A stretch of DNA of 64,000 nucleotides, taken from NCBI RefSeq assembly GCF_003449035.1, contig NZ_QRGB01000001.1, forward strand, positions 2,666,001 to 2,730,000, written 5' to 3'. Shown piece by piece: positions 1 through 64,000 of this stretch. This DNA comes from Pedobacter indicus. Its GTDB lineage: Bacteria > Bacteroidota > Bacteroidia > Sphingobacteriales > Sphingobacteriaceae. The notes beneath the pieces were generated by a model that had not been told where the DNA came from, searched no databases, and saw only the letters and a list, made by a program, of their open reading frames with translations. Position numbers and translations under genes: made by a program. Every line of letters begins with the position of its first letter. The first letter of the stretch is position 1.

Positions 1-57
1 TTAAAATAACTTACCCCATCGACCTAGCTATTGCCGAATTGTGGATGGCAGATTAGC

Positions 58-210
58 TTAAGCCGCTCCACGGATAATCCTCAACAGAATTGCAATAATA
101 GCTATCACCAAAAGGATATGAATAATTCCACCAGAGGCATATCCTCCAAAAAAACTAACCGCCCAGATAATTACTAAAATGACGGCGATGATGTACAATA
201 AGTTTCCCAT
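58..210 (-). CDS. lmo0937-type 50-residue membrane protein
   Basis: This is a 50-residue ORF with an ATG start and TAA stop. Nearly the whole peptide is hydrophobic: an N-terminal segment (residues about 3-22, ending in VSFFGG), a short glycine-rich turn (GGYASGG) and a second segment (about 29-44) closed by RIIRGAA. This two-helix hairpin with a central Gly-rich turn is the pattern of the small lmo0937 family (DUF5670), widespread in Bacteroidota and Firmicutes and of unknown function. It lies 115 bp beyond the end of the metallo-beta-lactamase gene on the same strand, so it may have its own promoter. Homology is recalled from the pattern, not searched. Confidence 0.8.
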   Translation of the reverse strand: MGNLLYIIAVILVIIWAVSFFGGYASGGIIHILLVIAIIAILLRIIRGAA

Positions 211-325
211 AACTCTCTTTTTAAATTTTTAAATTGATTTCTTTTTATATTATATCTTATAAATAGTAAAGGAAAAATACCCATGGATTGTTTTAACAAA
301 AGAAAAAATTTTATCGCAAACTGGC

Positions 326-1090
326 CTATAAGGAAAGCTTTAACCCATCGTACGCAAGCTTAATCCCATCCGGCAACTCCTTTGAAACTTCAGTATACCT
401 GCCTAAACGATGACTAATATGGGTAAGGAAAGTATGCTCGGCTCCTACGCGTTCGGCGAATTCAATTGCTTCTTGCAACGTGAAATGAGAGATGTGTTTT
501 TCTCGTTGCAAAGCATTTATAACAAGTATCTTAGTGCCTTTTATCTTTTCAAACTCTTCATCAGGCACTGTCTTAGCATCTGTAATGTATGTGAAGTCTC
601 CAAACCGATAACCTAAAACCGGCAACTTAAAGTGCATAACTTCGATGGGTATAATCGCTAGTTTCCCACCGATAGTAAATGGTTGGGAGTTTATTTCATG
701 AAGATGAACCTGTGGGATTCCTGGATATTTCTGATCGGAGAAAACGTAATGAAACTCTCTTTTTAAAGCATCGATCACCCGTCCTGTTGCGTAAATTGGG
801 AGAGAACTTTGCTGCTTATAGTTAAAAGCACGGATATCATCTAGTCCAGCAATGTGATCTTTATGTTCGTGAGTGAACAATACGGCATCTAAACGCTGGA
901 CATTTTCACGCAACATTTGATATCGGAAATCGGGACCAGTATCAATTACAACGTTTAACGATTCATATTCGACCAAAATAGAAGATCGTAAACGCTTGTC
1001 TTTATTATCCGAGGATGAACAAACATGGCAGTTACAAGCTATGACAGGAACACCTTGAGATGTGCCTGTTCCTAAAAAGGTTATGGTCAC
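326..1090 (-). CDS. MBL-fold metallo-hydrolase (PhnP-like)
   Basis: This 254-residue protein is a metallo-beta-lactamase-fold hydrolase. The metal motif THEHKDH is at residues 73-79, and an N-terminal GTGTSQG turn is followed by cysteines 19, 21 and 24, the Cys cluster seen in PhnP-type phosphoribosyl cyclic phosphodiesterases. No signal peptide is visible, so it is probably cytoplasmic. The start is GTG, because the next in-frame Met is far inside the fold. The start overlaps the stop of the preceding gene (GTGA), indicating translational coupling. It is the last gene of the ftsK-lolA operon. The substrate is unknown; no phosphonate genes lie nearby, so a true PhnP role is unlikely. Confidence 0.85.
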   Translation of the reverse strand: MTITFLGTGTSQGVPVIACNCHVCSSSDNKDKRLRSSILVEYESLNVVIDTGPDFRYQMLRENVQRLDAVLFTHEHKDHIAGLDDIRAFNYKQQSSLPIYATGRVIDALKREFHYVFSDQKYPGIPQVHLHEINSQPFTIGGKLAIIPIEVMHFKLPVLGYRFGDFTYITDAKTVPDEEFEKIKGTKILVINALQREKHISHFTLQEAIEFAERVGAEHTFLTHISHRLGRYTEVSKELPDGIKLAYDGLKLSL

Positions 1091-1359
1091 AGATCTAATT
1101 TTGTTTGTTTAACCAAATATAAAAACTTCTTTTGTTTATCGTTAAGAGTGATTTCAGAAAAATCAAGACCAGCAACAACCTCTGCAACCGAGTTTATTTT
1201 CATTTCTATATCAGAAAACTTATTTATGACCAATATTTTATTTTTTAAAAGAGTACAAGTGCCCGATTCAAAGTTCCCTTTTTCATAACGAATTTTATAG
1301 TTTTTTATTCGAAGCAGGTCTTCAAGTTTTTGTAGTGTATTGGTGGTATAGGATAGCAT
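1087..1359 (-). CDS. Conserved hypothetical protein, about 90 aa
   Basis: I do not recognise a named domain. From the ATG at 1359 the product is 90 residues, soluble and Lys-rich, with alternating beta-like segments (IRYEKGNFESG, KNKILVINKF) and a helical C-terminus. A TTG codon four residues upstream is a possible alternative start. It sits between lolA (13 bp gap) and the MBL hydrolase (4-bp overlap) on the same strand, so it is co-transcribed. The tight packing and overlap make it a real gene rather than a chance ORF. No signal peptide or membrane segment is present. Confidence 0.7.
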   Translation of the reverse strand: MLSYTTNTLQKLEDLLRIKNYKIRYEKGNFESGTCTLLKNKILVINKFSDIEMKINSVAEVVAGLDFSEITLNDKQKKFLYLVKQTKLDL

Positions 1360-1372
1360 AGTTTTCAGCAAA

Positions 1373-2029
1373 TCATCTCAAATCTACGATCTCCAAGTTA
1401 GGGTAATTGTGTTTATAAAACGAAAAAATACCCGACGAAAATTTTCGGTTGGTCTCTATATTCGACAATTTGTAAGTGTATTCGTTACCATTCTTATCAG
1501 ATATCGTAGCGTCATAAATAAAGTTTGTTGTTTTGTTGATGCGCATACGAATCTTAGTTACGTTTTGAGTCTTATCAATAGGCATTAAATCAATCACAAA
1601 CAACGATTGCCCATTTACAGTTTCGCTGCCTTTATCGTCTACCCGATAGCCGTTGTTATAAAACTCAAAGATATTGCTTGGAGAAACTGATTGATCATTT
1701 GGATCTACATTAGTTATCTGAACTTCCCCGATATCTTTCATGATTGCCCATTGAGTTTTACCGTCACTAATGAAAGCTTGTTCACCCGCTTCAATTTTGT
1801 ATTTTTTTGAGCCCGGTTCTAGATATACCCTACCCTTTTCATTATATTCTGCAGTGCCTTGAGTGTGATTGGCACCAACTAATTGGAAATCAGCTTTAAT
1901 TGTATTATAAGAAGAGTATTTTTTACTCACCTGATCTAAAATAGACTGCGCACTATTCTGTGCAAAGGCAACCAGACTTATAAATAAAAGGATAAAAGTA
2001 GTTGTGTATGTCTTGAAATTAGTATTCAT
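1373..2029 (-). CDS. LolA-like outer-membrane lipoprotein carrier
   Basis: The 218-residue product has a signal peptide (hydrophobic core around residues 9-22, cleavage likely after AFA in VAFAQN). The mature part follows the LolA pattern: an early helix (ILDQVSKKYSSYNTIKADFQL), successive beta strands (GRVYLEPGSKKYKIE, AFISDGKTQW) and a late strand region on Asn/Thr-rich repeats. LolA ferries lipoproteins across the periplasm to the outer membrane. It starts 3 bp after the ftsK stop, an arrangement common in Bacteroidota. Bacteroidota LolA proteins are divergent, so the exact cargo is not known. Confidence 0.85.
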   Translation of the reverse strand: MNTNFKTYTTTFILLFISLVAFAQNSAQSILDQVSKKYSSYNTIKADFQLVGANHTQGTAEYNEKGRVYLEPGSKKYKIEAGEQAFISDGKTQWAIMKDIGEVQITNVDPNDQSVSPSNIFEFYNNGYRVDDKGSETVNGQSLFVIDLMPIDKTQNVTKIRMRINKTTNFIYDATISDKNGNEYTYKLSNIETNRKFSSGIFSFYKHNYPNLEIVDLR

Positions 2030-2032
2030 TCG

Positions 2033-4651
2033 TTAATCATTTTTTCTTAACGTCTCCAAATACTGTTCCAATGAATTTTCGTCAGGATACAAAACTTCCC
2101 GGGCTTTACTTCCTTCAAACTGACCAACAATACCGGCTTGCTCTAGTTGATCAATGATCCGGCCTGCGCGATTATAACCTAACTTGAGTTTTCTTTGTAT
2201 TAAGGAAGTTGAACCCTGCTGATGCATAACAATCAGCCTAGCTGCGTCTTCAAAAAGTGCATCACGTTCTTCATCATCAAATGCCGCAGATGACCCTTTG
2301 CTACTTTCATCTACATATTCAGGAAGTAAGAATGCTGAAGAATAACCTCGCTGACCACCGATATACTCGGAAATCGCTTCAACCTCAGGAGTGTCAACAA
2401 ACGCACACTGAATACGTGTTAGATCACTTCCTGTAGCTAACAACATATCTCCCCGTCCGATTAACTGATCTGCGCCCCCAGTATCAAGAATTGTCCGTGA
2501 ATCTATTCTCGACAACACTCGAAATGCAAGTCGTGCAGGGAAGTTGGCTTTTATCGTTCCCGTTATAATATTTACCGAAGGGCGTTGCGTTGCTATCACC
2601 AAATGAATTCCCACTGCACGAGCTAATTGGGCCAAACGGGCAATTGGGGTTTCAACTTCCTTGCCAGCTGTCATCATGAGATCGGCAAATTCATCGACAA
2701 TTAATACGATAAACGGCAAAAAGCGATGTCCTTCTTCCGGATTTAACCGTCTGTTGATAAATTTATTGTTGTATTCTTTTAGGTTTCTTACGCCGGCGCC
2801 TTTAAGCAAATCATAACGTAAGTCCATCTCGATGCATAAAGAGTTCAAGGTATTGATTACCTTTTTGGTATCCGTGATGATTGCATCTTCCTCATCAGGT
2901 AGTTTTGCTAGGAAATGGCGTTCAATGGTATTGAATAAAGATAGTTCAACTTTCTTCGGATCTACCAGTACAAATTTTAATTCAGCAGGATGTCTCTTAA
3001 AAAGTAGAGATGTGATAATCGCGTTAATCCCAACAGACTTACCTTGTCCCGTAGCACCAGCCACCAACAAGTGCGGCATTTTGGCTAAGTCAGCGATAAA
3101 GACCTCGTTGGTAATCGTTTTCCCAAAGGCGATCGGCAAATCCATATCCGTATGCTGAAATTTCTCAGTTGCTAATACAGAGCGCATCGAAACCATTTCG
3201 GGATTGCTATTTGGCACTTCAATACCAATCGTGCCTTTTCCCGGCATTGGTGCAATAATACGAATACCTAAAGCCGCCAGGCTTAAAGCTATATCGTCCT
3301 CCAGATTTTTTATTTTAGATATCCGAACACCGGCTTTGGGAACAATTTCATATAGTGTAACAGTAGGGCCGATAGTCGCCTTAATTTTATCAATCTCTAT
3401 ATTGTAGTTTGCGAGAGTCTCTACAATCCTATCTTTATTAGCTTCTAGCTCTTCATTATTTACTATTATTTTACCTCCACCATAATCCCTAAGTAAATCC
3501 AGATGTGGAAACTTGTAATTAGATAGATCTAGTTGAGGATCATACTGACCGTGCTTCTCAACAAGGATATTTGAATCAGCCTGTTTTTCCTCGACAACAT
3601 CTTCGACCGCTAAACCAGGAATTTCTGAGTCGCTTTCTTTTTTTGAATTTTGTCTCGTGGTATCTGTACCAGGAACTTTTGGGTTTAACTCCAAATCGTG
3701 AGCGGCAACAATTTCCGGCTCGCTCTGATGACCAACAGTTTCTTCTATGCTATTTGAAGTTGCCAACTCTGTTTTCACCCCCTCCTCGTTCTTCTGTTTA
3801 TTAGCATATACCGAATTAATTGTCGGGCGATTGCCATCTCGACCAACAGTTTGTCGTGCTCTTAAATCGACATCTTCTTTCCTGTCTGGACTAACAACTG
3901 ACCCTTCACTTTCATCAGTCTGATCATTAATTGGAACTTTGATTTTCTTTTCTTTTTCAGGTAACTTAAAATCTATATTGAAGCTGACAACTAAAAAGGT
4001 CAGGAATACGAAAATCAATAGGCCGGCAACCCCTGCATTACCTAATTGGGCTTGCAAAATACGATTGGTCCAAAAACCGAATTCACCTTCTAAAAAATGA
4101 GGATAGGTATTCATGAAACCATGGACGTAGCCTAAAGTAACAGAAAGAAATATTAGAAAGAAAAATGAATAAGCAAGTGATTTCATCATCGAAAAAATCC
4201 GTACACGAAAAAGTAAACGGTGTCCGATGACAAAGAATATGAACAGGAAAATAAATGATGCTATCCCAAACCATTTATAGATAAATTGATGGGACAAGAG
4301 TGCTCCAAACTTACCAAGCCAATTCTCGACAACTGGATTTTCGATCCCTTGATCAATCAGCTCCTCTTGAGTTTTAAAAAGATTTGACCAACCACCATTC
4401 GAGGAAACAACGTAGCTCTGATCTTCCTGCCACGTAAAAAGATACGAAACAAAAGCGACCAAAAAGTAGATTGACAACAATAATAAAAAGAGTCCCAACA
4501 CTTTCGCTACCTTAGTACCTCCAAACTTAAATTTTGGTATTTGTTCTGAATGTCCGACCCTCCTTGAAGTGGCACTAGTTTTGGCACGATTTGTCCTTAT
4601 CTTATCACCTTTCGATGTGTTAGACCTGAATTGATTTCCTCTTATAGGCAT
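2033..4651 (-). CDS. ftsK: FtsK/SpoIIIE DNA translocase
   Basis: The 872-residue product is the septal DNA pump that clears chromosome ends during division. The N-terminus is basic, followed by four membrane segments (about 49-72, 124-148, 158-178, 205-225), a long acidic, low-complexity linker (about 240-370), the alpha/beta motor and a C-terminal winged-helix gamma domain (starting near LIVMHQQGSTSLIQRKL) that reads polarity sequences on the chromosome. Walker A is GATGQGKS at 532-539; Walker B is in IVLIVDEFADLM; the ATQRPS and GRGDML motifs are also present. It is the first gene of the operon with lolA and follows a TAAGTTTG promoter element. Confidence 0.97.
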   Translation of the reverse strand: MPIRGNQFRSNTSKGDKIRTNRAKTSATSRRVGHSEQIPKFKFGGTKVAKVLGLFLLLLSIYFLVAFVSYLFTWQEDQSYVVSSNGGWSNLFKTQEELIDQGIENPVVENWLGKFGALLSHQFIYKWFGIASFIFLFIFFVIGHRLLFRVRIFSMMKSLAYSFFFLIFLSVTLGYVHGFMNTYPHFLEGEFGFWTNRILQAQLGNAGVAGLLIFVFLTFLVVSFNIDFKLPEKEKKIKVPINDQTDESEGSVVSPDRKEDVDLRARQTVGRDGNRPTINSVYANKQKNEEGVKTELATSNSIEETVGHQSEPEIVAAHDLELNPKVPGTDTTRQNSKKESDSEIPGLAVEDVVEEKQADSNILVEKHGQYDPQLDLSNYKFPHLDLLRDYGGGKIIVNNEELEANKDRIVETLANYNIEIDKIKATIGPTVTLYEIVPKAGVRISKIKNLEDDIALSLAALGIRIIAPMPGKGTIGIEVPNSNPEMVSMRSVLATEKFQHTDMDLPIAFGKTITNEVFIADLAKMPHLLVAGATGQGKSVGINAIITSLLFKRHPAELKFVLVDPKKVELSLFNTIERHFLAKLPDEEDAIITDTKKVINTLNSLCIEMDLRYDLLKGAGVRNLKEYNNKFINRRLNPEEGHRFLPFIVLIVDEFADLMMTAGKEVETPIARLAQLARAVGIHLVIATQRPSVNIITGTIKANFPARLAFRVLSRIDSRTILDTGGADQLIGRGDMLLATGSDLTRIQCAFVDTPEVEAISEYIGGQRGYSSAFLLPEYVDESSKGSSAAFDDEERDALFEDAARLIVMHQQGSTSLIQRKLKLGYNRAGRIIDQLEQAGIVGQFEGSKAREVLYPDENSLEQYLETLRKND

Positions 4652-4674
4652 TTATTCGGTTTTATGCTTTTTGA

Positions 4675-4682
4675 CAAACTTA
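4675..4682 (-). promoter_or_regulatory. Promoter -7 element of ftsK operon
   Basis: On the minus strand this reads TAAGTTTG, a match to the Bacteroidota consensus TAnnTTTG, 23 bp before the ftsK ATG. A good TTTG at -33 is not seen. Confidence 0.5.
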
Positions 4683-4818
4683 CGGAAATTTTGATGATTT
4701 TTGGATAACAGCCGCTCTGTAGACACATTTTTTGATTCGTATTGTAGCATCAGTTTCCGATTTGTCGTTATCACTATATAATCATAAAAAATAATACTTT
4801 ATACAGATTACAAACTTC

Positions 4819-5523
4819 ATGCAAACATTCTTAAATAACAAAATAAAACTAACACTTGCCTTATTCACAATTGCTGCGGGGACACTACTGAGTTCGTGCC
4901 TTGATAACGATGGCACAGATAGTTCTTCCATTGTATCTGCGGTTAGTGTGATTCATGCTTCTCCAGACTCTCCAGGTTTAGAGTTCGTCATTGATAATCA
5001 ACGAGTAGAGCGGTTTACCTATGGTGACAACTATATCCCTTATTTTGTTGCTTATTCAGGAAATCGCTTTGCAAGAGTCTATGAACAAGGTTCCTTCAAC
5101 CGCCCTTTATATGAATTTGAGCTAAAGTTAACTAACGGAAAATACTATAGTGTTTTTATCGCCGGGAAGAAGGATGAATTATCCTCACTAATTTTGGAAG
5201 ATGACCTTACTAGTCCTGGTGAAAATGCAACTGTCCGTTTTGTACACCTAAGTCCAGATGCCCCAGCACTCGATTTTAATATCAGTGCAGACAGTACGCT
5301 GGCCAGCAATAAAAAGTTCAAAGAGCATACAGGCTTTCAACAGGTAACGCCGGGAACCTACAATATCGTTGTTAAATCGTACGGTAGTGATGAATTGATA
5401 TTTAATGAGGAACTAACATTCAAAGAGGGAGAAATTTATACAGTCTGGACAAAAGGACTGATCGATACTGAAGAGGATGGGCAAAAGTTCGGTGTGAGTA
5501 TCATTACACATAACGTTGACTAA
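4819..5523 (+). CDS. DUF4397 domain lipoprotein
   Basis: The 234-residue product has a lipoprotein signal (LSSC, lipidated Cys27) followed by two related halves. Each opens with the DUF4397 signature: VSVIHASPDSPGLEF near residue 40 and VRFVHLSPDAPALDF near residue 138. DUF4397 proteins are secreted or surface beta-rich proteins of unknown function in Bacteroidota and other bacteria. The gene stands alone on the plus strand; its stop overlaps the lpxH stop by 4 bp in a convergent arrangement. No regulatory clue is visible. Confidence 0.88.
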   Translation: MQTFLNNKIKLTLALFTIAAGTLLSSCLDNDGTDSSSIVSAVSVIHASPDSPGLEFVIDNQRVERFTYGDNYIPYFVAYSGNRFARVYEQGSFNRPLYEFELKLTNGKYYSVFIAGKKDELSSLILEDDLTSPGENATVRFVHLSPDAPALDFNISADSTLASNKKFKEHTGFQQVTPGTYNIVVKSYGSDELIFNEELTFKEGEIYTVWTKGLIDTEEDGQKFGVSIITHNVD

Positions 5524-6284
5524 CTCTCTCTGGCTGTGGCCTTCCAATATTCTAAAGATAGTGTAATGCCATCAAATACAGCAAAACTGTTGTAGTTTAT
5601 CCATTCACCAAGATTAAGGTATTGACTTCCATCTTCTAACTGGATAGCGAGAGGCAAATGACGGTGTCCGAAAATGAAATAGTCGAAGTGTTCAGTCTTT
5701 AGCATATTTTTTGAAAACTGGACCAACCATTCTTTTTCTTCACTTATAAACACCTCCTTTTGGTTATTGGCAAGTCGACTGTTCTTAGACCAATATTTAG
5801 CTATCGCGATGCCAATAGATGGGTGTATCCAAGAAAACAGCCACTGACAGGTTTTACTCCGAAATACCTTTTTTAACAGTTTATATTTTTTATCTCCCGG
5901 TCCCAAACCATCTCCATGATGTAAGTAGAAACGTTTACCAGACCGTTCTATGATCAATTCATCCGATACAATAGTTACTCCAATTTCCTTTTCAAGGTAA
6001 TCAAACATCCACATATCGTGATTACCTTTAAATAGCGTAACTTTAATTCCTTCATCAGTTAATTCAGCCAACTTGCCTAGAAATCTAACAAAGCCTTTCG
6101 GAACAACATGTTTATACTCGAACCAAAAGTCGAAAACATCACCCATCAGAAAGATTTCGCTTGCATCTTGCCGAACCATCTCTAACCAATCAATGACCCG
6201 CTTTTCACGTTCCAAGCTGGAATCGTAGTTTGGAACTCCCAGATGAAAGTCTGAAGCAAAGTAAAGTTTTTTCCCTTTAGTCAT
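5520..6284 (-). CDS. lpxH: UDP-2,3-diacylglucosamine diphosphatase
   Basis: The 254-residue calcineurin-type metallophosphoesterase hydrolyses UDP-2,3-diacylglucosamine to lipid X in lipid A synthesis, at the inner face of the cytoplasmic membrane. The five metal motifs are all present in order: SDFHLG near the N-terminus, GDVFDFW, GNHDMW, HHGDG and a C-terminal GHRH. Length is close to E. coli LpxH (240 residues). The start was set at the ATG at 6284; a TTG three codons upstream is less likely. It is transcribed alone, convergent with the DUF4397 lipoprotein gene. Confidence 0.93.
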   Translation of the reverse strand: MTKGKKLYFASDFHLGVPNYDSSLEREKRVIDWLEMVRQDASEIFLMGDVFDFWFEYKHVVPKGFVRFLGKLAELTDEGIKVTLFKGNHDMWMFDYLEKEIGVTIVSDELIIERSGKRFYLHHGDGLGPGDKKYKLLKKVFRSKTCQWLFSWIHPSIGIAIAKYWSKNSRLANNQKEVFISEEKEWLVQFSKNMLKTEHFDYFIFGHRHLPLAIQLEDGSQYLNLGEWINYNSFAVFDGITLSLEYWKATARES

Positions 6285-6315
6285 GGGAAACAAACATACA
6301 AAAAGTAGCGGTTTT

Positions 6316-6345
6316 TTTGTTATTCAATATATTCATTTAGTTTTG
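6316..6345 (+). promoter_or_regulatory. Promoter of prolyl oligopeptidase gene
   Basis: TTTG at 6316-6319 and TAGTTTTG at 6338-6345 are separated by 18 bp, close to the Bacteroidota sigma-factor consensus TTTG-N19-21-TAnnTTTG. The start codon lies 20 bp further on. Confidence 0.6.
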
Positions 6346-6365
6346 TACAACGCCAAATTTTACAT

Positions 6366-8513
6366 ATGAAAACATATCTAGGAATTCTAAGTTGCGCTGC
6401 CTTGTTCGTCGCCTGCAGCAGCAACTCACAAGAACAAACTATTATTGAACCAATCGACAGTATTAGTATGCTACCTTATCCAGAAACTAAAAAAGTAGAA
6501 GTAACCGACAACTATTTCGGCACAGCCGTCGTTGATCCTTATCGGTGGTTAGAAGATGATATGGCAGACGACACGAAAGCTTGGGTTATAGAGGAAAACA
6601 AAGTAACGGAAAACTACCTATCACAAATTCCGTTTCGCGATGCTATAAAAGATCGCTTGACTGAACTTTGGAATTATGAGAAATTCTCTGCACCATTTAA
6701 AGAAGGAGAATTTACCTATTTCTATAAAAACGACGGTTTACAAAATCAATATGTGCTATATCGCCAAAAAGGAGATGAAGAGCCGGAGGTATTCCTGGAT
6801 CCCAACAAATTTTCAGACGACGGAACCACTTCTCTTGCTGGTATTTCTTTTTCGAAAGATGGAAGCCTAGCAGCTTATCAAATATCTGAAGGGGGATCCG
6901 ACTGGAGAAAGGTTGTGGTCCTTGATGCTAAAGAAAATAAAATTATTGGCGATACGCTTATAGATCTCAAATTTACAGGATTAGCGTGGAAAGGAAATGA
7001 TGGTTTTTACTACAGCAGCTATGATAAACCGGACGAAGGAAGTGCACTATCTGGTATTACTGAATATCACAAACTTTATTATCATAAATTAGGAACATCA
7101 CAGTCTGAAGATGAACTAATCTTCGGTGGAGAAAAAACAAAAAGACGCTATATCGGTGCCTATCTTACCGAGGATGAGCGTTTTTTAGTAATTTCGGCAG
7201 CTAACACAACCAGTGGAAATGAGCTCTATATTCAAGATCTAAAGCAAAACTCGCCCATTGTTAACATCGTCGATAATTTTGAGAAAGACTACAGCATTAT
7301 TGACAATGAAGGTGATAAATTATTTATCTATACTAATCTAGACGCACCGAACTATCGTGTTGTAACAACGGATATTAATAATCTTAGTCCAGATAACTGG
7401 ATTGACCTGATTCCGGAGACAGAGAATGTTTTGAATATCGGAACCGGGGGAGGAAAACTTTTCGCTAATTACTTGAAGGATGCAACTTCACTCGTACAGC
7501 AATATAACTACGAAGGAGAGTTGGAGAGAACAATCGAATTACCATCAGTTGGTACCGCATCTGGCTTTTCGGCAAAAAGCCAAGATACCGAACTTTATTA
7601 TAGCTTTACTTCATATATCTACCCTCCTACGATTTTTAAATACGACATCGCATCTGGAAATTCTGAAGAGTATAAAAAAGCAGGTGTTCAATTCGACCCA
7701 TCATTATACACATCGGAACAAGTGTTTTACGAATCAAAAGATGGAACTAAAGTTCCAATGATCATCACATACAAAAAAGGAATTCAGCTTGATGGAAATA
7801 ACCCAACCTTGCTTTATGGTTACGGAGGTTTTAATATCAGCCTCACCCCTTCTTTCAGCACTTCTAATATTATCTTGCTAGAACAAGGTGGTATTTACGC
7901 GGTTGCTAACTTAAGAGGCGGCGGCGAGTACGGAGAGAAATGGCATACCGCTGGTACGAAGACTCAAAAACAAAATGTTTTTGATGATTTCATTGCAGCT
8001 GCCGAATACCTGATAGACAATAAATATACATCTTCGGAAAAACTAGGAATTGCAGGTGGATCAAACGGAGGGCTCTTGGTAGGCGCCGCAATGACTCAAC
8101 GCCCTGAACTGTTCAAAGTAGCGCTACCTGCAGTAGGGGTATTAGACATGCTACGTTATCATAAATTCACAGCAGGTGCAGGTTGGGCCTTCGACTATGG
8201 AACATCAGATGACTCAAAAGAGATGTTCGAGTATTTATATAAATACTCTCCTTATCATGCTTTAAAAGAGGGCACTAGCTATCCAGCAACAATGGTAACA
8301 ACTGCAGACCATGACGACCGTGTGGTTCCTGCTCATTCTTTTAAGTTTGCTGCTCGTTTACAAGAATATCATACAGGAGACAATCCTGTCCTTATTCGTA
8401 TTGAAACAAATGCAGGTCACGGAGCTGGCAAGCCGACCGATAAAATTATTCAAGAAGCGGCTGATAAATGGGCGTTCATGTTTCAAAATATGGGTGCTCC
8501 TTATACAAAATAA
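6366..8513 (+). CDS. Prolyl oligopeptidase (family S9A)
   Basis: The 715-residue product is a serine peptidase that cuts after proline in short peptides. It begins with a lipoprotein signal (LFVACSS, Cys17), so it acts in the periplasm or on an outer membrane face. The first part (PYRWLEDD near residue 60, then beta strands) forms the seven-bladed propeller that limits substrate size; the C-terminal third is the alpha/beta hydrolase. The catalytic Ser is Ser566 in GGSNGG, Asp lies within DHDDRVVP, His in NAGHGAG. Length is typical (about 700). The gene is single, flanked by its own promoter and a strong terminator. Confidence 0.95.
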   Translation: MKTYLGILSCAALFVACSSNSQEQTIIEPIDSISMLPYPETKKVEVTDNYFGTAVVDPYRWLEDDMADDTKAWVIEENKVTENYLSQIPFRDAIKDRLTELWNYEKFSAPFKEGEFTYFYKNDGLQNQYVLYRQKGDEEPEVFLDPNKFSDDGTTSLAGISFSKDGSLAAYQISEGGSDWRKVVVLDAKENKIIGDTLIDLKFTGLAWKGNDGFYYSSYDKPDEGSALSGITEYHKLYYHKLGTSQSEDELIFGGEKTKRRYIGAYLTEDERFLVISAANTTSGNELYIQDLKQNSPIVNIVDNFEKDYSIIDNEGDKLFIYTNLDAPNYRVVTTDINNLSPDNWIDLIPETENVLNIGTGGGKLFANYLKDATSLVQQYNYEGELERTIELPSVGTASGFSAKSQDTELYYSFTSYIYPPTIFKYDIASGNSEEYKKAGVQFDPSLYTSEQVFYESKDGTKVPMIITYKKGIQLDGNNPTLLYGYGGFNISLTPSFSTSNIILLEQGGIYAVANLRGGGEYGEKWHTAGTKTQKQNVFDDFIAAAEYLIDNKYTSSEKLGIAGGSNGGLLVGAAMTQRPELFKVALPAVGVLDMLRYHKFTAGAGWAFDYGTSDDSKEMFEYLYKYSPYHALKEGTSYPATMVTTADHDDRVVPAHSFKFAARLQEYHTGDNPVLIRIETNAGHGAGKPTDKIIQEAADKWAFMFQNMGAPYTK

Positions 8514-8550
8514 CACACTAGGGATCAAGCGCCACCCGTTATTGTAAGTA

Positions 8551-8589
8551 AAAGGCCTCTAAGCGATGATTACTCGCTTAGAGGCCTTT
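8551..8589. terminator. Bidirectional terminator between convergent genes
   Basis: A perfect 15-bp stem, aaaggcctctaagcg paired with its complement at 8575-8589 around a 9-nt loop, is bounded by A/T-rich tracts on both sides. It separates the prolyl oligopeptidase gene from the opposing beta-barrel protein gene. Confidence 0.85.
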
Positions 8590-8646
8590 ACTTTTGTGGC
8601 AGATCTTTTACTTTTGTAGCAGATTAAAGAAAGGTTGAATATCCAA

Positions 8647-9978
8647 TCAAAAACCAGTCACAATTTTTAGCCCCCCATTACCTAAATTCATGTCTTGGTC
8701 AGTAAGTGACCCGACAGGCACTTTAATGTAAGGCTCTACAGAAAGATTGAAATTTTTCAAGGCCGGAAGCTTATAACCAACCGAAAGATTGAAAAATCCG
8801 GTAAAATTCTTTCCTTCGTAAGGTGTGTTTGGACTGGTTTCTTGTGAATAAACGGTCTGAATAGCTGGTTCCGGACTAGCTTTACCGTCAGCGGAGAGAC
8901 TTGCCACTCGCGCAATCTTCTCTTCGAAAATATTATATCGTGATTCACTTAGAACGCTGAAAACTGACACCCCTGCGCTAGCATAGACTTGAGTTCCTAA
9001 ATTAACTTTTAAGTTAACCGGAATATCCAAGCCAACTAGCGTCGTATTAATCGTATTCAAGGATTTGTTATAATTATAACTATTTAAACTAGCTTTTGAA
9101 AACTCAGCTGGAATATCTACCTGATTAGGCCCTCTTTGCGCGTCTAACTGCACATATGAGATGCCGGAGCTTATCGATAACTTATCATTAATATTATAAG
9201 CTATCGCCACCCCTCCACCAAAATTAATTTGTTGATATTCATTGATATTTGGTGCCACTTCAATACTAAAGTTCCATCTGTTGAAGCTTTTATTCAAGTC
9301 AAGAGAACTTTCACTGTTATCTGCAAATGCCCAATCTCCATGCTGATATCCATTCTCCCGATCATATGTCGTCTTAGATTGAGTATTCTCTACATTGTCG
9401 TCTTGAATTCCAACTTGCTGGTTGGCTTGGTCATCAATAGCCGAATGATTATCTACGGGTCCTTCATTTCCATCTTTAGATATACCATTAATCGCATATT
9501 GACTTTCTTTGTCACCCACTAGGATGTCTGTATTTTTCTCAAAACGGCTAAGAGAATCTGTAGCAATAAGCGAGACTCTACTGTCAAAGTTTCCCGTATT
9601 GGCTACTGTCCGGTCTCGATGTATGATATTATCCACGTGATCAGCTCGCCTACTGCCGTTTATTTTCGGTTCTTCAGCATCTAACTCAATCTCTTCATTA
9701 TTAGGAGCAGCAAGCATCTCGTCTTCTATAGACCTTTCGGTTAAAGCAGTCCGCTGCGCAGGCAATATATCCCGGTCATTTTGCCTTAGGAACAAAACGA
9801 TACCCAGCAAAAGAACAGCCGCAGCGCCAGATAAGTACGGCCATATAATAACCTTTTTTTTCTGACCAGCTTCATACTCTTTAAAACGCTCCCAAGCTCC
9901 TTCTTTATAAGGAACTGAATGTTTGCGGAGCATCTCTATCATCCGTTCAGTAATATCCGTATTTTTATCAGGCTTCAT
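8647..9978 (-). CDS. Membrane-anchored protein with C-terminal beta-barrel-like domain, partner of ECF sigma factor
   Basis: The 443-residue product has a short cytoplasmic N-terminus (residues 1-42, with GAWERFKEYE), one membrane helix (43-64), a long acidic Asn/Asp-rich linker (about 65-230) and a C-terminal region of about 210 residues. The C-terminal region has alternating beta strands (FSIEVAPN, GGVAIAYNINDKLSISSGISY, GLDIPVNLKVNL) and ends in Phe, as in outer-membrane beta-barrels. It follows the ECF sigma gene by 8 bp. The layout suggests an anti-sigma-like sensor: the N-terminus could hold the sigma factor, while the C-terminus lies in the periplasm or outer membrane. No known anti-sigma domain is certain, so the function is inferred. 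Confidence 0.7.
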   Translation of the reverse strand: MKPDKNTDITERMIEMLRKHSVPYKEGAWERFKEYEAGQKKKVIIWPYLSGAAAVLLLGIVLFLRQNDRDILPAQRTALTERSIEDEMLAAPNNEEIELDAEEPKINGSRRADHVDNIIHRDRTVANTGNFDSRVSLIATDSLSRFEKNTDILVGDKESQYAINGISKDGNEGPVDNHSAIDDQANQQVGIQDDNVENTQSKTTYDRENGYQHGDWAFADNSESSLDLNKSFNRWNFSIEVAPNINEYQQINFGGGVAIAYNINDKLSISSGISYVQLDAQRGPNQVDIPAEFSKASLNSYNYNKSLNTINTTLVGLDIPVNLKVNLGTQVYASAGVSVFSVLSESRYNIFEEKIARVASLSADGKASPEPAIQTVYSQETSPNTPYEGKNFTGFFNLSVGYKLPALKNFNLSVEPYIKVPVGSLTDQDMNLGNGGLKIVTGF

Positions 9979-9986
9979 TTCCCCAA

Positions 9987-10595
9987 TTATTTCTTTTTCT
10001 CATCAAACATTAACTGTTTATATAATTTCCTTAATTTTTGTTTCCCACGAGTAAGGTAAGTTCTCGACGTACTCTCGGGAATATTTAGTTTCTTGGCAAT
10101 CTCTTCATGTGAATACCCCTCTAATTCATATAAATTGAAGATCGCACGTTGAATACTAGGTAGCTTATCAAGCAAGGACATGATATCGGCAACTTCCAAC
10201 TCGGTTGATGGAGAGACAGGTACCATTAATAACTGATCTTCAACAGTATCATCTCCCGCATGAAATTGTCGCTTCGAGCGCAAATGATCAATTGACAAAT
10301 TTGCAGCTATTCGACCTAGCCAGCCATAAAAAAAATTCTCCATTTTTTCTTCATTCTTTTCTGAATACGAAAACTTATGAATGGCTTTAAATGCTTTAAT
10401 AAATGTTTCATTTACCAGTTCTTCGGCATCATGTGTACTCTTAATGTAACGTGAAACAACGACAGTAACATAACCATACATTTTTTTATAGATAAATTCC
10501 TTAGCGAGCTCATCATTTTTAACCGCACAAGCATGCACAGCCCATTGCAGATTGGGTTCATGTTGACTCCTAGAATTGCCGATCGACTGATTCAC
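9987..10595 (-). CDS. ECF-type RNA polymerase sigma factor
   Basis: This is a sigma-70 family protein of the extracytoplasmic-function class. Region 2 (ELAKEFIYKKMYGYVTVVVSRY, then DAEELVNETFIKAFKAI) binds core polymerase and the -10 element. Region 4 (LPSIQRAIFNLYELEGYSHEEIAKKLNIPESTSRTYLTRGKQKLRKL, given here only in outline) carries the helix-turn-helix for the -35 element. No ATG precedes region 2; I chose the GTG at 10595 (202 residues), but a TTG at 10637 (216 residues) is also possible. It is co-transcribed with the downstream membrane protein, its likely regulator. Confidence 0.88.
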   Translation of the reverse strand: MNQSIGNSRSQHEPNLQWAVHACAVKNDELAKEFIYKKMYGYVTVVVSRYIKSTHDAEELVNETFIKAFKAIHKFSYSEKNEEKMENFFYGWLGRIAANLSIDHLRSKRQFHAGDDTVEDQLLMVPVSPSTELEVADIMSLLDKLPSIQRAIFNLYELEGYSHEEIAKKLNIPESTSRTYLTRGKQKLRKLYKQLMFDEKKK

Positions 10596-10790
10596 TAATG
10601 TAACTGGTATGCCGTTCAAAACTTCAATGATTAGCAAAAATCGGATTTATTAACCAAAACGCCATATTTTTTAATTACAAACCTGTTTATACTAAATTTC
10701 TATTCATACTTCTTTCGCTTGTACTCAAAATAAGAACGGATTAAAACTTTATCCGCTACACCAGAACCTCAAGATTCTCATTAAAATATG

Positions 10791-10798
10791 TATTTTTG
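10791..10798 (+). promoter_or_regulatory. Promoter -7 element of lysS
   Basis: TATTTTTG matches TAnnTTTG and ends 17 bp before the lysS ATG. A -33 TTTG is not evident. Confidence 0.55.
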
Positions 10799-10815
10799 CG
10801 TAAATTAAATTTCAC

Positions 10816-12534
10816 ATGAGTACTCTACTTTCTGAACAAGAAATATTACGTCGTGAGGCGTTAACATCCTTACTTAATTTAGGCATCGACCCATACCCGG
10901 CAGAGTCATACGAAATTACCTCCTATGCCAAGACTATACTAGAAGGCTATGAAGCAGACCCAGATGGATTTCAATCGGTTAGTATTGCAGGTCGAATTAT
11001 GAGCCGCCGCATTATGGGCAGTGCTTCTTTTATTGAGCTGCAAGATTCAACAGGGCGTATCCAGGTTTACATCAAGCGTGATGACATTTGTCCAGATGAA
11101 GACAAGACCCTCTATAATACGGTATTTAAAAAACTCCTAGATATTGGTGATATCGTTGGTATCAAAGGTTTCGCATTTATTACACAGACAGGGACAATTT
11201 CGGTTCATGCTAAAGAGATAAAAATTCTCTCGAAATCCTTAAAGCCTTTACCTGTTGTAAAGTCGGTTGACGGAAAAACATTCGACGCGGTGACCGATCC
11301 GGAGTTCCGCTATCGCCAGCGCTATGTAGATTTGGTTGTAAACCCTCAAGTCAAAGATACTTTTGTTAAAGTTTCTACTGTTAAAACAGCGATTCGAGAC
11401 TTTTTAAACGAAAGAGGAGCCCTTGAGGTTGACACTCCTGTACTCCAAAGTATTCCGGGTGGAGCGGCAGCAAAGCCTTTTATTACTCACCACAATGCAC
11501 TGGATATACCTCTATATCTACGAATCGCGAATGAACTTTACTTAAAAAGACTTATCGTCGGTGGCTTCGACTGGGTATACGAGTTTAGTCGAAACTTCAG
11601 GAACGAAGGAATGGACAGAACTCATAATCCTGAGTTTACCGTACTGGAGTTTTACGTCGCTTACAAAGATTATGAGTGGATGATGGAAACGACTGAGCAA
11701 CTTTTTGAAAAAGTTGCTTTAGCGACAAATGAAAAAACTACGCTTCAGGTTGGTGACAAGGAAATCAACTTTGCAGCACCTTACAAGCGTATTTCCATCT
11801 ATGATGCTATTAAAGAACATACCAATATCGATGTCAGTGGATTAGACGAGGACGGTCTACGCGATGTCTGCAAACAATTGAATATAGAGATTGATGAGAG
11901 TATGGGTAAAGGGAAGTTAATTGACGAGATCTTCGGGGAAAAGTGCGAAATGCATTACATTCAACCTACCTTCATTATCGATTACCCGATTGAAATGAGT
12001 CCTCTTACAAAAAAACATAGAAGCAAAGAAGGGCTGGTTGAACGTTTTGAACTTATAATCAATGGCAAGGAATTAGCCAACGCATACTCAGAATTGAATG
12101 ATCCTATTGATCAGTTGGAGCGTTTTGAAGACCAAGTTAAATTAATGGAACGGGGTGATGACGAGGCTATGTTTATCGATTACGATTTCCTAAGGGCTCT
12201 CGAATACGGCATGCCCCCTACAGCAGGTGTCGGAATCGGAATTGACCGACTTGCCATGCTCATGACCAACCAGGTTAGTATTCAAGATGTTCTATTCTTT
12301 CCTCAAATGCGACCTGAAAAAATTGTTAAAGTGGCATCGGTAGCAGATTATGAAAAAGCTGGTATTCCTATTGATTGGGTTCCCGTTTTACAGAAAATGG
12401 GATTGACCAGCATCGAAGCTATTAAAGAAGCTAACCCTAATAAGGTATTCAACGACCTAGGAGGAATGCGTAAGAAAATGAAATTGGATATCGCTATGCC
12501 AACAAAGGATGAAGTGATGCAATGGTTTAAATAA
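10816..12534 (+). CDS. lysS: Lysyl-tRNA synthetase (class II)
   Basis: The 572-residue enzyme charges tRNA-Lys with lysine. An N-terminal OB-fold (SVSIAGRIMSRRIMG onward, about residues 55-160) binds the anticodon. The class II catalytic core shows motif 2 (FRNEGMDRTHNPEF) and motif 3 (GVGIGIDRLAML). About 70 residues follow motif 3, with a helix-rich stretch (DWVPVLQKMGLTSIEAI); E. coli LysS, of 505 residues, ends near motif 3. The tail is a feature I associate with Bacteroidota LysS and its role is unknown. The gene is monocistronic, with its own promoter and a terminator inside the opposing gene. Confidence 0.97.
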   Translation: MSTLLSEQEILRREALTSLLNLGIDPYPAESYEITSYAKTILEGYEADPDGFQSVSIAGRIMSRRIMGSASFIELQDSTGRIQVYIKRDDICPDEDKTLYNTVFKKLLDIGDIVGIKGFAFITQTGTISVHAKEIKILSKSLKPLPVVKSVDGKTFDAVTDPEFRYRQRYVDLVVNPQVKDTFVKVSTVKTAIRDFLNERGALEVDTPVLQSIPGGAAAKPFITHHNALDIPLYLRIANELYLKRLIVGGFDWVYEFSRNFRNEGMDRTHNPEFTVLEFYVAYKDYEWMMETTEQLFEKVALATNEKTTLQVGDKEINFAAPYKRISIYDAIKEHTNIDVSGLDEDGLRDVCKQLNIEIDESMGKGKLIDEIFGEKCEMHYIQPTFIIDYPIEMSPLTKKHRSKEGLVERFELIINGKELANAYSELNDPIDQLERFEDQVKLMERGDDEAMFIDYDFLRALEYGMPPTAGVGIGIDRLAMLMTNQVSIQDVLFFPQMRPEKIVKVASVADYEKAGIPIDWVPVLQKMGLTSIEAIKEANPNKVFNDLGGMRKKMKLDIAMPTKDEVMQWFK

Positions 12535-12549
12535 AAAAGCAAACTCACT

Positions 12550-13575
12550 TTAACCCATATATTGCATAGAAAGCCATTCAAATAGTGTCGTCTCGGAAGG
12601 AACGAGTTCTTTAAACGCTATTTGAATGGCTTGTTTTTTTGCTGCTTCCTCGAAAACCTCACTCACCAAATCATCATTTCGATTAGTAAATACGGCTACC
12701 ATAAGCTTCCTATCTAGGTTATGATACACAATATTCATAAAGCCCGATGTTTCTCCAGAATGGAAGAAACAATCAGTTCCATCTGCTTCTTTTCCAACAA
12801 ACCATCCGTAGCCGTAGCCGATACCATTGTTTACTTCAATTTGCGCTGAGATAGATTCTTTGAACAAGCTCTTCGAAAGAAAAGCGTGGTGATAAAGAGC
12901 GTGATGCCAACGCTGATAATCTTCGATAGATGTATAAACACAACCATCACCTTTGGTGGCTGAAGTGATGCTCTGGTCATTTAATACAAACTCTCCATTT
13001 CTCACAGCATAACCCAGTGCTCGCTTTTCTATTTCCTTTCCTTCATCATATATCAAGGACCTTCGCATCCCAAGAGGAACAAAAAGCATTTCTCTTATGA
13101 GATCCTGATACGGTTTTTCACCGACGTGTTCGGCTATCAAAGTTAAAATACAAAAAGCAGTGTTACTATATTTAAACTGTTCTCCAGGTTTAAAGTAAGT
13201 TTCACCTTTGGCATTCGCCAGTCTCCAAGCATCATGATCGCTTACTTGTTCTACGTGATTTTCAGGAATCAGGGGTTCATAGTCCCATATACCTGAACTA
13301 TGTGTCAATAAATGCTTCAATGTTATTTCCCTGTACGCCAAACTACAATTATCAAAAAAGTCACTTAGACGATCATCAAGGCTCAAGAGTCCTTTTTCGA
13401 CAAACATCAGAATAACCATTGCCGTAAACTGTTTACTAACAGAGGCCATTCGAAAAACCGTGTCCGATTGAATAGGGTTATTTTCGGTGACATCAGCTAC
13501 ACCTTTGTATAATTGATCAATTATCTGACCATCTTTTATAACACATAATGCATATCCCGGTGCAGCTGACTCCAT
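12550..13575 (-). CDS. Serine hydrolase of the class C beta-lactamase family
   Basis: From the ATG at 13575 the product is 341 residues with the penicillin-binding/class C beta-lactamase fold. The SxxK motif is SVSK (nucleophile in RMASVSK, about residue 45), the Tyr motif is YSN in FKYSNTAF, and the third motif is HSG in FFHSGETSG. The family covers beta-lactamases, D-aminopeptidases and esterases; the HSG (not KTG) box argues for an esterase or peptidase rather than a resistance enzyme. No signal peptide is visible, unlike most relatives, so it may be cytoplasmic or the start is misplaced. It follows valS by about 11 bp and is probably co-transcribed. Confidence 0.82.
   Translation of the reverse strand: MESAAPGYALCVIKDGQIIDQLYKGVADVTENNPIQSDTVFRMASVSKQFTAMVILMFVEKGLLSLDDRLSDFFDNCSLAYREITLKHLLTHSSGIWDYEPLIPENHVEQVSDHDAWRLANAKGETYFKPGEQFKYSNTAFCILTLIAEHVGEKPYQDLIREMLFVPLGMRRSLIYDEGKEIEKRALGYAVRNGEFVLNDQSITSATKGDGCVYTSIEDYQRWHHALYHHAFLSKSLFKESISAQIEVNNGIGYGYGWFVGKEADGTDCFFHSGETSGFMNIVYHNLDRKLMVAVFTNRNDDLVSEVFEEAAKKQAIQIAFKELVPSETTLFEWLSMQYMG
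12571..12640 (+). terminator. lysS terminator lying within the opposing gene
   Basis: A perfect 15-bp inverted repeat (aagccattcaaatag at 12571-12585 and its complement at 12618-12632) is followed on the plus strand by a run of seven T (12634-12640). The loop holds a small inner CTCG/CGAG stem. It would end the lysS transcript, although it lies in the last codons of the convergent serine hydrolase gene. Confidence 0.75.
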
Positions 13576-13586
13576 ATTTACCAAGT

Positions 13587-16202
13587 TTATAAAGAAGCTA
13601 GCGTTTCTTTCAGTGTCGCAATCTTCGACTCAGCATCAGCCTTCTTGTTTCGCTCATTCTGAACAATTTCCGGTTTCGCATTGTTAACAAAGCGATCATT
13701 TGACAGTTTAGCGTCCACGGATTTCAAAAAGCCATTTAAATAGTTGATTTCTTTCTGAATGCGTTCTTTCTCTGCCTCTATGTCAAGGTTCTGACCAATT
13801 GATAAGTAAAACTCATTCCGGCCTACCATAAACGCTACCGACTTATCTGGCGTATCATCGACGCTCTTAAATTCACTGATATTAGCAAGTTTGGTCATCA
13901 ATACCTTTATCAACGGTGAATTCAAAGCATTACCGCTTTTAAAGTATAAAGCCAAAGGTTCTTTCGGGGAAATTTGCTTCGTATTTCTGATATTCCTGAT
14001 CTCCGATATCACAGATCGAAGCTGTTCAAATTCTATAATAATATCTTTATTAAAAGATTTAGAAGTAGGATATTCAGCAACGATACAACAATCCAACTCT
14101 TCACGCGTACCAAACATTTCATCATGCCATAACTCTTCGCTTATAAATGGCATAAATGGATGAATTAATGCTAAAATACGCTCGAATAATTCCTTAGTCC
14201 GATCATGTGTTTCTTTCGATATTGCTTCCTGATAAGGCGGCTTTACCCACTCCAAATACCATGAGCAGAAATCATCCCACACCAATTTATAGATCGACAT
14301 CAACGCATCTGATAAACGATAATTGTCAAAATGACTTTCAATCTCGACCAATGCCTCATCAAAACGATTTTCAAACCATTCTATTACTCTCAAATCTGCA
14401 TCTGAAGCTTTTTCATCTTTCACCTCCCAATTTTTCACCAAACGGAAAGCATTCCAAATCTTGTTAGCAAAATTCCTGCCCTGTTCGCAATAGGCTACAT
14501 CAAACATGAGGTCGTTACCCGCCGGTGAAGACAACAACATCCCTACCCGGACACCATCAGTCCCATACTGCTTCATCAACTCCAAGGGGTCTGGAGAGTT
14601 TCCTAAGGACTTGGACATCTTGCGTCCTAATTTATCACGTACAATTCCCGTAAGATATACGTTTTTAAAAGGAACCTCTTTTTTGTATTCATGACCAAAA
14701 ATAATCATTCTGGCTACCCAGAAAAACAAAATCTCTGGTGCCGTAACCAGGTCACTCGTTGGGTAGTAATATTTTATATCTTCACTATCTGGATTCTTCA
14801 GTCCATCGAATACGGACATTGGCCAAAGCGCCGAAGAGAACCACGTGTCCAATACATCTTCTTCCTGAGTCAGATCTTGTGTCGACTTATTCTCTTTCTC
14901 AAATTCTACGACAGCTTCCTCCCTGGTTTTGGCAACTACCCATTCGTTATTTTCATTAAACCAAGCAGGGATCCGTTGTCCCCACCATAGCTGACGGCTA
15001 ATACACCAATCTTTCACATTTTCCATCCAATGCCGATAGGTATTGATAAACTTATCGGGTATGAATTTCACTTCACCGTTTAACACATAATCCAATGCGG
15101 GTTTGGCAAGATCTTCCATCTTCAGAAACCACTGCATAGATAATTTTGGTTCGATAACCGCGTCGGTCCGCTCAGAAAAACCAACTTGTGATTTATAGTT
15201 TTCAATCTTCTCTACACTGTCATTATCCTCCAACAGCTTGATAATATTTTTTCTAGCCACAAAGCGATCCTCTCCGACCAATATTTGAGCCTTTTCATTC
15301 AAAGTACCATCATCGTTCAAAATATCAATGATTTCCAAATTGTGTCTTTGTCCAAGTTCAAAGTCGTTTAAATCATGCGCCGGAGTTACTTTTAAACAAC
15401 CTGTACCGAAGTCCATTTCAACATACTCATCTTCAATGATCGGGATATCACGATCAATCAACGGGATTCTGATCTTTCTACCTTTCAAATGCTGGTACCG
15501 CGGATCATTGGGGTTTATACAAACCGCGGAATCTGCCATAATCGTCTCCGGTCTGGTGGTAGCAATAACCAAGTATTCATCAGAGTCAACGATCTTGTAT
15601 CGTAAATAGAAAAGGCGCTGGTCAACTTCCTTCCGAATCACTTCCTCATCAGACAAGGCAGTCCTCCCTACCGGATCCCAATTCACCATACGCACGCCGC
15701 GATAAATATACCCCTTGCGGTAAAAATGAATAAACGTGTCAATCACCGAGTCGCTTAAATCCGGATCCATTGTAAAGCGTGTCCGATCCCAATCCGCTGA
15801 CGCTCCCAGTTTCTGAAGTTGGTCTAAAATAATTCCACCGTACTTTTCCTTCCACTCCCAAGCATATGATAAAAACTCTTCACGACCAATTGATTTTTTG
15901 TCAATACCCCGCTCTTTAAGCATAGCAACGACTTTGGCTTCCGTAGCAATCGAAGCATGATCAGTACCCGGCACCCAGCAAGCATTCTTCCCTTGCATTC
16001 TAGCTCGTCTGATCAAAACATCCTGAATGGTATTGTTGAGCATATGTCCCATGTGCAGCACGCCGGTTACATTCGGCGGCGGCATCACAATCGTGTAAGG
16101 CTCACGCTCGTCGGGGGTTGAACGGAAAAACTTTTTTTCAAGCCAGTAGCTATACCATTTATCTTCTGTATCGTTTGGATTATACGTTTTTGCTAAACTC
16201 AT
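13587..16202 (-). CDS. valS: Valyl-tRNA synthetase (class I)
   Basis: The 871-residue enzyme charges tRNA-Val and proofreads mischarged threonine. The class I signatures are HMGH in PPNVTGVLHMGHML near residue 45 and KMSKS in GRKMSKSLGN near residue 530. The editing (CP1) domain lies between them, with TTRPETIMAD and GTGCLKVTPAHD. An anticodon-binding helical domain and a C-terminal coiled coil (about 800-871, rich in Glu, Lys and Asn) complete it. Length is typical. It has its own -7 promoter element and is followed closely by the serine hydrolase gene. Confidence 0.97.
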   Translation of the reverse strand: MSLAKTYNPNDTEDKWYSYWLEKKFFRSTPDEREPYTIVMPPPNVTGVLHMGHMLNNTIQDVLIRRARMQGKNACWVPGTDHASIATEAKVVAMLKERGIDKKSIGREEFLSYAWEWKEKYGGIILDQLQKLGASADWDRTRFTMDPDLSDSVIDTFIHFYRKGYIYRGVRMVNWDPVGRTALSDEEVIRKEVDQRLFYLRYKIVDSDEYLVIATTRPETIMADSAVCINPNDPRYQHLKGRKIRIPLIDRDIPIIEDEYVEMDFGTGCLKVTPAHDLNDFELGQRHNLEIIDILNDDGTLNEKAQILVGEDRFVARKNIIKLLEDNDSVEKIENYKSQVGFSERTDAVIEPKLSMQWFLKMEDLAKPALDYVLNGEVKFIPDKFINTYRHWMENVKDWCISRQLWWGQRIPAWFNENNEWVVAKTREEAVVEFEKENKSTQDLTQEEDVLDTWFSSALWPMSVFDGLKNPDSEDIKYYYPTSDLVTAPEILFFWVARMIIFGHEYKKEVPFKNVYLTGIVRDKLGRKMSKSLGNSPDPLELMKQYGTDGVRVGMLLSSPAGNDLMFDVAYCEQGRNFANKIWNAFRLVKNWEVKDEKASDADLRVIEWFENRFDEALVEIESHFDNYRLSDALMSIYKLVWDDFCSWYLEWVKPPYQEAISKETHDRTKELFERILALIHPFMPFISEELWHDEMFGTREELDCCIVAEYPTSKSFNKDIIIEFEQLRSVISEIRNIRNTKQISPKEPLALYFKSGNALNSPLIKVLMTKLANISEFKSVDDTPDKSVAFMVGRNEFYLSIGQNLDIEAEKERIQKEINYLNGFLKSVDAKLSNDRFVNNAKPEIVQNERNKKADAESKIATLKETLASL

Positions 16203-16230
16203 GTTCTAGAATATTCGAATGAATGAAAGG

Positions 16231-16238
16231 CAAAAATA
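16231..16238 (-). promoter_or_regulatory. Promoter -7 element of valS
   Basis: On the minus strand this reads TATTTTTG, a full match to TAnnTTTG, 28 bp before the valS ATG and identical to the lysS element. Confidence 0.55.
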
Positions 16239-16298
16239 GCATTTTGTTTATTAACTTCGTAGATTGCGCACCCAATAAACAAATCAAATAATATATCT

Positions 16299-18344
16299 AT
16301 GAAGTACCCATCAATTCTTATCTGCGGGATGGCATTGGTTGCTGCTCAATCGTGCTCACAACCCGAATCCAACGTAGCATCTAACGTACCCGACAAATTC
16401 ATTGACCCTGCGAATATGGACACCACCGTTAATCCCGGCGATGATTTTTTCCATTACGCGAATGGTATTTGGATGAAGAACAACCCAATACCCGACAAAG
16501 AAACCCGCTGGGGAAGTTTCAATGAACTAAGGGAGTTTAATGCTCAAGCAGTTAAAGGTCTGCTAGAAGAGGCTGCCACCGCCAATGCCGATGAAGGAAG
16601 TATCGAACAGCGAGTGGGCACCTTTTATACCAGCGCGATGGACAGTGTGAAAATAGAAGAAGTTGGAGCATCCGTAATTGAAGATGATTTACAACGCATT
16701 GACGGCATCAATAACATTGACGGCGTAATCGAAGAAAGCATTTATCAACGTACCCATGCACTCGGCAGTCCATTCCACAGCTTTTACGTAGGTCAGGACA
16801 GAAAAAACGTTGAAAAGAATATGCCTCAATTGGGTCAAGGGGGCACAACACTCCCCGATCGAGATTACTACTTGGTAGAAAATTCACGTAACAACGACAT
16901 TAAAAGTGCTTATAAAACTTACGTGCAACGTCTATTCGTGTTAACAGGTTCTACTGATCAAGAAGCGGCAGACAACTTCAATACCATCTGGGATTTTGAA
17001 AAAGCATTGGCGACAGCTCAAAAAAGTCGGGTCGAGATGCGCGACCCTCAGGCAACTTACAATAAGTTTTCATTAAAGGAGCTTACTGGAACCACACAAC
17101 CTTTTAATTGGGAAAAAATCCTTCCTGCTTTTAAAGTTGAAGGTGCAGACAGTGTCCTGGTTAATAATCCTCAATTTTTCCAAGACGAAGCCAAGCTGAT
17201 AGCTGCTACCCCCATCGAAGATCTAAAGGTTTATCTAAAATGGAATATTCTCAAAAATGCAGCAAGTTTATTAAGTGAAGACTTTGTCGATGCCAACTTT
17301 GTGTTTACCCAGGCGTTAACCGGACAAAAAGTAATCACGCCGCGCTGGCAACGAAGCTTCAATCTGATCGACCGTAACATCGGCGACTTACTAGGCCAGC
17401 TTTATGTGGCTAAATACTTCACGCCAGAAGCAAAGGCCAGAATGGATGAACTGGTAAATAACATGTCAGAAACCTTCGGTGAACGTATTGAAGGCCTCAC
17501 ATGGATGAGCAGCGAAACGAAAGAACGCGCGCTGGAGAAGCTGAATGCCTTTACGCCAAAGATCGGTTATACCGAAAAATGGAAAACCTACGATGGGCTG
17601 GAACTCGCGGCCGATGATTTCTACGGAAATGTCAAAAGAGCTATGCAATGGGGCTATGACGATATGGTTAGTCAATTTGGAAAGCCAGTCGACCGCACAC
17701 GCTGGGGAATGACACCTCCTACGGTGAACGCATACTATAGTCCTGTAAATAATGAAATAGCCTTCCCAGCCGGAATACTACAGTTCCCTTTCTTCGCTTT
17801 CGAAGCGGATGATGCGATCAACTATGGAGGTATCGGTGCCGTAATCGGTCATGAAATGACGCATGGGTTTGACGATTCAGGGCGACAGTACGCCGCAGAC
17901 GGAAATCTGAAAGATTGGTGGACAGAGGAAGATGCAGCACAGTTCAAAATATTAGCTGACAAGGTAGTCGAACAATACAATAATTATACAGTATTGGATA
18001 CCATTCATGTAAACGGCAAACTGACTCTGGGTGAAAACCTTGCAGATCTAGGTGGTTTAGCAATCGCTTACGCAGCTTTCAAAAAGACTCCACAAGGGCA
18101 ATCGGATGAGTTGATCGATGGTTTAACCCCTGATCAACGTTTCTTCCTTTCTTGGGCACAAGTGTGGAGAATGAATGTACGGCCAGAAACCGCTGCCCAG
18201 TTAATCCTTACTGACCCTCACTCACCTGGAGACGCCAGAACCGTTGGCCCATTGGTTCATATGGACGCCTGGTACGATGCATTTGATATTCAAGAAGGAG
18301 ACAAACTTTATATACCAAAGGAAAACCGTGTTACTATTTGGTAA
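16299..18344 (+). CDS. M13 (neprilysin-type) metallopeptidase
   Basis: The 681-residue product is a zinc endopeptidase of family M13 that cleaves small peptides. It starts with a lipoprotein-type signal (VAAQSCSQ, Cys19). The early DPANMDTTVNPGDDFFHYANGIW segment (outlined) is the M13 N-terminal signature. The zinc site is HEMTH (His518, Glu519, His522) with the third ligand in GENLADLGG about 60 residues later. The NAYYSPVNNEI substrate motif is also present. Length matches bacterial PepO-like enzymes. The gene is single and ends at a strong terminator. Confidence 0.95.
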   Translation: MKYPSILICGMALVAAQSCSQPESNVASNVPDKFIDPANMDTTVNPGDDFFHYANGIWMKNNPIPDKETRWGSFNELREFNAQAVKGLLEEAATANADEGSIEQRVGTFYTSAMDSVKIEEVGASVIEDDLQRIDGINNIDGVIEESIYQRTHALGSPFHSFYVGQDRKNVEKNMPQLGQGGTTLPDRDYYLVENSRNNDIKSAYKTYVQRLFVLTGSTDQEAADNFNTIWDFEKALATAQKSRVEMRDPQATYNKFSLKELTGTTQPFNWEKILPAFKVEGADSVLVNNPQFFQDEAKLIAATPIEDLKVYLKWNILKNAASLLSEDFVDANFVFTQALTGQKVITPRWQRSFNLIDRNIGDLLGQLYVAKYFTPEAKARMDELVNNMSETFGERIEGLTWMSSETKERALEKLNAFTPKIGYTEKWKTYDGLELAADDFYGNVKRAMQWGYDDMVSQFGKPVDRTRWGMTPPTVNAYYSPVNNEIAFPAGILQFPFFAFEADDAINYGGIGAVIGHEMTHGFDDSGRQYAADGNLKDWWTEEDAAQFKILADKVVEQYNNYTVLDTIHVNGKLTLGENLADLGGLAIAYAAFKKTPQGQSDELIDGLTPDQRFFLSWAQVWRMNVRPETAAQLILTDPHSPGDARTVGPLVHMDAWYDAFDIQEGDKLYIPKENRVTIW

Positions 18345-18373
18345 TAACTTTGAACTTATTATAAATTAAGAAA

Positions 18374-18409
18374 AAGCCAGCGTTTGCAACAAGCGCTGGC
18401 TTCGTTTTT
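18374..18409 (+). terminator. Terminator of the M13 peptidase gene
   Basis: A 9-bp stem, aagccagcg with its complement at 18394-18402, is followed by CGTTTTT. It lies 30 bp after the stop codon. Confidence 0.85.
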
Positions 18410-18441
18410 CTGGAACTTCCGGTAAAGACTACGCTTTTTGC

Positions 18442-18449
18442 TATATTTG
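18442..18449 (+). promoter_or_regulatory. Promoter -7 element of the sulfur operon
   Basis: TATATTTG matches TAnnTTTG and lies 17 bp before the ATG of the MBL-rhodanese gene. Confidence 0.55.
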
Positions 18450-18466
18450 CCAATATTTTTTTAACG

Positions 18467-19804
18467 ATGACAATAGAGCAATTTTACGACAAGAGTCTGG
18501 CACACGCATCATATGCGATCTTAAATAATGGTGAAATCATCCTGATTGACCCCGCCCGAGACCCTCAAATTTATTATGATTTTGCAGACAAACACAAAGC
18601 CAACATTGTGGGCGTAATTGAAACTCATCCTCATGCAGACTTTGTTAGTTCTCATTTAGAAATACATCATACTACCGGAGCAACAATCTATGTCAGCGAA
18701 TTGCTTGGTGCAGATTATCCACACAAATCGTTTGATGATGGCGACCGCATCGAACTTGGTGATATTTCTTTAGAGGCAATCAATACGCCCGGGCATTCAC
18801 CAGATAGCATCTCGATATTACTTATTGATAAAAAAGGAAAAGAACACGCTCTATTTACGGGTGACACTTTATTTATTGGCGATGTAGGCCGTCCTGATCT
18901 TCGTGAAAATGTGGGTAACATACGCGATAAAAAAGAAGAGTTAGCGAAGAAACTTTACCATTCTACCCGTGAAAAGATGATGACACTTCCTAATGATGTT
19001 ATCGTTTATCCAGCACATGGTGCGGGATCTCTTTGCGGCAAAAACATCAGCACTGACTTAGATAGTACAATCGGACGCGAAAAGAAAGAAAATTACGCCT
19101 TGCAGGATATGTCCGAAGAGTCATTCGTCGATCTGATCCTGGCAGACCAACCGTGGGTTCCAAAATATTTTCAATATAATGTTGCACTGAATAAAGCGGG
19201 AGCAGAATCATTCGAACAAAGCATTCACGCTGCAACTGCTTTTAAACGTTTTGACGACTTAACCGACAATGTATTAATCATCGACACCAGAAAAGCAGTT
19301 GACTTCCGTTCAGGGCATCATGTAAACGCTATCAACATTCCGGACAGTGGAAAATTTGAAACTTGGCTAGGTTCTGTGGTCGATCCCGGTGAAAGCTTCT
19401 ATTTAGTCGGCTATTCAGAAGAGCATTTGCATGAAATGATGAAGAGGGTTGCCAAGATCGGATACGAAAAATCAGTTAACGGTTTAATTTGGGAAGAATT
19501 TGGAAAGGTTGAGGAAAAAAAGTTCGATCAAAAAGGTTTCGATACCAATCCGGATGATTTCACCGTTCTGGATATTCGGAATGACGGCGAAGTTGCTTCC
19601 GGCAAGCTTTTTAAACAAGCAATCACAATCCCGCTACCGCGACTTCGTGAAGCCGTAGATACATTACCGGTCGACAAGCCTATCGTTGTACATTGTGCTG
19701 GTGGATTACGCTCGGCTATTGGTGCAAGCATATTGTCAAAGCAGCTTAAAAATGTGGCTGTTCTGGATATGGGTGAGCATATTAAAGACTATAAAAAGAA
19801 TTAA
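18467..19804 (+). CDS. CstB-like persulfide dioxygenase/sulfurtransferase (MBL plus two rhodanese domains)
   Basis: The 445-residue product has an N-terminal metallo-beta-lactamase domain (about 1-210), an inactive rhodanese-homology domain (about 255-345) and a C-terminal rhodanese domain. The MBL motif is THPHADF at 53-59; the Phe in place of the usual His is typical of mononuclear-iron persulfide dioxygenases. Further metal motifs are GDTLFIGDVGRPD and YPAHGAG. The catalytic rhodanese Cys is Cys410 in HCAGGLRSA. Length and domain order match Staphylococcus CstB, which oxidises persulfides to thiosulfate and detoxifies sulfide. It heads an operon with a rhodanese-like protein and mnmD. Confidence 0.88.
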   Translation: MTIEQFYDKSLAHASYAILNNGEIILIDPARDPQIYYDFADKHKANIVGVIETHPHADFVSSHLEIHHTTGATIYVSELLGADYPHKSFDDGDRIELGDISLEAINTPGHSPDSISILLIDKKGKEHALFTGDTLFIGDVGRPDLRENVGNIRDKKEELAKKLYHSTREKMMTLPNDVIVYPAHGAGSLCGKNISTDLDSTIGREKKENYALQDMSEESFVDLILADQPWVPKYFQYNVALNKAGAESFEQSIHAATAFKRFDDLTDNVLIIDTRKAVDFRSGHHVNAINIPDSGKFETWLGSVVDPGESFYLVGYSEEHLHEMMKRVAKIGYEKSVNGLIWEEFGKVEEKKFDQKGFDTNPDDFTVLDIRNDGEVASGKLFKQAITIPLPRLREAVDTLPVDKPIVVHCAGGLRSAIGASILSKQLKNVAVLDMGEHIKDYKKN

Positions 19805-20311
19805 ATGCAAAGCATTTTACTTGCTTCTTTACTCTATTTTTTTACCGGTCTCCACTGTGATGATTGTAGACCGATTGACTCACTATACAAAGAAGAGTTG
19901 ATAAAAATATATAAACCTACCATCCCAACCATCAGTATTCAGGAATATTTACGAATGGATACCGATAGCGTGCTAGTCCTCGATACGCGTGAGAAACAAG
20001 AATATCAGATAAGTCACCTGCGCTACGCAAAAAATACCGGCTTTATCTGGTTCGACATGCGAGATATCTACGATATCCCCAAAGATAAAGTCATCATTGT
20101 TTATTCATCTATGGGCGACCGTTCTCAACGTATTGCTGAGATGTTGATTCGTGCGGGCTATAAAAAAGTGTACAATCTGTACGGAGGTATTTTCGAATGG
20201 GTGAACCAGGGTTATCCTGTGTATACGAGAAAAGACGTTCAAACCTCACAAATACATATTTACAAGAAAAACCTAGGTGTATGGCTGAAGCGAGGGACGA
20301 AAGTGCTATAA
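19805..20311 (+). CDS. Secreted rhodanese-like protein lacking the catalytic Cys
   Basis: The 168-residue product begins with a short hydrophobic signal (SILLASLLYFFTGL) followed by a CxxC pair (Cys18, Cys21). A single rhodanese domain spans about 52-135 (VLVLDTREKQEY, then YGGIFEWVNQGYPVY). At the active-site loop the sequence is VYSSMGDRS: the position of the sulfur-carrying Cys is Ser101, so sulfur transfer by the normal route is not expected. It directly abuts the CstB-like gene and overlaps mnmD by one base. It may bind a sulfur species or a protein partner in the periplasm. Confidence 0.85.
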   Translation: MQSILLASLLYFFTGLHCDDCRPIDSLYKEELIKIYKPTIPTISIQEYLRMDTDSVLVLDTREKQEYQISHLRYAKNTGFIWFDMRDIYDIPKDKVIIVYSSMGDRSQRIAEMLIRAGYKKVYNLYGGIFEWVNQGYPVYTRKDVQTSQIHIYKKNLGVWLKRGTKVL

Positions 20312-20976
20312 TGCAGATTGTGGAAACTGCCGACGGTTCAACTACACTCTTCCATCCACAGGTTGGTGAAAACTACCACTCGAAGCATGGTGCATTGCAA
20401 GAAAGTAAACATGTTTTTGTTCAATCCGGCTTAGCCTACCTTTTACAGCTATACCCGCTTTCATCACCGGTCAATATTTTGGAAGTGGGCTTTGGAACAG
20501 GTTTGAATTATCTTATGACAGCCGACTATTGTATCCGCCATTCGATTGACATGCACTATACGGGTATCGAACTCTTTCCTGTATCTAAAGAACTTATTTT
20601 ACAACTAGGTAACATACGATATGCATCTACCGAAATAGGAAATGAGTTTCTGGACATTTACGAAACTGCACAAAAACATCCTATAAAAACCCTACATGGC
20701 AGTCTTTCTATAAAAATATGCGATGTCGCTACATGCAACATAGAAGAATCTATTGATTTATTGTACTTCGATGCTTTTGCCGCAGTCCATCAGCCAGAAA
20801 TGTGGTCGCACGAAACACTCGAACATGTATGTAAATACTTAAAACGAGGTGGAGTATTTGTCACCTACGCCATTACAGGTAACCTAAAGCGTACGATGAA
20901 GTCACTTGGTTTCCGAATCGAAAAAGCACCTGGCGCTCCAGGGAAACGCGAGATGCTTCGTGCCATCAAAATATAA
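20311..20976 (+). CDS. mnmD: tRNA mnm5s2U methyltransferase MnmD
   Basis: The 221-residue product is an SAM-dependent methyltransferase of the MnmC N-terminal family (DUF752). It methylates the 5-aminomethyl-2-thiouridine at wobble position 34 of tRNA. The SAM loop is EVGFGTGLNYL, the YFDAFAAVHQPEMWS segment carries the catalytic Asp region, and GKREMLRA is the conserved C-terminus. The stand-alone form without the FAD domain is called MnmD. I chose the ATG at 20311, which overlaps the previous stop (TAATG); in-frame ATGs upstream (20197, 20281) lie inside the rhodanese gene. The substrate nucleoside is 2-thiolated, which links it to its sulfur-gene neighbours. Confidence 0.85.
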   Translation: MQIVETADGSTTLFHPQVGENYHSKHGALQESKHVFVQSGLAYLLQLYPLSSPVNILEVGFGTGLNYLMTADYCIRHSIDMHYTGIELFPVSKELILQLGNIRYASTEIGNEFLDIYETAQKHPIKTLHGSLSIKICDVATCNIEESIDLLYFDAFAAVHQPEMWSHETLEHVCKYLKRGGVFVTYAITGNLKRTMKSLGFRIEKAPGAPGKREMLRAIKI

Positions 20977-21327
20977 CTATTGATTCTGTTGAGTCACTTC
21001 CATCTTTTCCGCGAAATGCTCACAATAGTCTCGTAAATCTCCAATCACCGCTTCCGCCATCTTATCACCCCCGGACGCACGAAGAAAAGTATCACCCAAT
21101 GTTTGAAGAGTTTCATAAAAAAAACGCTTCATTTCATCCAAAGGCATATCTTTCGTCCAGAGATCAATCCGCATCGAATTTTTATAATGAGGATCCCATA
21201 GAGCCAAGAACATGGCTTTCGCAGCCAATGCTTCTGACGATTCACTATCAGAAGATTCCCAAGTAATATGCTCCGGAACATTCTTTTCATCTAACTCTAC
21301 GATTAATTTGATTTCTGCTTTTTTCAT
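20977..21327 (-). CDS. gldC: Gliding motility protein GldC homologue
   Basis: The 116-residue product matches GldC: the opening KKAEIKLIVELDEKNVPE, the segment RIDLWTKDMPLDEMKRFF and the ending ATG-like DYCEHFAEKM pattern are its hallmarks. In Flavobacterium GldC helps gliding, but it is also conserved in non-gliding Bacteroidota, and no other gld genes lie in this window, so the role here is likely different or accessory. It has no signal peptide. Its stop codon abuts the mnmD stop in a convergent arrangement. Confidence 0.88.
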   Translation of the reverse strand: MKKAEIKLIVELDEKNVPEHITWESSDSESSEALAAKAMFLALWDPHYKNSMRIDLWTKDMPLDEMKRFFYETLQTLGDTFLRASGGDKMAEAVIGDLRDYCEHFAEKMEVTQQNQ

Positions 21328-21371
21328 TTTAACAATTATATTTTTATTAGCTATAACAAGTGCCGATTTAT

Positions 21372-21620
21372 TTAATTTTTGAAATGCCAGATTCCAAAGG
21401 CTACAATTAGCGTCAGAACAAGAAAAACAAGCTGGATCAACCAGATGCGTTTAGGCGTATCCAACATCATACGAAACATGATATCTACCACGATAATAAT
21501 CACCGCTAACACGCCAATCCAGATCAATTGCGAGCCGACCAATGCACCATCGACCAGCTCAGATATCGCCCATACGATCAAAATAGCTACTACTATATTT
21601 AAAGGGGTAATTTTCTGCAT
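21372..21620 (-). CDS. Small three-helix membrane protein
   Basis: This 82-residue product is almost all membrane: segments at about 6-24, 32-50 and 61-79, with a short basic loop (LDTPKRIW) between the last two. No family is recognised with confidence. It lies between the DEAD-box helicase gene (52 bp) and gldC (44 bp) on the same strand and may be co-transcribed with them. An ATG start at 21620 and the coherent hydrophobic pattern support a real gene. Confidence 0.65.
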   Translation of the reverse strand: MQKITPLNIVVAILIVWAISELVDGALVGSQLIWIGVLAVIIIVVDIMFRMMLDTPKRIWLIQLVFLVLTLIVAFGIWHFKN

Positions 21621-21672
21621 TCTGTGTAATCTTTATAATTATTGAGATACCTTATTTCCTTCAGATCTCCTT

Positions 21673-23004
21673 TTACTTTTTCCGACCGATTCTTTTTTTA
21701 CCTGCGCGCCCCCGACTACGGTTTGATAAATTCTTAGACGATCTAGCTTTATCGTTAGAAGCTTTTTTTTCATGAAAAGCACCTTTAAAATCCGGATTTT
21801 CTTTGCGTTTTTGATTGTCAATTTCACGAGCAATAGCCTGGCGTTCTTCAAAACCGGTTTTCTCAATAAAAACCTGTCCTGGAATCTCTTTAACAGGTAT
21901 CTGTTGACGAATTAATTTTTCAATTTTCTGAACGTAATACTCTTCCGCCGGGTTACAGAACGTAATTGCCTCACCTGACTTTCTAGCACGACCGGTTCTT
22001 CCTATCCGATGCACATAATCTTCAATTACGATAGGAACCTCAAAATTAATAACATGACTTACATCACTTACATCCAAGCCCCTAGCCGCCACGTCTGTAG
22101 CCACCAGAATACGAATCCCTCCCTCTTTAAATGCACGTATGGAATTGATCCGAGTATTCTGCCCTTTATTCGCATGAATAACCCGAACATCTTCTTCATC
22201 ATATTTCCGCACTAAGAAAGAATATACATTATCAGCTACTTTCTTAGTCTTACAAAAAACAATAATCCGGTTAAACGTGTCAATATCTGTAAAGAGATAT
22301 TGAAGCAAATTGAGCTTGGTTTTCAGATTAGGAACATAATACAGAGACTGACTAACAGTCTCAGCAGGTGTAGCCTGAACATCAACTTCTACAATGGTTG
22401 GGAAAGCAAGGAAGTCTCCGGCTATCTTATGTACCAGATCGCTCATTGTAGCCGAAAACAAAAGATTTTGTCGCTTACGCGGTACAATTTCCAAAATTCG
22501 GTGAATCTTGGAAATAAAACCCATATCCATCATTTTATCAGCTTCATCCAGCACCAAAAACTTCAAGGATCTGGTTGAAATATGTTCCGCTAAATACAAA
22601 TCTAAGAAGCGACCGGGAGTAGCCACGATGATATCGACCCCTTTTTTTAAGTTTTCGATCTGTGTTTTAGGTCCCAATCCACCATAAAGCACCACCGTGC
22701 GCAAATCAGTATACTTACCCAAAACGGCAATATCTTCCTCAATCTGCATAGCAAGCTCACGAGTAGGTGATAAAATTAATGCTCGAGGATCTTCACCTTG
22801 CGCATATTTCAGCTTCATCAGGATTGGTAAAACATACGCAGCCGTCTTACCCGTACCGGTTTGGGCGATACCCATGAGATCCTGACCAGCAAGTATCGGA
22901 GTTATCGCTTTCTGCTGAATAGGTGTAGGCTTTTCATACCCAGCTTCGTCGATCGCGTTGAGCAGCTGCTTGTTTAATTTAAAATCTTCAAAAGATCCGA
23001 CCAT
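21673..23004 (-). CDS. DEAD-box RNA helicase (RhlE-like)
   Basis: The 443-residue product is an ATP-dependent RNA helicase involved in RNA remodelling or ribosome assembly. Motifs in order: Q motif (GYEKPTPIQQKAI), motif I AQTGTGKT, PTRELA, GG, TPGR, DEAD in VLDEADKMMD, SAT, VATDVAARGLD and HRIGRTGR. A Lys/Arg/Ser-rich tail of about 60 residues follows, as in RhlE/CsdA types that bind RNA nonspecifically. I use the ATG at 23004 (MVGSFEDF); a longer ORF from 23028 would contain the promoter -7 element and is unlikely. Confidence 0.95.
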   Translation of the reverse strand: MVGSFEDFKLNKQLLNAIDEAGYEKPTPIQQKAITPILAGQDLMGIAQTGTGKTAAYVLPILMKLKYAQGEDPRALILSPTRELAMQIEEDIAVLGKYTDLRTVVLYGGLGPKTQIENLKKGVDIIVATPGRFLDLYLAEHISTRSLKFLVLDEADKMMDMGFISKIHRILEIVPRKRQNLLFSATMSDLVHKIAGDFLAFPTIVEVDVQATPAETVSQSLYYVPNLKTKLNLLQYLFTDIDTFNRIIVFCKTKKVADNVYSFLVRKYDEEDVRVIHANKGQNTRINSIRAFKEGGIRILVATDVAARGLDVSDVSHVINFEVPIVIEDYVHRIGRTGRARKSGEAITFCNPAEEYYVQKIEKLIRQQIPVKEIPGQVFIEKTGFEERQAIAREIDNQKRKENPDFKGAFHEKKASNDKARSSKNLSNRSRGRAGKKRIGRKK

Positions 23005-23009
23005 AGCGA

Positions 23010-23017
23010 CAAAGATA
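23010..23017 (-). promoter_or_regulatory. Promoter -7 element of the DEAD-box helicase gene
   Basis: The minus strand reads TATCTTTG, ending only 5 bp before the ATG at 23004. The transcript would start at or very near the start codon, suggesting a leaderless or very short-leader mRNA. Confidence 0.55.
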
Positions 23018-23099
23018 GATAAAAGCATTTAATCGCCTCTGAAATCAAAAATTTTAATGATTATATGATGAACCTTTATTCATAACACATCGAAATCCC

Positions 23100-23107
23100 T
23101 ATTTTTG
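23100..23107 (+). promoter_or_regulatory. Promoter -7 element of the dihydroorotase gene
   Basis: TATTTTTG matches TAnnTTTG, 25 bp before the ATG at 23133. Confidence 0.5.
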
Positions 23108-23132
23108 ATTAACTTAAACTAAATCTCACAAT

Positions 23133-24467
23133 ATGTCCAGAATATTAATAAAAAATGCCAACATCGTTAATGAAGGTCAGCAGCATCATTCTGATCTGCT
23201 AATCAACAATGGGATCATAGAAAAAATCGACGGGGAGATTGACACGACTGCTGACCGGGAAATCAATGCAGAAGGCTTACATTTGCTGCCCGGTCTTATT
23301 GATGATCAAGTGCATTTTCGTGAACCGGGACTTACCCATAAAGCTGATATATGGCATGAGAGCCGTGCGGCGGTAGCTGGTGGATGCACAAGTTTTATGG
23401 AAATGCCGAATACGGTTCCGAACACCTTAACACAGGAACTGCTCGAAGAGAAGTACCAAACTGCAGCCACGCAATCCCTCGCTAATTACTCATTTTACAT
23501 GGGGGCGGCCAATGACAATATTGAAGAGGTTCTTCGAACCAATCCGAAGAATGTATGCGGCGTGAAAGTGTTTATGGGATCTTCAACAGGGAATATGCTG
23601 GTTGATAACCAACAGACACTTGAGGGTATTTTTTCGCAAGTCCCTATGTTGATCGCCACACACTGTGAAGACGAAACAACGATCCGAAACAACCTAAAGA
23701 AATTTGAAGACCAATATGAAACACTGACAATCGACATGCATCCGTTAATACGCTCTTCTGAAGCATGTTACATCTCATCATCTGAAGCAGTTAGGTTAGC
23801 TAAAAAATACGGAACTCGCCTACATATCCTTCATATTTCGACAGCTAAAGAACTGGAGCTTTTCAGCAATAACATCGCATTGAAGGACAAAAAGATTACT
23901 GCTGAAGCATGTATACATCACTTATGGTTTTCTGACGAGGATTATGCTGAAAAAGGGAATTTTATCAAATGGAACCCAGCAGTCAAAACAGCAGCCGATC
24001 GCGACGCTATTTTCCAGGCAGTCTTAGATGGACGGATCGACGTTATTGCTACGGACCATGCGCCACACACGTTTGAAGAAAAATCAAGACCTTATGCCGA
24101 GGCGCCTTCTGGTGGCCCATTAGTACAACACGCCCTACAGGCTCTGCTCGATTTCCATCATGACGGAAAATTAACAGTGGAAGATCTCGTACAAAAAACA
24201 GCACACAATACAGCCATTTGTTTTCAGGTGGAAAAAAGAGGGTTTATCCGTGAAGGCTATTGGGCCGACCTAGCTCTGGTCGACCTTAACAAAGCTTATA
24301 CGGTTGAAAAAAGCAATATTCTATCAAAATGCGGCTGGTCTCCATTTGAGGGACATACGTTCAAATCCAGTATCGAGTATACCATCGTGTCAGGAAACAT
24401 CGTTTATGAAGATAACCGAATTGTTGAGGGTCTTAGCGGACGAAGACTTCTCTTCAATCGAAATTAA
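23133..24467 (+). CDS. pyrC: Dihydroorotase (type I amidohydrolase)
   Basis: The 444-residue product cyclises carbamoyl-aspartate to dihydroorotate in pyrimidine synthesis. Motifs: DDQVHFREPGLTHK near residue 58, where one normally finds HxH; a lysine in CGVKVFMGSSTGNM for metal bridging; His in IATHCED and LHILHIS; and the catalytic Asp in IATDHAPHT. The first His of HxH is replaced by Gln (GAT GAT CAA GTG CAT in the DNA). I recall the same Gln in other Bacteroidota dihydroorotases, so it may be a lineage trait. Length is typical of type I (about 430). The gene has its own promoter element. Confidence 0.9.
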   Translation: MSRILIKNANIVNEGQQHHSDLLINNGIIEKIDGEIDTTADREINAEGLHLLPGLIDDQVHFREPGLTHKADIWHESRAAVAGGCTSFMEMPNTVPNTLTQELLEEKYQTAATQSLANYSFYMGAANDNIEEVLRTNPKNVCGVKVFMGSSTGNMLVDNQQTLEGIFSQVPMLIATHCEDETTIRNNLKKFEDQYETLTIDMHPLIRSSEACYISSSEAVRLAKKYGTRLHILHISTAKELELFSNNIALKDKKITAEACIHHLWFSDEDYAEKGNFIKWNPAVKTAADRDAIFQAVLDGRIDVIATDHAPHTFEEKSRPYAEAPSGGPLVQHALQALLDFHHDGKLTVEDLVQKTAHNTAICFQVEKRGFIREGYWADLALVDLNKAYTVEKSNILSKCGWSPFEGHTFKSSIEYTIVSGNIVYEDNRIVEGLSGRRLLFNRN

Positions 24468-24496
24468 TTATAATACAACACTTAACCTTGCGTGCA

Positions 24497-26002
24497 ATGA
24501 AGAATATTTGCCTTATAATTGCCATTTTAACTATCTGTATGTCTTGTCAAAACAAAAATTCAACTCAACAAAATAATGATGTAAATAATTCATCGGATGC
24601 ACAAGCTGCTGATACCGCCATGCTTGCTGAAGCATATGAACAGTACAAAGAAACATCCATTACAAAAAAACGTTTTAAACACGCCGATCTAGAGCCTCTG
24701 CTGCATAGGTTAACGGCTAATCCTCAATTCAAATTACATCGCTTGGGAGAATCTGTTCAGAAACGCAATATCTACCAAGTTGAATATGGCACAGGCCCTA
24801 AAAAAGTAATGCTTTGGTCGCAAATGCATGGTGACGAAAGTACAGCAACCATGGCTTTGCTCGATATTTTTAACTTTCTGGCCGCCGAGGGCGACGGATT
24901 TGATACCGTTCGTAATCTGATCCGGGACAACACACACCTCTATTTCATCCCCATGCTCAATCCGGATGGCGCCGAAATATTCAACCGACGCAATGCTATG
25001 GCAATCGATATCAACCGCGATGCGCGCAGTGGTACAACTCCTGAAGGAAAAATTTTAATTGATGCAGCCAAAAATGTACAGCCAGACTATGGCTTTAATT
25101 TACACGACCAACAACCCTATTATTCAGCTGGGTATAATAAAACACCAGCAACTATATCTTTCCTCGCGCCGGCCTACAATTATGAGCGTGATACCAACGA
25201 AGTCCGCGCAGATGCCATGAGAATGATCGTGGGTATGAATAAACTACTTCAGAATTATATACCTGACGGAGTTGCGAAGTATGACGATACCCATGAACCT
25301 AGGGGCTTTGGCGATAATTTCCAGAAATGGGGAGCAAGAACGGTATTGATTGAGTCTGGAGGCTATCCGAATGATCCCGAAAAGCAATATATCCGTAAGC
25401 TTAATTTTTTCATCATATTAAATGGGTTAATTGATATCGCAACAGATAATTACAAACATTATTCGGCAGGCGAATATGACTCAATACCTGAAAATACCAG
25501 CAAACATCACGATCTGGTCATTCGTAATTTAACCTATCAATCCGATACGCTTCGGTATAAAACAGATTTAGGAATAAACCAGAATACATATTCACTAGAT
25601 GACGGGGACTATTATGTTCGAGGAATCGTAGCTGATGTCGGTGATTTACTAGAAAGTGCGGGGTATAAAGAAATTGATGCAGACGGATTCACGATGACTT
25701 CTGGAAAAGTATATGAAAAAACATTTGCAACGCTTAATCAACTAAGCTCCGATCAAGCCTGGGAGTTAGTTAAACAGGGCTATTATGCTGTTCGTATTGA
25801 AGAGATGCCAGATGATCGGGCATATAGTCTGCCTCTATTGGTTCTGACTGATGGCAATCCTCCTGGGGGCGGCATGCATTTAGGAATGGCAGCTAATTTC
25901 TTTTTGTCAAAAGGTGGACGCTTACAATACGCGGTAATCAATGGTTATCTAATCGACCTAAACAACACAGCGGAACAAGAATTCAAACAGTATGTCCGAT
26001 AA
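24497..26002 (+). CDS. M14-family zinc carboxypeptidase, lipoprotein
   Basis: The 501-residue product starts with a lipoprotein signal (TICMSC, Cys17). It is a zinc peptidase of family M14. The HxxE metal motif is MHGDES in LWSQMHGDESTATMALLD near residue 115; the third zinc ligand is likely the His in NLHDQQPYY near residue 205. GFGDNFQKWGARTVLIESGG holds the glutamate region. The last third is a beta-rich domain of unknown role. The start is ATG at 24497 rather than the TTG nine bases upstream. Its stop overlaps the next gene by 11 bp, so it is co-transcribed with the two PH-domain genes. Confidence 0.88.
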   Translation: MKNICLIIAILTICMSCQNKNSTQQNNDVNNSSDAQAADTAMLAEAYEQYKETSITKKRFKHADLEPLLHRLTANPQFKLHRLGESVQKRNIYQVEYGTGPKKVMLWSQMHGDESTATMALLDIFNFLAAEGDGFDTVRNLIRDNTHLYFIPMLNPDGAEIFNRRNAMAIDINRDARSGTTPEGKILIDAAKNVQPDYGFNLHDQQPYYSAGYNKTPATISFLAPAYNYERDTNEVRADAMRMIVGMNKLLQNYIPDGVAKYDDTHEPRGFGDNFQKWGARTVLIESGGYPNDPEKQYIRKLNFFIILNGLIDIATDNYKHYSAGEYDSIPENTSKHHDLVIRNLTYQSDTLRYKTDLGINQNTYSLDDGDYYVRGIVADVGDLLESAGYKEIDADGFTMTSGKVYEKTFATLNQLSSDQAWELVKQGYYAVRIEEMPDDRAYSLPLLVLTDGNPPGGGMHLGMAANFFLSKGGRLQYAVINGYLIDLNNTAEQEFKQYVR

Positions 26003-26531
26003 AACAGAGCAGCAATTCGAAAATCCACAGATTCAACTGGCGGATATCCCTAAACACGAAGACCTTGTCCTTCAACCCATTGCTAAACGGTACTGGAATA
26101 TCATTGTCATCCGCTTGTTGATACGCTTTCTAGCTATCGGGGTCGTGATCTTTAGTCTGATTTTATCAATTGATCCGCTCAATGCCTATCTGTGGCCTGT
26201 ATTGATCATCTATCTACTGGTTGTGGGACTTAGTTTTTATTGGCAACGAACGGCTTTTCCAAAACGAGGCTTTGCAATTCGTAAGCACGACATAATTTAT
26301 CGGCGCGGTGTTTTGTCGACCGTCAAAACCATTGTACCTTTCCAGCGTGTTCAGCATGTAGCGGTAAACGAAAGCTTTCTATCGCGGAAATATGGACAAG
26401 CTCAGCTCCAGGTCTTCACAGCCGGAGGGTCGTCAAGTGACATCAAAATATCGGGACTCGAAAAAGAAGATGCCGAACGTATGAAATCACAAATCATGTT
26501 ACACATGGTAGAACCTCAACAAAATGCCTAG
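25992..26531 (+). CDS. PH-domain membrane protein (YdbS-like)
   Basis: The 179-residue product has two membrane helices (about 42-62 and 66-82) followed by a bacterial pleckstrin-homology domain of the YdbS type (AFPKRGFAIRKHDIIYRRGVLST, then IVPFQRVQHVAVNESFLSRKYG; outlined). These proteins pair with a larger YdbT-type partner, encoded next here with an 8-bp overlap. Members of the pair were linked to resistance to bacteriocins in Gram-positives and are otherwise poorly understood. It overlaps the M14 peptidase gene and is translated from the same mRNA. Confidence 0.88.
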   Translation: MSDKTEQQFENPQIQLADIPKHEDLVLQPIAKRYWNIIVIRLLIRFLAIGVVIFSLILSIDPLNAYLWPVLIIYLLVVGLSFYWQRTAFPKRGFAIRKHDIIYRRGVLSTVKTIVPFQRVQHVAVNESFLSRKYGQAQLQVFTAGGSSSDIKISGLEKEDAERMKSQIMLHMVEPQQNA

Positions 26532-28026
26532 TCTCCCGCCCACATTTTCCTTCCACGAAGACCAACGGCAATCCCTCTCAGGGATCATCGTCGAATCAGC
26601 TTACCTGATCCAAAAAACCGTGAAAGCATTTTGGGGCTTGGCTCTCGTATTGGCTCTTCAGGCGGATCGGATTGGCTGGCACTATTTTATTTTATTCCTC
26701 GTCCTCGTCTTGATCTTAGTTGTCATCGGTGGCTATTTAAGCTATCGGAATTTCACGTTCCGGATTGATAGCCAACATCAGGAATTTATCCTTCAGAAAG
26801 GGATCTTCAACAAGAAGCAAGTTGTCGTTCAACTCGCCAAAATACAGCAAGTCAACATCAATCAAAATTTCATTCAAAAGATGATCGACGTTTACGGCGT
26901 GGAGATTGAAACTGCCGGCAGCTCCAAAAGCGAAGTGCAGATTCGTGCCGTCTCTAAACAAGTAGCTTTAGCGCTGAAATCCCATTTGATGGAAGAAGCA
27001 TCGACGATACAAGAAGCTGGCCCCTCTACGCCATCGACAGCTATCCCGCAGTCATTTATCCACGTCAGTCCTTTAAGCCTCGTCAAAATGGGATTAACTT
27101 CCCGCTACGTCGAAAGCTTTTTTCTTCTACTCGCCTTTCTAAGTGCAATCTACAATAACGTTAAGGATATCTGGTGGAACGATGAGGAAAGCGAAGATGA
27201 ATTTTATCAGCTGGTAAGTACCCATTTGGGGGTTCAGTTCATAGTCTCACTCATTATCGGGCTCTTTATCATTACCATTCTTTTCAACCTTATCCGCACC
27301 ATCCTTGTTTATTACGACCTGTCAATCACCAAACAAGGTGGCTCGCTGAACATAGCCTATGGCTTGTTTAACAGCAAAAGCACAGTGATTCATCCGCAAA
27401 AAGTCCAAAAAATTGCGTACCAGAACAACTACTTCCAACGTAAAATGAACTTATATGAACTTTGCATCCAGCAGCCGACCAGCGATGTCCATACCGACAA
27501 GAAGGCTAAAATAAGAATGCCCGGATGCAATCGACGGGAGTTAGATGCCATTATCAAGTTTGTTCTGGATAAGCCCATCAGCCAAGGCCATCTTCTGAAA
27601 CCAAATATCCGCAAAATTATTGCCCCGCTCGCTTTTCTTCTGTTGCTGCCATTAGGAATTCTCTTTCTATTGCAAATCAACACCGCTGTCCCAGAAGTAG
27701 TTTATTATATGGCATTTTTCTATCTCTTGCTTACCGGAACACTAATTTATTTTGGCTACCGAAATAACCGACTCTATATCAACAAAGATTTCGTCATTAA
27801 ACAAAGCGGTATCTGGGATATTCAGACTGAAATTATTGAACCCTATAAAATTCAGGCGATCAGCATCAAGCAGAACTTTTGGCATCGTCGTAGCGATATC
27901 GGTCATATCGTGCTCCACACCGCCGGTGGCGACCTTTCGTTCCGTTTCGGAGACTACACTGCGCTCAAAAAATATGTTGATATCCTCACCTACCAAATAG
28001 AAACCAGTAGTAGAAACTGGATGTAA
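26524..28026 (+). CDS. PH-domain membrane protein (YdbT-like)
   Basis: The 500-residue product has three copies of a unit made of a pair of membrane helices and a bacterial PH domain: helices at about 34-76, 200-258 and 360-410, with PH-like strands after each (QKGIFNKKQVVVQLAKIQQVNINQN, TVIHPQKVQKIAYQNN, EIIEPYKIQAISIKQNF). The repeated 'P/L-x-K-I/V-Q' strand is characteristic. It forms a conserved gene pair with the YdbS-like gene before it. No enzymatic residues are visible; a membrane scaffold or sensor role is plausible. Confidence 0.88.
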   Translation: MPSLPPTFSFHEDQRQSLSGIIVESAYLIQKTVKAFWGLALVLALQADRIGWHYFILFLVLVLILVVIGGYLSYRNFTFRIDSQHQEFILQKGIFNKKQVVVQLAKIQQVNINQNFIQKMIDVYGVEIETAGSSKSEVQIRAVSKQVALALKSHLMEEASTIQEAGPSTPSTAIPQSFIHVSPLSLVKMGLTSRYVESFFLLLAFLSAIYNNVKDIWWNDEESEDEFYQLVSTHLGVQFIVSLIIGLFIITILFNLIRTILVYYDLSITKQGGSLNIAYGLFNSKSTVIHPQKVQKIAYQNNYFQRKMNLYELCIQQPTSDVHTDKKAKIRMPGCNRRELDAIIKFVLDKPISQGHLLKPNIRKIIAPLAFLLLLPLGILFLLQINTAVPEVVYYMAFFYLLLTGTLIYFGYRNNRLYINKDFVIKQSGIWDIQTEIIEPYKIQAISIKQNFWHRRSDIGHIVLHTAGGDLSFRFGDYTALKKYVDILTYQIETSSRNWM

Positions 28027-28042
28027 GGTAAATTACTGTGTT

Positions 28043-28417
28043 TTACTTCCGACTATCGCGCCAAACAAGTGTTTTCTTTAGCTGCGTAGAATCTAAAGAC
28101 CGGAAATCGACCGGGCAGTTGCCATCACCCCTACCCGTAAATCCACCATCCGGATGACAAATCAATTTTCCATCACGATTATACAGCTCATTGAACTGAT
28201 CGCAACAATCGGCCGTCACATAAAAATATATTGAATCCTGATACTCCCATTTCCATATGGATGCCGGTGGATTATAAACTGGATTTTTCTCGATCTCCGC
28301 AATCTTATTTTTTACAAAATCGGTTGACATGCCATCAACCGATTCTTTCTTACAGCCCTCAGCATTTAGAAGAATACCGAGAAGAAGAAACGACAAATAT
28401 TTTAACGTAGCGACCAT
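28043..28417 (-). CDS. Secreted hypothetical protein (DUF6970-like)
   Basis: The 124-residue product has a hydrophobic N-terminus and Cys22, possibly a lipoprotein signal, although the AEGC box is imperfect. The mature part carries a conserved-looking core: IWKWEYQDSIYFYVTADCCDQFNELY, then ICHPDGGFTGRGDGNCPVDF (each outlined), with a CC pair and two further cysteines that could form disulfides or bind metal. I recall this CDQF...CAPDGGFTGxGDG pattern as a Bacteroidota family (DUF6970), but cannot confirm it. It faces the PH-domain gene convergently. Confidence 0.65.
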   Translation of the reverse strand: MVATLKYLSFLLLGILLNAEGCKKESVDGMSTDFVKNKIAEIEKNPVYNPPASIWKWEYQDSIYFYVTADCCDQFNELYNRDGKLICHPDGGFTGRGDGNCPVDFRSLDSTQLKKTLVWRDSRK

Positions 28418-28701
28418 CTATTTAAAGTTAAGTTTTTTCTGGCAAAAAACGGCTCATTTATCAAAAAGTCAGGACAGATTACTGCGGAAGCTGTAAATAA
28501 CTTGGTTTACATTATTAACTATTTATTTCCTATTAATTCCCTATTCCACCCGTATAATCGAGTGAAAATAGGGTAGTAATAGCATTTTATTTCGGAATAT
28601 ATCGTTTAACATGTAAAACAAGTCTTGGACAATTTATTATGAACTTCTAATGTGGTTCAAAAATAATTTGCGATAACACGAAATATTATCGAATTTTCGA
28701 C

Positions 28702-29562
28702 ATGAAAAATTCATATCCTTCGGAAGTCTATATTAACGGCGAATGGCGTGATCAAGAAAACGCAACTGTATCGGTTTTTGACCGTGGTTTTTTATTCGGC
28801 GATGGAATCTATGATGTAATCCCTCTCTATGATGGGATAGTTTTTCGTTTGCATGATCATCTCGATCGAATGCAATTTGGCTTGAATGAGGTCGGTATTC
28901 ACTATGACGTTTCCCAGTTAAATCCAATTATCGACGAGGCCATTGCCCGGTCGCCTTATAGCAAGTCAGACGCTGCAGTCTATATCCAGGTTACCAGAGG
29001 TACGGCTCCCCGAGCACACGCTTTCCCGGCCAATACGGCACCTACTGTCCTACTGTATGTTTACCCTATTGATTTATCTGGATTTGAAAATAAACTAGCG
29101 ACCGTTATATTTTCAGAGGATTACCGCTGGCACCGCTGCGATATCAAGTCGACTTCCCTCATGGCAAATGTCCGCGCCAACAATGAGGCGAAACTTCAAG
29201 GCGCAAATGAAAACCTATTCGTACGCAATGGTTTAATTACTGAAGGAACTCATACGTCGGTATTCTTCTTGAAAGACCAAACACTGTTTACCCACCCCCT
29301 TGACAAGCATATCCTTCCTAGCATCACTCGTAAAGTCGTCATTGAAATTTGTCGCGAACACGGGTTATTTGTCGAGGAAGTCGCGATCGGGATAAACGAA
29401 ATAGATGATGTCGAGGAAGCATTTCTCGCCGGAACAACTACACAAATATTAGCAATCGGAAAACTTGAGTTAGAAGGAAAGGAGTTTTTTCTCGGCGAGG
29501 AAAGCGGATTGGTTACAAAACAAATACAGGCTGAATTCATCAAGAGAACAAGATTTGCGTGA
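28702..29562 (+). CDS. Class IV PLP aminotransferase, D-amino acid type
   Basis: The 286-residue product is a fold-type IV PLP enzyme of the D-amino acid/branched-chain aminotransferase family. Signatures: SVFDRGFLFGDGIYDVI near residue 24, catalytic Lys in RCDIKSTSLMANV near residue 152, EGTHTSVF, and FLAGTTTQI near the phosphate site. Length and the DRGFLFGDGIYD opening fit D-amino acid aminotransferase (Dat), which makes D-Glu or D-Ala for cell wall; an (R)-transaminase or aminodeoxychorismate lyase is possible. The gene stands alone, preceded by 284 bp without a clear consensus promoter. Confidence 0.85.
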   Translation: MKNSYPSEVYINGEWRDQENATVSVFDRGFLFGDGIYDVIPLYDGIVFRLHDHLDRMQFGLNEVGIHYDVSQLNPIIDEAIARSPYSKSDAAVYIQVTRGTAPRAHAFPANTAPTVLLYVYPIDLSGFENKLATVIFSEDYRWHRCDIKSTSLMANVRANNEAKLQGANENLFVRNGLITEGTHTSVFFLKDQTLFTHPLDKHILPSITRKVVIEICREHGLFVEEVAIGINEIDDVEEAFLAGTTTQILAIGKLELEGKEFFLGEESGLVTKQIQAEFIKRTRFA

Positions 29563-29575
29563 TATCGAACGCAAG

Positions 29576-30751
29576 TTACTTGATAACCTGATGTTTCTTT
29601 AAGATACCCCTTATTTTTTCAACTGGCAGTGCTTCCACTTTATTACCATCCCTGCCGACCATATCCTCTGCCTGAAAAAGCGAATTTAGGATCGCTTCTT
29701 CCGTTGCTTCAATGGCTGCCATAAAAATGGGTGATGTCGATTCATTTGTTAAATGTTTCGGATGCAACAAAGGCTCCGTGCTATTATAGGGAATCCGATT
29801 CGCCGTAGAGAACGAGATAACATAATCGCCACTCCCGTTTGATGCGATTCCTCCTGTTTTCGCTAATCCCATAAAAGCGCGCTTAGCCAATCGTTCCAAA
29901 TTTCGATGATCGAGTGGCGCGTCTGTAGCTACCACGATCATGCAGGAACCATCCACATTATTTAACAATTCATTACTAAAGGAGAACTGCTTCAGCTCCT
30001 TCCCTATATTCACCCCGGCAATTTGTAAGACTCCGCCAAAATTACTTTGTACCAGTACACCAACTGTATAACCACCTAATGACTCGGGCAGCTTCCGGGA
30101 GGCAGTGCCAATACCACCTTTGAAGCCGAAACAAACCGTTCCTGTACCCGCTCCGACGTTCCCCTCAGCCGGCAGACCTGTTTCTGCATCGCGGATAGCT
30201 TCCAGCACATCGTTTTGTGTAAGGTGGCGTCCTCGGATATCATTCAGATAACCATCATTCGTTTCTCCCACCAACGCATTAACCGATCGAACTTCTTCGT
30301 TTCCTTTTTGATCAAGCGTATAGCCGATCACCGCATTCATAGCCGTTGCAACATTCAATGTATTTGTCAAAATAATTGGCGTTTCCAGATTCCCCAGTTC
30401 ATTGACTTGCGTAATGCCTGCTAATTTCCCAAAACCATTGCCCACAAAGACAGCCGCCGGCACCTTTTCCTGAAAAATATTACCCTGATGAGGCAGTATA
30501 GCAGTGACTCCTGTCCGTACCGAATCGCCTTCTATGCGGGTTTTATGTCCCACAGAGACACCAGCCACATCAGTTATTGCATTCCATTTGCCTTTCGGCA
30601 ACACACCAATTTCAATTCCAAGCTCATGGACACGATTCGTTTGTCCATAGCCATAGTCATGGCTAACGACCAGCAAGAAAAATAGAAAAAATAAAATCTT
30701 TGATACAGGGATTGTTGTTTTCATTAGTGGTTTCGGGACTGTAATCTTCAT
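29576..30751 (-). CDS. P1 family aminopeptidase/esterase (DmpA-like)
   Basis: The 391-residue product has an N-terminal signal (FFLFFLLVVSHDYGYGQ) and belongs to the DmpA/BapA family of N-terminal-nucleophile hydrolases. These self-cleave before a Ser: here the site is NGSGDY in GGIASNGSGDYVISFS, giving the nucleophile Ser. TDVAGVSVGHKTRIEGD near residue 63 and VGAGTGTVCFGFKGG are family hallmarks. It likely cleaves beta-peptides, D-amino acid amides or short peptides in the periplasm. A second ATG at 30724 is an equally good start. It follows a terminator of the upstream lipoprotein gene. Confidence 0.9.
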   Translation of the reverse strand: MKITVPKPLMKTTIPVSKILFFLFFLLVVSHDYGYGQTNRVHELGIEIGVLPKGKWNAITDVAGVSVGHKTRIEGDSVRTGVTAILPHQGNIFQEKVPAAVFVGNGFGKLAGITQVNELGNLETPIILTNTLNVATAMNAVIGYTLDQKGNEEVRSVNALVGETNDGYLNDIRGRHLTQNDVLEAIRDAETGLPAEGNVGAGTGTVCFGFKGGIGTASRKLPESLGGYTVGVLVQSNFGGVLQIAGVNIGKELKQFSFSNELLNNVDGSCMIVVATDAPLDHRNLERLAKRAFMGLAKTGGIASNGSGDYVISFSTANRIPYNSTEPLLHPKHLTNESTSPIFMAAIEATEEAILNSLFQAEDMVGRDGNKVEALPVEKIRGILKKHQVIK

Positions 30752-30773
30752 TATGTAATTTAAACGGTCATTA

Positions 30774-30822
30774 AAAAAGTCGAAAAGATTACCTGCAAAT
30801 TAGATAATCTTTTCGACTTTTT
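30774..30822 (-). terminator. Terminator of the lipocalin-like lipoprotein gene
   Basis: A perfect 18-bp stem (aaaaagtcgaaaagatta at 30774-30791, complement at 30805-30822) with a 13-nt loop ends in T-runs on both strands. It lies after the 30846-31262 gene and 23 bp before the P1 peptidase start. Confidence 0.88.
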
Positions 30823-30845
30823 CTACGGTCGTTCTTGACTACGAT

Positions 30846-31262
30846 CTAGTCACGATTACGTTTAAACACTAATCGTGTTTGTGTCGCACCTTCATCGTTA
30901 ATTAACGTTAACGTGTTGATTTTACCCACAATGTTTTCCTGAATCACATAAGTCATCCCATCAAACTCCATTTCCTTGGTAGCAATCACGCGATAAGGAA
31001 CAGAATGAGCATTATCACCGTCATAGAACCAAGCTTTATTATCACTTTTAAATTCAAGGCGTCCACCTTCGGTAATCAGTTCCGTCGTAATTCCCATCTC
31101 CCCACCACTAGAAATCGTTTTTTCAAGAGATCTCCAATTCCCAGTTCGGAGCACATTATTTACAATATCCTTTTCGGCACTTGTAACCGTCTCCTCGCTG
31201 CAAGCCGAAAAACCGATTAATACAACCAATATTAACCCGAATACCTTCAAATACTTTTTCAT
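30846..31262 (-). CDS. Small lipoprotein, lipocalin-like
   Basis: The 138-residue product has a clear lipoprotein signal (IGFSAC, Cys21) and a mature part of alternating beta strands (TGNWRSLEKTISSGG, GRLEFKSDNKAWFYDG, PYRVIATKEMEF, INTLTLINDEGATQTRLVFKR). The GNWRS opening is the pattern of the lipocalin-like domain common in Bacteroidota lipoproteins. The function is unknown. It is single, ends at an 18-bp terminator, and is preceded by a 17-bp tandem repeat. Confidence 0.75.
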   Translation of the reverse strand: MKKYLKVFGLILVVLIGFSACSEETVTSAEKDIVNNVLRTGNWRSLEKTISSGGEMGITTELITEGGRLEFKSDNKAWFYDGDNAHSVPYRVIATKEMEFDGMTYVIQENIVGKINTLTLINDEGATQTRLVFKRNRD

Positions 31263-31329
31263 CTTTATATTATTACGTTTAAATACTAGCTACCCAAAGG
31301 CAAGTATAATGCCATTTTTGAAAACATAA

Positions 31330-31363
31330 AATAGATACGATCTGCAAATAGATACGATCTGCC
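31330..31363. repeat. 17-bp exact tandem repeat
   Basis: Two copies of aaatagatacgatctgc lie end to end, 68 bp upstream of the lipocalin-like gene. They could be a duplicated operator or a slip-strand duplication. Confidence 0.8.
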
Positions 31364-31433
31364 GATCGAAGGAAATTGATCGTACTTCTTAGACTTCTAT
31401 GAATTGAAGGAACTGGGAATTATTCCTATGACA

Positions 31434-31456
31434 TTAATTCTTGTGACAAGAATTAA
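31434..31456. other. 23-bp perfect dyad after the cold-shock gene
   Basis: The arms ttaattcttgt and acaagaattaa flank a single G, 9 bp from the stop of the cold-shock gene. A smaller dyad GGAAT-T-ATTCC lies nearby (31417-31427). As RNA it gives a stem with a small loop but no following T-run. Confidence 0.6.
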
Positions 31457-31464
31457 ATTTTGTT

Positions 31465-31920
31465 TTATGTAGATTTTTTAACCTTGATAGCGTTAAGGCC
31501 CTTAAGACCTTTTTCAACTTCGAAAGACACTTTGTTCCCTTCGATAACTTCTTCTTCAAGACCGTTTACGTGGAAAAAGATACTCTCTTGACTTTCCTGG
31601 TCTTTAATAAAACCGTAACCTTTCGATTCATTGAAAAAAGTCACAACACCATTTCGGATCAAATCCTCGGCCGTCAGCTCGGGTTGCTTCGCCACGCCAA
31701 TCTCAATATCTTCGGTCTTAATAACTTTCTTTTTTGTCGGGTCAGGTGGTGTATCTGTAATATTTCCATTTTCATCAACATACGCAAACAATTCTTCTAA
31801 ATCTTTTCCTTTATCAGAATTCGCTTTGCGTTCCTCCCGCTTCTGTTCTTTGTCTTGTCTTTTCTTTAATCTTTTCTTTTCTTTTTCTTTTTTGTTGAAC
31901 GTTTCTTGTGATCTCGCCAT
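31465..31920 (-). CDS. Cold-shock domain protein with charged N-terminal extension
   Basis: From the ATG at 31920 the product is 151 residues. The C-terminal 65 residues are a cold-shock domain: GVVTFFNESKGYGFIKD holds RNP1 (KGYGFI), SIFFHVNG holds RNP2, which bind single-stranded RNA. The first 45 residues are a run of Lys, Glu and Arg (a charged helix), followed by a linker (residues about 45-85). Typical CspA is only 70 residues. Such KE-rich extended proteins are known in Bacteroidota. The leader of about 75 nt follows a TATCTTTG promoter element. Confidence 0.92.
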   Translation of the reverse strand: MARSQETFNKKEKEKKRLKKRQDKEQKREERKANSDKGKDLEELFAYVDENGNITDTPPDPTKKKVIKTEDIEIGVAKQPELTAEDLIRNGVVTFFNESKGYGFIKDQESQESIFFHVNGLEEEVIEGNKVSFEVEKGLKGLNAIKVKKST

Positions 31921-32001
31921 ATTATTTATTAAGAATTTTAGCACGGTTTAGTCAAGGGGGTTGTCCTGAAGGGATTAAGTGTGCGAATTTTAATCGGTAG
32001 A

Positions 32002-32009
32002 CAAAGATA
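32002..32009 (-). promoter_or_regulatory. Promoter -7 element of the cold-shock gene
   Basis: The minus strand reads TATCTTTG, 81 bp before the ATG at 31920; the mRNA leader would be about 75 nt. Confidence 0.55.
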
Positions 32010-32061
32010 CAATAATTAATTGGAAACTGTAAAGCGATCATTCACAGATCAAATGGCTGTC

Positions 32062-32073
32062 GAGAACGTTTTC
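32062..32073 (+). promoter_or_regulatory. LacI-type operator before the sugar permease
   Basis: GAGAACGTTTTC fits the palindrome GAnAACGTTnTC with the central CG typical of LacI-family sites. It lies just upstream of a -7-like TAATATTG (32080-32087), so a bound repressor would block the promoter. The same palindrome recurs at 38997-39008. Confidence 0.65.
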
Positions 32074-32155
32074 ATACTTTAATATTGCCTTTTTAGTGGC
32101 TTTATCCCTTTTTATTAATATTTTGGTAATTGACAAACCAAGAAAAATCTCTTTT

Positions 32156-33505
32156 ATGGCAAGCACAACAACAAAAGTTACTGTCGACTCATTAAGTAAG
32201 CGAGATACCGTTATTTCAATTGGCATTATCGGTGTTTTATTTTTTATGTTTGGTTTTGTTTCCTGGGTCAATGCGATTCTCATTCCCTATTTTAAGATTG
32301 CTTGTGAACTGACGAACTTTCAATCCTACTTGGTCGCCTTCGCTTTTTACATCTCATACCTAGTAATGTCTGTACCTTCTTCTTATCTACTAAAAGCGGT
32401 TGGTTTCAAGAAAGGCATGATGGTCGGCTTCTGGATTATGGCTCTGGGTGCATTTATATTTATACCGGCTGCTTATACCAGAACTTATGAAGTATTCCTC
32501 ATTGGTCTTTTCTCGTTAGGGACTGGCCTTGCCGTACTACAAACGGCAGCCAATCCGTATATCACCATTCTCGGTCCGAAGGAACGAGCCGCACAACGGA
32601 TCAGCATCATGGGCATCTGCAATAAAGGCGCGGGTATTCTGGCTCCCCTTATTTTTGCGGCCGTCATTCTAAAAGCGAGTGATAGTACTTTATTTGAACA
32701 AATACCCTTGATGAATGCAACCGAGCGAGCCGCTGCGCTGGATGAACTAATCAGAAGAGTGATTACCCCATATACGATTTTGGGAATTGGGTTGATCTGC
32801 CTGGGGCTTTTTGTGCGCTTCTCCCCTCTGCCAGAAATCGATACCGAACAAGAAACCGAAGATATTGCGCTAGCCAATACAGGCAAGACCAGCATTTTAC
32901 AATTTCCACACCTTATTTTAGGCGCCATTGCTATTTTCCTGCACGTAGGTACACAGGTCATTGCGATTGACACCATTATCAACTACGCCGGATCGATGGG
33001 TATTGATATTCTGGAAGCGAAAACCTTCCCCTCCTACACGCTAGCAATAACAATTTGCGGCTATTTGCTTGGTATCACACTAATACCCAAGTATATTAGC
33101 CAAAAACAGGCGCTTCAGCTATGTACATTACTCGGTGTTATATTGACCTTACTGATCGTATCTGTCAATGGAAATGTACACTTTCTGAATCATTATACTG
33201 ACATATCAATCTGGTTTGTTGTTTTGTTGGGTCTACCCAACTCATTAATATGGGCAGGAATCTGGCCTTTAGCGATTGATGGTCTGGGCAAATTCACTAA
33301 ACTCGGATCATCCGTTCTGATTATGGGACTATGCGGAAACGCGCTATTGCCTTTAGCTTACGGTTATTTCGTTGATATCTTCAATGATCGCCTAGCCTAT
33401 TGGGTATTATTCCCCTGTTACTCGTATCTCGTCTTCTATGCATTTATCGGACATCGTATACGAACATGGAAAACGAATAAAATAAAATTAGCTCCGAATA
33501 CTTGA
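32156..33505 (+). CDS. MFS sugar permease (FucP/GluP type)
   Basis: The 449-residue product is a sugar:proton symporter of the FHS family (fucose, glucose/galactose). It has 12 predicted membrane helices and family hallmarks such as the opening VLFFMFGFVSWVNAILIPYFK, QTAANPYITILGP in the middle of the N-half and HVGTQVIAID starting the C-half. The start is the ATG at 32156; the 20 extra in-frame residues upstream would run into the promoter region. Its stop overlaps the convergent lacI gene by 18 bp. The neighbouring regulator and catabolic genes suggest N-acetylhexosamine or a related sugar as substrate. Confidence 0.92.
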   Translation: MASTTTKVTVDSLSKRDTVISIGIIGVLFFMFGFVSWVNAILIPYFKIACELTNFQSYLVAFAFYISYLVMSVPSSYLLKAVGFKKGMMVGFWIMALGAFIFIPAAYTRTYEVFLIGLFSLGTGLAVLQTAANPYITILGPKERAAQRISIMGICNKGAGILAPLIFAAVILKASDSTLFEQIPLMNATERAAALDELIRRVITPYTILGIGLICLGLFVRFSPLPEIDTEQETEDIALANTGKTSILQFPHLILGAIAIFLHVGTQVIAIDTIINYAGSMGIDILEAKTFPSYTLAITICGYLLGITLIPKYISQKQALQLCTLLGVILTLLIVSVNGNVHFLNHYTDISIWFVVLLGLPNSLIWAGIWPLAIDGLGKFTKLGSSVLIMGLCGNALLPLAYGYFVDIFNDRLAYWVLFPCYSYLVFYAFIGHRIRTWKTNKIKLAPNT

Positions 33506-34510
33506 CTCCCTTACAATCAGCTGATTAGGGAGAATAATATTTTCTCCTTCAAAGTAAGTTTTGGTAATGTGCTTGATCAATAGCTCGCAACTTTTCTGCC
33601 CAATTTCAAATGCCGGTTCAGCAATGGTGGTTAATGTAGGTGATATGATAACAGACATCGGATCATTGGTAAAACCAACAACGCCCACCTCTTCTCCAAT
33701 TTTCACTTTATGTCTTTTTAATGAAAGCATGGCGCCGATGGCTTTTCGATCGTTGACCGCGAATATAGCATCAGGCGGGTTATCGAGACTTAACAAATGA
33801 TCGCAGTCCTGCTCCCCATGAGCTTGCGAGAACCCGGAATGTACGATCCACTCATCTTTAGGTTCCATATTATATTGCGCCAGGGCGTCAAGGTAACCTT
33901 GGAGTCGGTTCGCCGTAAAAGCAAGTCCTTTCGGACCGGCGATATGTGCTATTTTCTTATAGCCACTATTAATTAAATGAATGGTACCCTGTAATGCTCC
34001 TTCATAGTCATCCTGAACAACTTTTGATGCTTCTATCTCATTGGGGACCCGATCAAAAAATACAATTGGCATCCCTTCATCAATCAATTTTTGAAAATGA
34101 ACACATTCATCCGTATTAGAAGAGATTGAGACCAAAAGACCATCTAAGCTCGTTATTGCAATACTTTCTGCAATTTCCAGTTCACGTTCTGGCGAATCAT
34201 TCGTAACAAAGAGGATAATCTTAAAGCCTTCCTTAAAAGCAAGCTCTTGTATACCCGTAATGACCGTTGCGAAATAATAATTTGTAATATGAGGTGTTAT
34301 GATACCTATATTCCGGGTACTGCCTTTTGCCAAACCTGTCGCATTAAAATTTGGCTTATAATTCAATTCGGCCGCTAATGCCAGAACCTTTTCCTTCGTT
34401 TCCGGGTTCACATCATAGGTGTCTCTTAGAGCTCGTGAAACGGTCGAGACGGATATTTCAAGTATACGAGCTAGATCTTTTATGGTAATTGGCCTTTTCT
34501 TTGGTTCCAT
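33488..34510 (-). CDS. LacI-family transcriptional regulator
   Basis: The 340-residue product has an N-terminal helix-turn-helix and hinge (residues 6-60: ITIKDLARILEISVSTVSRAL, then NYKPNFNATGLAKG; outlined) and a periplasmic-binding-like effector domain (NIGIITPHITNYYFATVITGIQ onward). It most likely senses a sugar or sugar phosphate and represses the adjacent catabolic genes. Its promoter carries TATATTTG at 34535-34542 on the minus strand. Two palindromes in the island are candidate operators (32062 and 38996). Confidence 0.93.
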   Translation of the reverse strand: MEPKKRPITIKDLARILEISVSTVSRALRDTYDVNPETKEKVLALAAELNYKPNFNATGLAKGSTRNIGIITPHITNYYFATVITGIQELAFKEGFKIILFVTNDSPERELEIAESIAITSLDGLLVSISSNTDECVHFQKLIDEGMPIVFFDRVPNEIEASKVVQDDYEGALQGTIHLINSGYKKIAHIAGPKGLAFTANRLQGYLDALAQYNMEPKDEWIVHSGFSQAHGEQDCDHLLSLDNPPDAIFAVNDRKAIGAMLSLKRHKVKIGEEVGVVGFTNDPMSVIISPTLTTIAEPAFEIGQKSCELLIKHITKTYFEGENIILPNQLIVRESSIRS

Positions 34511-34521
34511 CAATTCACTTT

Positions 34522-34542
34522 AACGGTACAAGTTCAAATATA
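34522..34542 (-). promoter_or_regulatory. lacI promoter and possible half-site
   Basis: TATATTTG (minus strand, 34535-34542) is a -7 element for lacI. AACGGTAC at 34522-34529 lies at the expected start point and recurs at 40750-40757 before uxaA; it could be a weak regulator half-site. Confidence 0.45.
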
Positions 34543-34567
34543 CTCAATTTACCATCTAAAAAATCAC

Positions 34568-34609
34568 AAAAAAGGTTCGTCACATGATATGATTACCCCC
34601 AGACGAACC
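34568..34609 (-). terminator. Terminator after nagB
   Basis: On the minus strand GGTTCGTC (34602-34609) pairs with GACGAACC (34574-34581), followed by TTTTTTTG. It lies 40 bp after the nagB stop. Confidence 0.88.
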
Positions 34610-34649
34610 CTTGTATAATTAATAACTAGCTACAAATAAATCTTTCTTT

Positions 34650-35381
34650 TTACGACAGCAATTTTGCAGAATCCTTGTCGAGATAGTACATGCAGTTAGG
34701 GTGTGACTGTAAGATACTAGCGGGAACCAAGTTTGAAACGGGGCCTTCAATAGCCTTTTGCACGGCTGGAGCTTTTCTTGCGTCGGGTGCGGAGCAGATG
34801 ATTACCTCAGACTTTAATATTTGTCTAACTGACATGCTGATTGCTTTTTTAGGAACCTCATCGATAGAACCGAACCATCCTTCATTCAATTGCTGCCCAC
34901 GACAGTCAGCATCCAAATTAACGATCAGATAAGGCTCCTCGGTCTCAAAATCAGCCGGCGGATCATTAAACGCTAAGTGTCCATTTTCCCCGATACCAAC
35001 CAAAGCAACATGAATGGGATGCTTTTTTATCAACTCACCCAAGCGTTGACGCTCTTCCTCCGGATCCGCTTCACCATCAATTAAATAAAAAGATTTGAGA
35101 GGCGATACTTTATTTAAAAAACGCTCTCTTAGGTATTTTCTAAAGCTTGCCGGATGTGTTTCAGGCAAATCGATGTATTCATCTAAATGGAACATGGTAA
35201 CCTTTGACCAATCGACTTCTTGTTCGATTAGCTGATTCAATGTTTCAAATTGACTTGCGCCTGTCGCCAGAATAACATGAGCTTCTCCATCTTTACGAAT
35301 CGCTTCGTTGATGAGTTCGGCTGTCTTTATTCCAGCAGCACGACCAAGATCTTTCGGATTATTTTTTACGATAACTTCCAT
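34650..35381 (-). CDS. nagB: Glucosamine-6-phosphate deaminase
   Basis: The 243-residue product converts glucosamine-6-phosphate to fructose-6-phosphate and ammonia. The motifs [27 protein letters not shown] and [14 protein letters not shown] are family hallmarks; the catalytic Asp, His and Glu positions are in these stretches. It is slightly shorter than E. coli NagB (266), as in one Bacteroidota subfamily. It ends at a strong terminator and lies downstream of the GH109 gene, consistent with amino-sugar degradation. 6-phosphogluconolactonase is a related alternative but fits the DEYIDLP motif less well. Confidence 0.92.
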
Positions 35382-35427
35382 TATTTATTTGATGTTAATT
35401 TTTAATTCTATGTGTAACGTATATTTT

Positions 35428-36867
35428 TTATAGCCTCACGCCAGTATTGGCTCCTTCACTTAATGAAATATCGACGGGCTTATTTGTCTTCCACGAACCT
35501 CCTGTAAAGTCAGGGATATCAATTGCACCGCTCCGATTAGCCACAGACCATTCGGTTAGTGGGCCAATAACACTCCAAGCGGCCGCATCGTAAACATCCA
35601 TATCAACTGGCAGACCGTTACGGAGACAGTCTATCAATCGCCAATCCATCATAAAGTCCATACCGCCATGCCCGCCTACTTGCTTAGCGAGATCTCCTAT
35701 CTTTTTTACGATTGAAGGTGTATATTGCTCTTCCACTGACATCATTTCCTCTTCATTAAACCAACGTTCGTGTCCGGTTGCTATCTTTCCCGGTAAAGGA
35801 TATTTCCTTGCTGTAGCTTTCGTACCACTCAATAAATGAATCCTGGAGTACGGTCGCGGTGAGGTGACATCGTGTTGGAGCATGATCGTTCTACCCTTGC
35901 TTGTTTTAATAATACTGGTATTCATATTACCTCGAAATGGCTTATCAACATATTCTTTGTAACTTGAATCTTCGGAAGCCAATTCCTTTGCTAAGGGGTT
36001 CATCATAAAATCATTCGAAGCCATAGAAACTAAATAATCCATTCGGTCACCACGGTTAATATCCATCGCTTGCGCAACCGGCCCTAAACCATGCGTTGGA
36101 TATAGATTACCATTTCTTGCCGCATTCTCTTTAAGCCTCCAAAGGTCATACCGCTTGTCCTTTGAAAAGATACTATGCAGGATGTCATGAATATACGCTC
36201 CTTCCGCATGGATCAATTCACCGAAAAAGCCTTGACGAACCATATTTAGAGTCAATAATTCAAAAAAATCATAACAGCAATTTTCCAAAATGACACAATG
36301 TTTCTTGGTTTTTTCAGATGTCTCAACAAGTCGCCAACAATCATCAACAGTCGTGGCCGCAGGAATTTCTACGGCAACATGCTTGCCATTTTCCATTGCG
36401 TATAAAGCCATCGGTGCGTGAAGCTCCCATGGTGTGCATATGTAGATCAGGTCGTAATCATCGCTATCACACATTTGTTTCCAGGATTCAGTACTTTCGC
36501 TGTATAGGGTCGGATTATGCCCTGTACTCTTTATCCGCTTTTTTGCTCCTTCAGCTTGTTCTGGGCGAACATCACAAATCCCGTTGATACTCACGCCATT
36601 CAGATAACTCATCCGTTCAACTGCTGCTGAACCACGATTTCCAACGCCAATAAATCCTACTCTCACCTGATCGATCTTCGGTGCGCGATAACCACTCATA
36701 TTAAAGCTCTGAGTATATGACTTACCCACTGCCCGTCTAATATCGGAAAGACTTTCATCTTTCGCCTGAGTTTGAACAGTGTTACAACCAGAAAATGGCC
36801 CTATGCTGGCGAGACCTAATCCGGCAACACCTGTTAATTTTAAAAATTCTCTACGGTTACTTTTCAT
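35428..36867 (-). CDS. GH109 glycosidase (Gfo/Idh/MocA type)
   Basis: The 479-residue product belongs to glycoside hydrolase family 109, NAD-dependent alpha-N-acetylgalactosaminidases. A twin-arginine signal (NRREFLKLTG) and a Cys28 (FSGCNT) are at the N-terminus. The NAD site is VGFIGVGNRGSAAVERM. The segment AVEIPAATTVDDCW, then ENCCYDFFELLTLNM and EGAYIHDI, are signatures I recall from GH109. It precedes nagB and so may release GalNAc from glycans. Export as a folded NAD-bound protein explains the Tat signal. Confidence 0.88.
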   Translation of the reverse strand: MKSNRREFLKLTGVAGLGLASIGPFSGCNTVQTQAKDESLSDIRRAVGKSYTQSFNMSGYRAPKIDQVRVGFIGVGNRGSAAVERMSYLNGVSINGICDVRPEQAEGAKKRIKSTGHNPTLYSESTESWKQMCDSDDYDLIYICTPWELHAPMALYAMENGKHVAVEIPAATTVDDCWRLVETSEKTKKHCVILENCCYDFFELLTLNMVRQGFFGELIHAEGAYIHDILHSIFSKDKRYDLWRLKENAARNGNLYPTHGLGPVAQAMDINRGDRMDYLVSMASNDFMMNPLAKELASEDSSYKEYVDKPFRGNMNTSIIKTSKGRTIMLQHDVTSPRPYSRIHLLSGTKATARKYPLPGKIATGHERWFNEEEMMSVEEQYTPSIVKKIGDLAKQVGGHGGMDFMMDWRLIDCLRNGLPVDMDVYDAAAWSVIGPLTEWSVANRSGAIDIPDFTGGSWKTNKPVDISLSEGANTGVRL

Positions 36868-36879
36868 AATTCTATTTAA

Positions 36880-38898
36880 TCAGTCTATAAACTTTGTTGT
36901 TTTACTTTTGCCTGCTAAATCCTCGAAATAAGCATATTCTTTCCTAATACTTCTCATCTCCATAGGCGAAAGCTTCCGACCAAACATGGTCATGGGATGG
37001 GAAAATATAATTTGCGCACTGGCTAATGATGCGGCGAGCGATAAATCTCCCCATTGTAAGAAGCCCGGTAGGTGTACTGCCATGTGGTAATGGTCAACAC
37101 CTTCACGAGTGTCAAAAAGATAGCTGTAAGGACTGTTCACACTGACTATCTCACCGACATCAACATAAAGAGCTCCATATAAAATCGCAGCAATACCTGC
37201 TTCTTCAAATCCCATTATTTCAATCGGAGGTTGACTTGCTTTGGTGCCAATAAACTTAATTACCGCATGAATATCCTTAACCCATTCACCCATTACCGTC
37301 TTGCCTAACCAAAGCAGCGAACGTGAAAGTGTATGAAATGCAGGCAAACGGCCGTCAATATGCTGAGCGAGTGGAGACGCTTGTTCTCCTGTCCCCCATA
37401 GGTCGACCACAATCAAATTCACATTTTCCTTTATTGCTTCTTCTACGAAAGATGTCGGTAAGTTGTCCTTTCCGCCGCCACTGAACATAACTTTATATTG
37501 TGTCGCATTCTTAGCTGGTCGATATAAAACCGGGATTCGCCTACCGTCTGACCCCTCTAATACAAGCTTTTCCCAACTTCTTTCGTGCCCGTTAGAGACA
37601 ATATTTTTCAAATCAGGCAAGGCTGAAATTTTCAACAGTTGAGTTAATTCTATCCTCTTTAATTCAGGGTTAAAAGTAGCAGCATCCTGCCCCGAACGAA
37701 GTCGACTACCTTCTATCCGAGCGTAAGCAGCTGTTGTAGCAAAATCGGGTTCCCTTGTCCCCTTTTTGTAAGTAGCCAAGGATTGCTGGGATAACAATTG
37801 AAAAGGCTTTTCTGGTTGAGGAGCACCATCGCCATCTTTTTTCAGTTTCAACTTGAACCAACCGACCATGGCTTCGCGCATCTCCTCAGAATAACCGTGT
37901 CCTGTCTTAAACAAGGTATACTGAATTTGACTTTCGGCGCCTAAATGTTGAAAGACTGGCAAAGCACCTTGGTAACTTCTGAGCATTTCGGTTGTACTAA
38001 ACGACGGATTCCTATCTTCCGTAGCATTAAATATATTCAAGGCCCGGGGAGCTATCAGTCCCAACACTCCTGTTTCTTCGGTAAACGTCAATCCACCTGG
38101 AAGCAGTTCACATACGCAATTGCTATTAAGAATATAAGATTGAAACGTACCTACGCTGACGACTGGAACTACAGCCATGATTCTCTCGTCGATGGCCGCC
38201 AGCCACATCGACTGATTACCCCCACCACTCGCACCCGTAGCTCCGATACGCTCTTTGTCAACAAATGGAAAGGAAGAAAGGAGATCTACCCCTCTGATAT
38301 TATCGGTCACCTGCATACCGAGTAGCGTTTCTCCGATATTCATTAACGATGCCCCTAAATTAGAACCATGATATTCATGAACTTCATGATCAGTGGTCCG
38401 CTCGCCAGCGCCCCAAGCATCCATAACCAAACAAACAAATCCGTTTTGTGCCAGACTATGTCCAACGGATTGGAAGAGGTCAGATCGCCGACCGCCGTCC
38501 CAATGACCGTGGGTAACGATGACTGCCGGAAAGGTCCCCTCGTCATCCGGAACATATAAGGATCCGGTGGCAAGCACTCCTGGACGCGTTTGAAATCGAA
38601 TATTCCTCACCGAGTAACCATTCAGTTGCTGGCGACCGGTTTCCTGAAAATCAAGATCTAAATCCGGAAAAAAATCAACTCCTGCATGTTCGATTATTTT
38701 GCTTCGTAATGACGTACGGTTATTTAGCCATAAAGGTATATTCTTTATTTCAAGATCCTTATTGGCACTAGCGGCCTCATTTCGCAGCTGCTCGGCGATA
38801 AAATCCGACTGCTTACTCACAAAAACGCTTGGAAGTTTGTTCGCTTGTGAAAAACCGAAAGATGGTATCATAAGTAAAATAAATAGCAACAGGCGCAT
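36880..38898 (-). CDS. Secreted tandem alpha/beta hydrolase, likely esterase
   Basis: The 672-residue product has a signal peptide (LLLFILLMIPSFGFSQ). Its first half is an alpha/beta hydrolase: oxyanion HGHWDGG near residue 138, nucleophile Ser in GATGASGGGNQ, Asp in the NATEDRN region and His in KTGHGY. This resembles acetylxylan-esterase-like or cephalosporin-C-type hydrolases. The second half (about 450-672) has the same fold pattern (MFSGGGKDN, VVDLWGTGE), but the nucleophile elbow is GFEEAG, without Ser, so it is probably inactive. It follows the uxaA gene and a LacI-type operator. Confidence 0.8.
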   Translation of the reverse strand: MRLLLFILLMIPSFGFSQANKLPSVFVSKQSDFIAEQLRNEAASANKDLEIKNIPLWLNNRTSLRSKIIEHAGVDFFPDLDLDFQETGRQQLNGYSVRNIRFQTRPGVLATGSLYVPDDEGTFPAVIVTHGHWDGGRRSDLFQSVGHSLAQNGFVCLVMDAWGAGERTTDHEVHEYHGSNLGASLMNIGETLLGMQVTDNIRGVDLLSSFPFVDKERIGATGASGGGNQSMWLAAIDERIMAVVPVVSVGTFQSYILNSNCVCELLPGGLTFTEETGVLGLIAPRALNIFNATEDRNPSFSTTEMLRSYQGALPVFQHLGAESQIQYTLFKTGHGYSEEMREAMVGWFKLKLKKDGDGAPQPEKPFQLLSQQSLATYKKGTREPDFATTAAYARIEGSRLRSGQDAATFNPELKRIELTQLLKISALPDLKNIVSNGHERSWEKLVLEGSDGRRIPVLYRPAKNATQYKVMFSGGGKDNLPTSFVEEAIKENVNLIVVDLWGTGEQASPLAQHIDGRLPAFHTLSRSLLWLGKTVMGEWVKDIHAVIKFIGTKASQPPIEIMGFEEAGIAAILYGALYVDVGEIVSVNSPYSYLFDTREGVDHYHMAVHLPGFLQWGDLSLAASLASAQIIFSHPMTMFGRKLSPMEMRSIRKEYAYFEDLAGKSKTTKFID

Positions 38899-38995
38899 AC
38901 TATGAGGTGAATTAGTTTTGGTCAACAGACATGTCTGCCTAAACAAATATTAGATAATACGAACATTAAATCAAGAAAATCGAGGTATATAGTAG

Positions 38996-39009
38996 CGATA
39001 ACGTTCTCG
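38996..39009 (-). promoter_or_regulatory. LacI-type operator before the hydrolase gene
   Basis: CGATAACGTTCTCG is a perfect CGAnAACGTTnTCG palindrome with central CG, lying between the uxaA stop and the hydrolase start. It matches the site at 32062-32073. Confidence 0.65.
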
Positions 39010-39015
39010 AAAAGT

Positions 39016-40659
39016 CTATAGAGAGACACCCCGTTTCCAAGGGATAAAGTCGTCTTGATTGAGACGAACGGCATGGGGTACTACCAATCCAGAAGCCACT
39101 TTTATACAGTATTCCAGGATATCTTCCCCCATCTCCTCAATCGTTTTCTCACCAGCAATTATAGGACCGCAGTCAATATCAATGATATCTTTCATCCGCT
39201 CCGCAAGTTTCGTATTACTTGCTACCTTAATGACGGGGCAAATCGGATTGCCAGTTGGTGTGCCCAATCCTGTTGTGAATAAAATAAGGTTTGCACCACT
39301 AGCGGCCTGACCAGTTGTTGCTTCAACATCATTCCCCGGTGTACAAACCAGATTAAGGCCACTTTTAAGCGATGGCTCTGTATAATCCAACACATCCACC
39401 ACTGGTGACAAACCTGCCTTTTTCGCTGCTCCATTACTTTTTATAGCATCCGTAATAAGTCCATCGCGAATATTGCCAGGCGAAGGGTTCATATGATAAC
39501 CCGAACCTGCATTTTCTGCAGCTCTACTGTATGCAGACATCAGCTCAATAAATCGCCTTGCAGCAAATTCATCCTCTGTCCGATCGATAATATCCTGTTC
39601 CGCACCACAAAGCTCGGGAAACTCTGCTAAAAGAACCCTGCCACCCAATGCTACTAACAGATCAGAACAGTGGCCCACCGCTGGATTTGCCGATATACCA
39701 CTGAAACCATCACTTCCCCCACACTTTACCCCAATAGTCAAGTGACTTAAAGGTGCGGGCTGTCTGGTCAGTTGATTTGCTGCTACCAGGCTTAAGAATG
39801 TCTGATGAATAGCGTCTGTAATTAATTGTTCCTCACTAGTAGACTGCTGTTGTTCAAATATATGTAGTGGCTTGTCAAAAGCCGGGTTGCGTTCTTTCAG
39901 ATCCCTGAGAAAGTCTTTAACTTGCAAATTCTGACATCCCAGACTCAGCAAGGTAACACCGGCGACGTTCGGATGATCCGCATAGGCCGCCAAGAGCTTG
40001 CTCAACACTTCCGAATCCTGCCTAATGCCACCACAGCCTCCCTGATGATTTAGAAATTTGATCCCATCTACGTTTTTAAAGAGGCGGTCGACCGGAACAA
40101 TCGCCTCAGTTATACTTAAATTTGCAGATTCAACATTCTTTCCATCAAGATATAATTCCTTCAATAAACGTACTTTTGTTTTGTATTTATCGGTTACATC
40201 ATAGCCAAGCTCAGAATATAGCGCTTCTTTTATCACATCGAGATTTCTATTCTCACAAAAAACCGTTGGTATAAACAACCAATAGTTCGCTGTACCCACT
40301 CTTCCGTCCGACCGATGATAACCATCAATTGTGCGTCCGACAAACTTTGACACATCCGGTGCATCCCATTGATAATTAAATGGACGATAGTGATAAGGAG
40401 ATGCAGCGTGCTTTACATTCTCTGTACTCATTCGCTGACCGGTCATTACCTCGCACTGTGTTTTCCCGACCAAGGTTCCGTACATTATTACCGAGCCCCC
40501 TACCTTAATATCATCTGTAAAGAGTTTGTGCTTAGCTGGAATTGCTTCTTTCAGCTTATATTCTTTCCCTTCATATTCCACAATCTCATCAGCCTTCAAA
40601 TCAACCAAAGCAACTAATACGTTGTCATCCTGATGCACCTTCAATACATTCCGTCTCAT
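39016..40659 (-). CDS. uxaA: UxaA-family altronate dehydratase
   Basis: The 547-residue product dehydrates a sugar acid (altronate or galactarate) to a 2-keto-3-deoxy acid. An N-terminal SAF domain (VLKVHQDDNVLVALVDL to about residue 90) is followed by the UxaA catalytic domain: RSDGRVGTANYW, HQGGCGG, GVKCGGSDGFSGISANPAVG and GAEQDIIDRT. Cys residues in these motifs bind metal. The start is the ATG at 40659; an ATG eight codons earlier also exists. No uxaB or kdg genes are adjacent. It lies upstream of the LacI operator that controls the hydrolase. Confidence 0.92.
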   Translation of the reverse strand: MRRNVLKVHQDDNVLVALVDLKADEIVEYEGKEYKLKEAIPAKHKLFTDDIKVGGSVIMYGTLVGKTQCEVMTGQRMSTENVKHAASPYHYRPFNYQWDAPDVSKFVGRTIDGYHRSDGRVGTANYWLFIPTVFCENRNLDVIKEALYSELGYDVTDKYKTKVRLLKELYLDGKNVESANLSITEAIVPVDRLFKNVDGIKFLNHQGGCGGIRQDSEVLSKLLAAYADHPNVAGVTLLSLGCQNLQVKDFLRDLKERNPAFDKPLHIFEQQQSTSEEQLITDAIHQTFLSLVAANQLTRQPAPLSHLTIGVKCGGSDGFSGISANPAVGHCSDLLVALGGRVLLAEFPELCGAEQDIIDRTEDEFAARRFIELMSAYSRAAENAGSGYHMNPSPGNIRDGLITDAIKSNGAAKKAGLSPVVDVLDYTEPSLKSGLNLVCTPGNDVEATTGQAASGANLILFTTGLGTPTGNPICPVIKVASNTKLAERMKDIIDIDCGPIIAGEKTIEEMGEDILEYCIKVASGLVVPHAVRLNQDDFIPWKRGVSL

Positions 40660-40794
40660 TTTTCGATTATTTATAAAATTCAACCATCCATAGGCAAGGT
40701 AGGCTTAGACACATGAATATTCAAGGTTTTTTGAGAAAATATTAATGAAAACGGTACCGAAAATTGTTGGCAAAAAAATTGCACAATATCCGAT

Positions 40795-41211
40795 ATGAAG
40801 AAAGTGGAATTAAACTTAAAATATCTATACAATAAGTTCAGTAAATCTGAAAGTCGTGCTTCACAACTTATAAAAGACAAGGAAAAGACTAAAAAGACGC
40901 TCGATCAAGCTTTTCAGAAAGCAAATGCCAACAAGCATGATTTAGCAGGAATATGGGATCAACTACAAAACCTGTTCTCCCTCGTTCGCGATTACTTAAA
41001 CGGAAGTTACAAAGACATTCCCAAGAAATCGTTGATTGCCATTCTGGCAGGTATGATTTATTTTTTGTCGCCTGTTGACTTATTCCCCGATTTCGTACTG
41101 GGTTTTGGCCTGATCGATGACATGTTTATCATTGGATTGGTTATCAAGCAGGTAGCTAAAGATCTCGAGAAATATCAACTTTGGCGATCCGGGCAACAAT
41201 TACCTTCCTAA
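40795..41211 (+). CDS. YkvA family (DUF1232) membrane protein
   Basis: The 138-residue product has a basic, helical N-terminus (about 1-75) and a C-terminal DUF1232 domain: PKKSLIAILAGMIYFLSPVDLFPDFVLGFGLIDD (outlined, about 79-112), with one or two membrane helices. YkvA/DUF1232 proteins are small membrane proteins of unknown function. The gene is on the plus strand divergent from uxaA; it does not look related to sugar use. Confidence 0.88.
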   Translation: MKKVELNLKYLYNKFSKSESRASQLIKDKEKTKKTLDQAFQKANANKHDLAGIWDQLQNLFSLVRDYLNGSYKDIPKKSLIAILAGMIYFLSPVDLFPDFVLGFGLIDDMFIIGLVIKQVAKDLEKYQLWRSGQQLPS

Positions 41212-41226
41212 CCCTACTTTTTCAAC

Positions 41227-41278
41227 ACACTTGGATCTTTAAAACTGTAACACTTGTGTCTTTAAAGTTGTATCTTTA
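41227..41278 (+). repeat. 23-bp imperfect tandem repeat at SMP-30 promoter
   Basis: Two units of 23 bp (41227-41249 and 41250-41272; 19 of 23 identical, each with acactTG and TCTTTAAA) end in TATCTTTA (41271-41278), one base off the -7 consensus, 5 bp before the ATG. Confidence 0.65.
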
Positions 41279-41282
41279 GGAC

Positions 41283-42290
41283 ATGAAGAAACGCGCCCTA
41301 TCCCTACTCTTTTTTATTCTCTATCTTTCAGTACAAACTACTTTTGCCCAAAAAGACGTAAAAACGATAAGCTACCCTACCATTGGGTCTATTGAGGTAT
41401 TAAAACCTGAGTTGAACAAACTCATTAAACCCAATACAAAAATTGAGGTTCTGGCCGAAGGTTTTAAGTGGACGGAAGGTGCGTTGTGGGTTGAAAGGGA
41501 AAATATGTTGCTGTTCTCCGATATTCCCGACAATAAAATTTATAAATGGACGGAAGCTGGCGGCATCGAGGACTATCTCTACCCTTCTGGATATTCTGGT
41601 ACAGAGAACCGACCAGGTGAACCGGGATCAAACGGTTTGATTATTGATGAATCTGGGAATCTTTTGATGACTCAGCATGGAAATCGTCAAATAGCGAGAA
41701 TGGACGCACGATTAACCGCACCAGAAGCTAACTTTATTTCTCTTGCTAATCAATATAACGGCAAAAAGTTAAACAGTCCAAACGATCTTGTACAACACAA
41801 AAACGGTGATGTTTATTTTACCGATCCGCCCTATGGGTTAAAAGAGCAAACCATTGATAAGCGGGAACTCGATTTTTGTGGTGTTTATAGAATTGACAAA
41901 AAAGGAATGGTCACGCTGTTAATTGATTCCATTCCATATCCAAACGGCATTGGTTTAACACCTGATCATAAACAACTTATCGTCAGTAATTCCGATGGTA
42001 ACAAGCCCTACCTCTATCTTTACAATATCTTAAAGGATGGCGCTTTGGAAGAAAAGGGAATTGCTTTCGACTTTTCTCCTTATGGCGGTGGAGCAGATGG
42101 GTTCACGGTTGACAGAAATGGTAATATTTATTCGAGCGGACCGGGCGGTCTATGGATCTTGAACAGAAATTTTGAGCCGATCGGACGGATTCGAATCCCA
42201 CATCCGGTTTCGAATTGTGACTTATCGGACGATGAGAAAACCTTGTATGTGACAGCTAATCATCAGGTTTTAAGGATCAGGATGAGATAG
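41283..42290 (+). CDS. SMP-30/gluconolactonase family protein
   Basis: The 335-residue product has a signal peptide (LLFFILYLSVQTTFAQ) and a six-bladed propeller of the SMP-30/gluconolactonase family. Metal ligands: Glu in EGFKWTEGALWVE near residue 62, Asn in LNSPNDLVQHKNG, Asp in the SNSDGNKP/ADGFTVDRNGN stretch. It probably opens a sugar lactone in the periplasm, which would fit the sugar-acid dehydratase upstream, although it is on the other strand and separated by the YkvA gene. The start codon lies immediately after the promoter, suggesting a very short leader. Confidence 0.9.
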   Translation: MKKRALSLLFFILYLSVQTTFAQKDVKTISYPTIGSIEVLKPELNKLIKPNTKIEVLAEGFKWTEGALWVERENMLLFSDIPDNKIYKWTEAGGIEDYLYPSGYSGTENRPGEPGSNGLIIDESGNLLMTQHGNRQIARMDARLTAPEANFISLANQYNGKKLNSPNDLVQHKNGDVYFTDPPYGLKEQTIDKRELDFCGVYRIDKKGMVTLLIDSIPYPNGIGLTPDHKQLIVSNSDGNKPYLYLYNILKDGALEEKGIAFDFSPYGGGADGFTVDRNGNIYSSGPGGLWILNRNFEPIGRIRIPHPVSNCDLSDDEKTLYVTANHQVLRIRMR

Positions 42291-42326
42291 ATAAGCAAAA
42301 CCTCATTCTACCTCATCCACATCCTT
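42272..42326. terminator. Stem-loop between convergent genes
   Basis: AAGGAT-ca-GGATGAG-a-TAGA (42272-42291) pairs with TCTA-c-CTCATCC-ac-ATCCTT (42307-42326). It straddles the SMP-30 stop. No T-run follows, so it is only terminator-like. Confidence 0.4.
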
Positions 42327-42334
42327 AAAGCTCC

Positions 42335-43504
42335 TTAATCTTCGTTATGGAAAACGAACATAGATGTAAAAAAGTAACTCACATCATCTCCTGCTTCGTT
42401 GAGCTTCTTATTAAACGGCATACTCTTAACCAAGTCACCGGTTTTAGCATCGTAGAAGTTTAGCGTATTAACCGCATAATTAGCTCCGTATCCATCTTGT
42501 ACAGTGCTCGTTACAATCTGATCTAAAGTCGCATCGTAACCGATATTCTTTTTATAAAAAGATTGCTTATCGGCAGTAGTAATAAAAGGAGCAGCCAAGG
42601 AGCTTTCGTCGCCATCTACGTATTTATATACCTCTTTACCACCGCCGAACATAGGTGCGTTCTGCATATACACTGCATCTTCTGTGCTCGAAGCGATTAT
42701 CGGCGACGGATACCAAGCAAACCAGGTCGAATTTGACTTGTAAGGAAGCTCAACCGTATCCGCTTCCAACGTTTCACCGTCCAAACTGATCAGATACTCA
42801 TTAGAGGTATACCACACCTTTCCGTTGGGGGTTTCCGCAAATCCTGTTGTGACACCTGGTATCCTTCTGGCAACCGAAAGGTCATCAGCATAATAAGCCA
42901 CTGCCCCATTGCTCTGTGAGAGAGCAAATACATATTTGTCGGTTTTAAGCATGTCTCCCGTTTGTCCGCTGATCCCATATAATTTTCCTGACAAGCCCAT
43001 GGTCTGTAGGTTTACGATATGGATACCATCTGTGCTGCTCAGCAAACCTGTGTTTTCATCGACACCGACAAATGCACGCCAATCATAACCCTGACGTGCA
43101 GGTATTCTACCAACTTCCTTTAATGTCTCTGCATCAGCGACAACGACCGGTCCGTTAACTTTGCTTACAATGTATAAATTTCCATCGAATATCGCAGCGT
43201 ATTGAACTGTTGAACTCGTTGGTTCAAAATCTTTATCCGGATTCTCCTTTTGAAAAACGCTGTCTATCAGGCTTTCTGTTTCATAATCATAAAAACTCAC
43301 AGATCCGGTACCATGTCCAAACCACCCTTCGTGAATCAGAAAGAAACCATTGCTATATCTTCCCGGATCGGACTCTTCGATGGGTTCTTCGGGATCAGGT
43401 TCCGGTTCTGGCTTAGGTTCGATCGTGTCTTTGGTACAAGCTCCTAAAAAGAGTAAGCTTAATATCAACGAGAAAAATGCAGGTTTTAAGTGTAATTGTT
43501 TCAT
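42335..43504 (-). CDS. Surface beta-propeller lipoprotein in the B12 operon (DUF5074-like)
   Basis: The 389-residue product has a lipoprotein signal (FLGACTKD, Cys23) followed by a Pro/Glu-rich stretch (PEPEPDPEEPIEESD). The rest is a beta-propeller-type repeat: FFLIHEGWFGHGTGSVSFYDYE, GNLYIVSKVNGPVVVADAETLKEVGRI, DKYVFALSQSNGAVAYYADD and similar strands (outlined), seven or so blades. It is like BtuG-type cobalamin-binding surface proteins but not identical to the first propeller of this operon. It is the last gene of the riboswitch-controlled operon (10 bp after the Ig-like lipoprotein gene). CxKD after the lipid Cys resembles a surface-export signal. Confidence 0.8.
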   Translation of the reverse strand: MKQLHLKPAFFSLILSLLFLGACTKDTIEPKPEPEPDPEEPIEESDPGRYSNGFFLIHEGWFGHGTGSVSFYDYETESLIDSVFQKENPDKDFEPTSSTVQYAAIFDGNLYIVSKVNGPVVVADAETLKEVGRIPARQGYDWRAFVGVDENTGLLSSTDGIHIVNLQTMGLSGKLYGISGQTGDMLKTDKYVFALSQSNGAVAYYADDLSVARRIPGVTTGFAETPNGKVWYTSNEYLISLDGETLEADTVELPYKSNSTWFAWYPSPIIASSTEDAVYMQNAPMFGGGKEVYKYVDGDESSLAAPFITTADKQSFYKKNIGYDATLDQIVTSTVQDGYGANYAVNTLNFYDAKTGDLVKSMPFNKKLNEAGDDVSYFFTSMFVFHNED

Positions 43505-43514
43505 ATATTTAATT

Positions 43515-44642
43515 TTAGTTTTCAGATAATAAACTTAGGTCAGCTATACCGACAATTTCCGTCGAGAGTTCTCCCAACCAACCCATATTTGCTTGTATTC
43601 CGGTTTGTATTTTGATAAAATCGATTCCGGTCAACTTGATTTTATTTCCTTCAGCATCTACTGCATTGGAGATATCAATCTTATCACCCCCTTGCGTATT
43701 ATCCGCATAGCCAAACTCAAAAGGGTTGCTTGTGATATAACTGGGATTAGACATGTCTATATTTCCTGAAGGTAAAAGGACGCCTTTAAGCGTATACTCA
43801 TTTTCAGTAATCCATTCGGGGTAGTAAGGTTGTTTGTGAAATGTGTTGGTTTTTACAACACCTTCATTGCCTTTATTATCTTTCCATGGAATATCAGCGG
43901 TTGCAGTCTCCGGTCTCGTATAAGTCACCGAGTAATTACGGATAACGCCCTCTTTTCCAAATTCACTTCCGGCAAGTTCATACCAGATGTCGTCCGGCTC
44001 ACCGTTTCCGTTCTCATCCTGCATAACGTAAACCACGCCCGGCTCTGCAAAATTGGCCATTGCATTGCCATATATCATAATGTCTTCCCCGTCATTATTA
44101 ACTACGGTATGGTCAAAACCCAAAACAATATAGCCGCCCCATGCACCCAAACTAACGAGTCCTTTACCTCCAAGTATTCCCTCTGCACTTTCATGATTTC
44201 CTGGTGCTTTGTTAATAAACTGTCCGGGTGCAGGTTTATATTCAAATAATGTCGTTACGTAGATATTACTGTGATCAGTTATCGGTCTTTTCTTTACATC
44301 CACTATAACGGTATATTCTTTTGTAAATTCGCCTGCTTCATTATACGCACGATACTCGACTGTATACGTTCCGCTCTGATTTGATTGAAATGTATAGGAA
44401 CTCTCTGTGCTGACCTGCTCACCGTTAACTTTCCATTCTTCTTCGTACTCTGTGTTTGCCGTCGACGTAGCCGTCAAGATCAACTCTTCTTCAAAGGCAA
44501 CCGTAAGTTCTGAGTCTGCATGAGACATTTCGATGGAAGGCGGAAGAATCGGGTCTCCATCCTTAGTACAGGAAACAACCGTGAATGTAGTGGCAAAAAA
44601 AAGTATCCAAATTTTTGCAAGGGGTTTAAGATTGATTTTCAT
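43515..44642 (-). CDS. Surface lipoprotein with Ig-like domain in the B12 operon
   Basis: The 375-residue product has a lipoprotein signal (TVVSCTKDGD, Cys25). Residues about 38-115 form an Ig/PKD-like domain (ELILTATSTANTEYEEEW, SGTYTVEYRAYNEAGEFTKEYTV; outlined). The remaining 260 residues carry the stretch GGYIVLGFDHTVVNNDGEDIMIYGNAM and DENGNGEPDDIWYELAGSEFGKEG, with an Asp-rich DENGNGEPDD loop that could bind calcium. I recall this domain as a companion of BtuB/BtuG loci in Bacteroidota; BtuH-like cobalamin binding is a possibility I cannot test. It lies between two propeller genes and shares the operon. Confidence 0.75.
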   Translation of the reverse strand: MKINLKPLAKIWILFFATTFTVVSCTKDGDPILPPSIEMSHADSELTVAFEEELILTATSTANTEYEEEWKVNGEQVSTESSYTFQSNQSGTYTVEYRAYNEAGEFTKEYTVIVDVKKRPITDHSNIYVTTLFEYKPAPGQFINKAPGNHESAEGILGGKGLVSLGAWGGYIVLGFDHTVVNNDGEDIMIYGNAMANFAEPGVVYVMQDENGNGEPDDIWYELAGSEFGKEGVIRNYSVTYTRPETATADIPWKDNKGNEGVVKTNTFHKQPYYPEWITENEYTLKGVLLPSGNIDMSNPSYITSNPFEFGYADNTQGGDKIDISNAVDAEGNKIKLTGIDFIKIQTGIQANMGWLGELSTEIVGIADLSLLSEN

Positions 44643-44657
44643 TCTATTCTAGTATAA

Positions 44658-45809
44658 TTAATAAACAAATGCAAAGTGTGCGGGAATATCACCGGTGATG
44701 GTTGACCACTTCAACTTACCGGCGTTGTCAAAGCAGTAGATTGTCCCCGGTGAGACATAGTCCTTAGCGTCAGTTACATATACGTCCTTCGTCTCCGGAT
44801 TGACAGCAATCCCGTAGGGTAACGTAATGTTACGTTCCGTACCGTCCGTTATAAAAGAGCGATTCAGAATCTTCTCATTCTTGACATCAAGCATGTGATA
44901 GCCGATCGTATTCTGCCCGGTTATGTAGCTCCATTCCGTGCTATAGATATACGCGATATCATCATCGATAACCAACTGACTTGCAGCAATGTCAAATTTT
45001 CTTTTAATAGATTCTGTATTCGTATCGATCACATAGACTTTCGACGGCATTTCATAATAGTCGCCACGAGACGTAACATACAGATCCCCATAAGCATCAA
45101 CCTTCAACCGGTGAAGATTTGGCGCCACCTCGATCCGCTTTACTTCTTTAAAACTTTGAATATCAATAACCGAAACAGTACTTTCGTAATTTGGAGGACT
45201 GTAGCCGCCAGAGTTTGCTACATAGAGCTTGTTTCCGATGGCGGCCAGCTCTTCAGGTTGGCGACCTACCTCTACACGACGTGTTATCTCCAAGCTAGTG
45301 GTATCGATTTCTGCCACAATTCCATTGGGTGCATTCGGATCTCCCACCTGCCCCAAATAAGCACTTACATAGGCTTTGCCCTTATGAAAAGTTATGTAAC
45401 GACAATTTATGATATCGATCTGTCCGAGTTTTTTGGCTGTGTACTTATCCAAAATCTCGACCTTATTGGAGTTATTGACCACTACGTATAACTTGCTCCC
45501 GTAAATAGCCAGATCATTCCCTACATCACCTAGTCCCTTCGATATTTCAGGGTTTACCTCATGGTATATATTTCGCTGATAATCACCAGTTTGAAGATTC
45601 ATAAAATCCAGAGAAGCTTTATTCATATTCATATTACCTTCATTGAGAAGATAAAAACCGATAATAGAAGCATCCGGATCAGGAACAACTACTTCCTCAT
45701 TTTCAGACGGTAAAGGCTGAGGGTCTTTTCTGCAAGACTGAAGGATCAAGAATAGGCCTATAAAAAAAAGTAAATTATAAACCCTAAGATTTCGTAAAAA
45801 TGGCTTCAT
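44658..45809 (-). CDS. btuG: BtuG-like cobalamin-binding surface lipoprotein
   Basis: The 383-residue product has a lipoprotein signal (LILQSCRKD, Cys26) and a seven-bladed YncE-like propeller: GDVGNDLAIYGSKLYVVVNNSNKVEILD, PEELAAIGNKLYVANSGG and INLYVTSRG-type strands (outlined). In Bacteroides, BtuG of this architecture sits on BtuB at the cell surface and binds B12 with very high affinity. Its start overlaps the btuB stop (ATGA, 4 bp), so the two are translated together. The gene is under the cobalamin riboswitch at 47950. Confidence 0.85.
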   Translation of the reverse strand: MKPFLRNLRVYNLLFFIGLFLILQSCRKDPQPLPSENEEVVVPDPDASIIGFYLLNEGNMNMNKASLDFMNLQTGDYQRNIYHEVNPEISKGLGDVGNDLAIYGSKLYVVVNNSNKVEILDKYTAKKLGQIDIINCRYITFHKGKAYVSAYLGQVGDPNAPNGIVAEIDTTSLEITRRVEVGRQPEELAAIGNKLYVANSGGYSPPNYESTVSVIDIQSFKEVKRIEVAPNLHRLKVDAYGDLYVTSRGDYYEMPSKVYVIDTNTESIKRKFDIAASQLVIDDDIAYIYSTEWSYITGQNTIGYHMLDVKNEKILNRSFITDGTERNITLPYGIAVNPETKDVYVTDAKDYVSPGTIYCFDNAGKLKWSTITGDIPAHFAFVY

Positions 45810-47839
45810 ATGTTCATAGTTAATGAAAGACGATAATGACGACCAGGCATCGGAAAATTAAGGATGACATCATAATGCTGATCCAAAACATTGTTTACTT
45901 CTGCCCGGACGGTTAATACTTTTTTATTGTATTGAAGAGAATACCAAACGGATAAATCATGCGTGTACCAGGGATCGACATAGTTAGCCGGAATATTAGC
46001 TTTTTGACTGTAACGCTCCCCAGTATAGATAAAGCTGTAATTCAATCCATAGTTCGCTGCATTGAACATAGCAGTAAATGAACCACTGTGCACGGGTATG
46101 TATGGGATTTGATGATCATAATTAAACACATTCGATGTGCGATCTATCGCCTTTTGATAGGTATAGTTCAGTAAAGCAGAAAACCTGATTTTAGAGGAAA
46201 CATTACCCAAAACTTTCATATTGGATTCTATGCCATTGATCGCTACCTCACCGAGGTTCATCATAGTCCACCGAAACAGATTAGCACTCGGAATAGCTAC
46301 AATTTTATCACGTACTCGATTGTGATATCCATCCGCCTGGATACTTATATATTTAAAAACAGGATGATCTAACTCTTTATGAAAGGTAAACCCGATATTG
46401 TACTGATTGGTATATTCGGGACGCAAAAAGGTATTACCAATGAACGTGTAATAAAGATCATTGAAAGTAGGCATCCTGAAAATGGATTTGTAGAATGCTC
46501 GTAAACGAAAATCAGAAAGCCTAAAGGGCTGCCAGCTAAACATCATCGTGGGTGTTAACTCATTCTTATCTTCGGCAGATTGATATTTCTCGACTTCATC
46601 ATTGACGTAACTAGCCAACAAACTTCCTTGAACATACAAACGATCGAGTCGAATATCCGTTGCCAGGGCCGCTAACAACGTGTGTCTTCGCGGATATGGG
46701 AAACGGTATAAATTTGCGTTAAGCATGTTATGGGTATAATCTACCGAGAAGTTCGCACGCCAGTTTTCACGAACATGAAATACATTTGCTATAGAAAAAT
46801 AGGCTTCTTTTTGTTGGTATTTATTATCTAAAAAGCCCTCTGTTGTCACATACTCGGGATCAAGATAGCGGTTGTAGTCGACTGCCAATTTGGCTTTGAT
46901 AGCGACCCGATACCATTCAGAAATGCTTTTATCCGCTGCAAACTGTAGGAAGTTACTTTCGTCCCACAGACGCTGAGAATAGTCGAAACGGTTAGCAACG
47001 ATTGCCCCAGGCAAGCCTCTTTCGGAAGCGTAATGATAATATTTTGCCTGCCATGAAGTACTTGAATCAGGGCGACCATAAAGTGAAGCTTCAAGTCTTA
47101 ATGCATTTATATCAGCATTGTGCCGCGTTGCAGTGGTGTCGTAAACACCGTTTGTATAGTTAAAATCATAGCGACCATGCGCATTTATGTATTCAGAACT
47201 AATTCTTGCACTGAGATTTTTATTTATTTTATAATCTACATTTAGTGTGGGATTTAAGAGCCCGAATGACCCGCCTTTCAATTGGAATGAAGCGTTCAAA
47301 GGCTTATTCTTAGTAAAAAGAGGTGATGTGCTAACTAATGAAATCGAATTAGCGGACGCGTATGCTTTAGCGGGCTGAAAAAGATCAGGATCTTGCCCGT
47401 TATGCAATGTCACTTCCTCCATGTTACTAAGTGATAATTTTCCAAGATCTACCTGTCCATTTTGTGCATTCCCGATAGCTATGCCGTCGTAAAATACTTG
47501 TGTATGATTTGTTCCAAGACTCCGGATATTTATGGTCTTTAGTCCCCCGATCCCGCCATAATCCTTTAATTGTACCCCCGAAAAATAACGAACCGCGTCG
47601 GCAACCGAAAGACTGTTTAAGTTTTCGAGGGTCTTTTTACTTAATGTCTGTAGGGGAACGGGTGAGTTTAATACGTTGAGGTCTTCCAAGGCGCGGATTT
47701 CAACCTCGCTTAGATGGTAATGCTTCAGAGAATCCGTACCAGCTACGGTAGGTTCTTGTGCCGAAGAAGGGAAAGCAACCAGGCTCGCATATAAAAGCGT
47801 CAGGCTCAATAATACCGTATCCAATTTGAAGTTCCTCAT
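45806..47839 (-). CDS. btuB: TonB-dependent cobalamin receptor (BtuB-like)
   Basis: The 677-residue product has a signal peptide (about 1-27, ending in SSAQ), a plug domain (about 50-165: LSEVEIRALEDLNVL, SVADAVRYFSGVQLKDYGG, NIRSLGTNHTQVFYDGIAIGN; outlined) and a 22-stranded outer-membrane barrel ending in the C-terminal SLTMNI with aromatic strands. No N-terminal carboxypeptidase-like domain is present, unlike SusC. The upstream cobalamin riboswitch and the BtuG-like partner identify B12 (or a corrinoid) as the likely cargo. It heads a four-gene operon. Confidence 0.92.
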   Translation of the reverse strand: MRNFKLDTVLLSLTLLYASLVAFPSSAQEPTVAGTDSLKHYHLSEVEIRALEDLNVLNSPVPLQTLSKKTLENLNSLSVADAVRYFSGVQLKDYGGIGGLKTINIRSLGTNHTQVFYDGIAIGNAQNGQVDLGKLSLSNMEEVTLHNGQDPDLFQPAKAYASANSISLVSTSPLFTKNKPLNASFQLKGGSFGLLNPTLNVDYKINKNLSARISSEYINAHGRYDFNYTNGVYDTTATRHNADINALRLEASLYGRPDSSTSWQAKYYHYASERGLPGAIVANRFDYSQRLWDESNFLQFAADKSISEWYRVAIKAKLAVDYNRYLDPEYVTTEGFLDNKYQQKEAYFSIANVFHVRENWRANFSVDYTHNMLNANLYRFPYPRRHTLLAALATDIRLDRLYVQGSLLASYVNDEVEKYQSAEDKNELTPTMMFSWQPFRLSDFRLRAFYKSIFRMPTFNDLYYTFIGNTFLRPEYTNQYNIGFTFHKELDHPVFKYISIQADGYHNRVRDKIVAIPSANLFRWTMMNLGEVAINGIESNMKVLGNVSSKIRFSALLNYTYQKAIDRTSNVFNYDHQIPYIPVHSGSFTAMFNAANYGLNYSFIYTGERYSQKANIPANYVDPWYTHDLSVWYSLQYNKKVLTVRAEVNNVLDQHYDVILNFPMPGRHYRLSLTMNI

Positions 47840-47949
47840 TTCATTTGCCTAGCACATAGCAATTGAGGAGCAAGAAGAACTAATGGGAATCACCCTAGTA
47901 ATCCTTATCCCAGCTTCAATCCTCGAAAGCTATGAATATTATAAACTTT

Positions 47950-48117
47950 AGGCAGGTCTTCTGACTTACTCCGGGCTACTCAGTCTTCCCACCTGTAACG
48001 GCAGTGACTTTTGGAGTGAATAGCCTGTATTGGAGATTACAGCTGCGGGACAGTTTCGGAATCACACCGAATTCCCTTTTAAGTCCGATTCCAAATAGAT
48101 TGGATAGGACACCAAAA
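47950..48117 (-). promoter_or_regulatory. Cobalamin riboswitch of the btuB operon
   Basis: On the minus strand the conserved B12 box AGTCAGAAGACCTGCC lies at 47951-47966. The core elements GGTGT (48108-48113 region), AAAAGGGAAT, CTGTCCCGCAGCTGTAA and GGTGGGAAGACTGAGTAG precede it in the order typical of the AdoCbl class. It lies about 110 nt before the btuB start and directly after a TATCTTTG promoter element. Adenosylcobalamin binding would shut off B12 uptake. Confidence 0.95.
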
Positions 48118-48123
48118 GCGATG

Positions 48124-48131
48124 CAAAGATA
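48124..48131 (-). promoter_or_regulatory. Promoter -7 element of the btuB operon
   Basis: The minus strand reads TATCTTTG, placing the transcript start at about 48117, the 5' end of the riboswitch. Confidence 0.65.
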
Positions 48132-48144
48132 TCAACATTAATTG

Positions 48145-48152
48145 TATATTTG
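48145..48152 (+). promoter_or_regulatory. Promoter -7 element of metE
   Basis: TATATTTG on the plus strand is 13 bp from the opposing btuB element. The start would be near 48158, giving a leader that contains the metE riboswitch. Confidence 0.65.
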
Positions 48153-48189
48153 CCTTAATAAGTTCTTTTATTTCTTCAATCAAACCGAA

Positions 48190-48365
48190 TAGGTTTTGCT
48201 TAGCTGCAAATTAAAAGGGAATCGTGTGAAAATCACGAACTGTCGCGCAACTGTAAGTAACCGATCGTCTTTATCCATTGCAAAATCCACTGTCAGGGGC
48301 AACCCGGCGGGAAGGATGATAAGGATGTTACAAGTCAGGAGACCTGCCTATATCGAATTGACAAT
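48190..48365 (+). promoter_or_regulatory. Cobalamin riboswitch of metE
   Basis: The B12 box AGTCAGGAGACCTGCC is at 48333-48348. Upstream are AAAAGGGAAT, GTGTGAAAATCAC and CTGTCGCGCAACTGTAA (48212-48265 region), in the riboswitch order. About 175 nt of leader with a second AGTCAGG...GCCT motif (48387-48403) separate it from the metE ATG. When B12 is present the enzyme that does not need it would be switched off. Confidence 0.95.
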
Positions 48366-48539
48366 GCTTTCGCGAATTGAAGCAGAAGTCAGGTATGATG
48401 CCTCTTTTATTCATTAATCTTTTGATTGGAAAATAAAAAATCAAGCTTCTCCCTACCCCTCCACTTCATTTTTCGGCGCATTACGAAGTTTAGCGAAAGA
48501 GCTTTTAACTGATTTATTTATCTTTTAACAAGCAAAAAA

Positions 48540-50864
48540 ATGCTAACTAACAATCTTGGCTATCCGCGTATTGGTAGCAATCGAGAACTCAAAAAGGCCT
48601 GCGAGCAGTACTGGTCGGGAAAGACATCGCAGCAAGAGCTATTGCAGATCGGAAAACAAATCCGCTTGCATAATTGGCGTCTACAGAAAGACGCTGGAAT
48701 CGACCTCATTCCATCGAACGATTTCTCGTTCTATGACCAAGTGCTGGATATGTCATTGACCGTCGGGGCGATACCTTCACAGTACAACAAAATTATTTTA
48801 AACGGTCATAACACCGAACTTGATCTATATTTCGGAATGGCGCGTGGTTACCAGCGGGATGAGTTGGATATCACCGCCTTGGAAATGACAAAATGGTTTG
48901 ACACCAACTACCATTATATTGTACCGGAGTTTTACAACAATCAACAATTTTCCTTTTTTTCTCGGAAAATAGTCGATGAATTTTACGAGGCTAAACAGGC
49001 GGGAATACTTACCAAGCCGGTTCTAATTGGACCTGTCTCCTATCTTCTATTAGGTAAAGAAAAAGAGGAAGGCTTTCACAGAATTGAATTGTTGAAAAAC
49101 CTGCTTCCTGTTTATTTTGAGATTCTGACCGAACTAAAAAGCAATGGGGTCGAATGGGTGCAGTTCGACGAACCTTTTCTGTGTTTGGATCTTAGTGAAG
49201 CCGAACAAGATGCCTATAAAAAAGTTTACAGCGAAATAAAGCGCCGGTTCCCGGGAATTCATGTTCAGGTAGCAACCTATTTTGAAGGGCTAAAAGATCA
49301 AACTCGTTTGGCATGTTCGTTACCGATCGATGCACTGCATATCGATTTATCGAAAGATCCAGGTCAACTCGATCAGGTACTGGATATACTGCCAGATCAA
49401 ATGAGTCTTTCTCTGGGATTGGTTGACGGGCGGAATATTTGGAAAAACAACTTCAACGACTCATTAAAACAAATCCAACATGCCGTTGACAAAATCGGCA
49501 ACCAACGTGTCATCATGGCTGCATCCTGTTCATTGCTACACTCCCCTTGCGACTTGGAACTTGAGACGAATGAACACATACTTACTTCGGAAGTCAAGCA
49601 ATGGTTAGCTTTTGCTAAACAAAAAATCGATGAGATCGTCACGTTAAGTAAGCTGGCAGAAGGCTCTAAGGATGAAAGTTTGAAGAGAAAACTGGAGGAT
49701 AATCAAGCTGCGATGGAAAGTCGAAAAACATCCGATCTCATCCACGACAAAACCGTAAAAAAAGAAACGAAAGAGGTTCAAAATGCGGATTTCAAAAGAA
49801 ATAGCCCGTTCAGCATTCGCAAAGAAAAGCAAACAGAGCTATTGAACCTCCCTCTATTTCCAACTACGACGATTGGTTCTTTCCCTCAAACAAGTGAGAT
49901 TAGGAAACAGCGTGCACTTTTCAAAAAGGGGAGCATCGATATAGAGGAATATGAACAAGCTTTAAAATTTGAAACGGAAAAGACGATCAGATGGCAAGAA
50001 GAAATTGACTTGGATGTCCTGGTTCATGGAGAGTTTGAACGAAATGACATGGTTGAATATTTTGGAGAACAACTAAATGGCTTTGTTTTTACAAAAAACG
50101 GTTGGGTACAAAGTTACGGATCTCGTTGTGTCAAGCCTCCAATTATCTATGGAGACGTGTCAAGGTCAAAAGCCATGACCGTAAAATGGACACAATATGC
50201 TCAAAGCCTAACAAGCCGCTTAGTAAAAGGCATGCTGACAGGCCCTGTTACTATTTTACAATGGTCTTTCGTTCGTGACGATCAACCAAGATCGGTTACC
50301 TGCAACCAAATAGCACTAGCTATAAGAGAGGAAGTAAAAGATCTTGAGGATGTGGGAATTAGAATTATCCAAATTGATGAACCGGCGATCCGTGAAGGTC
50401 TTCCCTTAAGAAAGGCAGATTGGCAGAATTATCTTCAATGGGCTATCAAAGCCTTTCGTGTTGCATCAACGGGTGTAGAAGACGAAACACAAATCCACAC
50501 GCACATGTGCTACTCTGAGTTCAACGACATTATTCACAACATCGCCGAAATGGATGCCGACGTAATTACCATCGAATGCTCCCGTTCCAAAATGGAACTA
50601 TTGGACGCTTTCACTAGTTTTGAATATCCACAACAAATTGGACCAGGGGTTTACGACATCCACTCACCACGTATTCCACTTGAAGCAGAAATGGTCGATC
50701 TTCTGATGAAAGCAAAAAAAGTAATCCAACCTGAACAATTATGGGTAAATCCCGATTGCGGCCTAAAGACCCGAAACTGGGACGAAACGAAGAAAGCCCT
50801 TGCTGAAATGGTGAATGCCGCTAAAAGTATGCGATTATCTGAGGTTAAACCCATGACAGTGTAA
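48540..50864 (+). CDS. metE: Cobalamin-independent methionine synthase
   Basis: The 774-residue enzyme transfers a methyl group from 5-methyltetrahydropteroyl-triglutamate to homocysteine. N- and C-terminal barrels (about 1-370 and 435-770) are joined by a Lys/Glu-rich linker (about 375-430) that looks low in complexity. Zinc ligands: His655 and Cys657 in THMCYSEF, Glu679 in TIECSRSK and Cys740 in NPDCGLKTR. The substrate motif TIGSFPQT and DEPAIREG also fit. Length matches the family (about 760). It is controlled by a B12 riboswitch, so B12 supply represses it. Confidence 0.97.
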   Translation: MLTNNLGYPRIGSNRELKKACEQYWSGKTSQQELLQIGKQIRLHNWRLQKDAGIDLIPSNDFSFYDQVLDMSLTVGAIPSQYNKIILNGHNTELDLYFGMARGYQRDELDITALEMTKWFDTNYHYIVPEFYNNQQFSFFSRKIVDEFYEAKQAGILTKPVLIGPVSYLLLGKEKEEGFHRIELLKNLLPVYFEILTELKSNGVEWVQFDEPFLCLDLSEAEQDAYKKVYSEIKRRFPGIHVQVATYFEGLKDQTRLACSLPIDALHIDLSKDPGQLDQVLDILPDQMSLSLGLVDGRNIWKNNFNDSLKQIQHAVDKIGNQRVIMAASCSLLHSPCDLELETNEHILTSEVKQWLAFAKQKIDEIVTLSKLAEGSKDESLKRKLEDNQAAMESRKTSDLIHDKTVKKETKEVQNADFKRNSPFSIRKEKQTELLNLPLFPTTTIGSFPQTSEIRKQRALFKKGSIDIEEYEQALKFETEKTIRWQEEIDLDVLVHGEFERNDMVEYFGEQLNGFVFTKNGWVQSYGSRCVKPPIIYGDVSRSKAMTVKWTQYAQSLTSRLVKGMLTGPVTILQWSFVRDDQPRSVTCNQIALAIREEVKDLEDVGIRIIQIDEPAIREGLPLRKADWQNYLQWAIKAFRVASTGVEDETQIHTHMCYSEFNDIIHNIAEMDADVITIECSRSKMELLDAFTSFEYPQQIGPGVYDIHSPRIPLEAEMVDLLMKAKKVIQPEQLWVNPDCGLKTRNWDETKKALAEMVNAAKSMRLSEVKPMTV

Positions 50865-50871
50865 ACCTATC

Positions 50872-50886
50872 GCATAGAGTCTATGC
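50872..50886 (+). terminator. Weak stem-loop after metE
   Basis: GCATAG and CTATGC flank AGT, followed by TTATATT. It could end some metE transcripts, though the stem is short. Confidence 0.35.
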
Positions 50887-50904
50887 TTATATTCTCTTCG
50901 AAAA

Positions 50905-51150
50905 ATGCCAAAACACGAAAATAAAAAATGTCCTCGTTGCATGGCTACTTTTGAATGCAAAGTAGGGAGCATCCTCATTTGTCAATGTTCGGCAATCGAG
51001 CTTAACGAAGACGAAAGAGAATATATTAAGGAAAAGTTCAGCGATTGCCTATGTGCAAAGTGCATGACTGAAATGAAAAGCGAATTTAGTTCAAACTCAC
51101 TAGCAAGGAAGATTCAACAATTACTTGGTTTTAAAAAGGGAAGTTTTTAA
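50905..51150 (+). CDS. Cysteine-rich CWC-type small protein
   Basis: The 81-residue product has a zinc-ribbon-like set of cysteines: CPRC at residues 9-12, then C18, CQC at about 27-29, and CLCAKC in the middle (DCLCAKCMTEM). This is the pattern of the cysteine-rich CWC family, small proteins of unknown function. A basic C-terminus (RKIQQLLGFKKG) follows. It is 41 bp downstream of metE on the same strand and may be co-transcribed, though no functional link is known. Confidence 0.8.
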   Translation: MPKHENKKCPRCMATFECKVGSILICQCSAIELNEDEREYIKEKFSDCLCAKCMTEMKSEFSSNSLARKIQQLLGFKKGSF

Positions 51151-51232
51151 CCATGAGATTTAAAAAAATTTATATTTTTGATTTCACTAAACGTCCTCTT
51201 AAATGGCTTTAAATTAAGTAGTTTTAAAAATT

Positions 51233-52063
51233 ATGAAAAAGATCCTTTTATCTAGCTTCCTCATATTCACTTTTTTTGTGTCAGAAGCTCAAATTCTAAA
51301 TAAAATAAAAAATAAAGTTGAGGAAAAAATTGCTACGAAGACAGTTGAAGCGTTAGAAGAAAAAGCAAAAGATGATACGAAAGACAAAGGCACTGCAACA
51401 GGTCAAAAAACTGATGAAACGACCGTTGATGGTCAAGCGGCCCCGGCAATGGGCAGAGCCGTTCCGGTATTTGATTTTACAGCAGGAACAAATGTTATTT
51501 TCGAGGATAGCTTTTTGAACGATTCTATTGGCCCCATGCCCCATTTCTGGAAATCAAGCGGAAGTGGATCACTCGTCAAATTTCCGGGTGTCGACGGAAA
51601 ATGGTTGTTGCTAAATGAGTTTACGACCTATAAACTGGACACGCTTATCTCATTACCTGAAAACTTTACAATCGAGTTTGATCTGTTAACACGCTCAGAC
51701 CAGGCAAAAGATCTACGTGCTTTTACCTTTGGATTAGCAAAAGACAATAGCGCTTCTGGCTATGAAGACAACATCGCTACGAAAACTACCGTTCACTTTT
51801 GGAACAGCGGAATTATTAATTTCAGCACCGACACCGAAGTTTACAACGAACTGGATTTTGATCTACGCAGCCACGGTAACCGGGTAACGCATATATCCAT
51901 TAGTGTACAAGGCAAGCTGATGAAAGTATATCTCGATCAGGTGAAAGTATTAGACACAGAAATGCTAAGTCCCTCGGTAGCAAAATATCTTTACTTTAAT
52001 CCCTCTACCCGGATAAGTAACGGTGCACAGCTGGCAGTAAGTAATTTCAGAATAGCTCAGTAA
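51233..52063 (+). CDS. Secreted protein with LamG-like domain
   Basis: The 276-residue product has a signal peptide (ILLSSFLIFTFFVSEAQ) and a Lys/Glu/Thr-rich helical stretch (about 20-75, ILNKIKNKVEEKI). From about residue 85 it carries a beta-sandwich-like domain: NVIFEDSFLNDSIGPMPHFW, FTIEFDLLTRSDQ, and ISISVQGKLMKVYLDQVKVLDTE (outlined), resembling concanavalin/LamG folds. Related Bacteroidota proteins often continue into an OmpA domain; here none follows. The function is unknown. An A/T-rich hairpin (52072-52090) may serve as its terminator. Confidence 0.65.
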   Translation: MKKILLSSFLIFTFFVSEAQILNKIKNKVEEKIATKTVEALEEKAKDDTKDKGTATGQKTDETTVDGQAAPAMGRAVPVFDFTAGTNVIFEDSFLNDSIGPMPHFWKSSGSGSLVKFPGVDGKWLLLNEFTTYKLDTLISLPENFTIEFDLLTRSDQAKDLRAFTFGLAKDNSASGYEDNIATKTTVHFWNSGIINFSTDTEVYNELDFDLRSHGNRVTHISISVQGKLMKVYLDQVKVLDTEMLSPSVAKYLYFNPSTRISNGAQLAVSNFRIAQ

Positions 52064-52112
52064 GAAGATTTAAGAAAAAAAGATTTTCTTTTATATTGAC
52101 TTTTCCGTATAT

Positions 52113-52129
52113 TTACGATAGTATCGTAA
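52113..52129 (+). promoter_or_regulatory. BlaI/MecI-type operator
   Basis: TTACGATA-G-TATCGTAA is a perfect 8-bp dyad with a single central base, lying 22 bp before the blaI-like ATG and overlapping a -7-like TATATTTA (52108-52115). This is the size and place of a BlaI/MecI operator, indicating autorepression of the blaI-M56 pair. Confidence 0.7.
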
Positions 52130-52150
52130 TAAACTTAAACATAATCTCTT

Positions 52151-52516
52151 ATGGAAAAGCTCACAAAACAAGAAGAAGATGCCATGATTCTGCTATGGCG
52201 GCAGAACGGAGGTTTTGTAAAAGATATTTTAGAACTCTATCCCGAACCCAAAGTACCGTACACTACGTTGGCTTCGACATTTAAAAATCTGGAACGAAAG
52301 AAATACCTCCGCGCAAAAAAGCTTGGAAACTCCTGGTTTTATCGACCACTCATCAAAGAAAATGAGTATAAAAAAGCCTTTATGGGTAACTTTGTAAGTG
52401 ATTACTTCCGTAATTCATACAAAGAACTCGTTAGCTTTTTCGCTAAAGAAGAAAAAATATCACCTGACGAGTTGAAAGAAATACTCGACATGATCCAAGA
52501 GGGCAAATCCAAGTAG
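52151..52516 (+). CDS. BlaI/MecI/CopY family repressor
   Basis: The 121-residue product is a winged-helix repressor of the BlaI/MecI type: KLTKQEEDAMILLWRQNGGFVKDIL, then YTTLASTFKNLERKKYLRAKKLGNSWFYRPLI (both outlined). Its C-terminal helix pairs into a dimer. BlaI-type repressors are cut when the partner M56 peptidase senses a signal, such as a beta-lactam in Firmicutes. The M56 gene starts 2 bp after the stop. In Bacteroidota most such pairs are not next to beta-lactamase genes, and none is near here, so the trigger is unknown. Confidence 0.92.
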   Translation: MEKLTKQEEDAMILLWRQNGGFVKDILELYPEPKVPYTTLASTFKNLERKKYLRAKKLGNSWFYRPLIKENEYKKAFMGNFVSDYFRNSYKELVSFFAKEEKISPDELKEILDMIQEGKSK

Positions 52517-52518
52517 TT

Positions 52519-53787
52519 ATGGCTGACTTATTTACATACCTGCTTAAGGTGAATATCGCTCTGTCTTTATTCTACCTGATTTATCGCCTTTGGCTCAGAA
52601 ACCTGACTTTCTACCGGACTAATCGTTATTTTCTAATTTTCTCCTTACTTTTCGCAACACTCTACCCTCTGGTCAACTGGAATTGGTTTGACCCCAACAC
52701 TACGATAGCACCGCAAGTTGCTACCATGATACCGATTTGGGAGTATCAATATTCGGCACAACAGGAGGTCACGATTAGTGAATACCTTAATCAACTATTT
52801 TATCTGACTTTATTGGTATTCGCATTTCGATTGTGCATCAGCCTATGGGGTATCCTACGCATTCATCTCTCATCGAGTGCATCCATCTGGAAAGCCTATC
52901 GTTACCGGAGATCGGATGAAAATATTCTACCCTTTTCATTCTGGAAGAATGTCTATTTAAACCCGTCCAAGCACCAAGAGAACGAGCTGGAAGGCATTTT
53001 TAGGCACGAATATGTCCACGTCCGCCAACTGCACAGCTTCGATGTCCTTTTAGCCGAGTTCGTACTCATTTTCTGTTGGTATAACCCCTTTGCCTGGCTC
53101 TTCACAAGAGCGATTAAAGAAAACATCGAATTTATTACCGACTCACAAGTACTGGCCAGTGGTATAAACAAAAAAGACTACCAGTATAGTTTGTTAACGA
53201 TACTCGGAAATACCCGACAGCCTTTGATTGCTAATCACTTTAACATGAAAGATATCAAGAAACGCATCAGCATGATGAATAAAAAGCAGACATCTCGCTT
53301 ACACATCATCAAATACCTGTTTCTTATCCCCACCGTTATTATCTGCCTATCAGCGTTCACCATATCGGGAGCGAAACATCCTTCCTTAGTTCCACAGGAA
53401 ATGCTCAGTTCCGTCAGAGCGCTGAATGTACTGAAGCCTGCTAGGGCTGACCAACCCATAACCTTTATCGATACCGTAAAAACGGATACCACAAAAACGG
53501 ATACAGTAAAAACGACAACAGACAGTACCGATAAAAAGAAACAGTCCGTTGTAATCGGCGGGCATGAAGATGATCATAAAAATTTTCTTCACAACCCTCT
53601 CTATATCGTGGATGGTGAAGTTAAAACCAGAGATGAGATGTCATCCATTGATCCGGACACAATCGAGTCAATCGATGTTTTAAAAGGTAAAAACGCTGTA
53701 GACAAATATGGAAAAGAAGCCAAAGATGGCGTGATCCTAATCACCACAAAAAAGAAAAAAGAAAAACAAGCTGAAGCTACCGAATAA
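52519..53787 (+). CDS. M56 (BlaR1-like) membrane peptidase with TonB-plug-like C-terminus
   Basis: The 422-residue product is a membrane metallopeptidase: helices at about 5-22, 33-54, 92-113 and 265-283. Zinc motif HEYVH at 163-167 (FRHEYVHVRQ); a third ligand is likely Glu in IKENIEFITDSQ (about 201-204). The C-terminus, beyond the last helix, holds a Lys/Thr/Asp repeat (DTVKTDTTKTDTVKTT, about 318-333) and then residues 360-411 like the plug of SusC: PLYIVDG, IESIDVLKG, AVDKYGKEAKDGVILITTKK. BlaR1 of Firmicutes has a penicillin-binding domain instead. It likely cuts the adjacent BlaI repressor. Confidence 0.9.
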   Translation: MADLFTYLLKVNIALSLFYLIYRLWLRNLTFYRTNRYFLIFSLLFATLYPLVNWNWFDPNTTIAPQVATMIPIWEYQYSAQQEVTISEYLNQLFYLTLLVFAFRLCISLWGILRIHLSSSASIWKAYRYRRSDENILPFSFWKNVYLNPSKHQENELEGIFRHEYVHVRQLHSFDVLLAEFVLIFCWYNPFAWLFTRAIKENIEFITDSQVLASGINKKDYQYSLLTILGNTRQPLIANHFNMKDIKKRISMMNKKQTSRLHIIKYLFLIPTVIICLSAFTISGAKHPSLVPQEMLSSVRALNVLKPARADQPITFIDTVKTDTTKTDTVKTTTDSTDKKKQSVVIGGHEDDHKNFLHNPLYIVDGEVKTRDEMSSIDPDTIESIDVLKGKNAVDKYGKEAKDGVILITTKKKKEKQAEATE

Positions 53788-53915
53788 GACCTACAATCCA
53801 TAAAATTTTCGCTCTCTCTCATTTATCGTTAAGGTTAAATCAGACCTGCAGAGGCAAGGTTGTTACCGATTTTAATTCATCTTTGATAATACACCGGAAC
53901 CTATTCGTTCTTTAG

Positions 53916-54000
53916 TCGGACATTGTTCGGACATCAATCGTGTCTACACGTCTAATGTCCGAACAATGTCCGAACAAAGTCCGAGGAATGTCCGAATAAT
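53916..54000. repeat. 19-bp inverted repeat with 11-bp tandem tail
   Basis: The arm tcggacattgttcggacat (53916-53934) is perfectly complementary to atgtccgaacaatgtccga (53955-53973), with a 20-nt loop that itself contains cgtgt-ct-acacg. To the right, copies of TGTCCGA(A) recur at 11-bp steps (53956, 53967, 53978, 53989). The 11-bp spacing equals one helical turn. Confidence 0.85.
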
Positions 54001-54133
54001 TCTACAACAAATTAGAAAGAAAATAGGTAGCTTTTAAAATCAAATGCACCGAAATAAACACGCTTCACTTCGCAACTTTTGAAATGATGCCCTAAAAATC
54101 GAGATCGAAATGATTTAACTAAAAAGAAAAATC

Positions 54134-54179
54134 AAAAAAAAGAGCTGCATAATTTAGTTTACATGCAGCTCTTTTTTTT
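54134..54179 (-). terminator. Terminator of the susCD operon
   Basis: Stem agagctgcat (54141-54150) with complement at 54163-54172, flanked by A7 and T8 runs, giving a strong hairpin just after the susD stop. It can work in both directions. Confidence 0.88.
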
Positions 54180-54197
54180 GATGTTGTTTTTTTTTAT

Positions 54198-55673
54198 TTA
54201 ATACCCATTGTTCTGAGTCATAACGCCAGCGTTTGACTGTTCGAGTTCCCGTTGTGGGATCGGATACAGATTATAATGTGATTTTGGATTGAGTTTCACC
54301 TTCGTAGCTTGCTTAGATACGGGATTGTAGAAGGTCTCCACTTCCGCTAATTCAGCCTCCATCCTTCCGGTCCTTACCAGATCGTACCAACGTTCGTCTT
54401 CAAAGGCCAACTCCAATCTTCTTTCTAAGAGCAGTTTATCTTCAAAGGCTTGTGGGGTAGCGATATCTGCCGCGGTATAATTATGGCTAGATCCCTTAAA
54501 TGCACGTTGCCTTATCCGATTTAGTTCTGCTAAAGCTTGAGACTGCTGACCCAGGTTATAAAGCACTTCGGCTTTTAGGAGCACAAGATCGGCGTAGCGC
54601 AATACGGGCAAATCGAGTCCTGACGCGCTTGGGGTGTGCGTAATAGCATATTTATTAACATAAGGATACCATTCTTCAGGCGCATCGGCTGGCCCACCGG
54701 GCGACTTCCAATATTCTTTGATGCTCACATCTTTCCGTGTATCACCTTCTTCAAAATGCTTGTGCAGATCCCAAGAAGGGAACGCAGCTTCTAATCCGCG
54801 AGGCGACACCCCACCGACACCAAAATAGGGTAAGAAATACGTGGATAGGCTGTGACCATTGGTACCGTCGGTATATTTTATGGCGAAAATAATCTCGTTA
54901 TTATCTTCATTTTCAATTCTCCATAAGGATGCAAAGTCATCTTGCAGCTGGAAACCATAGGTATCTAGCATATCAAGATACTTTTTGGCATTTGACCAGT
55001 CTTCCTGATAAACATGAACCTTCGCTAGCAAAGCAATTGCCGCCTCTTTACTTGCACGACCGGTGGCTATACTCCCCCGTTCCGGCAAACCATTAATCGC
55101 ATCCGTTAGATCCTGGATAATGTGTGTATAAATCTCAGAAGCAGGCGAGCGGGGAATGGTTCTTGACTCCTCAATAGTTAGAAGCTTGTCTACAAGAGGG
55201 ACATCGCCAAATAAGCGTACGAGCTCAAAATAAAGCAGAGCACGCATAAACTTAGCCTCACCCTCTAGCTGCCCCCTCTGCCCTTCTGCATAATCTGTCG
55301 GGTTATCGAGGTTAACAATCACCGCGTTGGCGCGGAAAATACCATTGTATGTCTGTTGCCAAAAACTTGCAAACAGTGGGTTTTCAGCCGTGATAGCCAG
55401 ATTATTTATTTCATCAGTACCTCCTAAGGTAGAATAGCCTGTCCGGTGAAGGTTATCTGTTGGTAATTCCAGGATTGCCCAATCGTTAGGTTTCCTTGCT
55501 TGATAGCGTATATAAATTCCGAGTACCGCACTATTCAAGTCGGCAGCTGTGTTATAAAAGTCAGCCTCCGTTAATGATGACGGTGGAGTAAGGTCAATAA
55601 CTTGCTTTTGACAGGAAGTCATGCCAATCGCAATTGAAAATACCCCTAATATTAAACTATATTTTACTTTCAT
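54198..55673 (-). CDS. SusD/RagB-family nutrient-binding lipoprotein
   Basis: The 491-residue product has a lipoprotein signal (IGMTSCQKQ, Cys21) and SusD hallmarks: ELPTDNLHRTGYST near residue 69, GEAKFMRALLYFELVRLFGDVPLVDKLLT (TPR-like helices; outlined) and the C-terminal ERRLELAFEDERWYDLVRTGRMEA, then LYPIPQRELEQSN. SusD forms the lid on the SusC channel and binds the substrate at the surface. The gene follows susC by 12 bp. No glycosidases, sulfatases or peptidases adjoin it, so the substrate cannot be inferred. Confidence 0.95.
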   Translation of the reverse strand: MKVKYSLILGVFSIAIGMTSCQKQVIDLTPPSSLTEADFYNTAADLNSAVLGIYIRYQARKPNDWAILELPTDNLHRTGYSTLGGTDEINNLAITAENPLFASFWQQTYNGIFRANAVIVNLDNPTDYAEGQRGQLEGEAKFMRALLYFELVRLFGDVPLVDKLLTIEESRTIPRSPASEIYTHIIQDLTDAINGLPERGSIATGRASKEAAIALLAKVHVYQEDWSNAKKYLDMLDTYGFQLQDDFASLWRIENEDNNEIIFAIKYTDGTNGHSLSTYFLPYFGVGGVSPRGLEAAFPSWDLHKHFEEGDTRKDVSIKEYWKSPGGPADAPEEWYPYVNKYAITHTPSASGLDLPVLRYADLVLLKAEVLYNLGQQSQALAELNRIRQRAFKGSSHNYTAADIATPQAFEDKLLLERRLELAFEDERWYDLVRTGRMEAELAEVETFYNPVSKQATKVKLNPKSHYNLYPIPQRELEQSNAGVMTQNNGY

Positions 55674-55685
55674 GATTCCGTGTGT

Positions 55686-58600
55686 TTAAAAGTTTACATT
55701 CAGTCCAAGAACGAATGTTCTATTAATTGGCTCCGCACCGTTATTAAATCCGGGCATACTATTTATACCGTTGTTTTCGCTTGCTGTAAACCCTTCTGGA
55801 TTATAACCATGGAAACTATCCTTGGTTAAGGTCAGCAAATTATTTACTGATAAATAGACCCGCAGATTTGACAACTTCATTTTATCTATCAGCTTATTGG
55901 GGAACGTATACCCTAAGTTGATATTCCGAATCGATAAAAACGATGCGTCTTCCAGGTAATAATCGCTATTGGATACATAAGCTAATGCACTTAGAGCAGT
56001 TGCTGGTGTCATACCATCACCTGGTTCCTCTTCAGACCACCATTGATTTTCTACCAAAGAGCGGCGCATTGCACTCACGGTAGCCCCTTCATAATAAAGA
56101 TTTTCTAGGTTGTACATCTTTGCTCCCAGAGATGCCTGCAAAACCACGCTCAGGTCAAGACCCTTCCATGAAAAATCATTCGTCATACCCAAATATGCCT
56201 TCGGCTGGTAGTTACCTAAAATGACCCGATCATTTGGTGTAATTTCACCATCACCGTCCACGTCCTCATACTTCGAGTGTCCTGGACGAGATCCAGCTAT
56301 TACCGCAGAATTTGCCACGTCTTCCTCATTCTGAAGAACGCCGATTTGACGGTATCCGTAATAGGAGAACATCGGTTCACCAACCCTCAACAGCCAGCTC
56401 ATACCGCGGGTATGCGTATTGATAACTTCATCAACACCGCCGAGGTCAACAACTTCATTTCGATTTTTCGAGAAGTTAAATGCAGTTTGCCATTTAAATT
56501 CCCCTACGGTATTTCTGGTGTTTAACTCGATTTCAAAACCCTTATTACTTATATCACCGATATTCACCAGAGCTGTTGTAAATCCTGATATACCCGGGGT
56601 TGTAACATTGTACAGAAGATCATTGGTTCTCTTATCATAATAGTCGAATATAAGATTGACTCTGCCGTCAAACAGACCTAAGTCCAACCCGATATCATAA
56701 CTTGTAGTTGTTTCCCATTTCAGATCTCCATTACCAAGCGAACTTTGTGCTTGCCCTACCGTCAATTCCCCTCCGGGCGAATAGTATCCGTCGCCAATCA
56801 ACCCCAAATACTGGAAGTCACCAATATTAAAGTTACCTACTTCACCATAACTCGCTCTCAACTTTAATTCAGAAATAACGGGATTATCGATCAGAAATTC
56901 TTCTTGAGACATCCTCCAAGCCACCGATGCCGATGGGAAAAAGCCCCAGCGACTATTCGGTCCAAAACGAGAACTGCCGTCCGTTCTAAAGGAAGCAGAT
57001 AGCAAGTATTTATCTTGATAGCTATAGTTAATACGACTGAAATAAGACGCCAAGCCCCAATGAGATTCACTAGATCGGGTAGCAGCGGGATTAATAATCG
57101 CATTATTTAATGTATGAATAATTTCATTATTGAAACTTCCCGGCATAGCGGCCATTGTCAAACTACGCGACATTGACTTTTGAAATGATGCACCTAAAAT
57201 AGCATTGATGTAATGATCTTCATTAATCGTCTTATCATAGTTTAGTACGTTTTCGTTAACAATAACATAACCACGATCATCTGACGCAGAACCCGAGTTC
57301 ATGCCATTGGAAGTAGCCAAGCCAGACTGAAAATTATCACCGCTTGTATAGCCGATATTAGCCCCCAAAGTAGAACGCAGACTTAACCCCTCTAATATGT
57401 TCACATTTACATACATCTCACCAATGCTGTTAAACGTAGTTGTGTAATAGTGTGTGCCATCTAGGGTAGCAAGTGGACTCGTTTGTGCCGATACCGAACT
57501 ACCCCAGTAATCTCTTGGTTTAGGATAGGTGCCGTCTGCATTTTGCTCTGGAGAGACAAATGGTGCGGTTTTCACAATCGCTTCCATTGATACAGGCGAT
57601 CTACGACGCTTAGCATAGGTCGGGCTTAAGTTAAAGCCGGTACTGATAAAATCGTTTACCTTAATATCAATATTCGCTCGCGCCGAATAGGTTTTATAAC
57701 CTGTATTGCGCAAGACCCCCTTCTCGTCCATCAGATTTCCAGACACATAGTATTTTACATTGTCGTTTCCACCGCCAACGGACAAACTATAGCTCTGAAT
57801 GGCAGCAGGATCTAATAATACATCTTCCCAATTCGTATGACTTTCTTTGATTACCGGATTTACCCGATAGCTGATAGGACGACGATCGTCACCCCATAGC
57901 GGAAGTGATGGATCACCACCCTCCCATACAAAATCACGGTTTATATAGCGTGCTATATAATCATGAAACTCTTCTCCATAAATCCAGTCGTCATGCATAA
58001 CCGCATTCGCAACACCTGCATAACCATTGAAATTCAAAGTAGGCTTGCCAGATTTTCCTCTTTTTGTCGTTACCATAATCACTCCCCCCGCTCCTCTGGA
58101 TCCATAGATTGCTGCCGAAGAGGCATCTTTCAATACTTCGATTGATTCGACATCGTTCATGTTGATATTACCAAGACTTCCTCCCGGGAAACCATCAATT
58201 ACAACCAACGGGTTGTTGCTTGCAGATATGGATCCCGCACCGCGGATGCGGATTGTTGGAGCCGTTCCTGGTGTATTTCTTGAATTGGTGATACTAACAC
58301 CCGCCAGTCGACCAACTAAAGCAGCTTCAGGTCTGCCAGCAGGCATCTGATCCAACTTCTCATTTTCGATTTTAGAAATCGCTGAGGTTAATGAACTTTT
58401 TCGCATCGTTCCATAACCAACAACAACAACCTCATCTAATTCGGATAACTCTTCTTCCAAACCGACATTAAGCACTGCTCCATTAACCCTAACACGTTGG
58501 GAAACATAACCAACATAGCTAAAAACTAAGGTGCTTGCTTTGGGGGCTGAAATACTGAATTGACCTTCGGCGTTTGTAGTGACGCTCTGACTACCTGTTT

Positions 58601-58754
58601 CCAAAGTCACACTCACACCTGCAAGCGGTTCTTGAGTGGCATTGTCTGTGACGATACCCTTGACTTCGACCTGATCCTGAGCGTAAGCCAAATGGCCAAG
58701 CAAGAAAAGTGACAAGAGGATAAACGACACAGTTTTAAATACACGTTTCTCCAT
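55686..58754 (-). CDS. SusC/RagA-family TonB-linked outer-membrane transporter
   Basis: The 1022-residue product has a signal peptide (about 1-26, ending in AYAQ), a carboxypeptidase-like beta-sandwich (VKGIVTDNATQEPLAGVSV, about 28-110), a plug (about 115-225: IDGFPGGSLGNINMNDVESIEVLKDASSAAIYGSRGAGGVIMVTTKRG, outlined) and a large barrel ending in NRTFVLGLNVNF. It imports an oligomer captured by SusD. A palindrome (58796-58807) lies in its upstream region. The divergent gene is a TetR regulator. Confidence 0.96.
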   Translation of the reverse strand: MEKRVFKTVSFILLSLFLLGHLAYAQDQVEVKGIVTDNATQEPLAGVSVTLETGSQSVTTNAEGQFSISAPKASTLVFSYVGYVSQRVRVNGAVLNVGLEEELSELDEVVVVGYGTMRKSSLTSAISKIENEKLDQMPAGRPEAALVGRLAGVSITNSRNTPGTAPTIRIRGAGSISASNNPLVVIDGFPGGSLGNINMNDVESIEVLKDASSAAIYGSRGAGGVIMVTTKRGKSGKPTLNFNGYAGVANAVMHDDWIYGEEFHDYIARYINRDFVWEGGDPSLPLWGDDRRPISYRVNPVIKESHTNWEDVLLDPAAIQSYSLSVGGGNDNVKYYVSGNLMDEKGVLRNTGYKTYSARANIDIKVNDFISTGFNLSPTYAKRRRSPVSMEAIVKTAPFVSPEQNADGTYPKPRDYWGSSVSAQTSPLATLDGTHYYTTTFNSIGEMYVNVNILEGLSLRSTLGANIGYTSGDNFQSGLATSNGMNSGSASDDRGYVIVNENVLNYDKTINEDHYINAILGASFQKSMSRSLTMAAMPGSFNNEIIHTLNNAIINPAATRSSESHWGLASYFSRINYSYQDKYLLSASFRTDGSSRFGPNSRWGFFPSASVAWRMSQEEFLIDNPVISELKLRASYGEVGNFNIGDFQYLGLIGDGYYSPGGELTVGQAQSSLGNGDLKWETTTSYDIGLDLGLFDGRVNLIFDYYDKRTNDLLYNVTTPGISGFTTALVNIGDISNKGFEIELNTRNTVGEFKWQTAFNFSKNRNEVVDLGGVDEVINTHTRGMSWLLRVGEPMFSYYGYRQIGVLQNEEDVANSAVIAGSRPGHSKYEDVDGDGEITPNDRVILGNYQPKAYLGMTNDFSWKGLDLSVVLQASLGAKMYNLENLYYEGATVSAMRRSLVENQWWSEEEPGDGMTPATALSALAYVSNSDYYLEDASFLSIRNINLGYTFPNKLIDKMKLSNLRVYLSVNNLLTLTKDSFHGYNPEGFTASENNGINSMPGFNNGAEPINRTFVLGLNVNF

Positions 58755-58795
58755 TTCTAATGAATTAAATTGTTAAAAAAATAGAAACCAATTAT

Positions 58796-58807
58796 GTGTA
58801 CGTACAC
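58796..58807. promoter_or_regulatory. 12-bp palindrome upstream of susC
   Basis: GTGTACGTACAC is a perfect palindrome 42 bp before the susC ATG, in the intergenic region shared with the TetR gene. It differs from the TetR-type operator downstream. Confidence 0.5.
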
Positions 58808-58981
58808 GAAATGCGCTATTAAAAAAGAAGAAATGAATATTCGCTCATTCTTCGGGATCATAACTTAGCATCATAATTAGTTCATTGTTTATTTAGTTTA
58901 TTGATTACTTCTAAGATACCATTATAACGCCTTTCTACATTATATTATTGTAACAAATTTATTTGAAAAAAAATATTGACA

Positions 58982-58998
58982 ACTTAACACTGTTAAGT
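58982..58998 (+). promoter_or_regulatory. TetR-type operator before the regulator gene
   Basis: ACTTAAC-ACT-GTTAAGT is a perfect 7-bp dyad, 31 bp before the ATG at 59029, so probably autoregulatory. Nearly the same core (TTAACACTGTTA) recurs in inverse orientation at 59684-59695. Confidence 0.72.
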
Positions 58999-59028
58999 AT
59001 ATTTATAAAAAATAAGCACCAGTTAGTC

Positions 59029-59667
59029 ATGGGAATCAAAGAACGGAAGGAACGACACAAGGAAAACTTGAAGCAAGAAATATTAAATGCGGCAAAAAAA
59101 TTATTTATGAAGCATGGTTATGAAGCAACTTCTATTCGAAAAATAGCTGCTGAAATTGAATTCAGTCCGACAACCATCTACCTTTATTATAAAGACAAAA
59201 ATGATATATTGTACGCTCTTCACCAAGAAGGTTTTAAAATGCTGGCTGACCGTTTCTTTGCTCTATCGACTATTGAAAACCCATTCGAAAGGCTCAAAGC
59301 AATGGGAAGAAGTTATTTAAAATTTGCAGTTGAACATCCTGATTTCTATGAGCTTATGTTTGTCATCAAAGAACCCCTTGAGTTCTTAAACAAGCATTGT
59401 GGAAGTGTCGACTGGGAAGAAGGGAAAGAATCTTTTGAGTTTCTATTAGACACGATTATTGATTGTCAAAAACACGGTTACTTCACCAGTCAGAATCCCG
59501 AGTTGTTTTCAATATTCGTATGGTCAACCGTACATGGTTTTTGCACCCTTTCGCTCCATGGACACTTTGAACACGTTGTCCAACATAATGACCTGAATCA
59601 TTCTGTCGACGAACTTTTTAAACGATCAATTAATAATTTCTTTGACTTACTAGATAGATTAAAATAA
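59029..59667 (+). CDS. TetR/AcrR-family repressor of the efflux operon
   Basis: The 212-residue product has an N-terminal helix-turn-helix (KQEILNAAKKLFMKHGYEATSIRKIAAEIEFSPTTIYLYYKDK, outlined, about 14-58) and a C-terminal ligand-binding domain (FAVEHPDFYELMFVIKEP). The start is the ATG at 59029; a longer ORF from a TTG at 58963 would run through the operator. It lies 30 bp before tolC on the same strand and likely represses tolC-adaptor-pump and itself. Confidence 0.92.
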   Translation: MGIKERKERHKENLKQEILNAAKKLFMKHGYEATSIRKIAAEIEFSPTTIYLYYKDKNDILYALHQEGFKMLADRFFALSTIENPFERLKAMGRSYLKFAVEHPDFYELMFVIKEPLEFLNKHCGSVDWEEGKESFEFLLDTIIDCQKHGYFTSQNPELFSIFVWSTVHGFCTLSLHGHFEHVVQHNDLNHSVDELFKRSINNFFDLLDRLK

Positions 59668-59682
59668 TTTTTTCACCTATAA

Positions 59683-59696
59683 ATAACAGTGTTAAT
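59683..59696 (+). promoter_or_regulatory. TetR-type operator before tolC
   Basis: ATAACAGTGTTAAT contains TAACA-G-TGTTA, the reverse complement of the core of the site at 58982. It ends one base before the tolC ATG, so bound repressor would mask the start region. Confidence 0.72.
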
Positions 59697-59697
59697 T

Positions 59698-61077
59698 ATG
59701 AGAACACTATTAACAACGCTGGTTTCATTCTCCATCATATTTTTCATATCAACATCGGGCAACTATCTTTTTGCACAAAATACGCTAGAGAAATATGTAG
59801 AAGAAGGCCTCGAAAACAATCTTGTACTCAGCCAGAAAAACGTTTCTTGGGAAAAGGCCATGATCGGCCTCCAGTCTGCGAAGAGCTTATATCTACCCGC
59901 GGTGGCTTTCCAAACAACCTATAGTACTGCAGATGGTGGTCGGAATATCCCGCTTCCTCTTGGTGATCTTTTAAACGGGGTTTATGCTACGCTCAATCAA
60001 TTAACCCAGACGCAAAGTTTTCCTCAATTAGAGAACGAGGAAATCAATTTCTTTCCTAAAAACTACTACGATGCCAAGATAAGAACCACCGTTCCTATTA
60101 TTAATTCCGACATTCACTATGCTGTTAAAGTAAACGAACAACAAATTGTACTGAAAGAATTTGAATTAGAGATTTACAAACGGGAGCTGATCAAAAATAT
60201 TAAGGCCGCCTATTATAACTACCTGTCGGCATTAAAAGCGGTAGAAATCTATGAGTCTACATTGGGTCTGGCCGAGGAAGGTAAACGCGTAAACGAAAAA
60301 CTGTATGAAAGTGGCAAAGGTTTACCAGTATATGTGATGCGATCTGAAAGTGAGATCGCACAGGCAAATGCTGAGCTATCTCAGGCTAAGCAACAAAGTG
60401 AAAATGCAAAGCTTTATTTTAATTCACTATTAAATAGAGCTTCAGATCTTCCCATAGATACAAGCTTTTACGCTGAAGAAGAACTTCTTCATGCTCAGCA
60501 ACTGCTACATAAAGAAATTGAAACCGATCGCAGGGAGGAATTAGCTGGATTAAAACAGGTACGATCAATCAATGAATCGCTTCTTGAAAAGGATGAAAGA
60601 TATTTTTTGCCCAAATTAAGCGGTTTTCTAGATTTGGGTTCACAGGCCGAAGGAATGAAGTTCAATGACCAAAGTCGTTATTATATGGTCGGGCTTCAAC
60701 TCGATATCCCCATCTTTTCAGGCCTACGAAATAAATATAAGATAAAGGAAGCAAAACTAGAGCTGAAAAACAGCCAACTGCAATTCGATGACGCAAAGAG
60801 ACAACTTGAATTAAGTGCCAATGTATCGAAGAACAAACTTAAATCTTCCTTTGAAACCTATTACGCGTCGCAGGAGCGACTGAAAGCTGCGGCCGCATAT
60901 CAGAGGCTCATCGATCGTGGCTTTAAAGCTGGTGTTAACTCATTTATTGAAAGCATCGATGCCAGAAACCAGCTAACCAGTGCTCAACTAGCTACACAAA
61001 TCAATTTGTACAACGTCCTGTCCGCCGCTGCGGAACTCGAACGGGAATTAAATAGTAACCAAGATATTAATCCATAG
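59698..61077 (+). CDS. TolC-family outer-membrane efflux channel
   Basis: The 459-residue product forms a trimeric channel through the outer membrane and periplasm. Signal peptide about 1-26 (ending in LFAQ). The TolC pattern of long coiled helices is clear: LEKYVEEGLENNLVLSQKNVSWEKA, repeated in LYESGKGLPVYVMRSESEIAQANAELSQAKQQ and again in the second half (LELSANVSKNKLKSSFETYYASQERLKAAAAYQ). The start is ATG at 59698; a GTG three codons upstream overlaps the operator. It is 2 bp from the adaptor gene. Confidence 0.9.
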   Translation: MRTLLTTLVSFSIIFFISTSGNYLFAQNTLEKYVEEGLENNLVLSQKNVSWEKAMIGLQSAKSLYLPAVAFQTTYSTADGGRNIPLPLGDLLNGVYATLNQLTQTQSFPQLENEEINFFPKNYYDAKIRTTVPIINSDIHYAVKVNEQQIVLKEFELEIYKRELIKNIKAAYYNYLSALKAVEIYESTLGLAEEGKRVNEKLYESGKGLPVYVMRSESEIAQANAELSQAKQQSENAKLYFNSLLNRASDLPIDTSFYAEEELLHAQQLLHKEIETDRREELAGLKQVRSINESLLEKDERYFLPKLSGFLDLGSQAEGMKFNDQSRYYMVGLQLDIPIFSGLRNKYKIKEAKLELKNSQLQFDDAKRQLELSANVSKNKLKSSFETYYASQERLKAAAAYQRLIDRGFKAGVNSFIESIDARNQLTSAQLATQINLYNVLSAAAELERELNSNQDINP

Positions 61078-61079
61078 TC

Positions 61080-62150
61080 ATGAAAGCTAATTATCAATTC
61101 CGAGTGATACTTTGCACTGTATCCGCGATTTTATTTTTAAGCGCCTGCAGTCAGAAGGAAAAACAAACCGACAAGAGTGATGAAACCACCATTCCGGTCA
61201 AACTGATGTCTCTTCGGCAAGGAGAAAATAGTTCAAAAATAACCGCTTCCGGCGTATTTACCACCGAAGAGGAAACGGTTCTTTCCTTTAAAAACGGAGG
61301 GATCATTCAAAGTATCGCGGTGAAAGAAGGTGACCGAGTTAGCAAAGGACAGGTTCTGGCGACGCTTAACATGGCAGAGATAGACGCCAGCGTTCAGCAA
61401 GCCAACCTTGGTCTGGAAAAAGCGAAGCGAGATTATGAGCGTGCCCTTAGATTGTTCGAGGATTCAGTAGCAACAAAAGAGCAACTTGAAAATGCAAAAA
61501 CTGCCCGGGATATTGCATTACAACAAAATCGTGCAGCTGAATTCAATCGACGTTACTCCCAAATCCGGGCAACCGACGATGGATATGTCCTAAAGCGATT
61601 CGCCACCGCGGGTCAAACCGTCGGACCGGGCACACCCATTCTGCAATTAAACGGGGCAGGAAACTCGAATTGGAAGCTAAGGGTTGGCGTAAGTGATCAA
61701 CAATGGGCTATTTTAAAAATAGGAGATCCGGCTATAATAGAAACAGATGTTAATAATGAAAGTATCCCTGCTTCCGTTATTAGAAAATCTGAAGGTATTG
61801 ACCCCTCTTCGGGAACTTTTACTGTCATTTTACAAGTAGAAGAATCCAATATTAACCATATTGCGACCGGTGTATTTGCTCGTGCAACCATCACGCCGAC
61901 CCAAAACTATTCTGGTTGGAACCTACCCTATTCAGCGGTACTGGATGGGAACAAAGGTGAGGGTTATGTATTTGTTACGAATGACAAAAAAACAGCGAAA
62001 AGGGTTCCCGTTCAAATCAATTCAATTAACAAAGATATGGTAACCGTGACCGATGGGCTTGGTCCATATCAATATGTGATCGTTTCAGGAAGTGCGTACC
62101 TAAAAGACGGATCTTCAATTAAAGAACAGGAAACTGTTGAACAAAATTAA
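61080..62150 (+). CDS. RND periplasmic adaptor lipoprotein
   Basis: The 356-residue product is a membrane-fusion protein joining the inner-membrane RND pump to TolC. Lipoprotein signal LFLSACSQ (Cys23). Lipoyl domain: GGIIQSIAVKEGDRVSKGQVLATLN near residue 73 and the paired DDGYVLKRFATAGQTVGPGTPILQL near 163; a coiled-coil hairpin between them (VQQANLGLEKAKRDYERAL). Beta-barrel and membrane-proximal domains follow. It is 2 bp from tolC and 11 bp from the pump gene. Confidence 0.92.
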   Translation: MKANYQFRVILCTVSAILFLSACSQKEKQTDKSDETTIPVKLMSLRQGENSSKITASGVFTTEEETVLSFKNGGIIQSIAVKEGDRVSKGQVLATLNMAEIDASVQQANLGLEKAKRDYERALRLFEDSVATKEQLENAKTARDIALQQNRAAEFNRRYSQIRATDDGYVLKRFATAGQTVGPGTPILQLNGAGNSNWKLRVGVSDQQWAILKIGDPAIIETDVNNESIPASVIRKSEGIDPSSGTFTVILQVEESNINHIATGVFARATITPTQNYSGWNLPYSAVLDGNKGEGYVFVTNDKKTAKRVPVQINSINKDMVTVTDGLGPYQYVIVSGSAYLKDGSSIKEQETVEQN

Positions 62151-62161
62151 AAATCGAAACA

Positions 62162-64000
62162 ATGAGTACCGCAAAATACGCGATAAAAAACAGTCAATTT
62201 ACATTGATTATGGTGATTATGGTATTGGCATTGGGTGTCAGTACAATTTTAAGCATGCCTCGTTCCGAAGATCCCGAAATGAAGACAACCGTATTTCCCA
62301 TTGCGATTGTCTACCCGGGAACAAGTCCGCAAGACATGGAAGAGCTTGTCGTAAACCCGATCGAAAGCAAATTATATGACCTCAGCGATATTAAACAAAT
62401 TAAAACCTCGATTTTTGACGGTGTCGCTGTGCTTTTCGTCGAATACACCTTTAAATCTGACGTAGATGATAAATACCAGGAGCTTGTACGCGAGATTGGC
62501 GCTTTGCGACCATCACTACCCGAAAACATCTACTCGATCGATATCGACAAAGTAGACCCGTCCAATGTAAACGTTATCCAGCTGGCATTGATTTCGGAAA
62601 ATGCGCCCAGGCCACTACTAAAGAAACAAGCTGATGACCTGAAGGAAAAACTAGAGTCCATCAAAGCGCTGAAAGATGTAAAAATCAGCGGTCTGTCTGA
62701 TCAGATTGTCCGGGTAGACGTACAGCCAGACGAGCTGGCCCGGATGAATATCCCTCTATCCCAGATAATGGATATGCTTCAAAGTGGTTCACAAAATATT
62801 CCCGGAGGGAGCATCTTAGCTGGCGGAAAGACATTTAGTATAAAAACAACGGGTAACTATCAAAGCATTGACGATATTAAAAACACCATTGTCAGCAGCA
62901 GCGAAGGCAAAAACATCCTTCTTAGGGACGTTGCTGATGTTTATCCAAGCTTTGCAGCTGAAACCCATCTTACCAGACTCAATGGATATCGTAGCCTCTT
63001 CATTAATGCAGCAATGAAAAAAGGCGAAAACATTACTGCCGTTCAGGAAGAATACACCTCTGTAATCAGTGAATTTAAGGACGAGTTACCTAAGAATATG
63101 GATCTGGTTACGAGTTTTGATCAGGCAGATAATGTTAACAAGCGGTTAAGTGGTCTGGGTATCGATTTTTTAATCGCAGTAACCCTTGTTATATTCACGC
63201 TCCTCCCCTTGGGAATCCGCGCGTCGGGAATCGTGATGATCGCTATCCCGCTATCGCTTTCAATTGGAGTAGTCTTACTACATCTGTCCGGTTATAGTTT
63301 AAACCAATTGAGTATTGTGGGCTTTGTTGTAGCATTAGGGCTTCTTGTGGACGACAGCATCGTTGTCGTTGAAAACATCGAGCGGTGGATGCGCGAAGGT
63401 TATTCCAAACTAGAAGCGGCAATCAAAGGTACCGAACAGATCACACTGGCAGTAATTGGTTGTACAGCTACCCTCGTTATCGCATTTATGCCACTTATGT
63501 TTATGCCCGAAGCAGCCGGTTCGTTTATCAGAAGCCTGCCCGTTGCTGTTATTTTTTCGGTATTGGCGTCTATGGTAATCGCATTGACAGTCGTTCCATT
63601 TTTAGCGACCAAAATGTTAAAGCCGCACGAACATCCTGAAGGGAATAAAGTTTTGCGAGTATTTCAAAAAGTTATCCATAGCACTTACGCCGTCGTGCTG
63701 GACAAAGCTTTGAAGAAACCGTGGACAGCAATACTTATTGCGGGGCTTATTTTTGTGGGTTCACTTTTTCTCATACCGGTCATCGGTTTCAGTTTATTTC
63801 CAGCATCAGAGAAGCCTCAGTTTTTAATTAATATTACGACGCCGGACCAATCGAATATTTATTATACAGACTCCATCACCCGGCAAATAGAAGCTGATCT
63901 GGCAGAGCTACCACAGGTAAAGTATTATTCATCAAACGTAGGTAAGGGCAATCCGCAGATTTATTACAATGTCGTTCAAGCTAATACTAAAAGTGATTTT
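62162..64000 (+). CDS. RND efflux pump permease (cut by window end)
   Basis: An open frame of 613 codons runs off the window. It starts with an RND N-terminus (TLIMVIMVLALGVSTILSMPRSEDPEM) and a porter domain (VYPGTSPQDMEELVVNPIE, DVDDKYQELVREIGALRPSLP). The proton-relay helix reads VALGLLVDDSIVVVEN, near residue 398, with the paired Asp residues of AcrB-type pumps. HAE-type drug or organic-solute export is likely; heavy-metal (CusA) features are absent in the visible part. The 3' end lies beyond 64000. Confidence 0.93.
   Translation, partial: MSTAKYAIKNSQFTLIMVIMVLALGVSTILSMPRSEDPEMKTTVFPIAIVYPGTSPQDMEELVVNPIESKLYDLSDIKQIKTSIFDGVAVLFVEYTFKSDVDDKYQELVREIGALRPSLPENIYSIDIDKVDPSNVNVIQLALISENAPRPLLKKQADDLKEKLESIKALKDVKISGLSDQIVRVDVQPDELARMNIPLSQIMDMLQSGSQNIPGGSILAGGKTFSIKTTGNYQSIDDIKNTIVSSSEGKNILLRDVADVYPSFAAETHLTRLNGYRSLFINAAMKKGENITAVQEEYTSVISEFKDELPKNMDLVTSFDQADNVNKRLSGLGIDFLIAVTLVIFTLLPLGIRASGIVMIAIPLSLSIGVVLLHLSGYSLNQLSIVGFVVALGLLVDDSIVVVENIERWMREGYSKLEAAIKGTEQITLAVIGCTATLVIAFMPLMFMPEAAGSFIRSLPVAVIFSVLASMVIALTVVPFLATKMLKPHEHPEGNKVLRVFQKVIHSTYAVVLDKALKKPWTAILIAGLIFVGSLFLIPVIGFSLFPASEKPQFLINITTPDQSNIYYTDSITRQIEADLAELPQVKYYSSNVGKGNPQIYYNVVQANTKSDF

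Follow-up and report, generated by a model that had tools for sequence, protein, structure and literature searches.

Paired palindromes flanking tetR as predicted operators of an autoregulated RND efflux repressor in Pedobacter indicus and related Bacteroidota

A TetR dimer acting on the palindrome TTAACA-N-TGTTAA very probably represses its own promoter in Pedobacter indicus and, through a second copy of the site, the adjacent efflux genes tolC-mfp-rnd. The locus was analysed within the window, i.e. the whole stretch of 64,000 nucleotides under study. Sequence comparison carries this reading: the paired conservation of the two sites, the position of the first in a promoter spacer and the tracking of the operator with the recognition helix of the regulator all support the proposal of an earlier note on this DNA that the TetR protein represses itself and the efflux pump through one site.

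The genes tetR, tolC, mfp and rnd are adjacent and lie on the same strand, and the start of tolC follows the tetR stop codon by 30 bp. The following features were assigned:

58976-58978, + strand: -33-like element of the tetR promoter, TTG; in orthologues the TTG/TTTG maximum lies 7-10 bases ahead of the operator
58982-58998, no strand: predicted operator site 1, ACTTAACACTGTTAAGT, a perfect 17-bp palindrome with one central base; 13-bp motif at 58984-58996
58998-59005, + strand: -7 element, TATATTTA, of the Bacteroidota TAnnTTTG type, 19 bp after the TTG
59029-59667, + strand: tetR, ATG at 59029, 212 aa, TetR_N and TetR_C_33 domains, recognition helix EFSPTTIYLYYKDK with T as residue 48
59683-59695, no strand: predicted operator site 2, ATAACAGTGTTAA, containing the perfect 11-bp palindrome TAACAGTGTTA at 59684-59694
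59698-61077, + strand: tolC-like outer-membrane efflux protein, 459 aa, OEP domain, TolC family
59701-59713, no strand: weak second predicted operator, AGAACACTATTAA, 9/12 matches, 18 bp downstream of site 2 and within tolC codons 2-6
61080-62150, + strand: RND periplasmic adaptor (membrane fusion protein), 356 aa, RND_mfp
62162-64000, + strand: 5' part of the RND permease, ACR_tran, continuing beyond the window end

By its domains the product of 59029-59667 is a TetR/AcrR family regulator, with an N-terminal TetR HTH domain (PF00440, E 3.6e-14, over the cut-off) and a TetR-like all-helical C-terminal domain (PF13305, TetR_C_33, E 4e-16), and it is the sole TetR_C_33 protein of the genome. Fold matches of its AlphaFold monomer, a model of moderate confidence (mean pLDDT 78.7), confirm only the TetR fold. 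The mechanical open reading frame of tetR extends back to a TTG at 58963 and spans site 1. Upstream of tetR a divergent pair of genes on the minus strand (54198-58754) was assigned by eye to a SusC-like (1022 aa) and a SusD-like (491 aa) protein. RND pumps under a local TetR repressor are well known, and judged from gene adjacency and the shared predicted operator the locus would qualify as that of an autoregulated repressor of this kind.

Both copies of the core that the earlier note had placed upstream of tetR and before tolC were found, at 58982-58998 and 59683-59695. At site 1 the core TTAACACTGTTA lies 33 bp ahead of the tetR ATG. At site 2 it lies 2 bp (TT) ahead of the tolC ATG (59698-59700), and not one base before it as the note had it. 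The opposite orientation ascribed to the second copy holds insofar as positions 59684-59695 read exactly TTAACACTGTTA on the minus strand; it reflects no more than whether C or G stands in the middle of a near-perfect palindrome. The first base of site 2 in the window is off the consensus (ATAACA).

Orthologues were gathered in two ways. The comparison covered 80 named loci, which span Sphingobacteriaceae, Chitinophagaceae, Saprospiraceae, Dyadobacter and Flavobacteriales together with more distant records. Of these 80 loci, 75 had an upstream match to TTAACAnTGTTAA of at least 11/12 and 73 a downstream one, and only 1 of 1,515 control windows taken from these loci matched as well. The gene order tetR-tolC-mfp-rnd was kept in 75/80, and the site pair and the gene pair were conserved jointly across families and classes, in orthologues with 47-66% protein identity. 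In six close relatives the palindrome flanked tetR on both sides in nearly all cases. Exact TTAACAnTGTTAA occurred at least once in 351 of 400 genomes of the order; in the first 60 genomes listed of these 400 it totalled 164 copies versus 32 in the reversed control. Two records deserve mention. CP034120.1 (L136), titled Glaciecola amylolytica, has a helix and operator layout as in Fluviicola (L135) and may be mislabelled or carry an acquired locus. A tetR relative at G565:C75:49-651 contains one in-frame TAA, possibly marking a pseudogene or a sequencing error.

The promoter consensus of Bacteroidota is TTTG-N19-TAnnTTTG. Elements of both kinds, -33 and -7, were found around site 1 at 19-bp spacing, and the predicted operator therefore fills the promoter spacer. 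The orthologues aligned on site 1 gave tTTt.aaa.a-TTAACAgTGTTAA-n-TAtaTTTGc, and in 50 of the 57 dereplicated loci TAnnTTTG started exactly one base past the 13-mer, with no more than two loci at any other offset. This placement is the one expected of a self-repressing operator.

Most orthologous loci have site 2 exactly 2 nt ahead of the tolC ATG. In one Pedobacter group the operator lies within the first codons of tolC, since an in-frame ATG just upstream precedes it; this ATG also ruled out the ATT/ATA start codons considered for that group. Loci of this Pedobacter type, with the operator embedded in the first tolC codons, are L089, L102, L103, L110, L112, L114, L120, L121, L123 and L125. 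The 18-bp distance between site 2 and the weak site in tolC recurred, +18 being the top offset of secondary matches in orthologues at both sites (z 4.7 at site 1 and z 3.6 at site 2). The signal at site 1 is partly due to the TTTG of the -7 element, and site 1 of the window is without a +18 copy (score 5/12).

For the relation between helix and operator, extra TetR loci were taken from the order and the phylum by a search that required the core AACA-N-TGTT and left the flanks free. The TTAACA flank went with the helix SPTTIYLY of the window's clade, TGAACA or TAAACA with SxGTVY, SPATIY or SPGTIY, and CTAACA with SVPVIYDH. TTAACA was found with the helix TAPIIYEY as well, often in three or four copies per locus; in this paralogous clade (L191-L200, e.g. 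L191, L195, L198) operator copies follow tetR and are often 18 or 72-90 bp apart. Among 141 dereplicated TetRs, operator base 2 was T in 88/88 proteins with T (66) or P (22) as residue 48 and always A or G in those with G (37) or A (14), while the two with S had C or G; T occurred in 0/53 of the A, G and S proteins taken together. Residue 48 was the best alignment column for base 2 (MI/H 1.00, the next 0.61). This rule was spotted by eye on part of the data and tested after about 60 loci had been added. Single half-sites gave a few exceptions, those of T48 proteins comprising 197 T, 12 A and 3 G. On a tree from which the helix columns had been left out, residue 48 and base 2 each changed 7 times, and these changes coincide because the two agree in every row. 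A sign test on the 4 independent pairs on well-supported branches gave p 0.125; all 7 would give about 0.016. Taken as sequence covariation, the agreement ties the site to the neighbouring TetR.

Published structures of TetR-family regulators place the equivalent residue against operator bases. Pro39 of TetR contacts thymines and Ala54 of AmtR contacts a thymine methyl of its operator (PMC7102968, PMC2723105), and Gly45 of MtrR is next to an operator position at which only purines occur and a thymine would clash (PMC8053128). The conserved Tyr of the helix served to set the register that equates residue 48 with Pro39, Ala54 and Gly45.

A distant TetR_C_33 clade with the helix SATSIYLY, which has Thr48 as well, carries TTAACAnTGTTAA in front of tetR. 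In the loci read, its neighbours encode an acyl-CoA ligase, a FadB-type dehydrogenase, a thiolase and an acyl-CoA dehydrogenase, and this TetR is apparently a repressor of fatty-acid degradation. L299, L300, L301 and L303 are loci of this clade in which the site stands before beta-oxidation genes and not pump genes. The same operator with beta-oxidation neighbours indicates that the operator goes with the helix and not with the pump. On balance, if with some reserve, we favour a phylum-wide TetR_C_33 family whose operator, xxAACA-N-TGTTxx, is modular and has its base 2 dictated by residue 48. In this view residue and base have switched in step about 7 times, each operator forms a tandem with a weaker +18 site, and the first tolC codons are under operator constraint.

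Could the sites be chance matches in AT-rich DNA? About one exact core is expected per 3.47 Mb, i.e. per genome, and one-mismatch core sites showed no excess genome-wide (63/56 versus 59/53 in the reversed control), both of which would suit such an origin; the probability of a second core within 700 bp is about 4e-4. The genome search proposed in the earlier note, for which many unrelated copies were to count against the idea, returned exact TTAACACTGTTA just twice in the 3.47-Mb genome, at sites 1 and 2. Exact TTAACANTGTTA occurred at four places; the C/G centre was confined to sites 1 and 2, and the other two copies sit within coding ORFs. A chance origin is already refuted by conservation, both positions being kept in orthologues at the protein identities given above, and we regard it as practically negligible. 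A genome-wide regulon in P. indicus was considered and rejected, as one-mismatch sites were at control level and the other exact 12-mers intra-ORF; with one-mismatch matches not enriched, there was no sign of a larger regulon. That another regulator binds the palindromes, the neighbouring TetR being a bystander, would fit the wide occurrence of TTAACAnTGTTAA in the order and some copies located away from any tetR (L202, L204-L208, L210). However, the motif variants follow the helix of the adjacent TetR without exception in the 141 proteins, and many of the other copies adjoin paralogous tetR genes, which makes a different regulator quite improbable.

The transcription of tolC itself allows a closer competitor, in which a single promoter at site 1 drives tetR-tolC-mfp-rnd and TetR at site 2 serves as a roadblock or looping partner. 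A canonical promoter surrounds site 1, no consistent -33/-7 pair was found before site 2 across the orthologues, and the 30-bp gap between tetR and tolC is short, all of which favour it. A clear tolC promoter was sought in the orthologues and found only weakly, with TAnnTTT at -21 to -19 in only 25/56 loci and often overlapping the tetR stop codon. Against a promoter at site 1 only, many loci have TAnnTTT, or a T-run followed by TTTG, 11-21 bp ahead of site 2, which resembles a weak promoter. We consider the single promoter a serious but somewhat less probable version of events; it is a variant of the preferred explanation and compatible with TetR binding at site 2. Since no consistent -33 element was found there, site 2 may act through an internal promoter, as a roadblock or by looping to site 1.

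In the preferred reading, repression by TetR through both sites, the dimer of the 59029-59667 product would bind the 13-bp TTAACA-N-TGTTAA, base 2 of each half-site being read by residue 48, with which the recognition helix begins. At site 1 it would fill the -33/-7 spacer of its own promoter and block RNA polymerase. At site 2 it would lie over the start of tolC and the bases immediately ahead of it, where it would either repress an internal promoter located at the tetR end or stop read-through into tolC-mfp-rnd. Pump and repressor would be induced together when a toxic compound, which is presumably a substrate of the pump as well, binds the C-terminal domain and frees TetR from the DNA. We infer binding, repression, inducer and the mode of action at site 2 from the sequence patterns described.

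The nearest precedent in the phylum is BmeR5 of Bacteroides fragilis. In a review citing Pumbwe 2007 (PMC4790292), it is presented as a TetR-family local repressor of bmeABC5 that binds the bmeR5-bmeC5 intergenic region and whose deletion raises pump expression. By this description only, it resembles the TetR of the window in having the outer-membrane gene next to the regulator, as the bmeR5-bmeC5 region implies; unlike in the window, a second operator in the promoter of bmeR5 itself is not described in the text consulted (PMC4790292). MtrR of Neisseria gonorrhoeae is likewise a TetR-family repressor of an RND pump, mtrCDE, and its Gly45-purine contact matches the G/A-to-purine part of the residue-48 rule (PMC8053128), whereas its operator and gene arrangement differ and the window clade combines Thr48 with thymine. 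TetR/tetO and AmtR share the helix register and a residue-48 equivalent that touches thymine (PMC7102968, PMC2723105), but differ in operators, effectors and regulated genes, with no RND operon. FadR-type regulators are related through the SATSIYLY clade, which shares TTAACAnTGTTAA before tetR, and Bacillus FadR is among the high-ranking fold matches of the window TetR; the SATSIYLY loci, however, mostly have just one operator and showed no pump genes.

A literature search with the operator string returned only papers on unrelated subjects, and the operator was not described in the open-access literature searched, which is weak evidence of absence. The residue-48 rule and the +18 site may be the new parts. 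For a large group of efflux repressors in Bacteroidota the analysis would provide a defined operator together with its exact promoter geometry; it would make the pump regulons of this phylum predictable from sequence, and offers a specificity rule of one residue and one base that is open to direct, simple binding assays.
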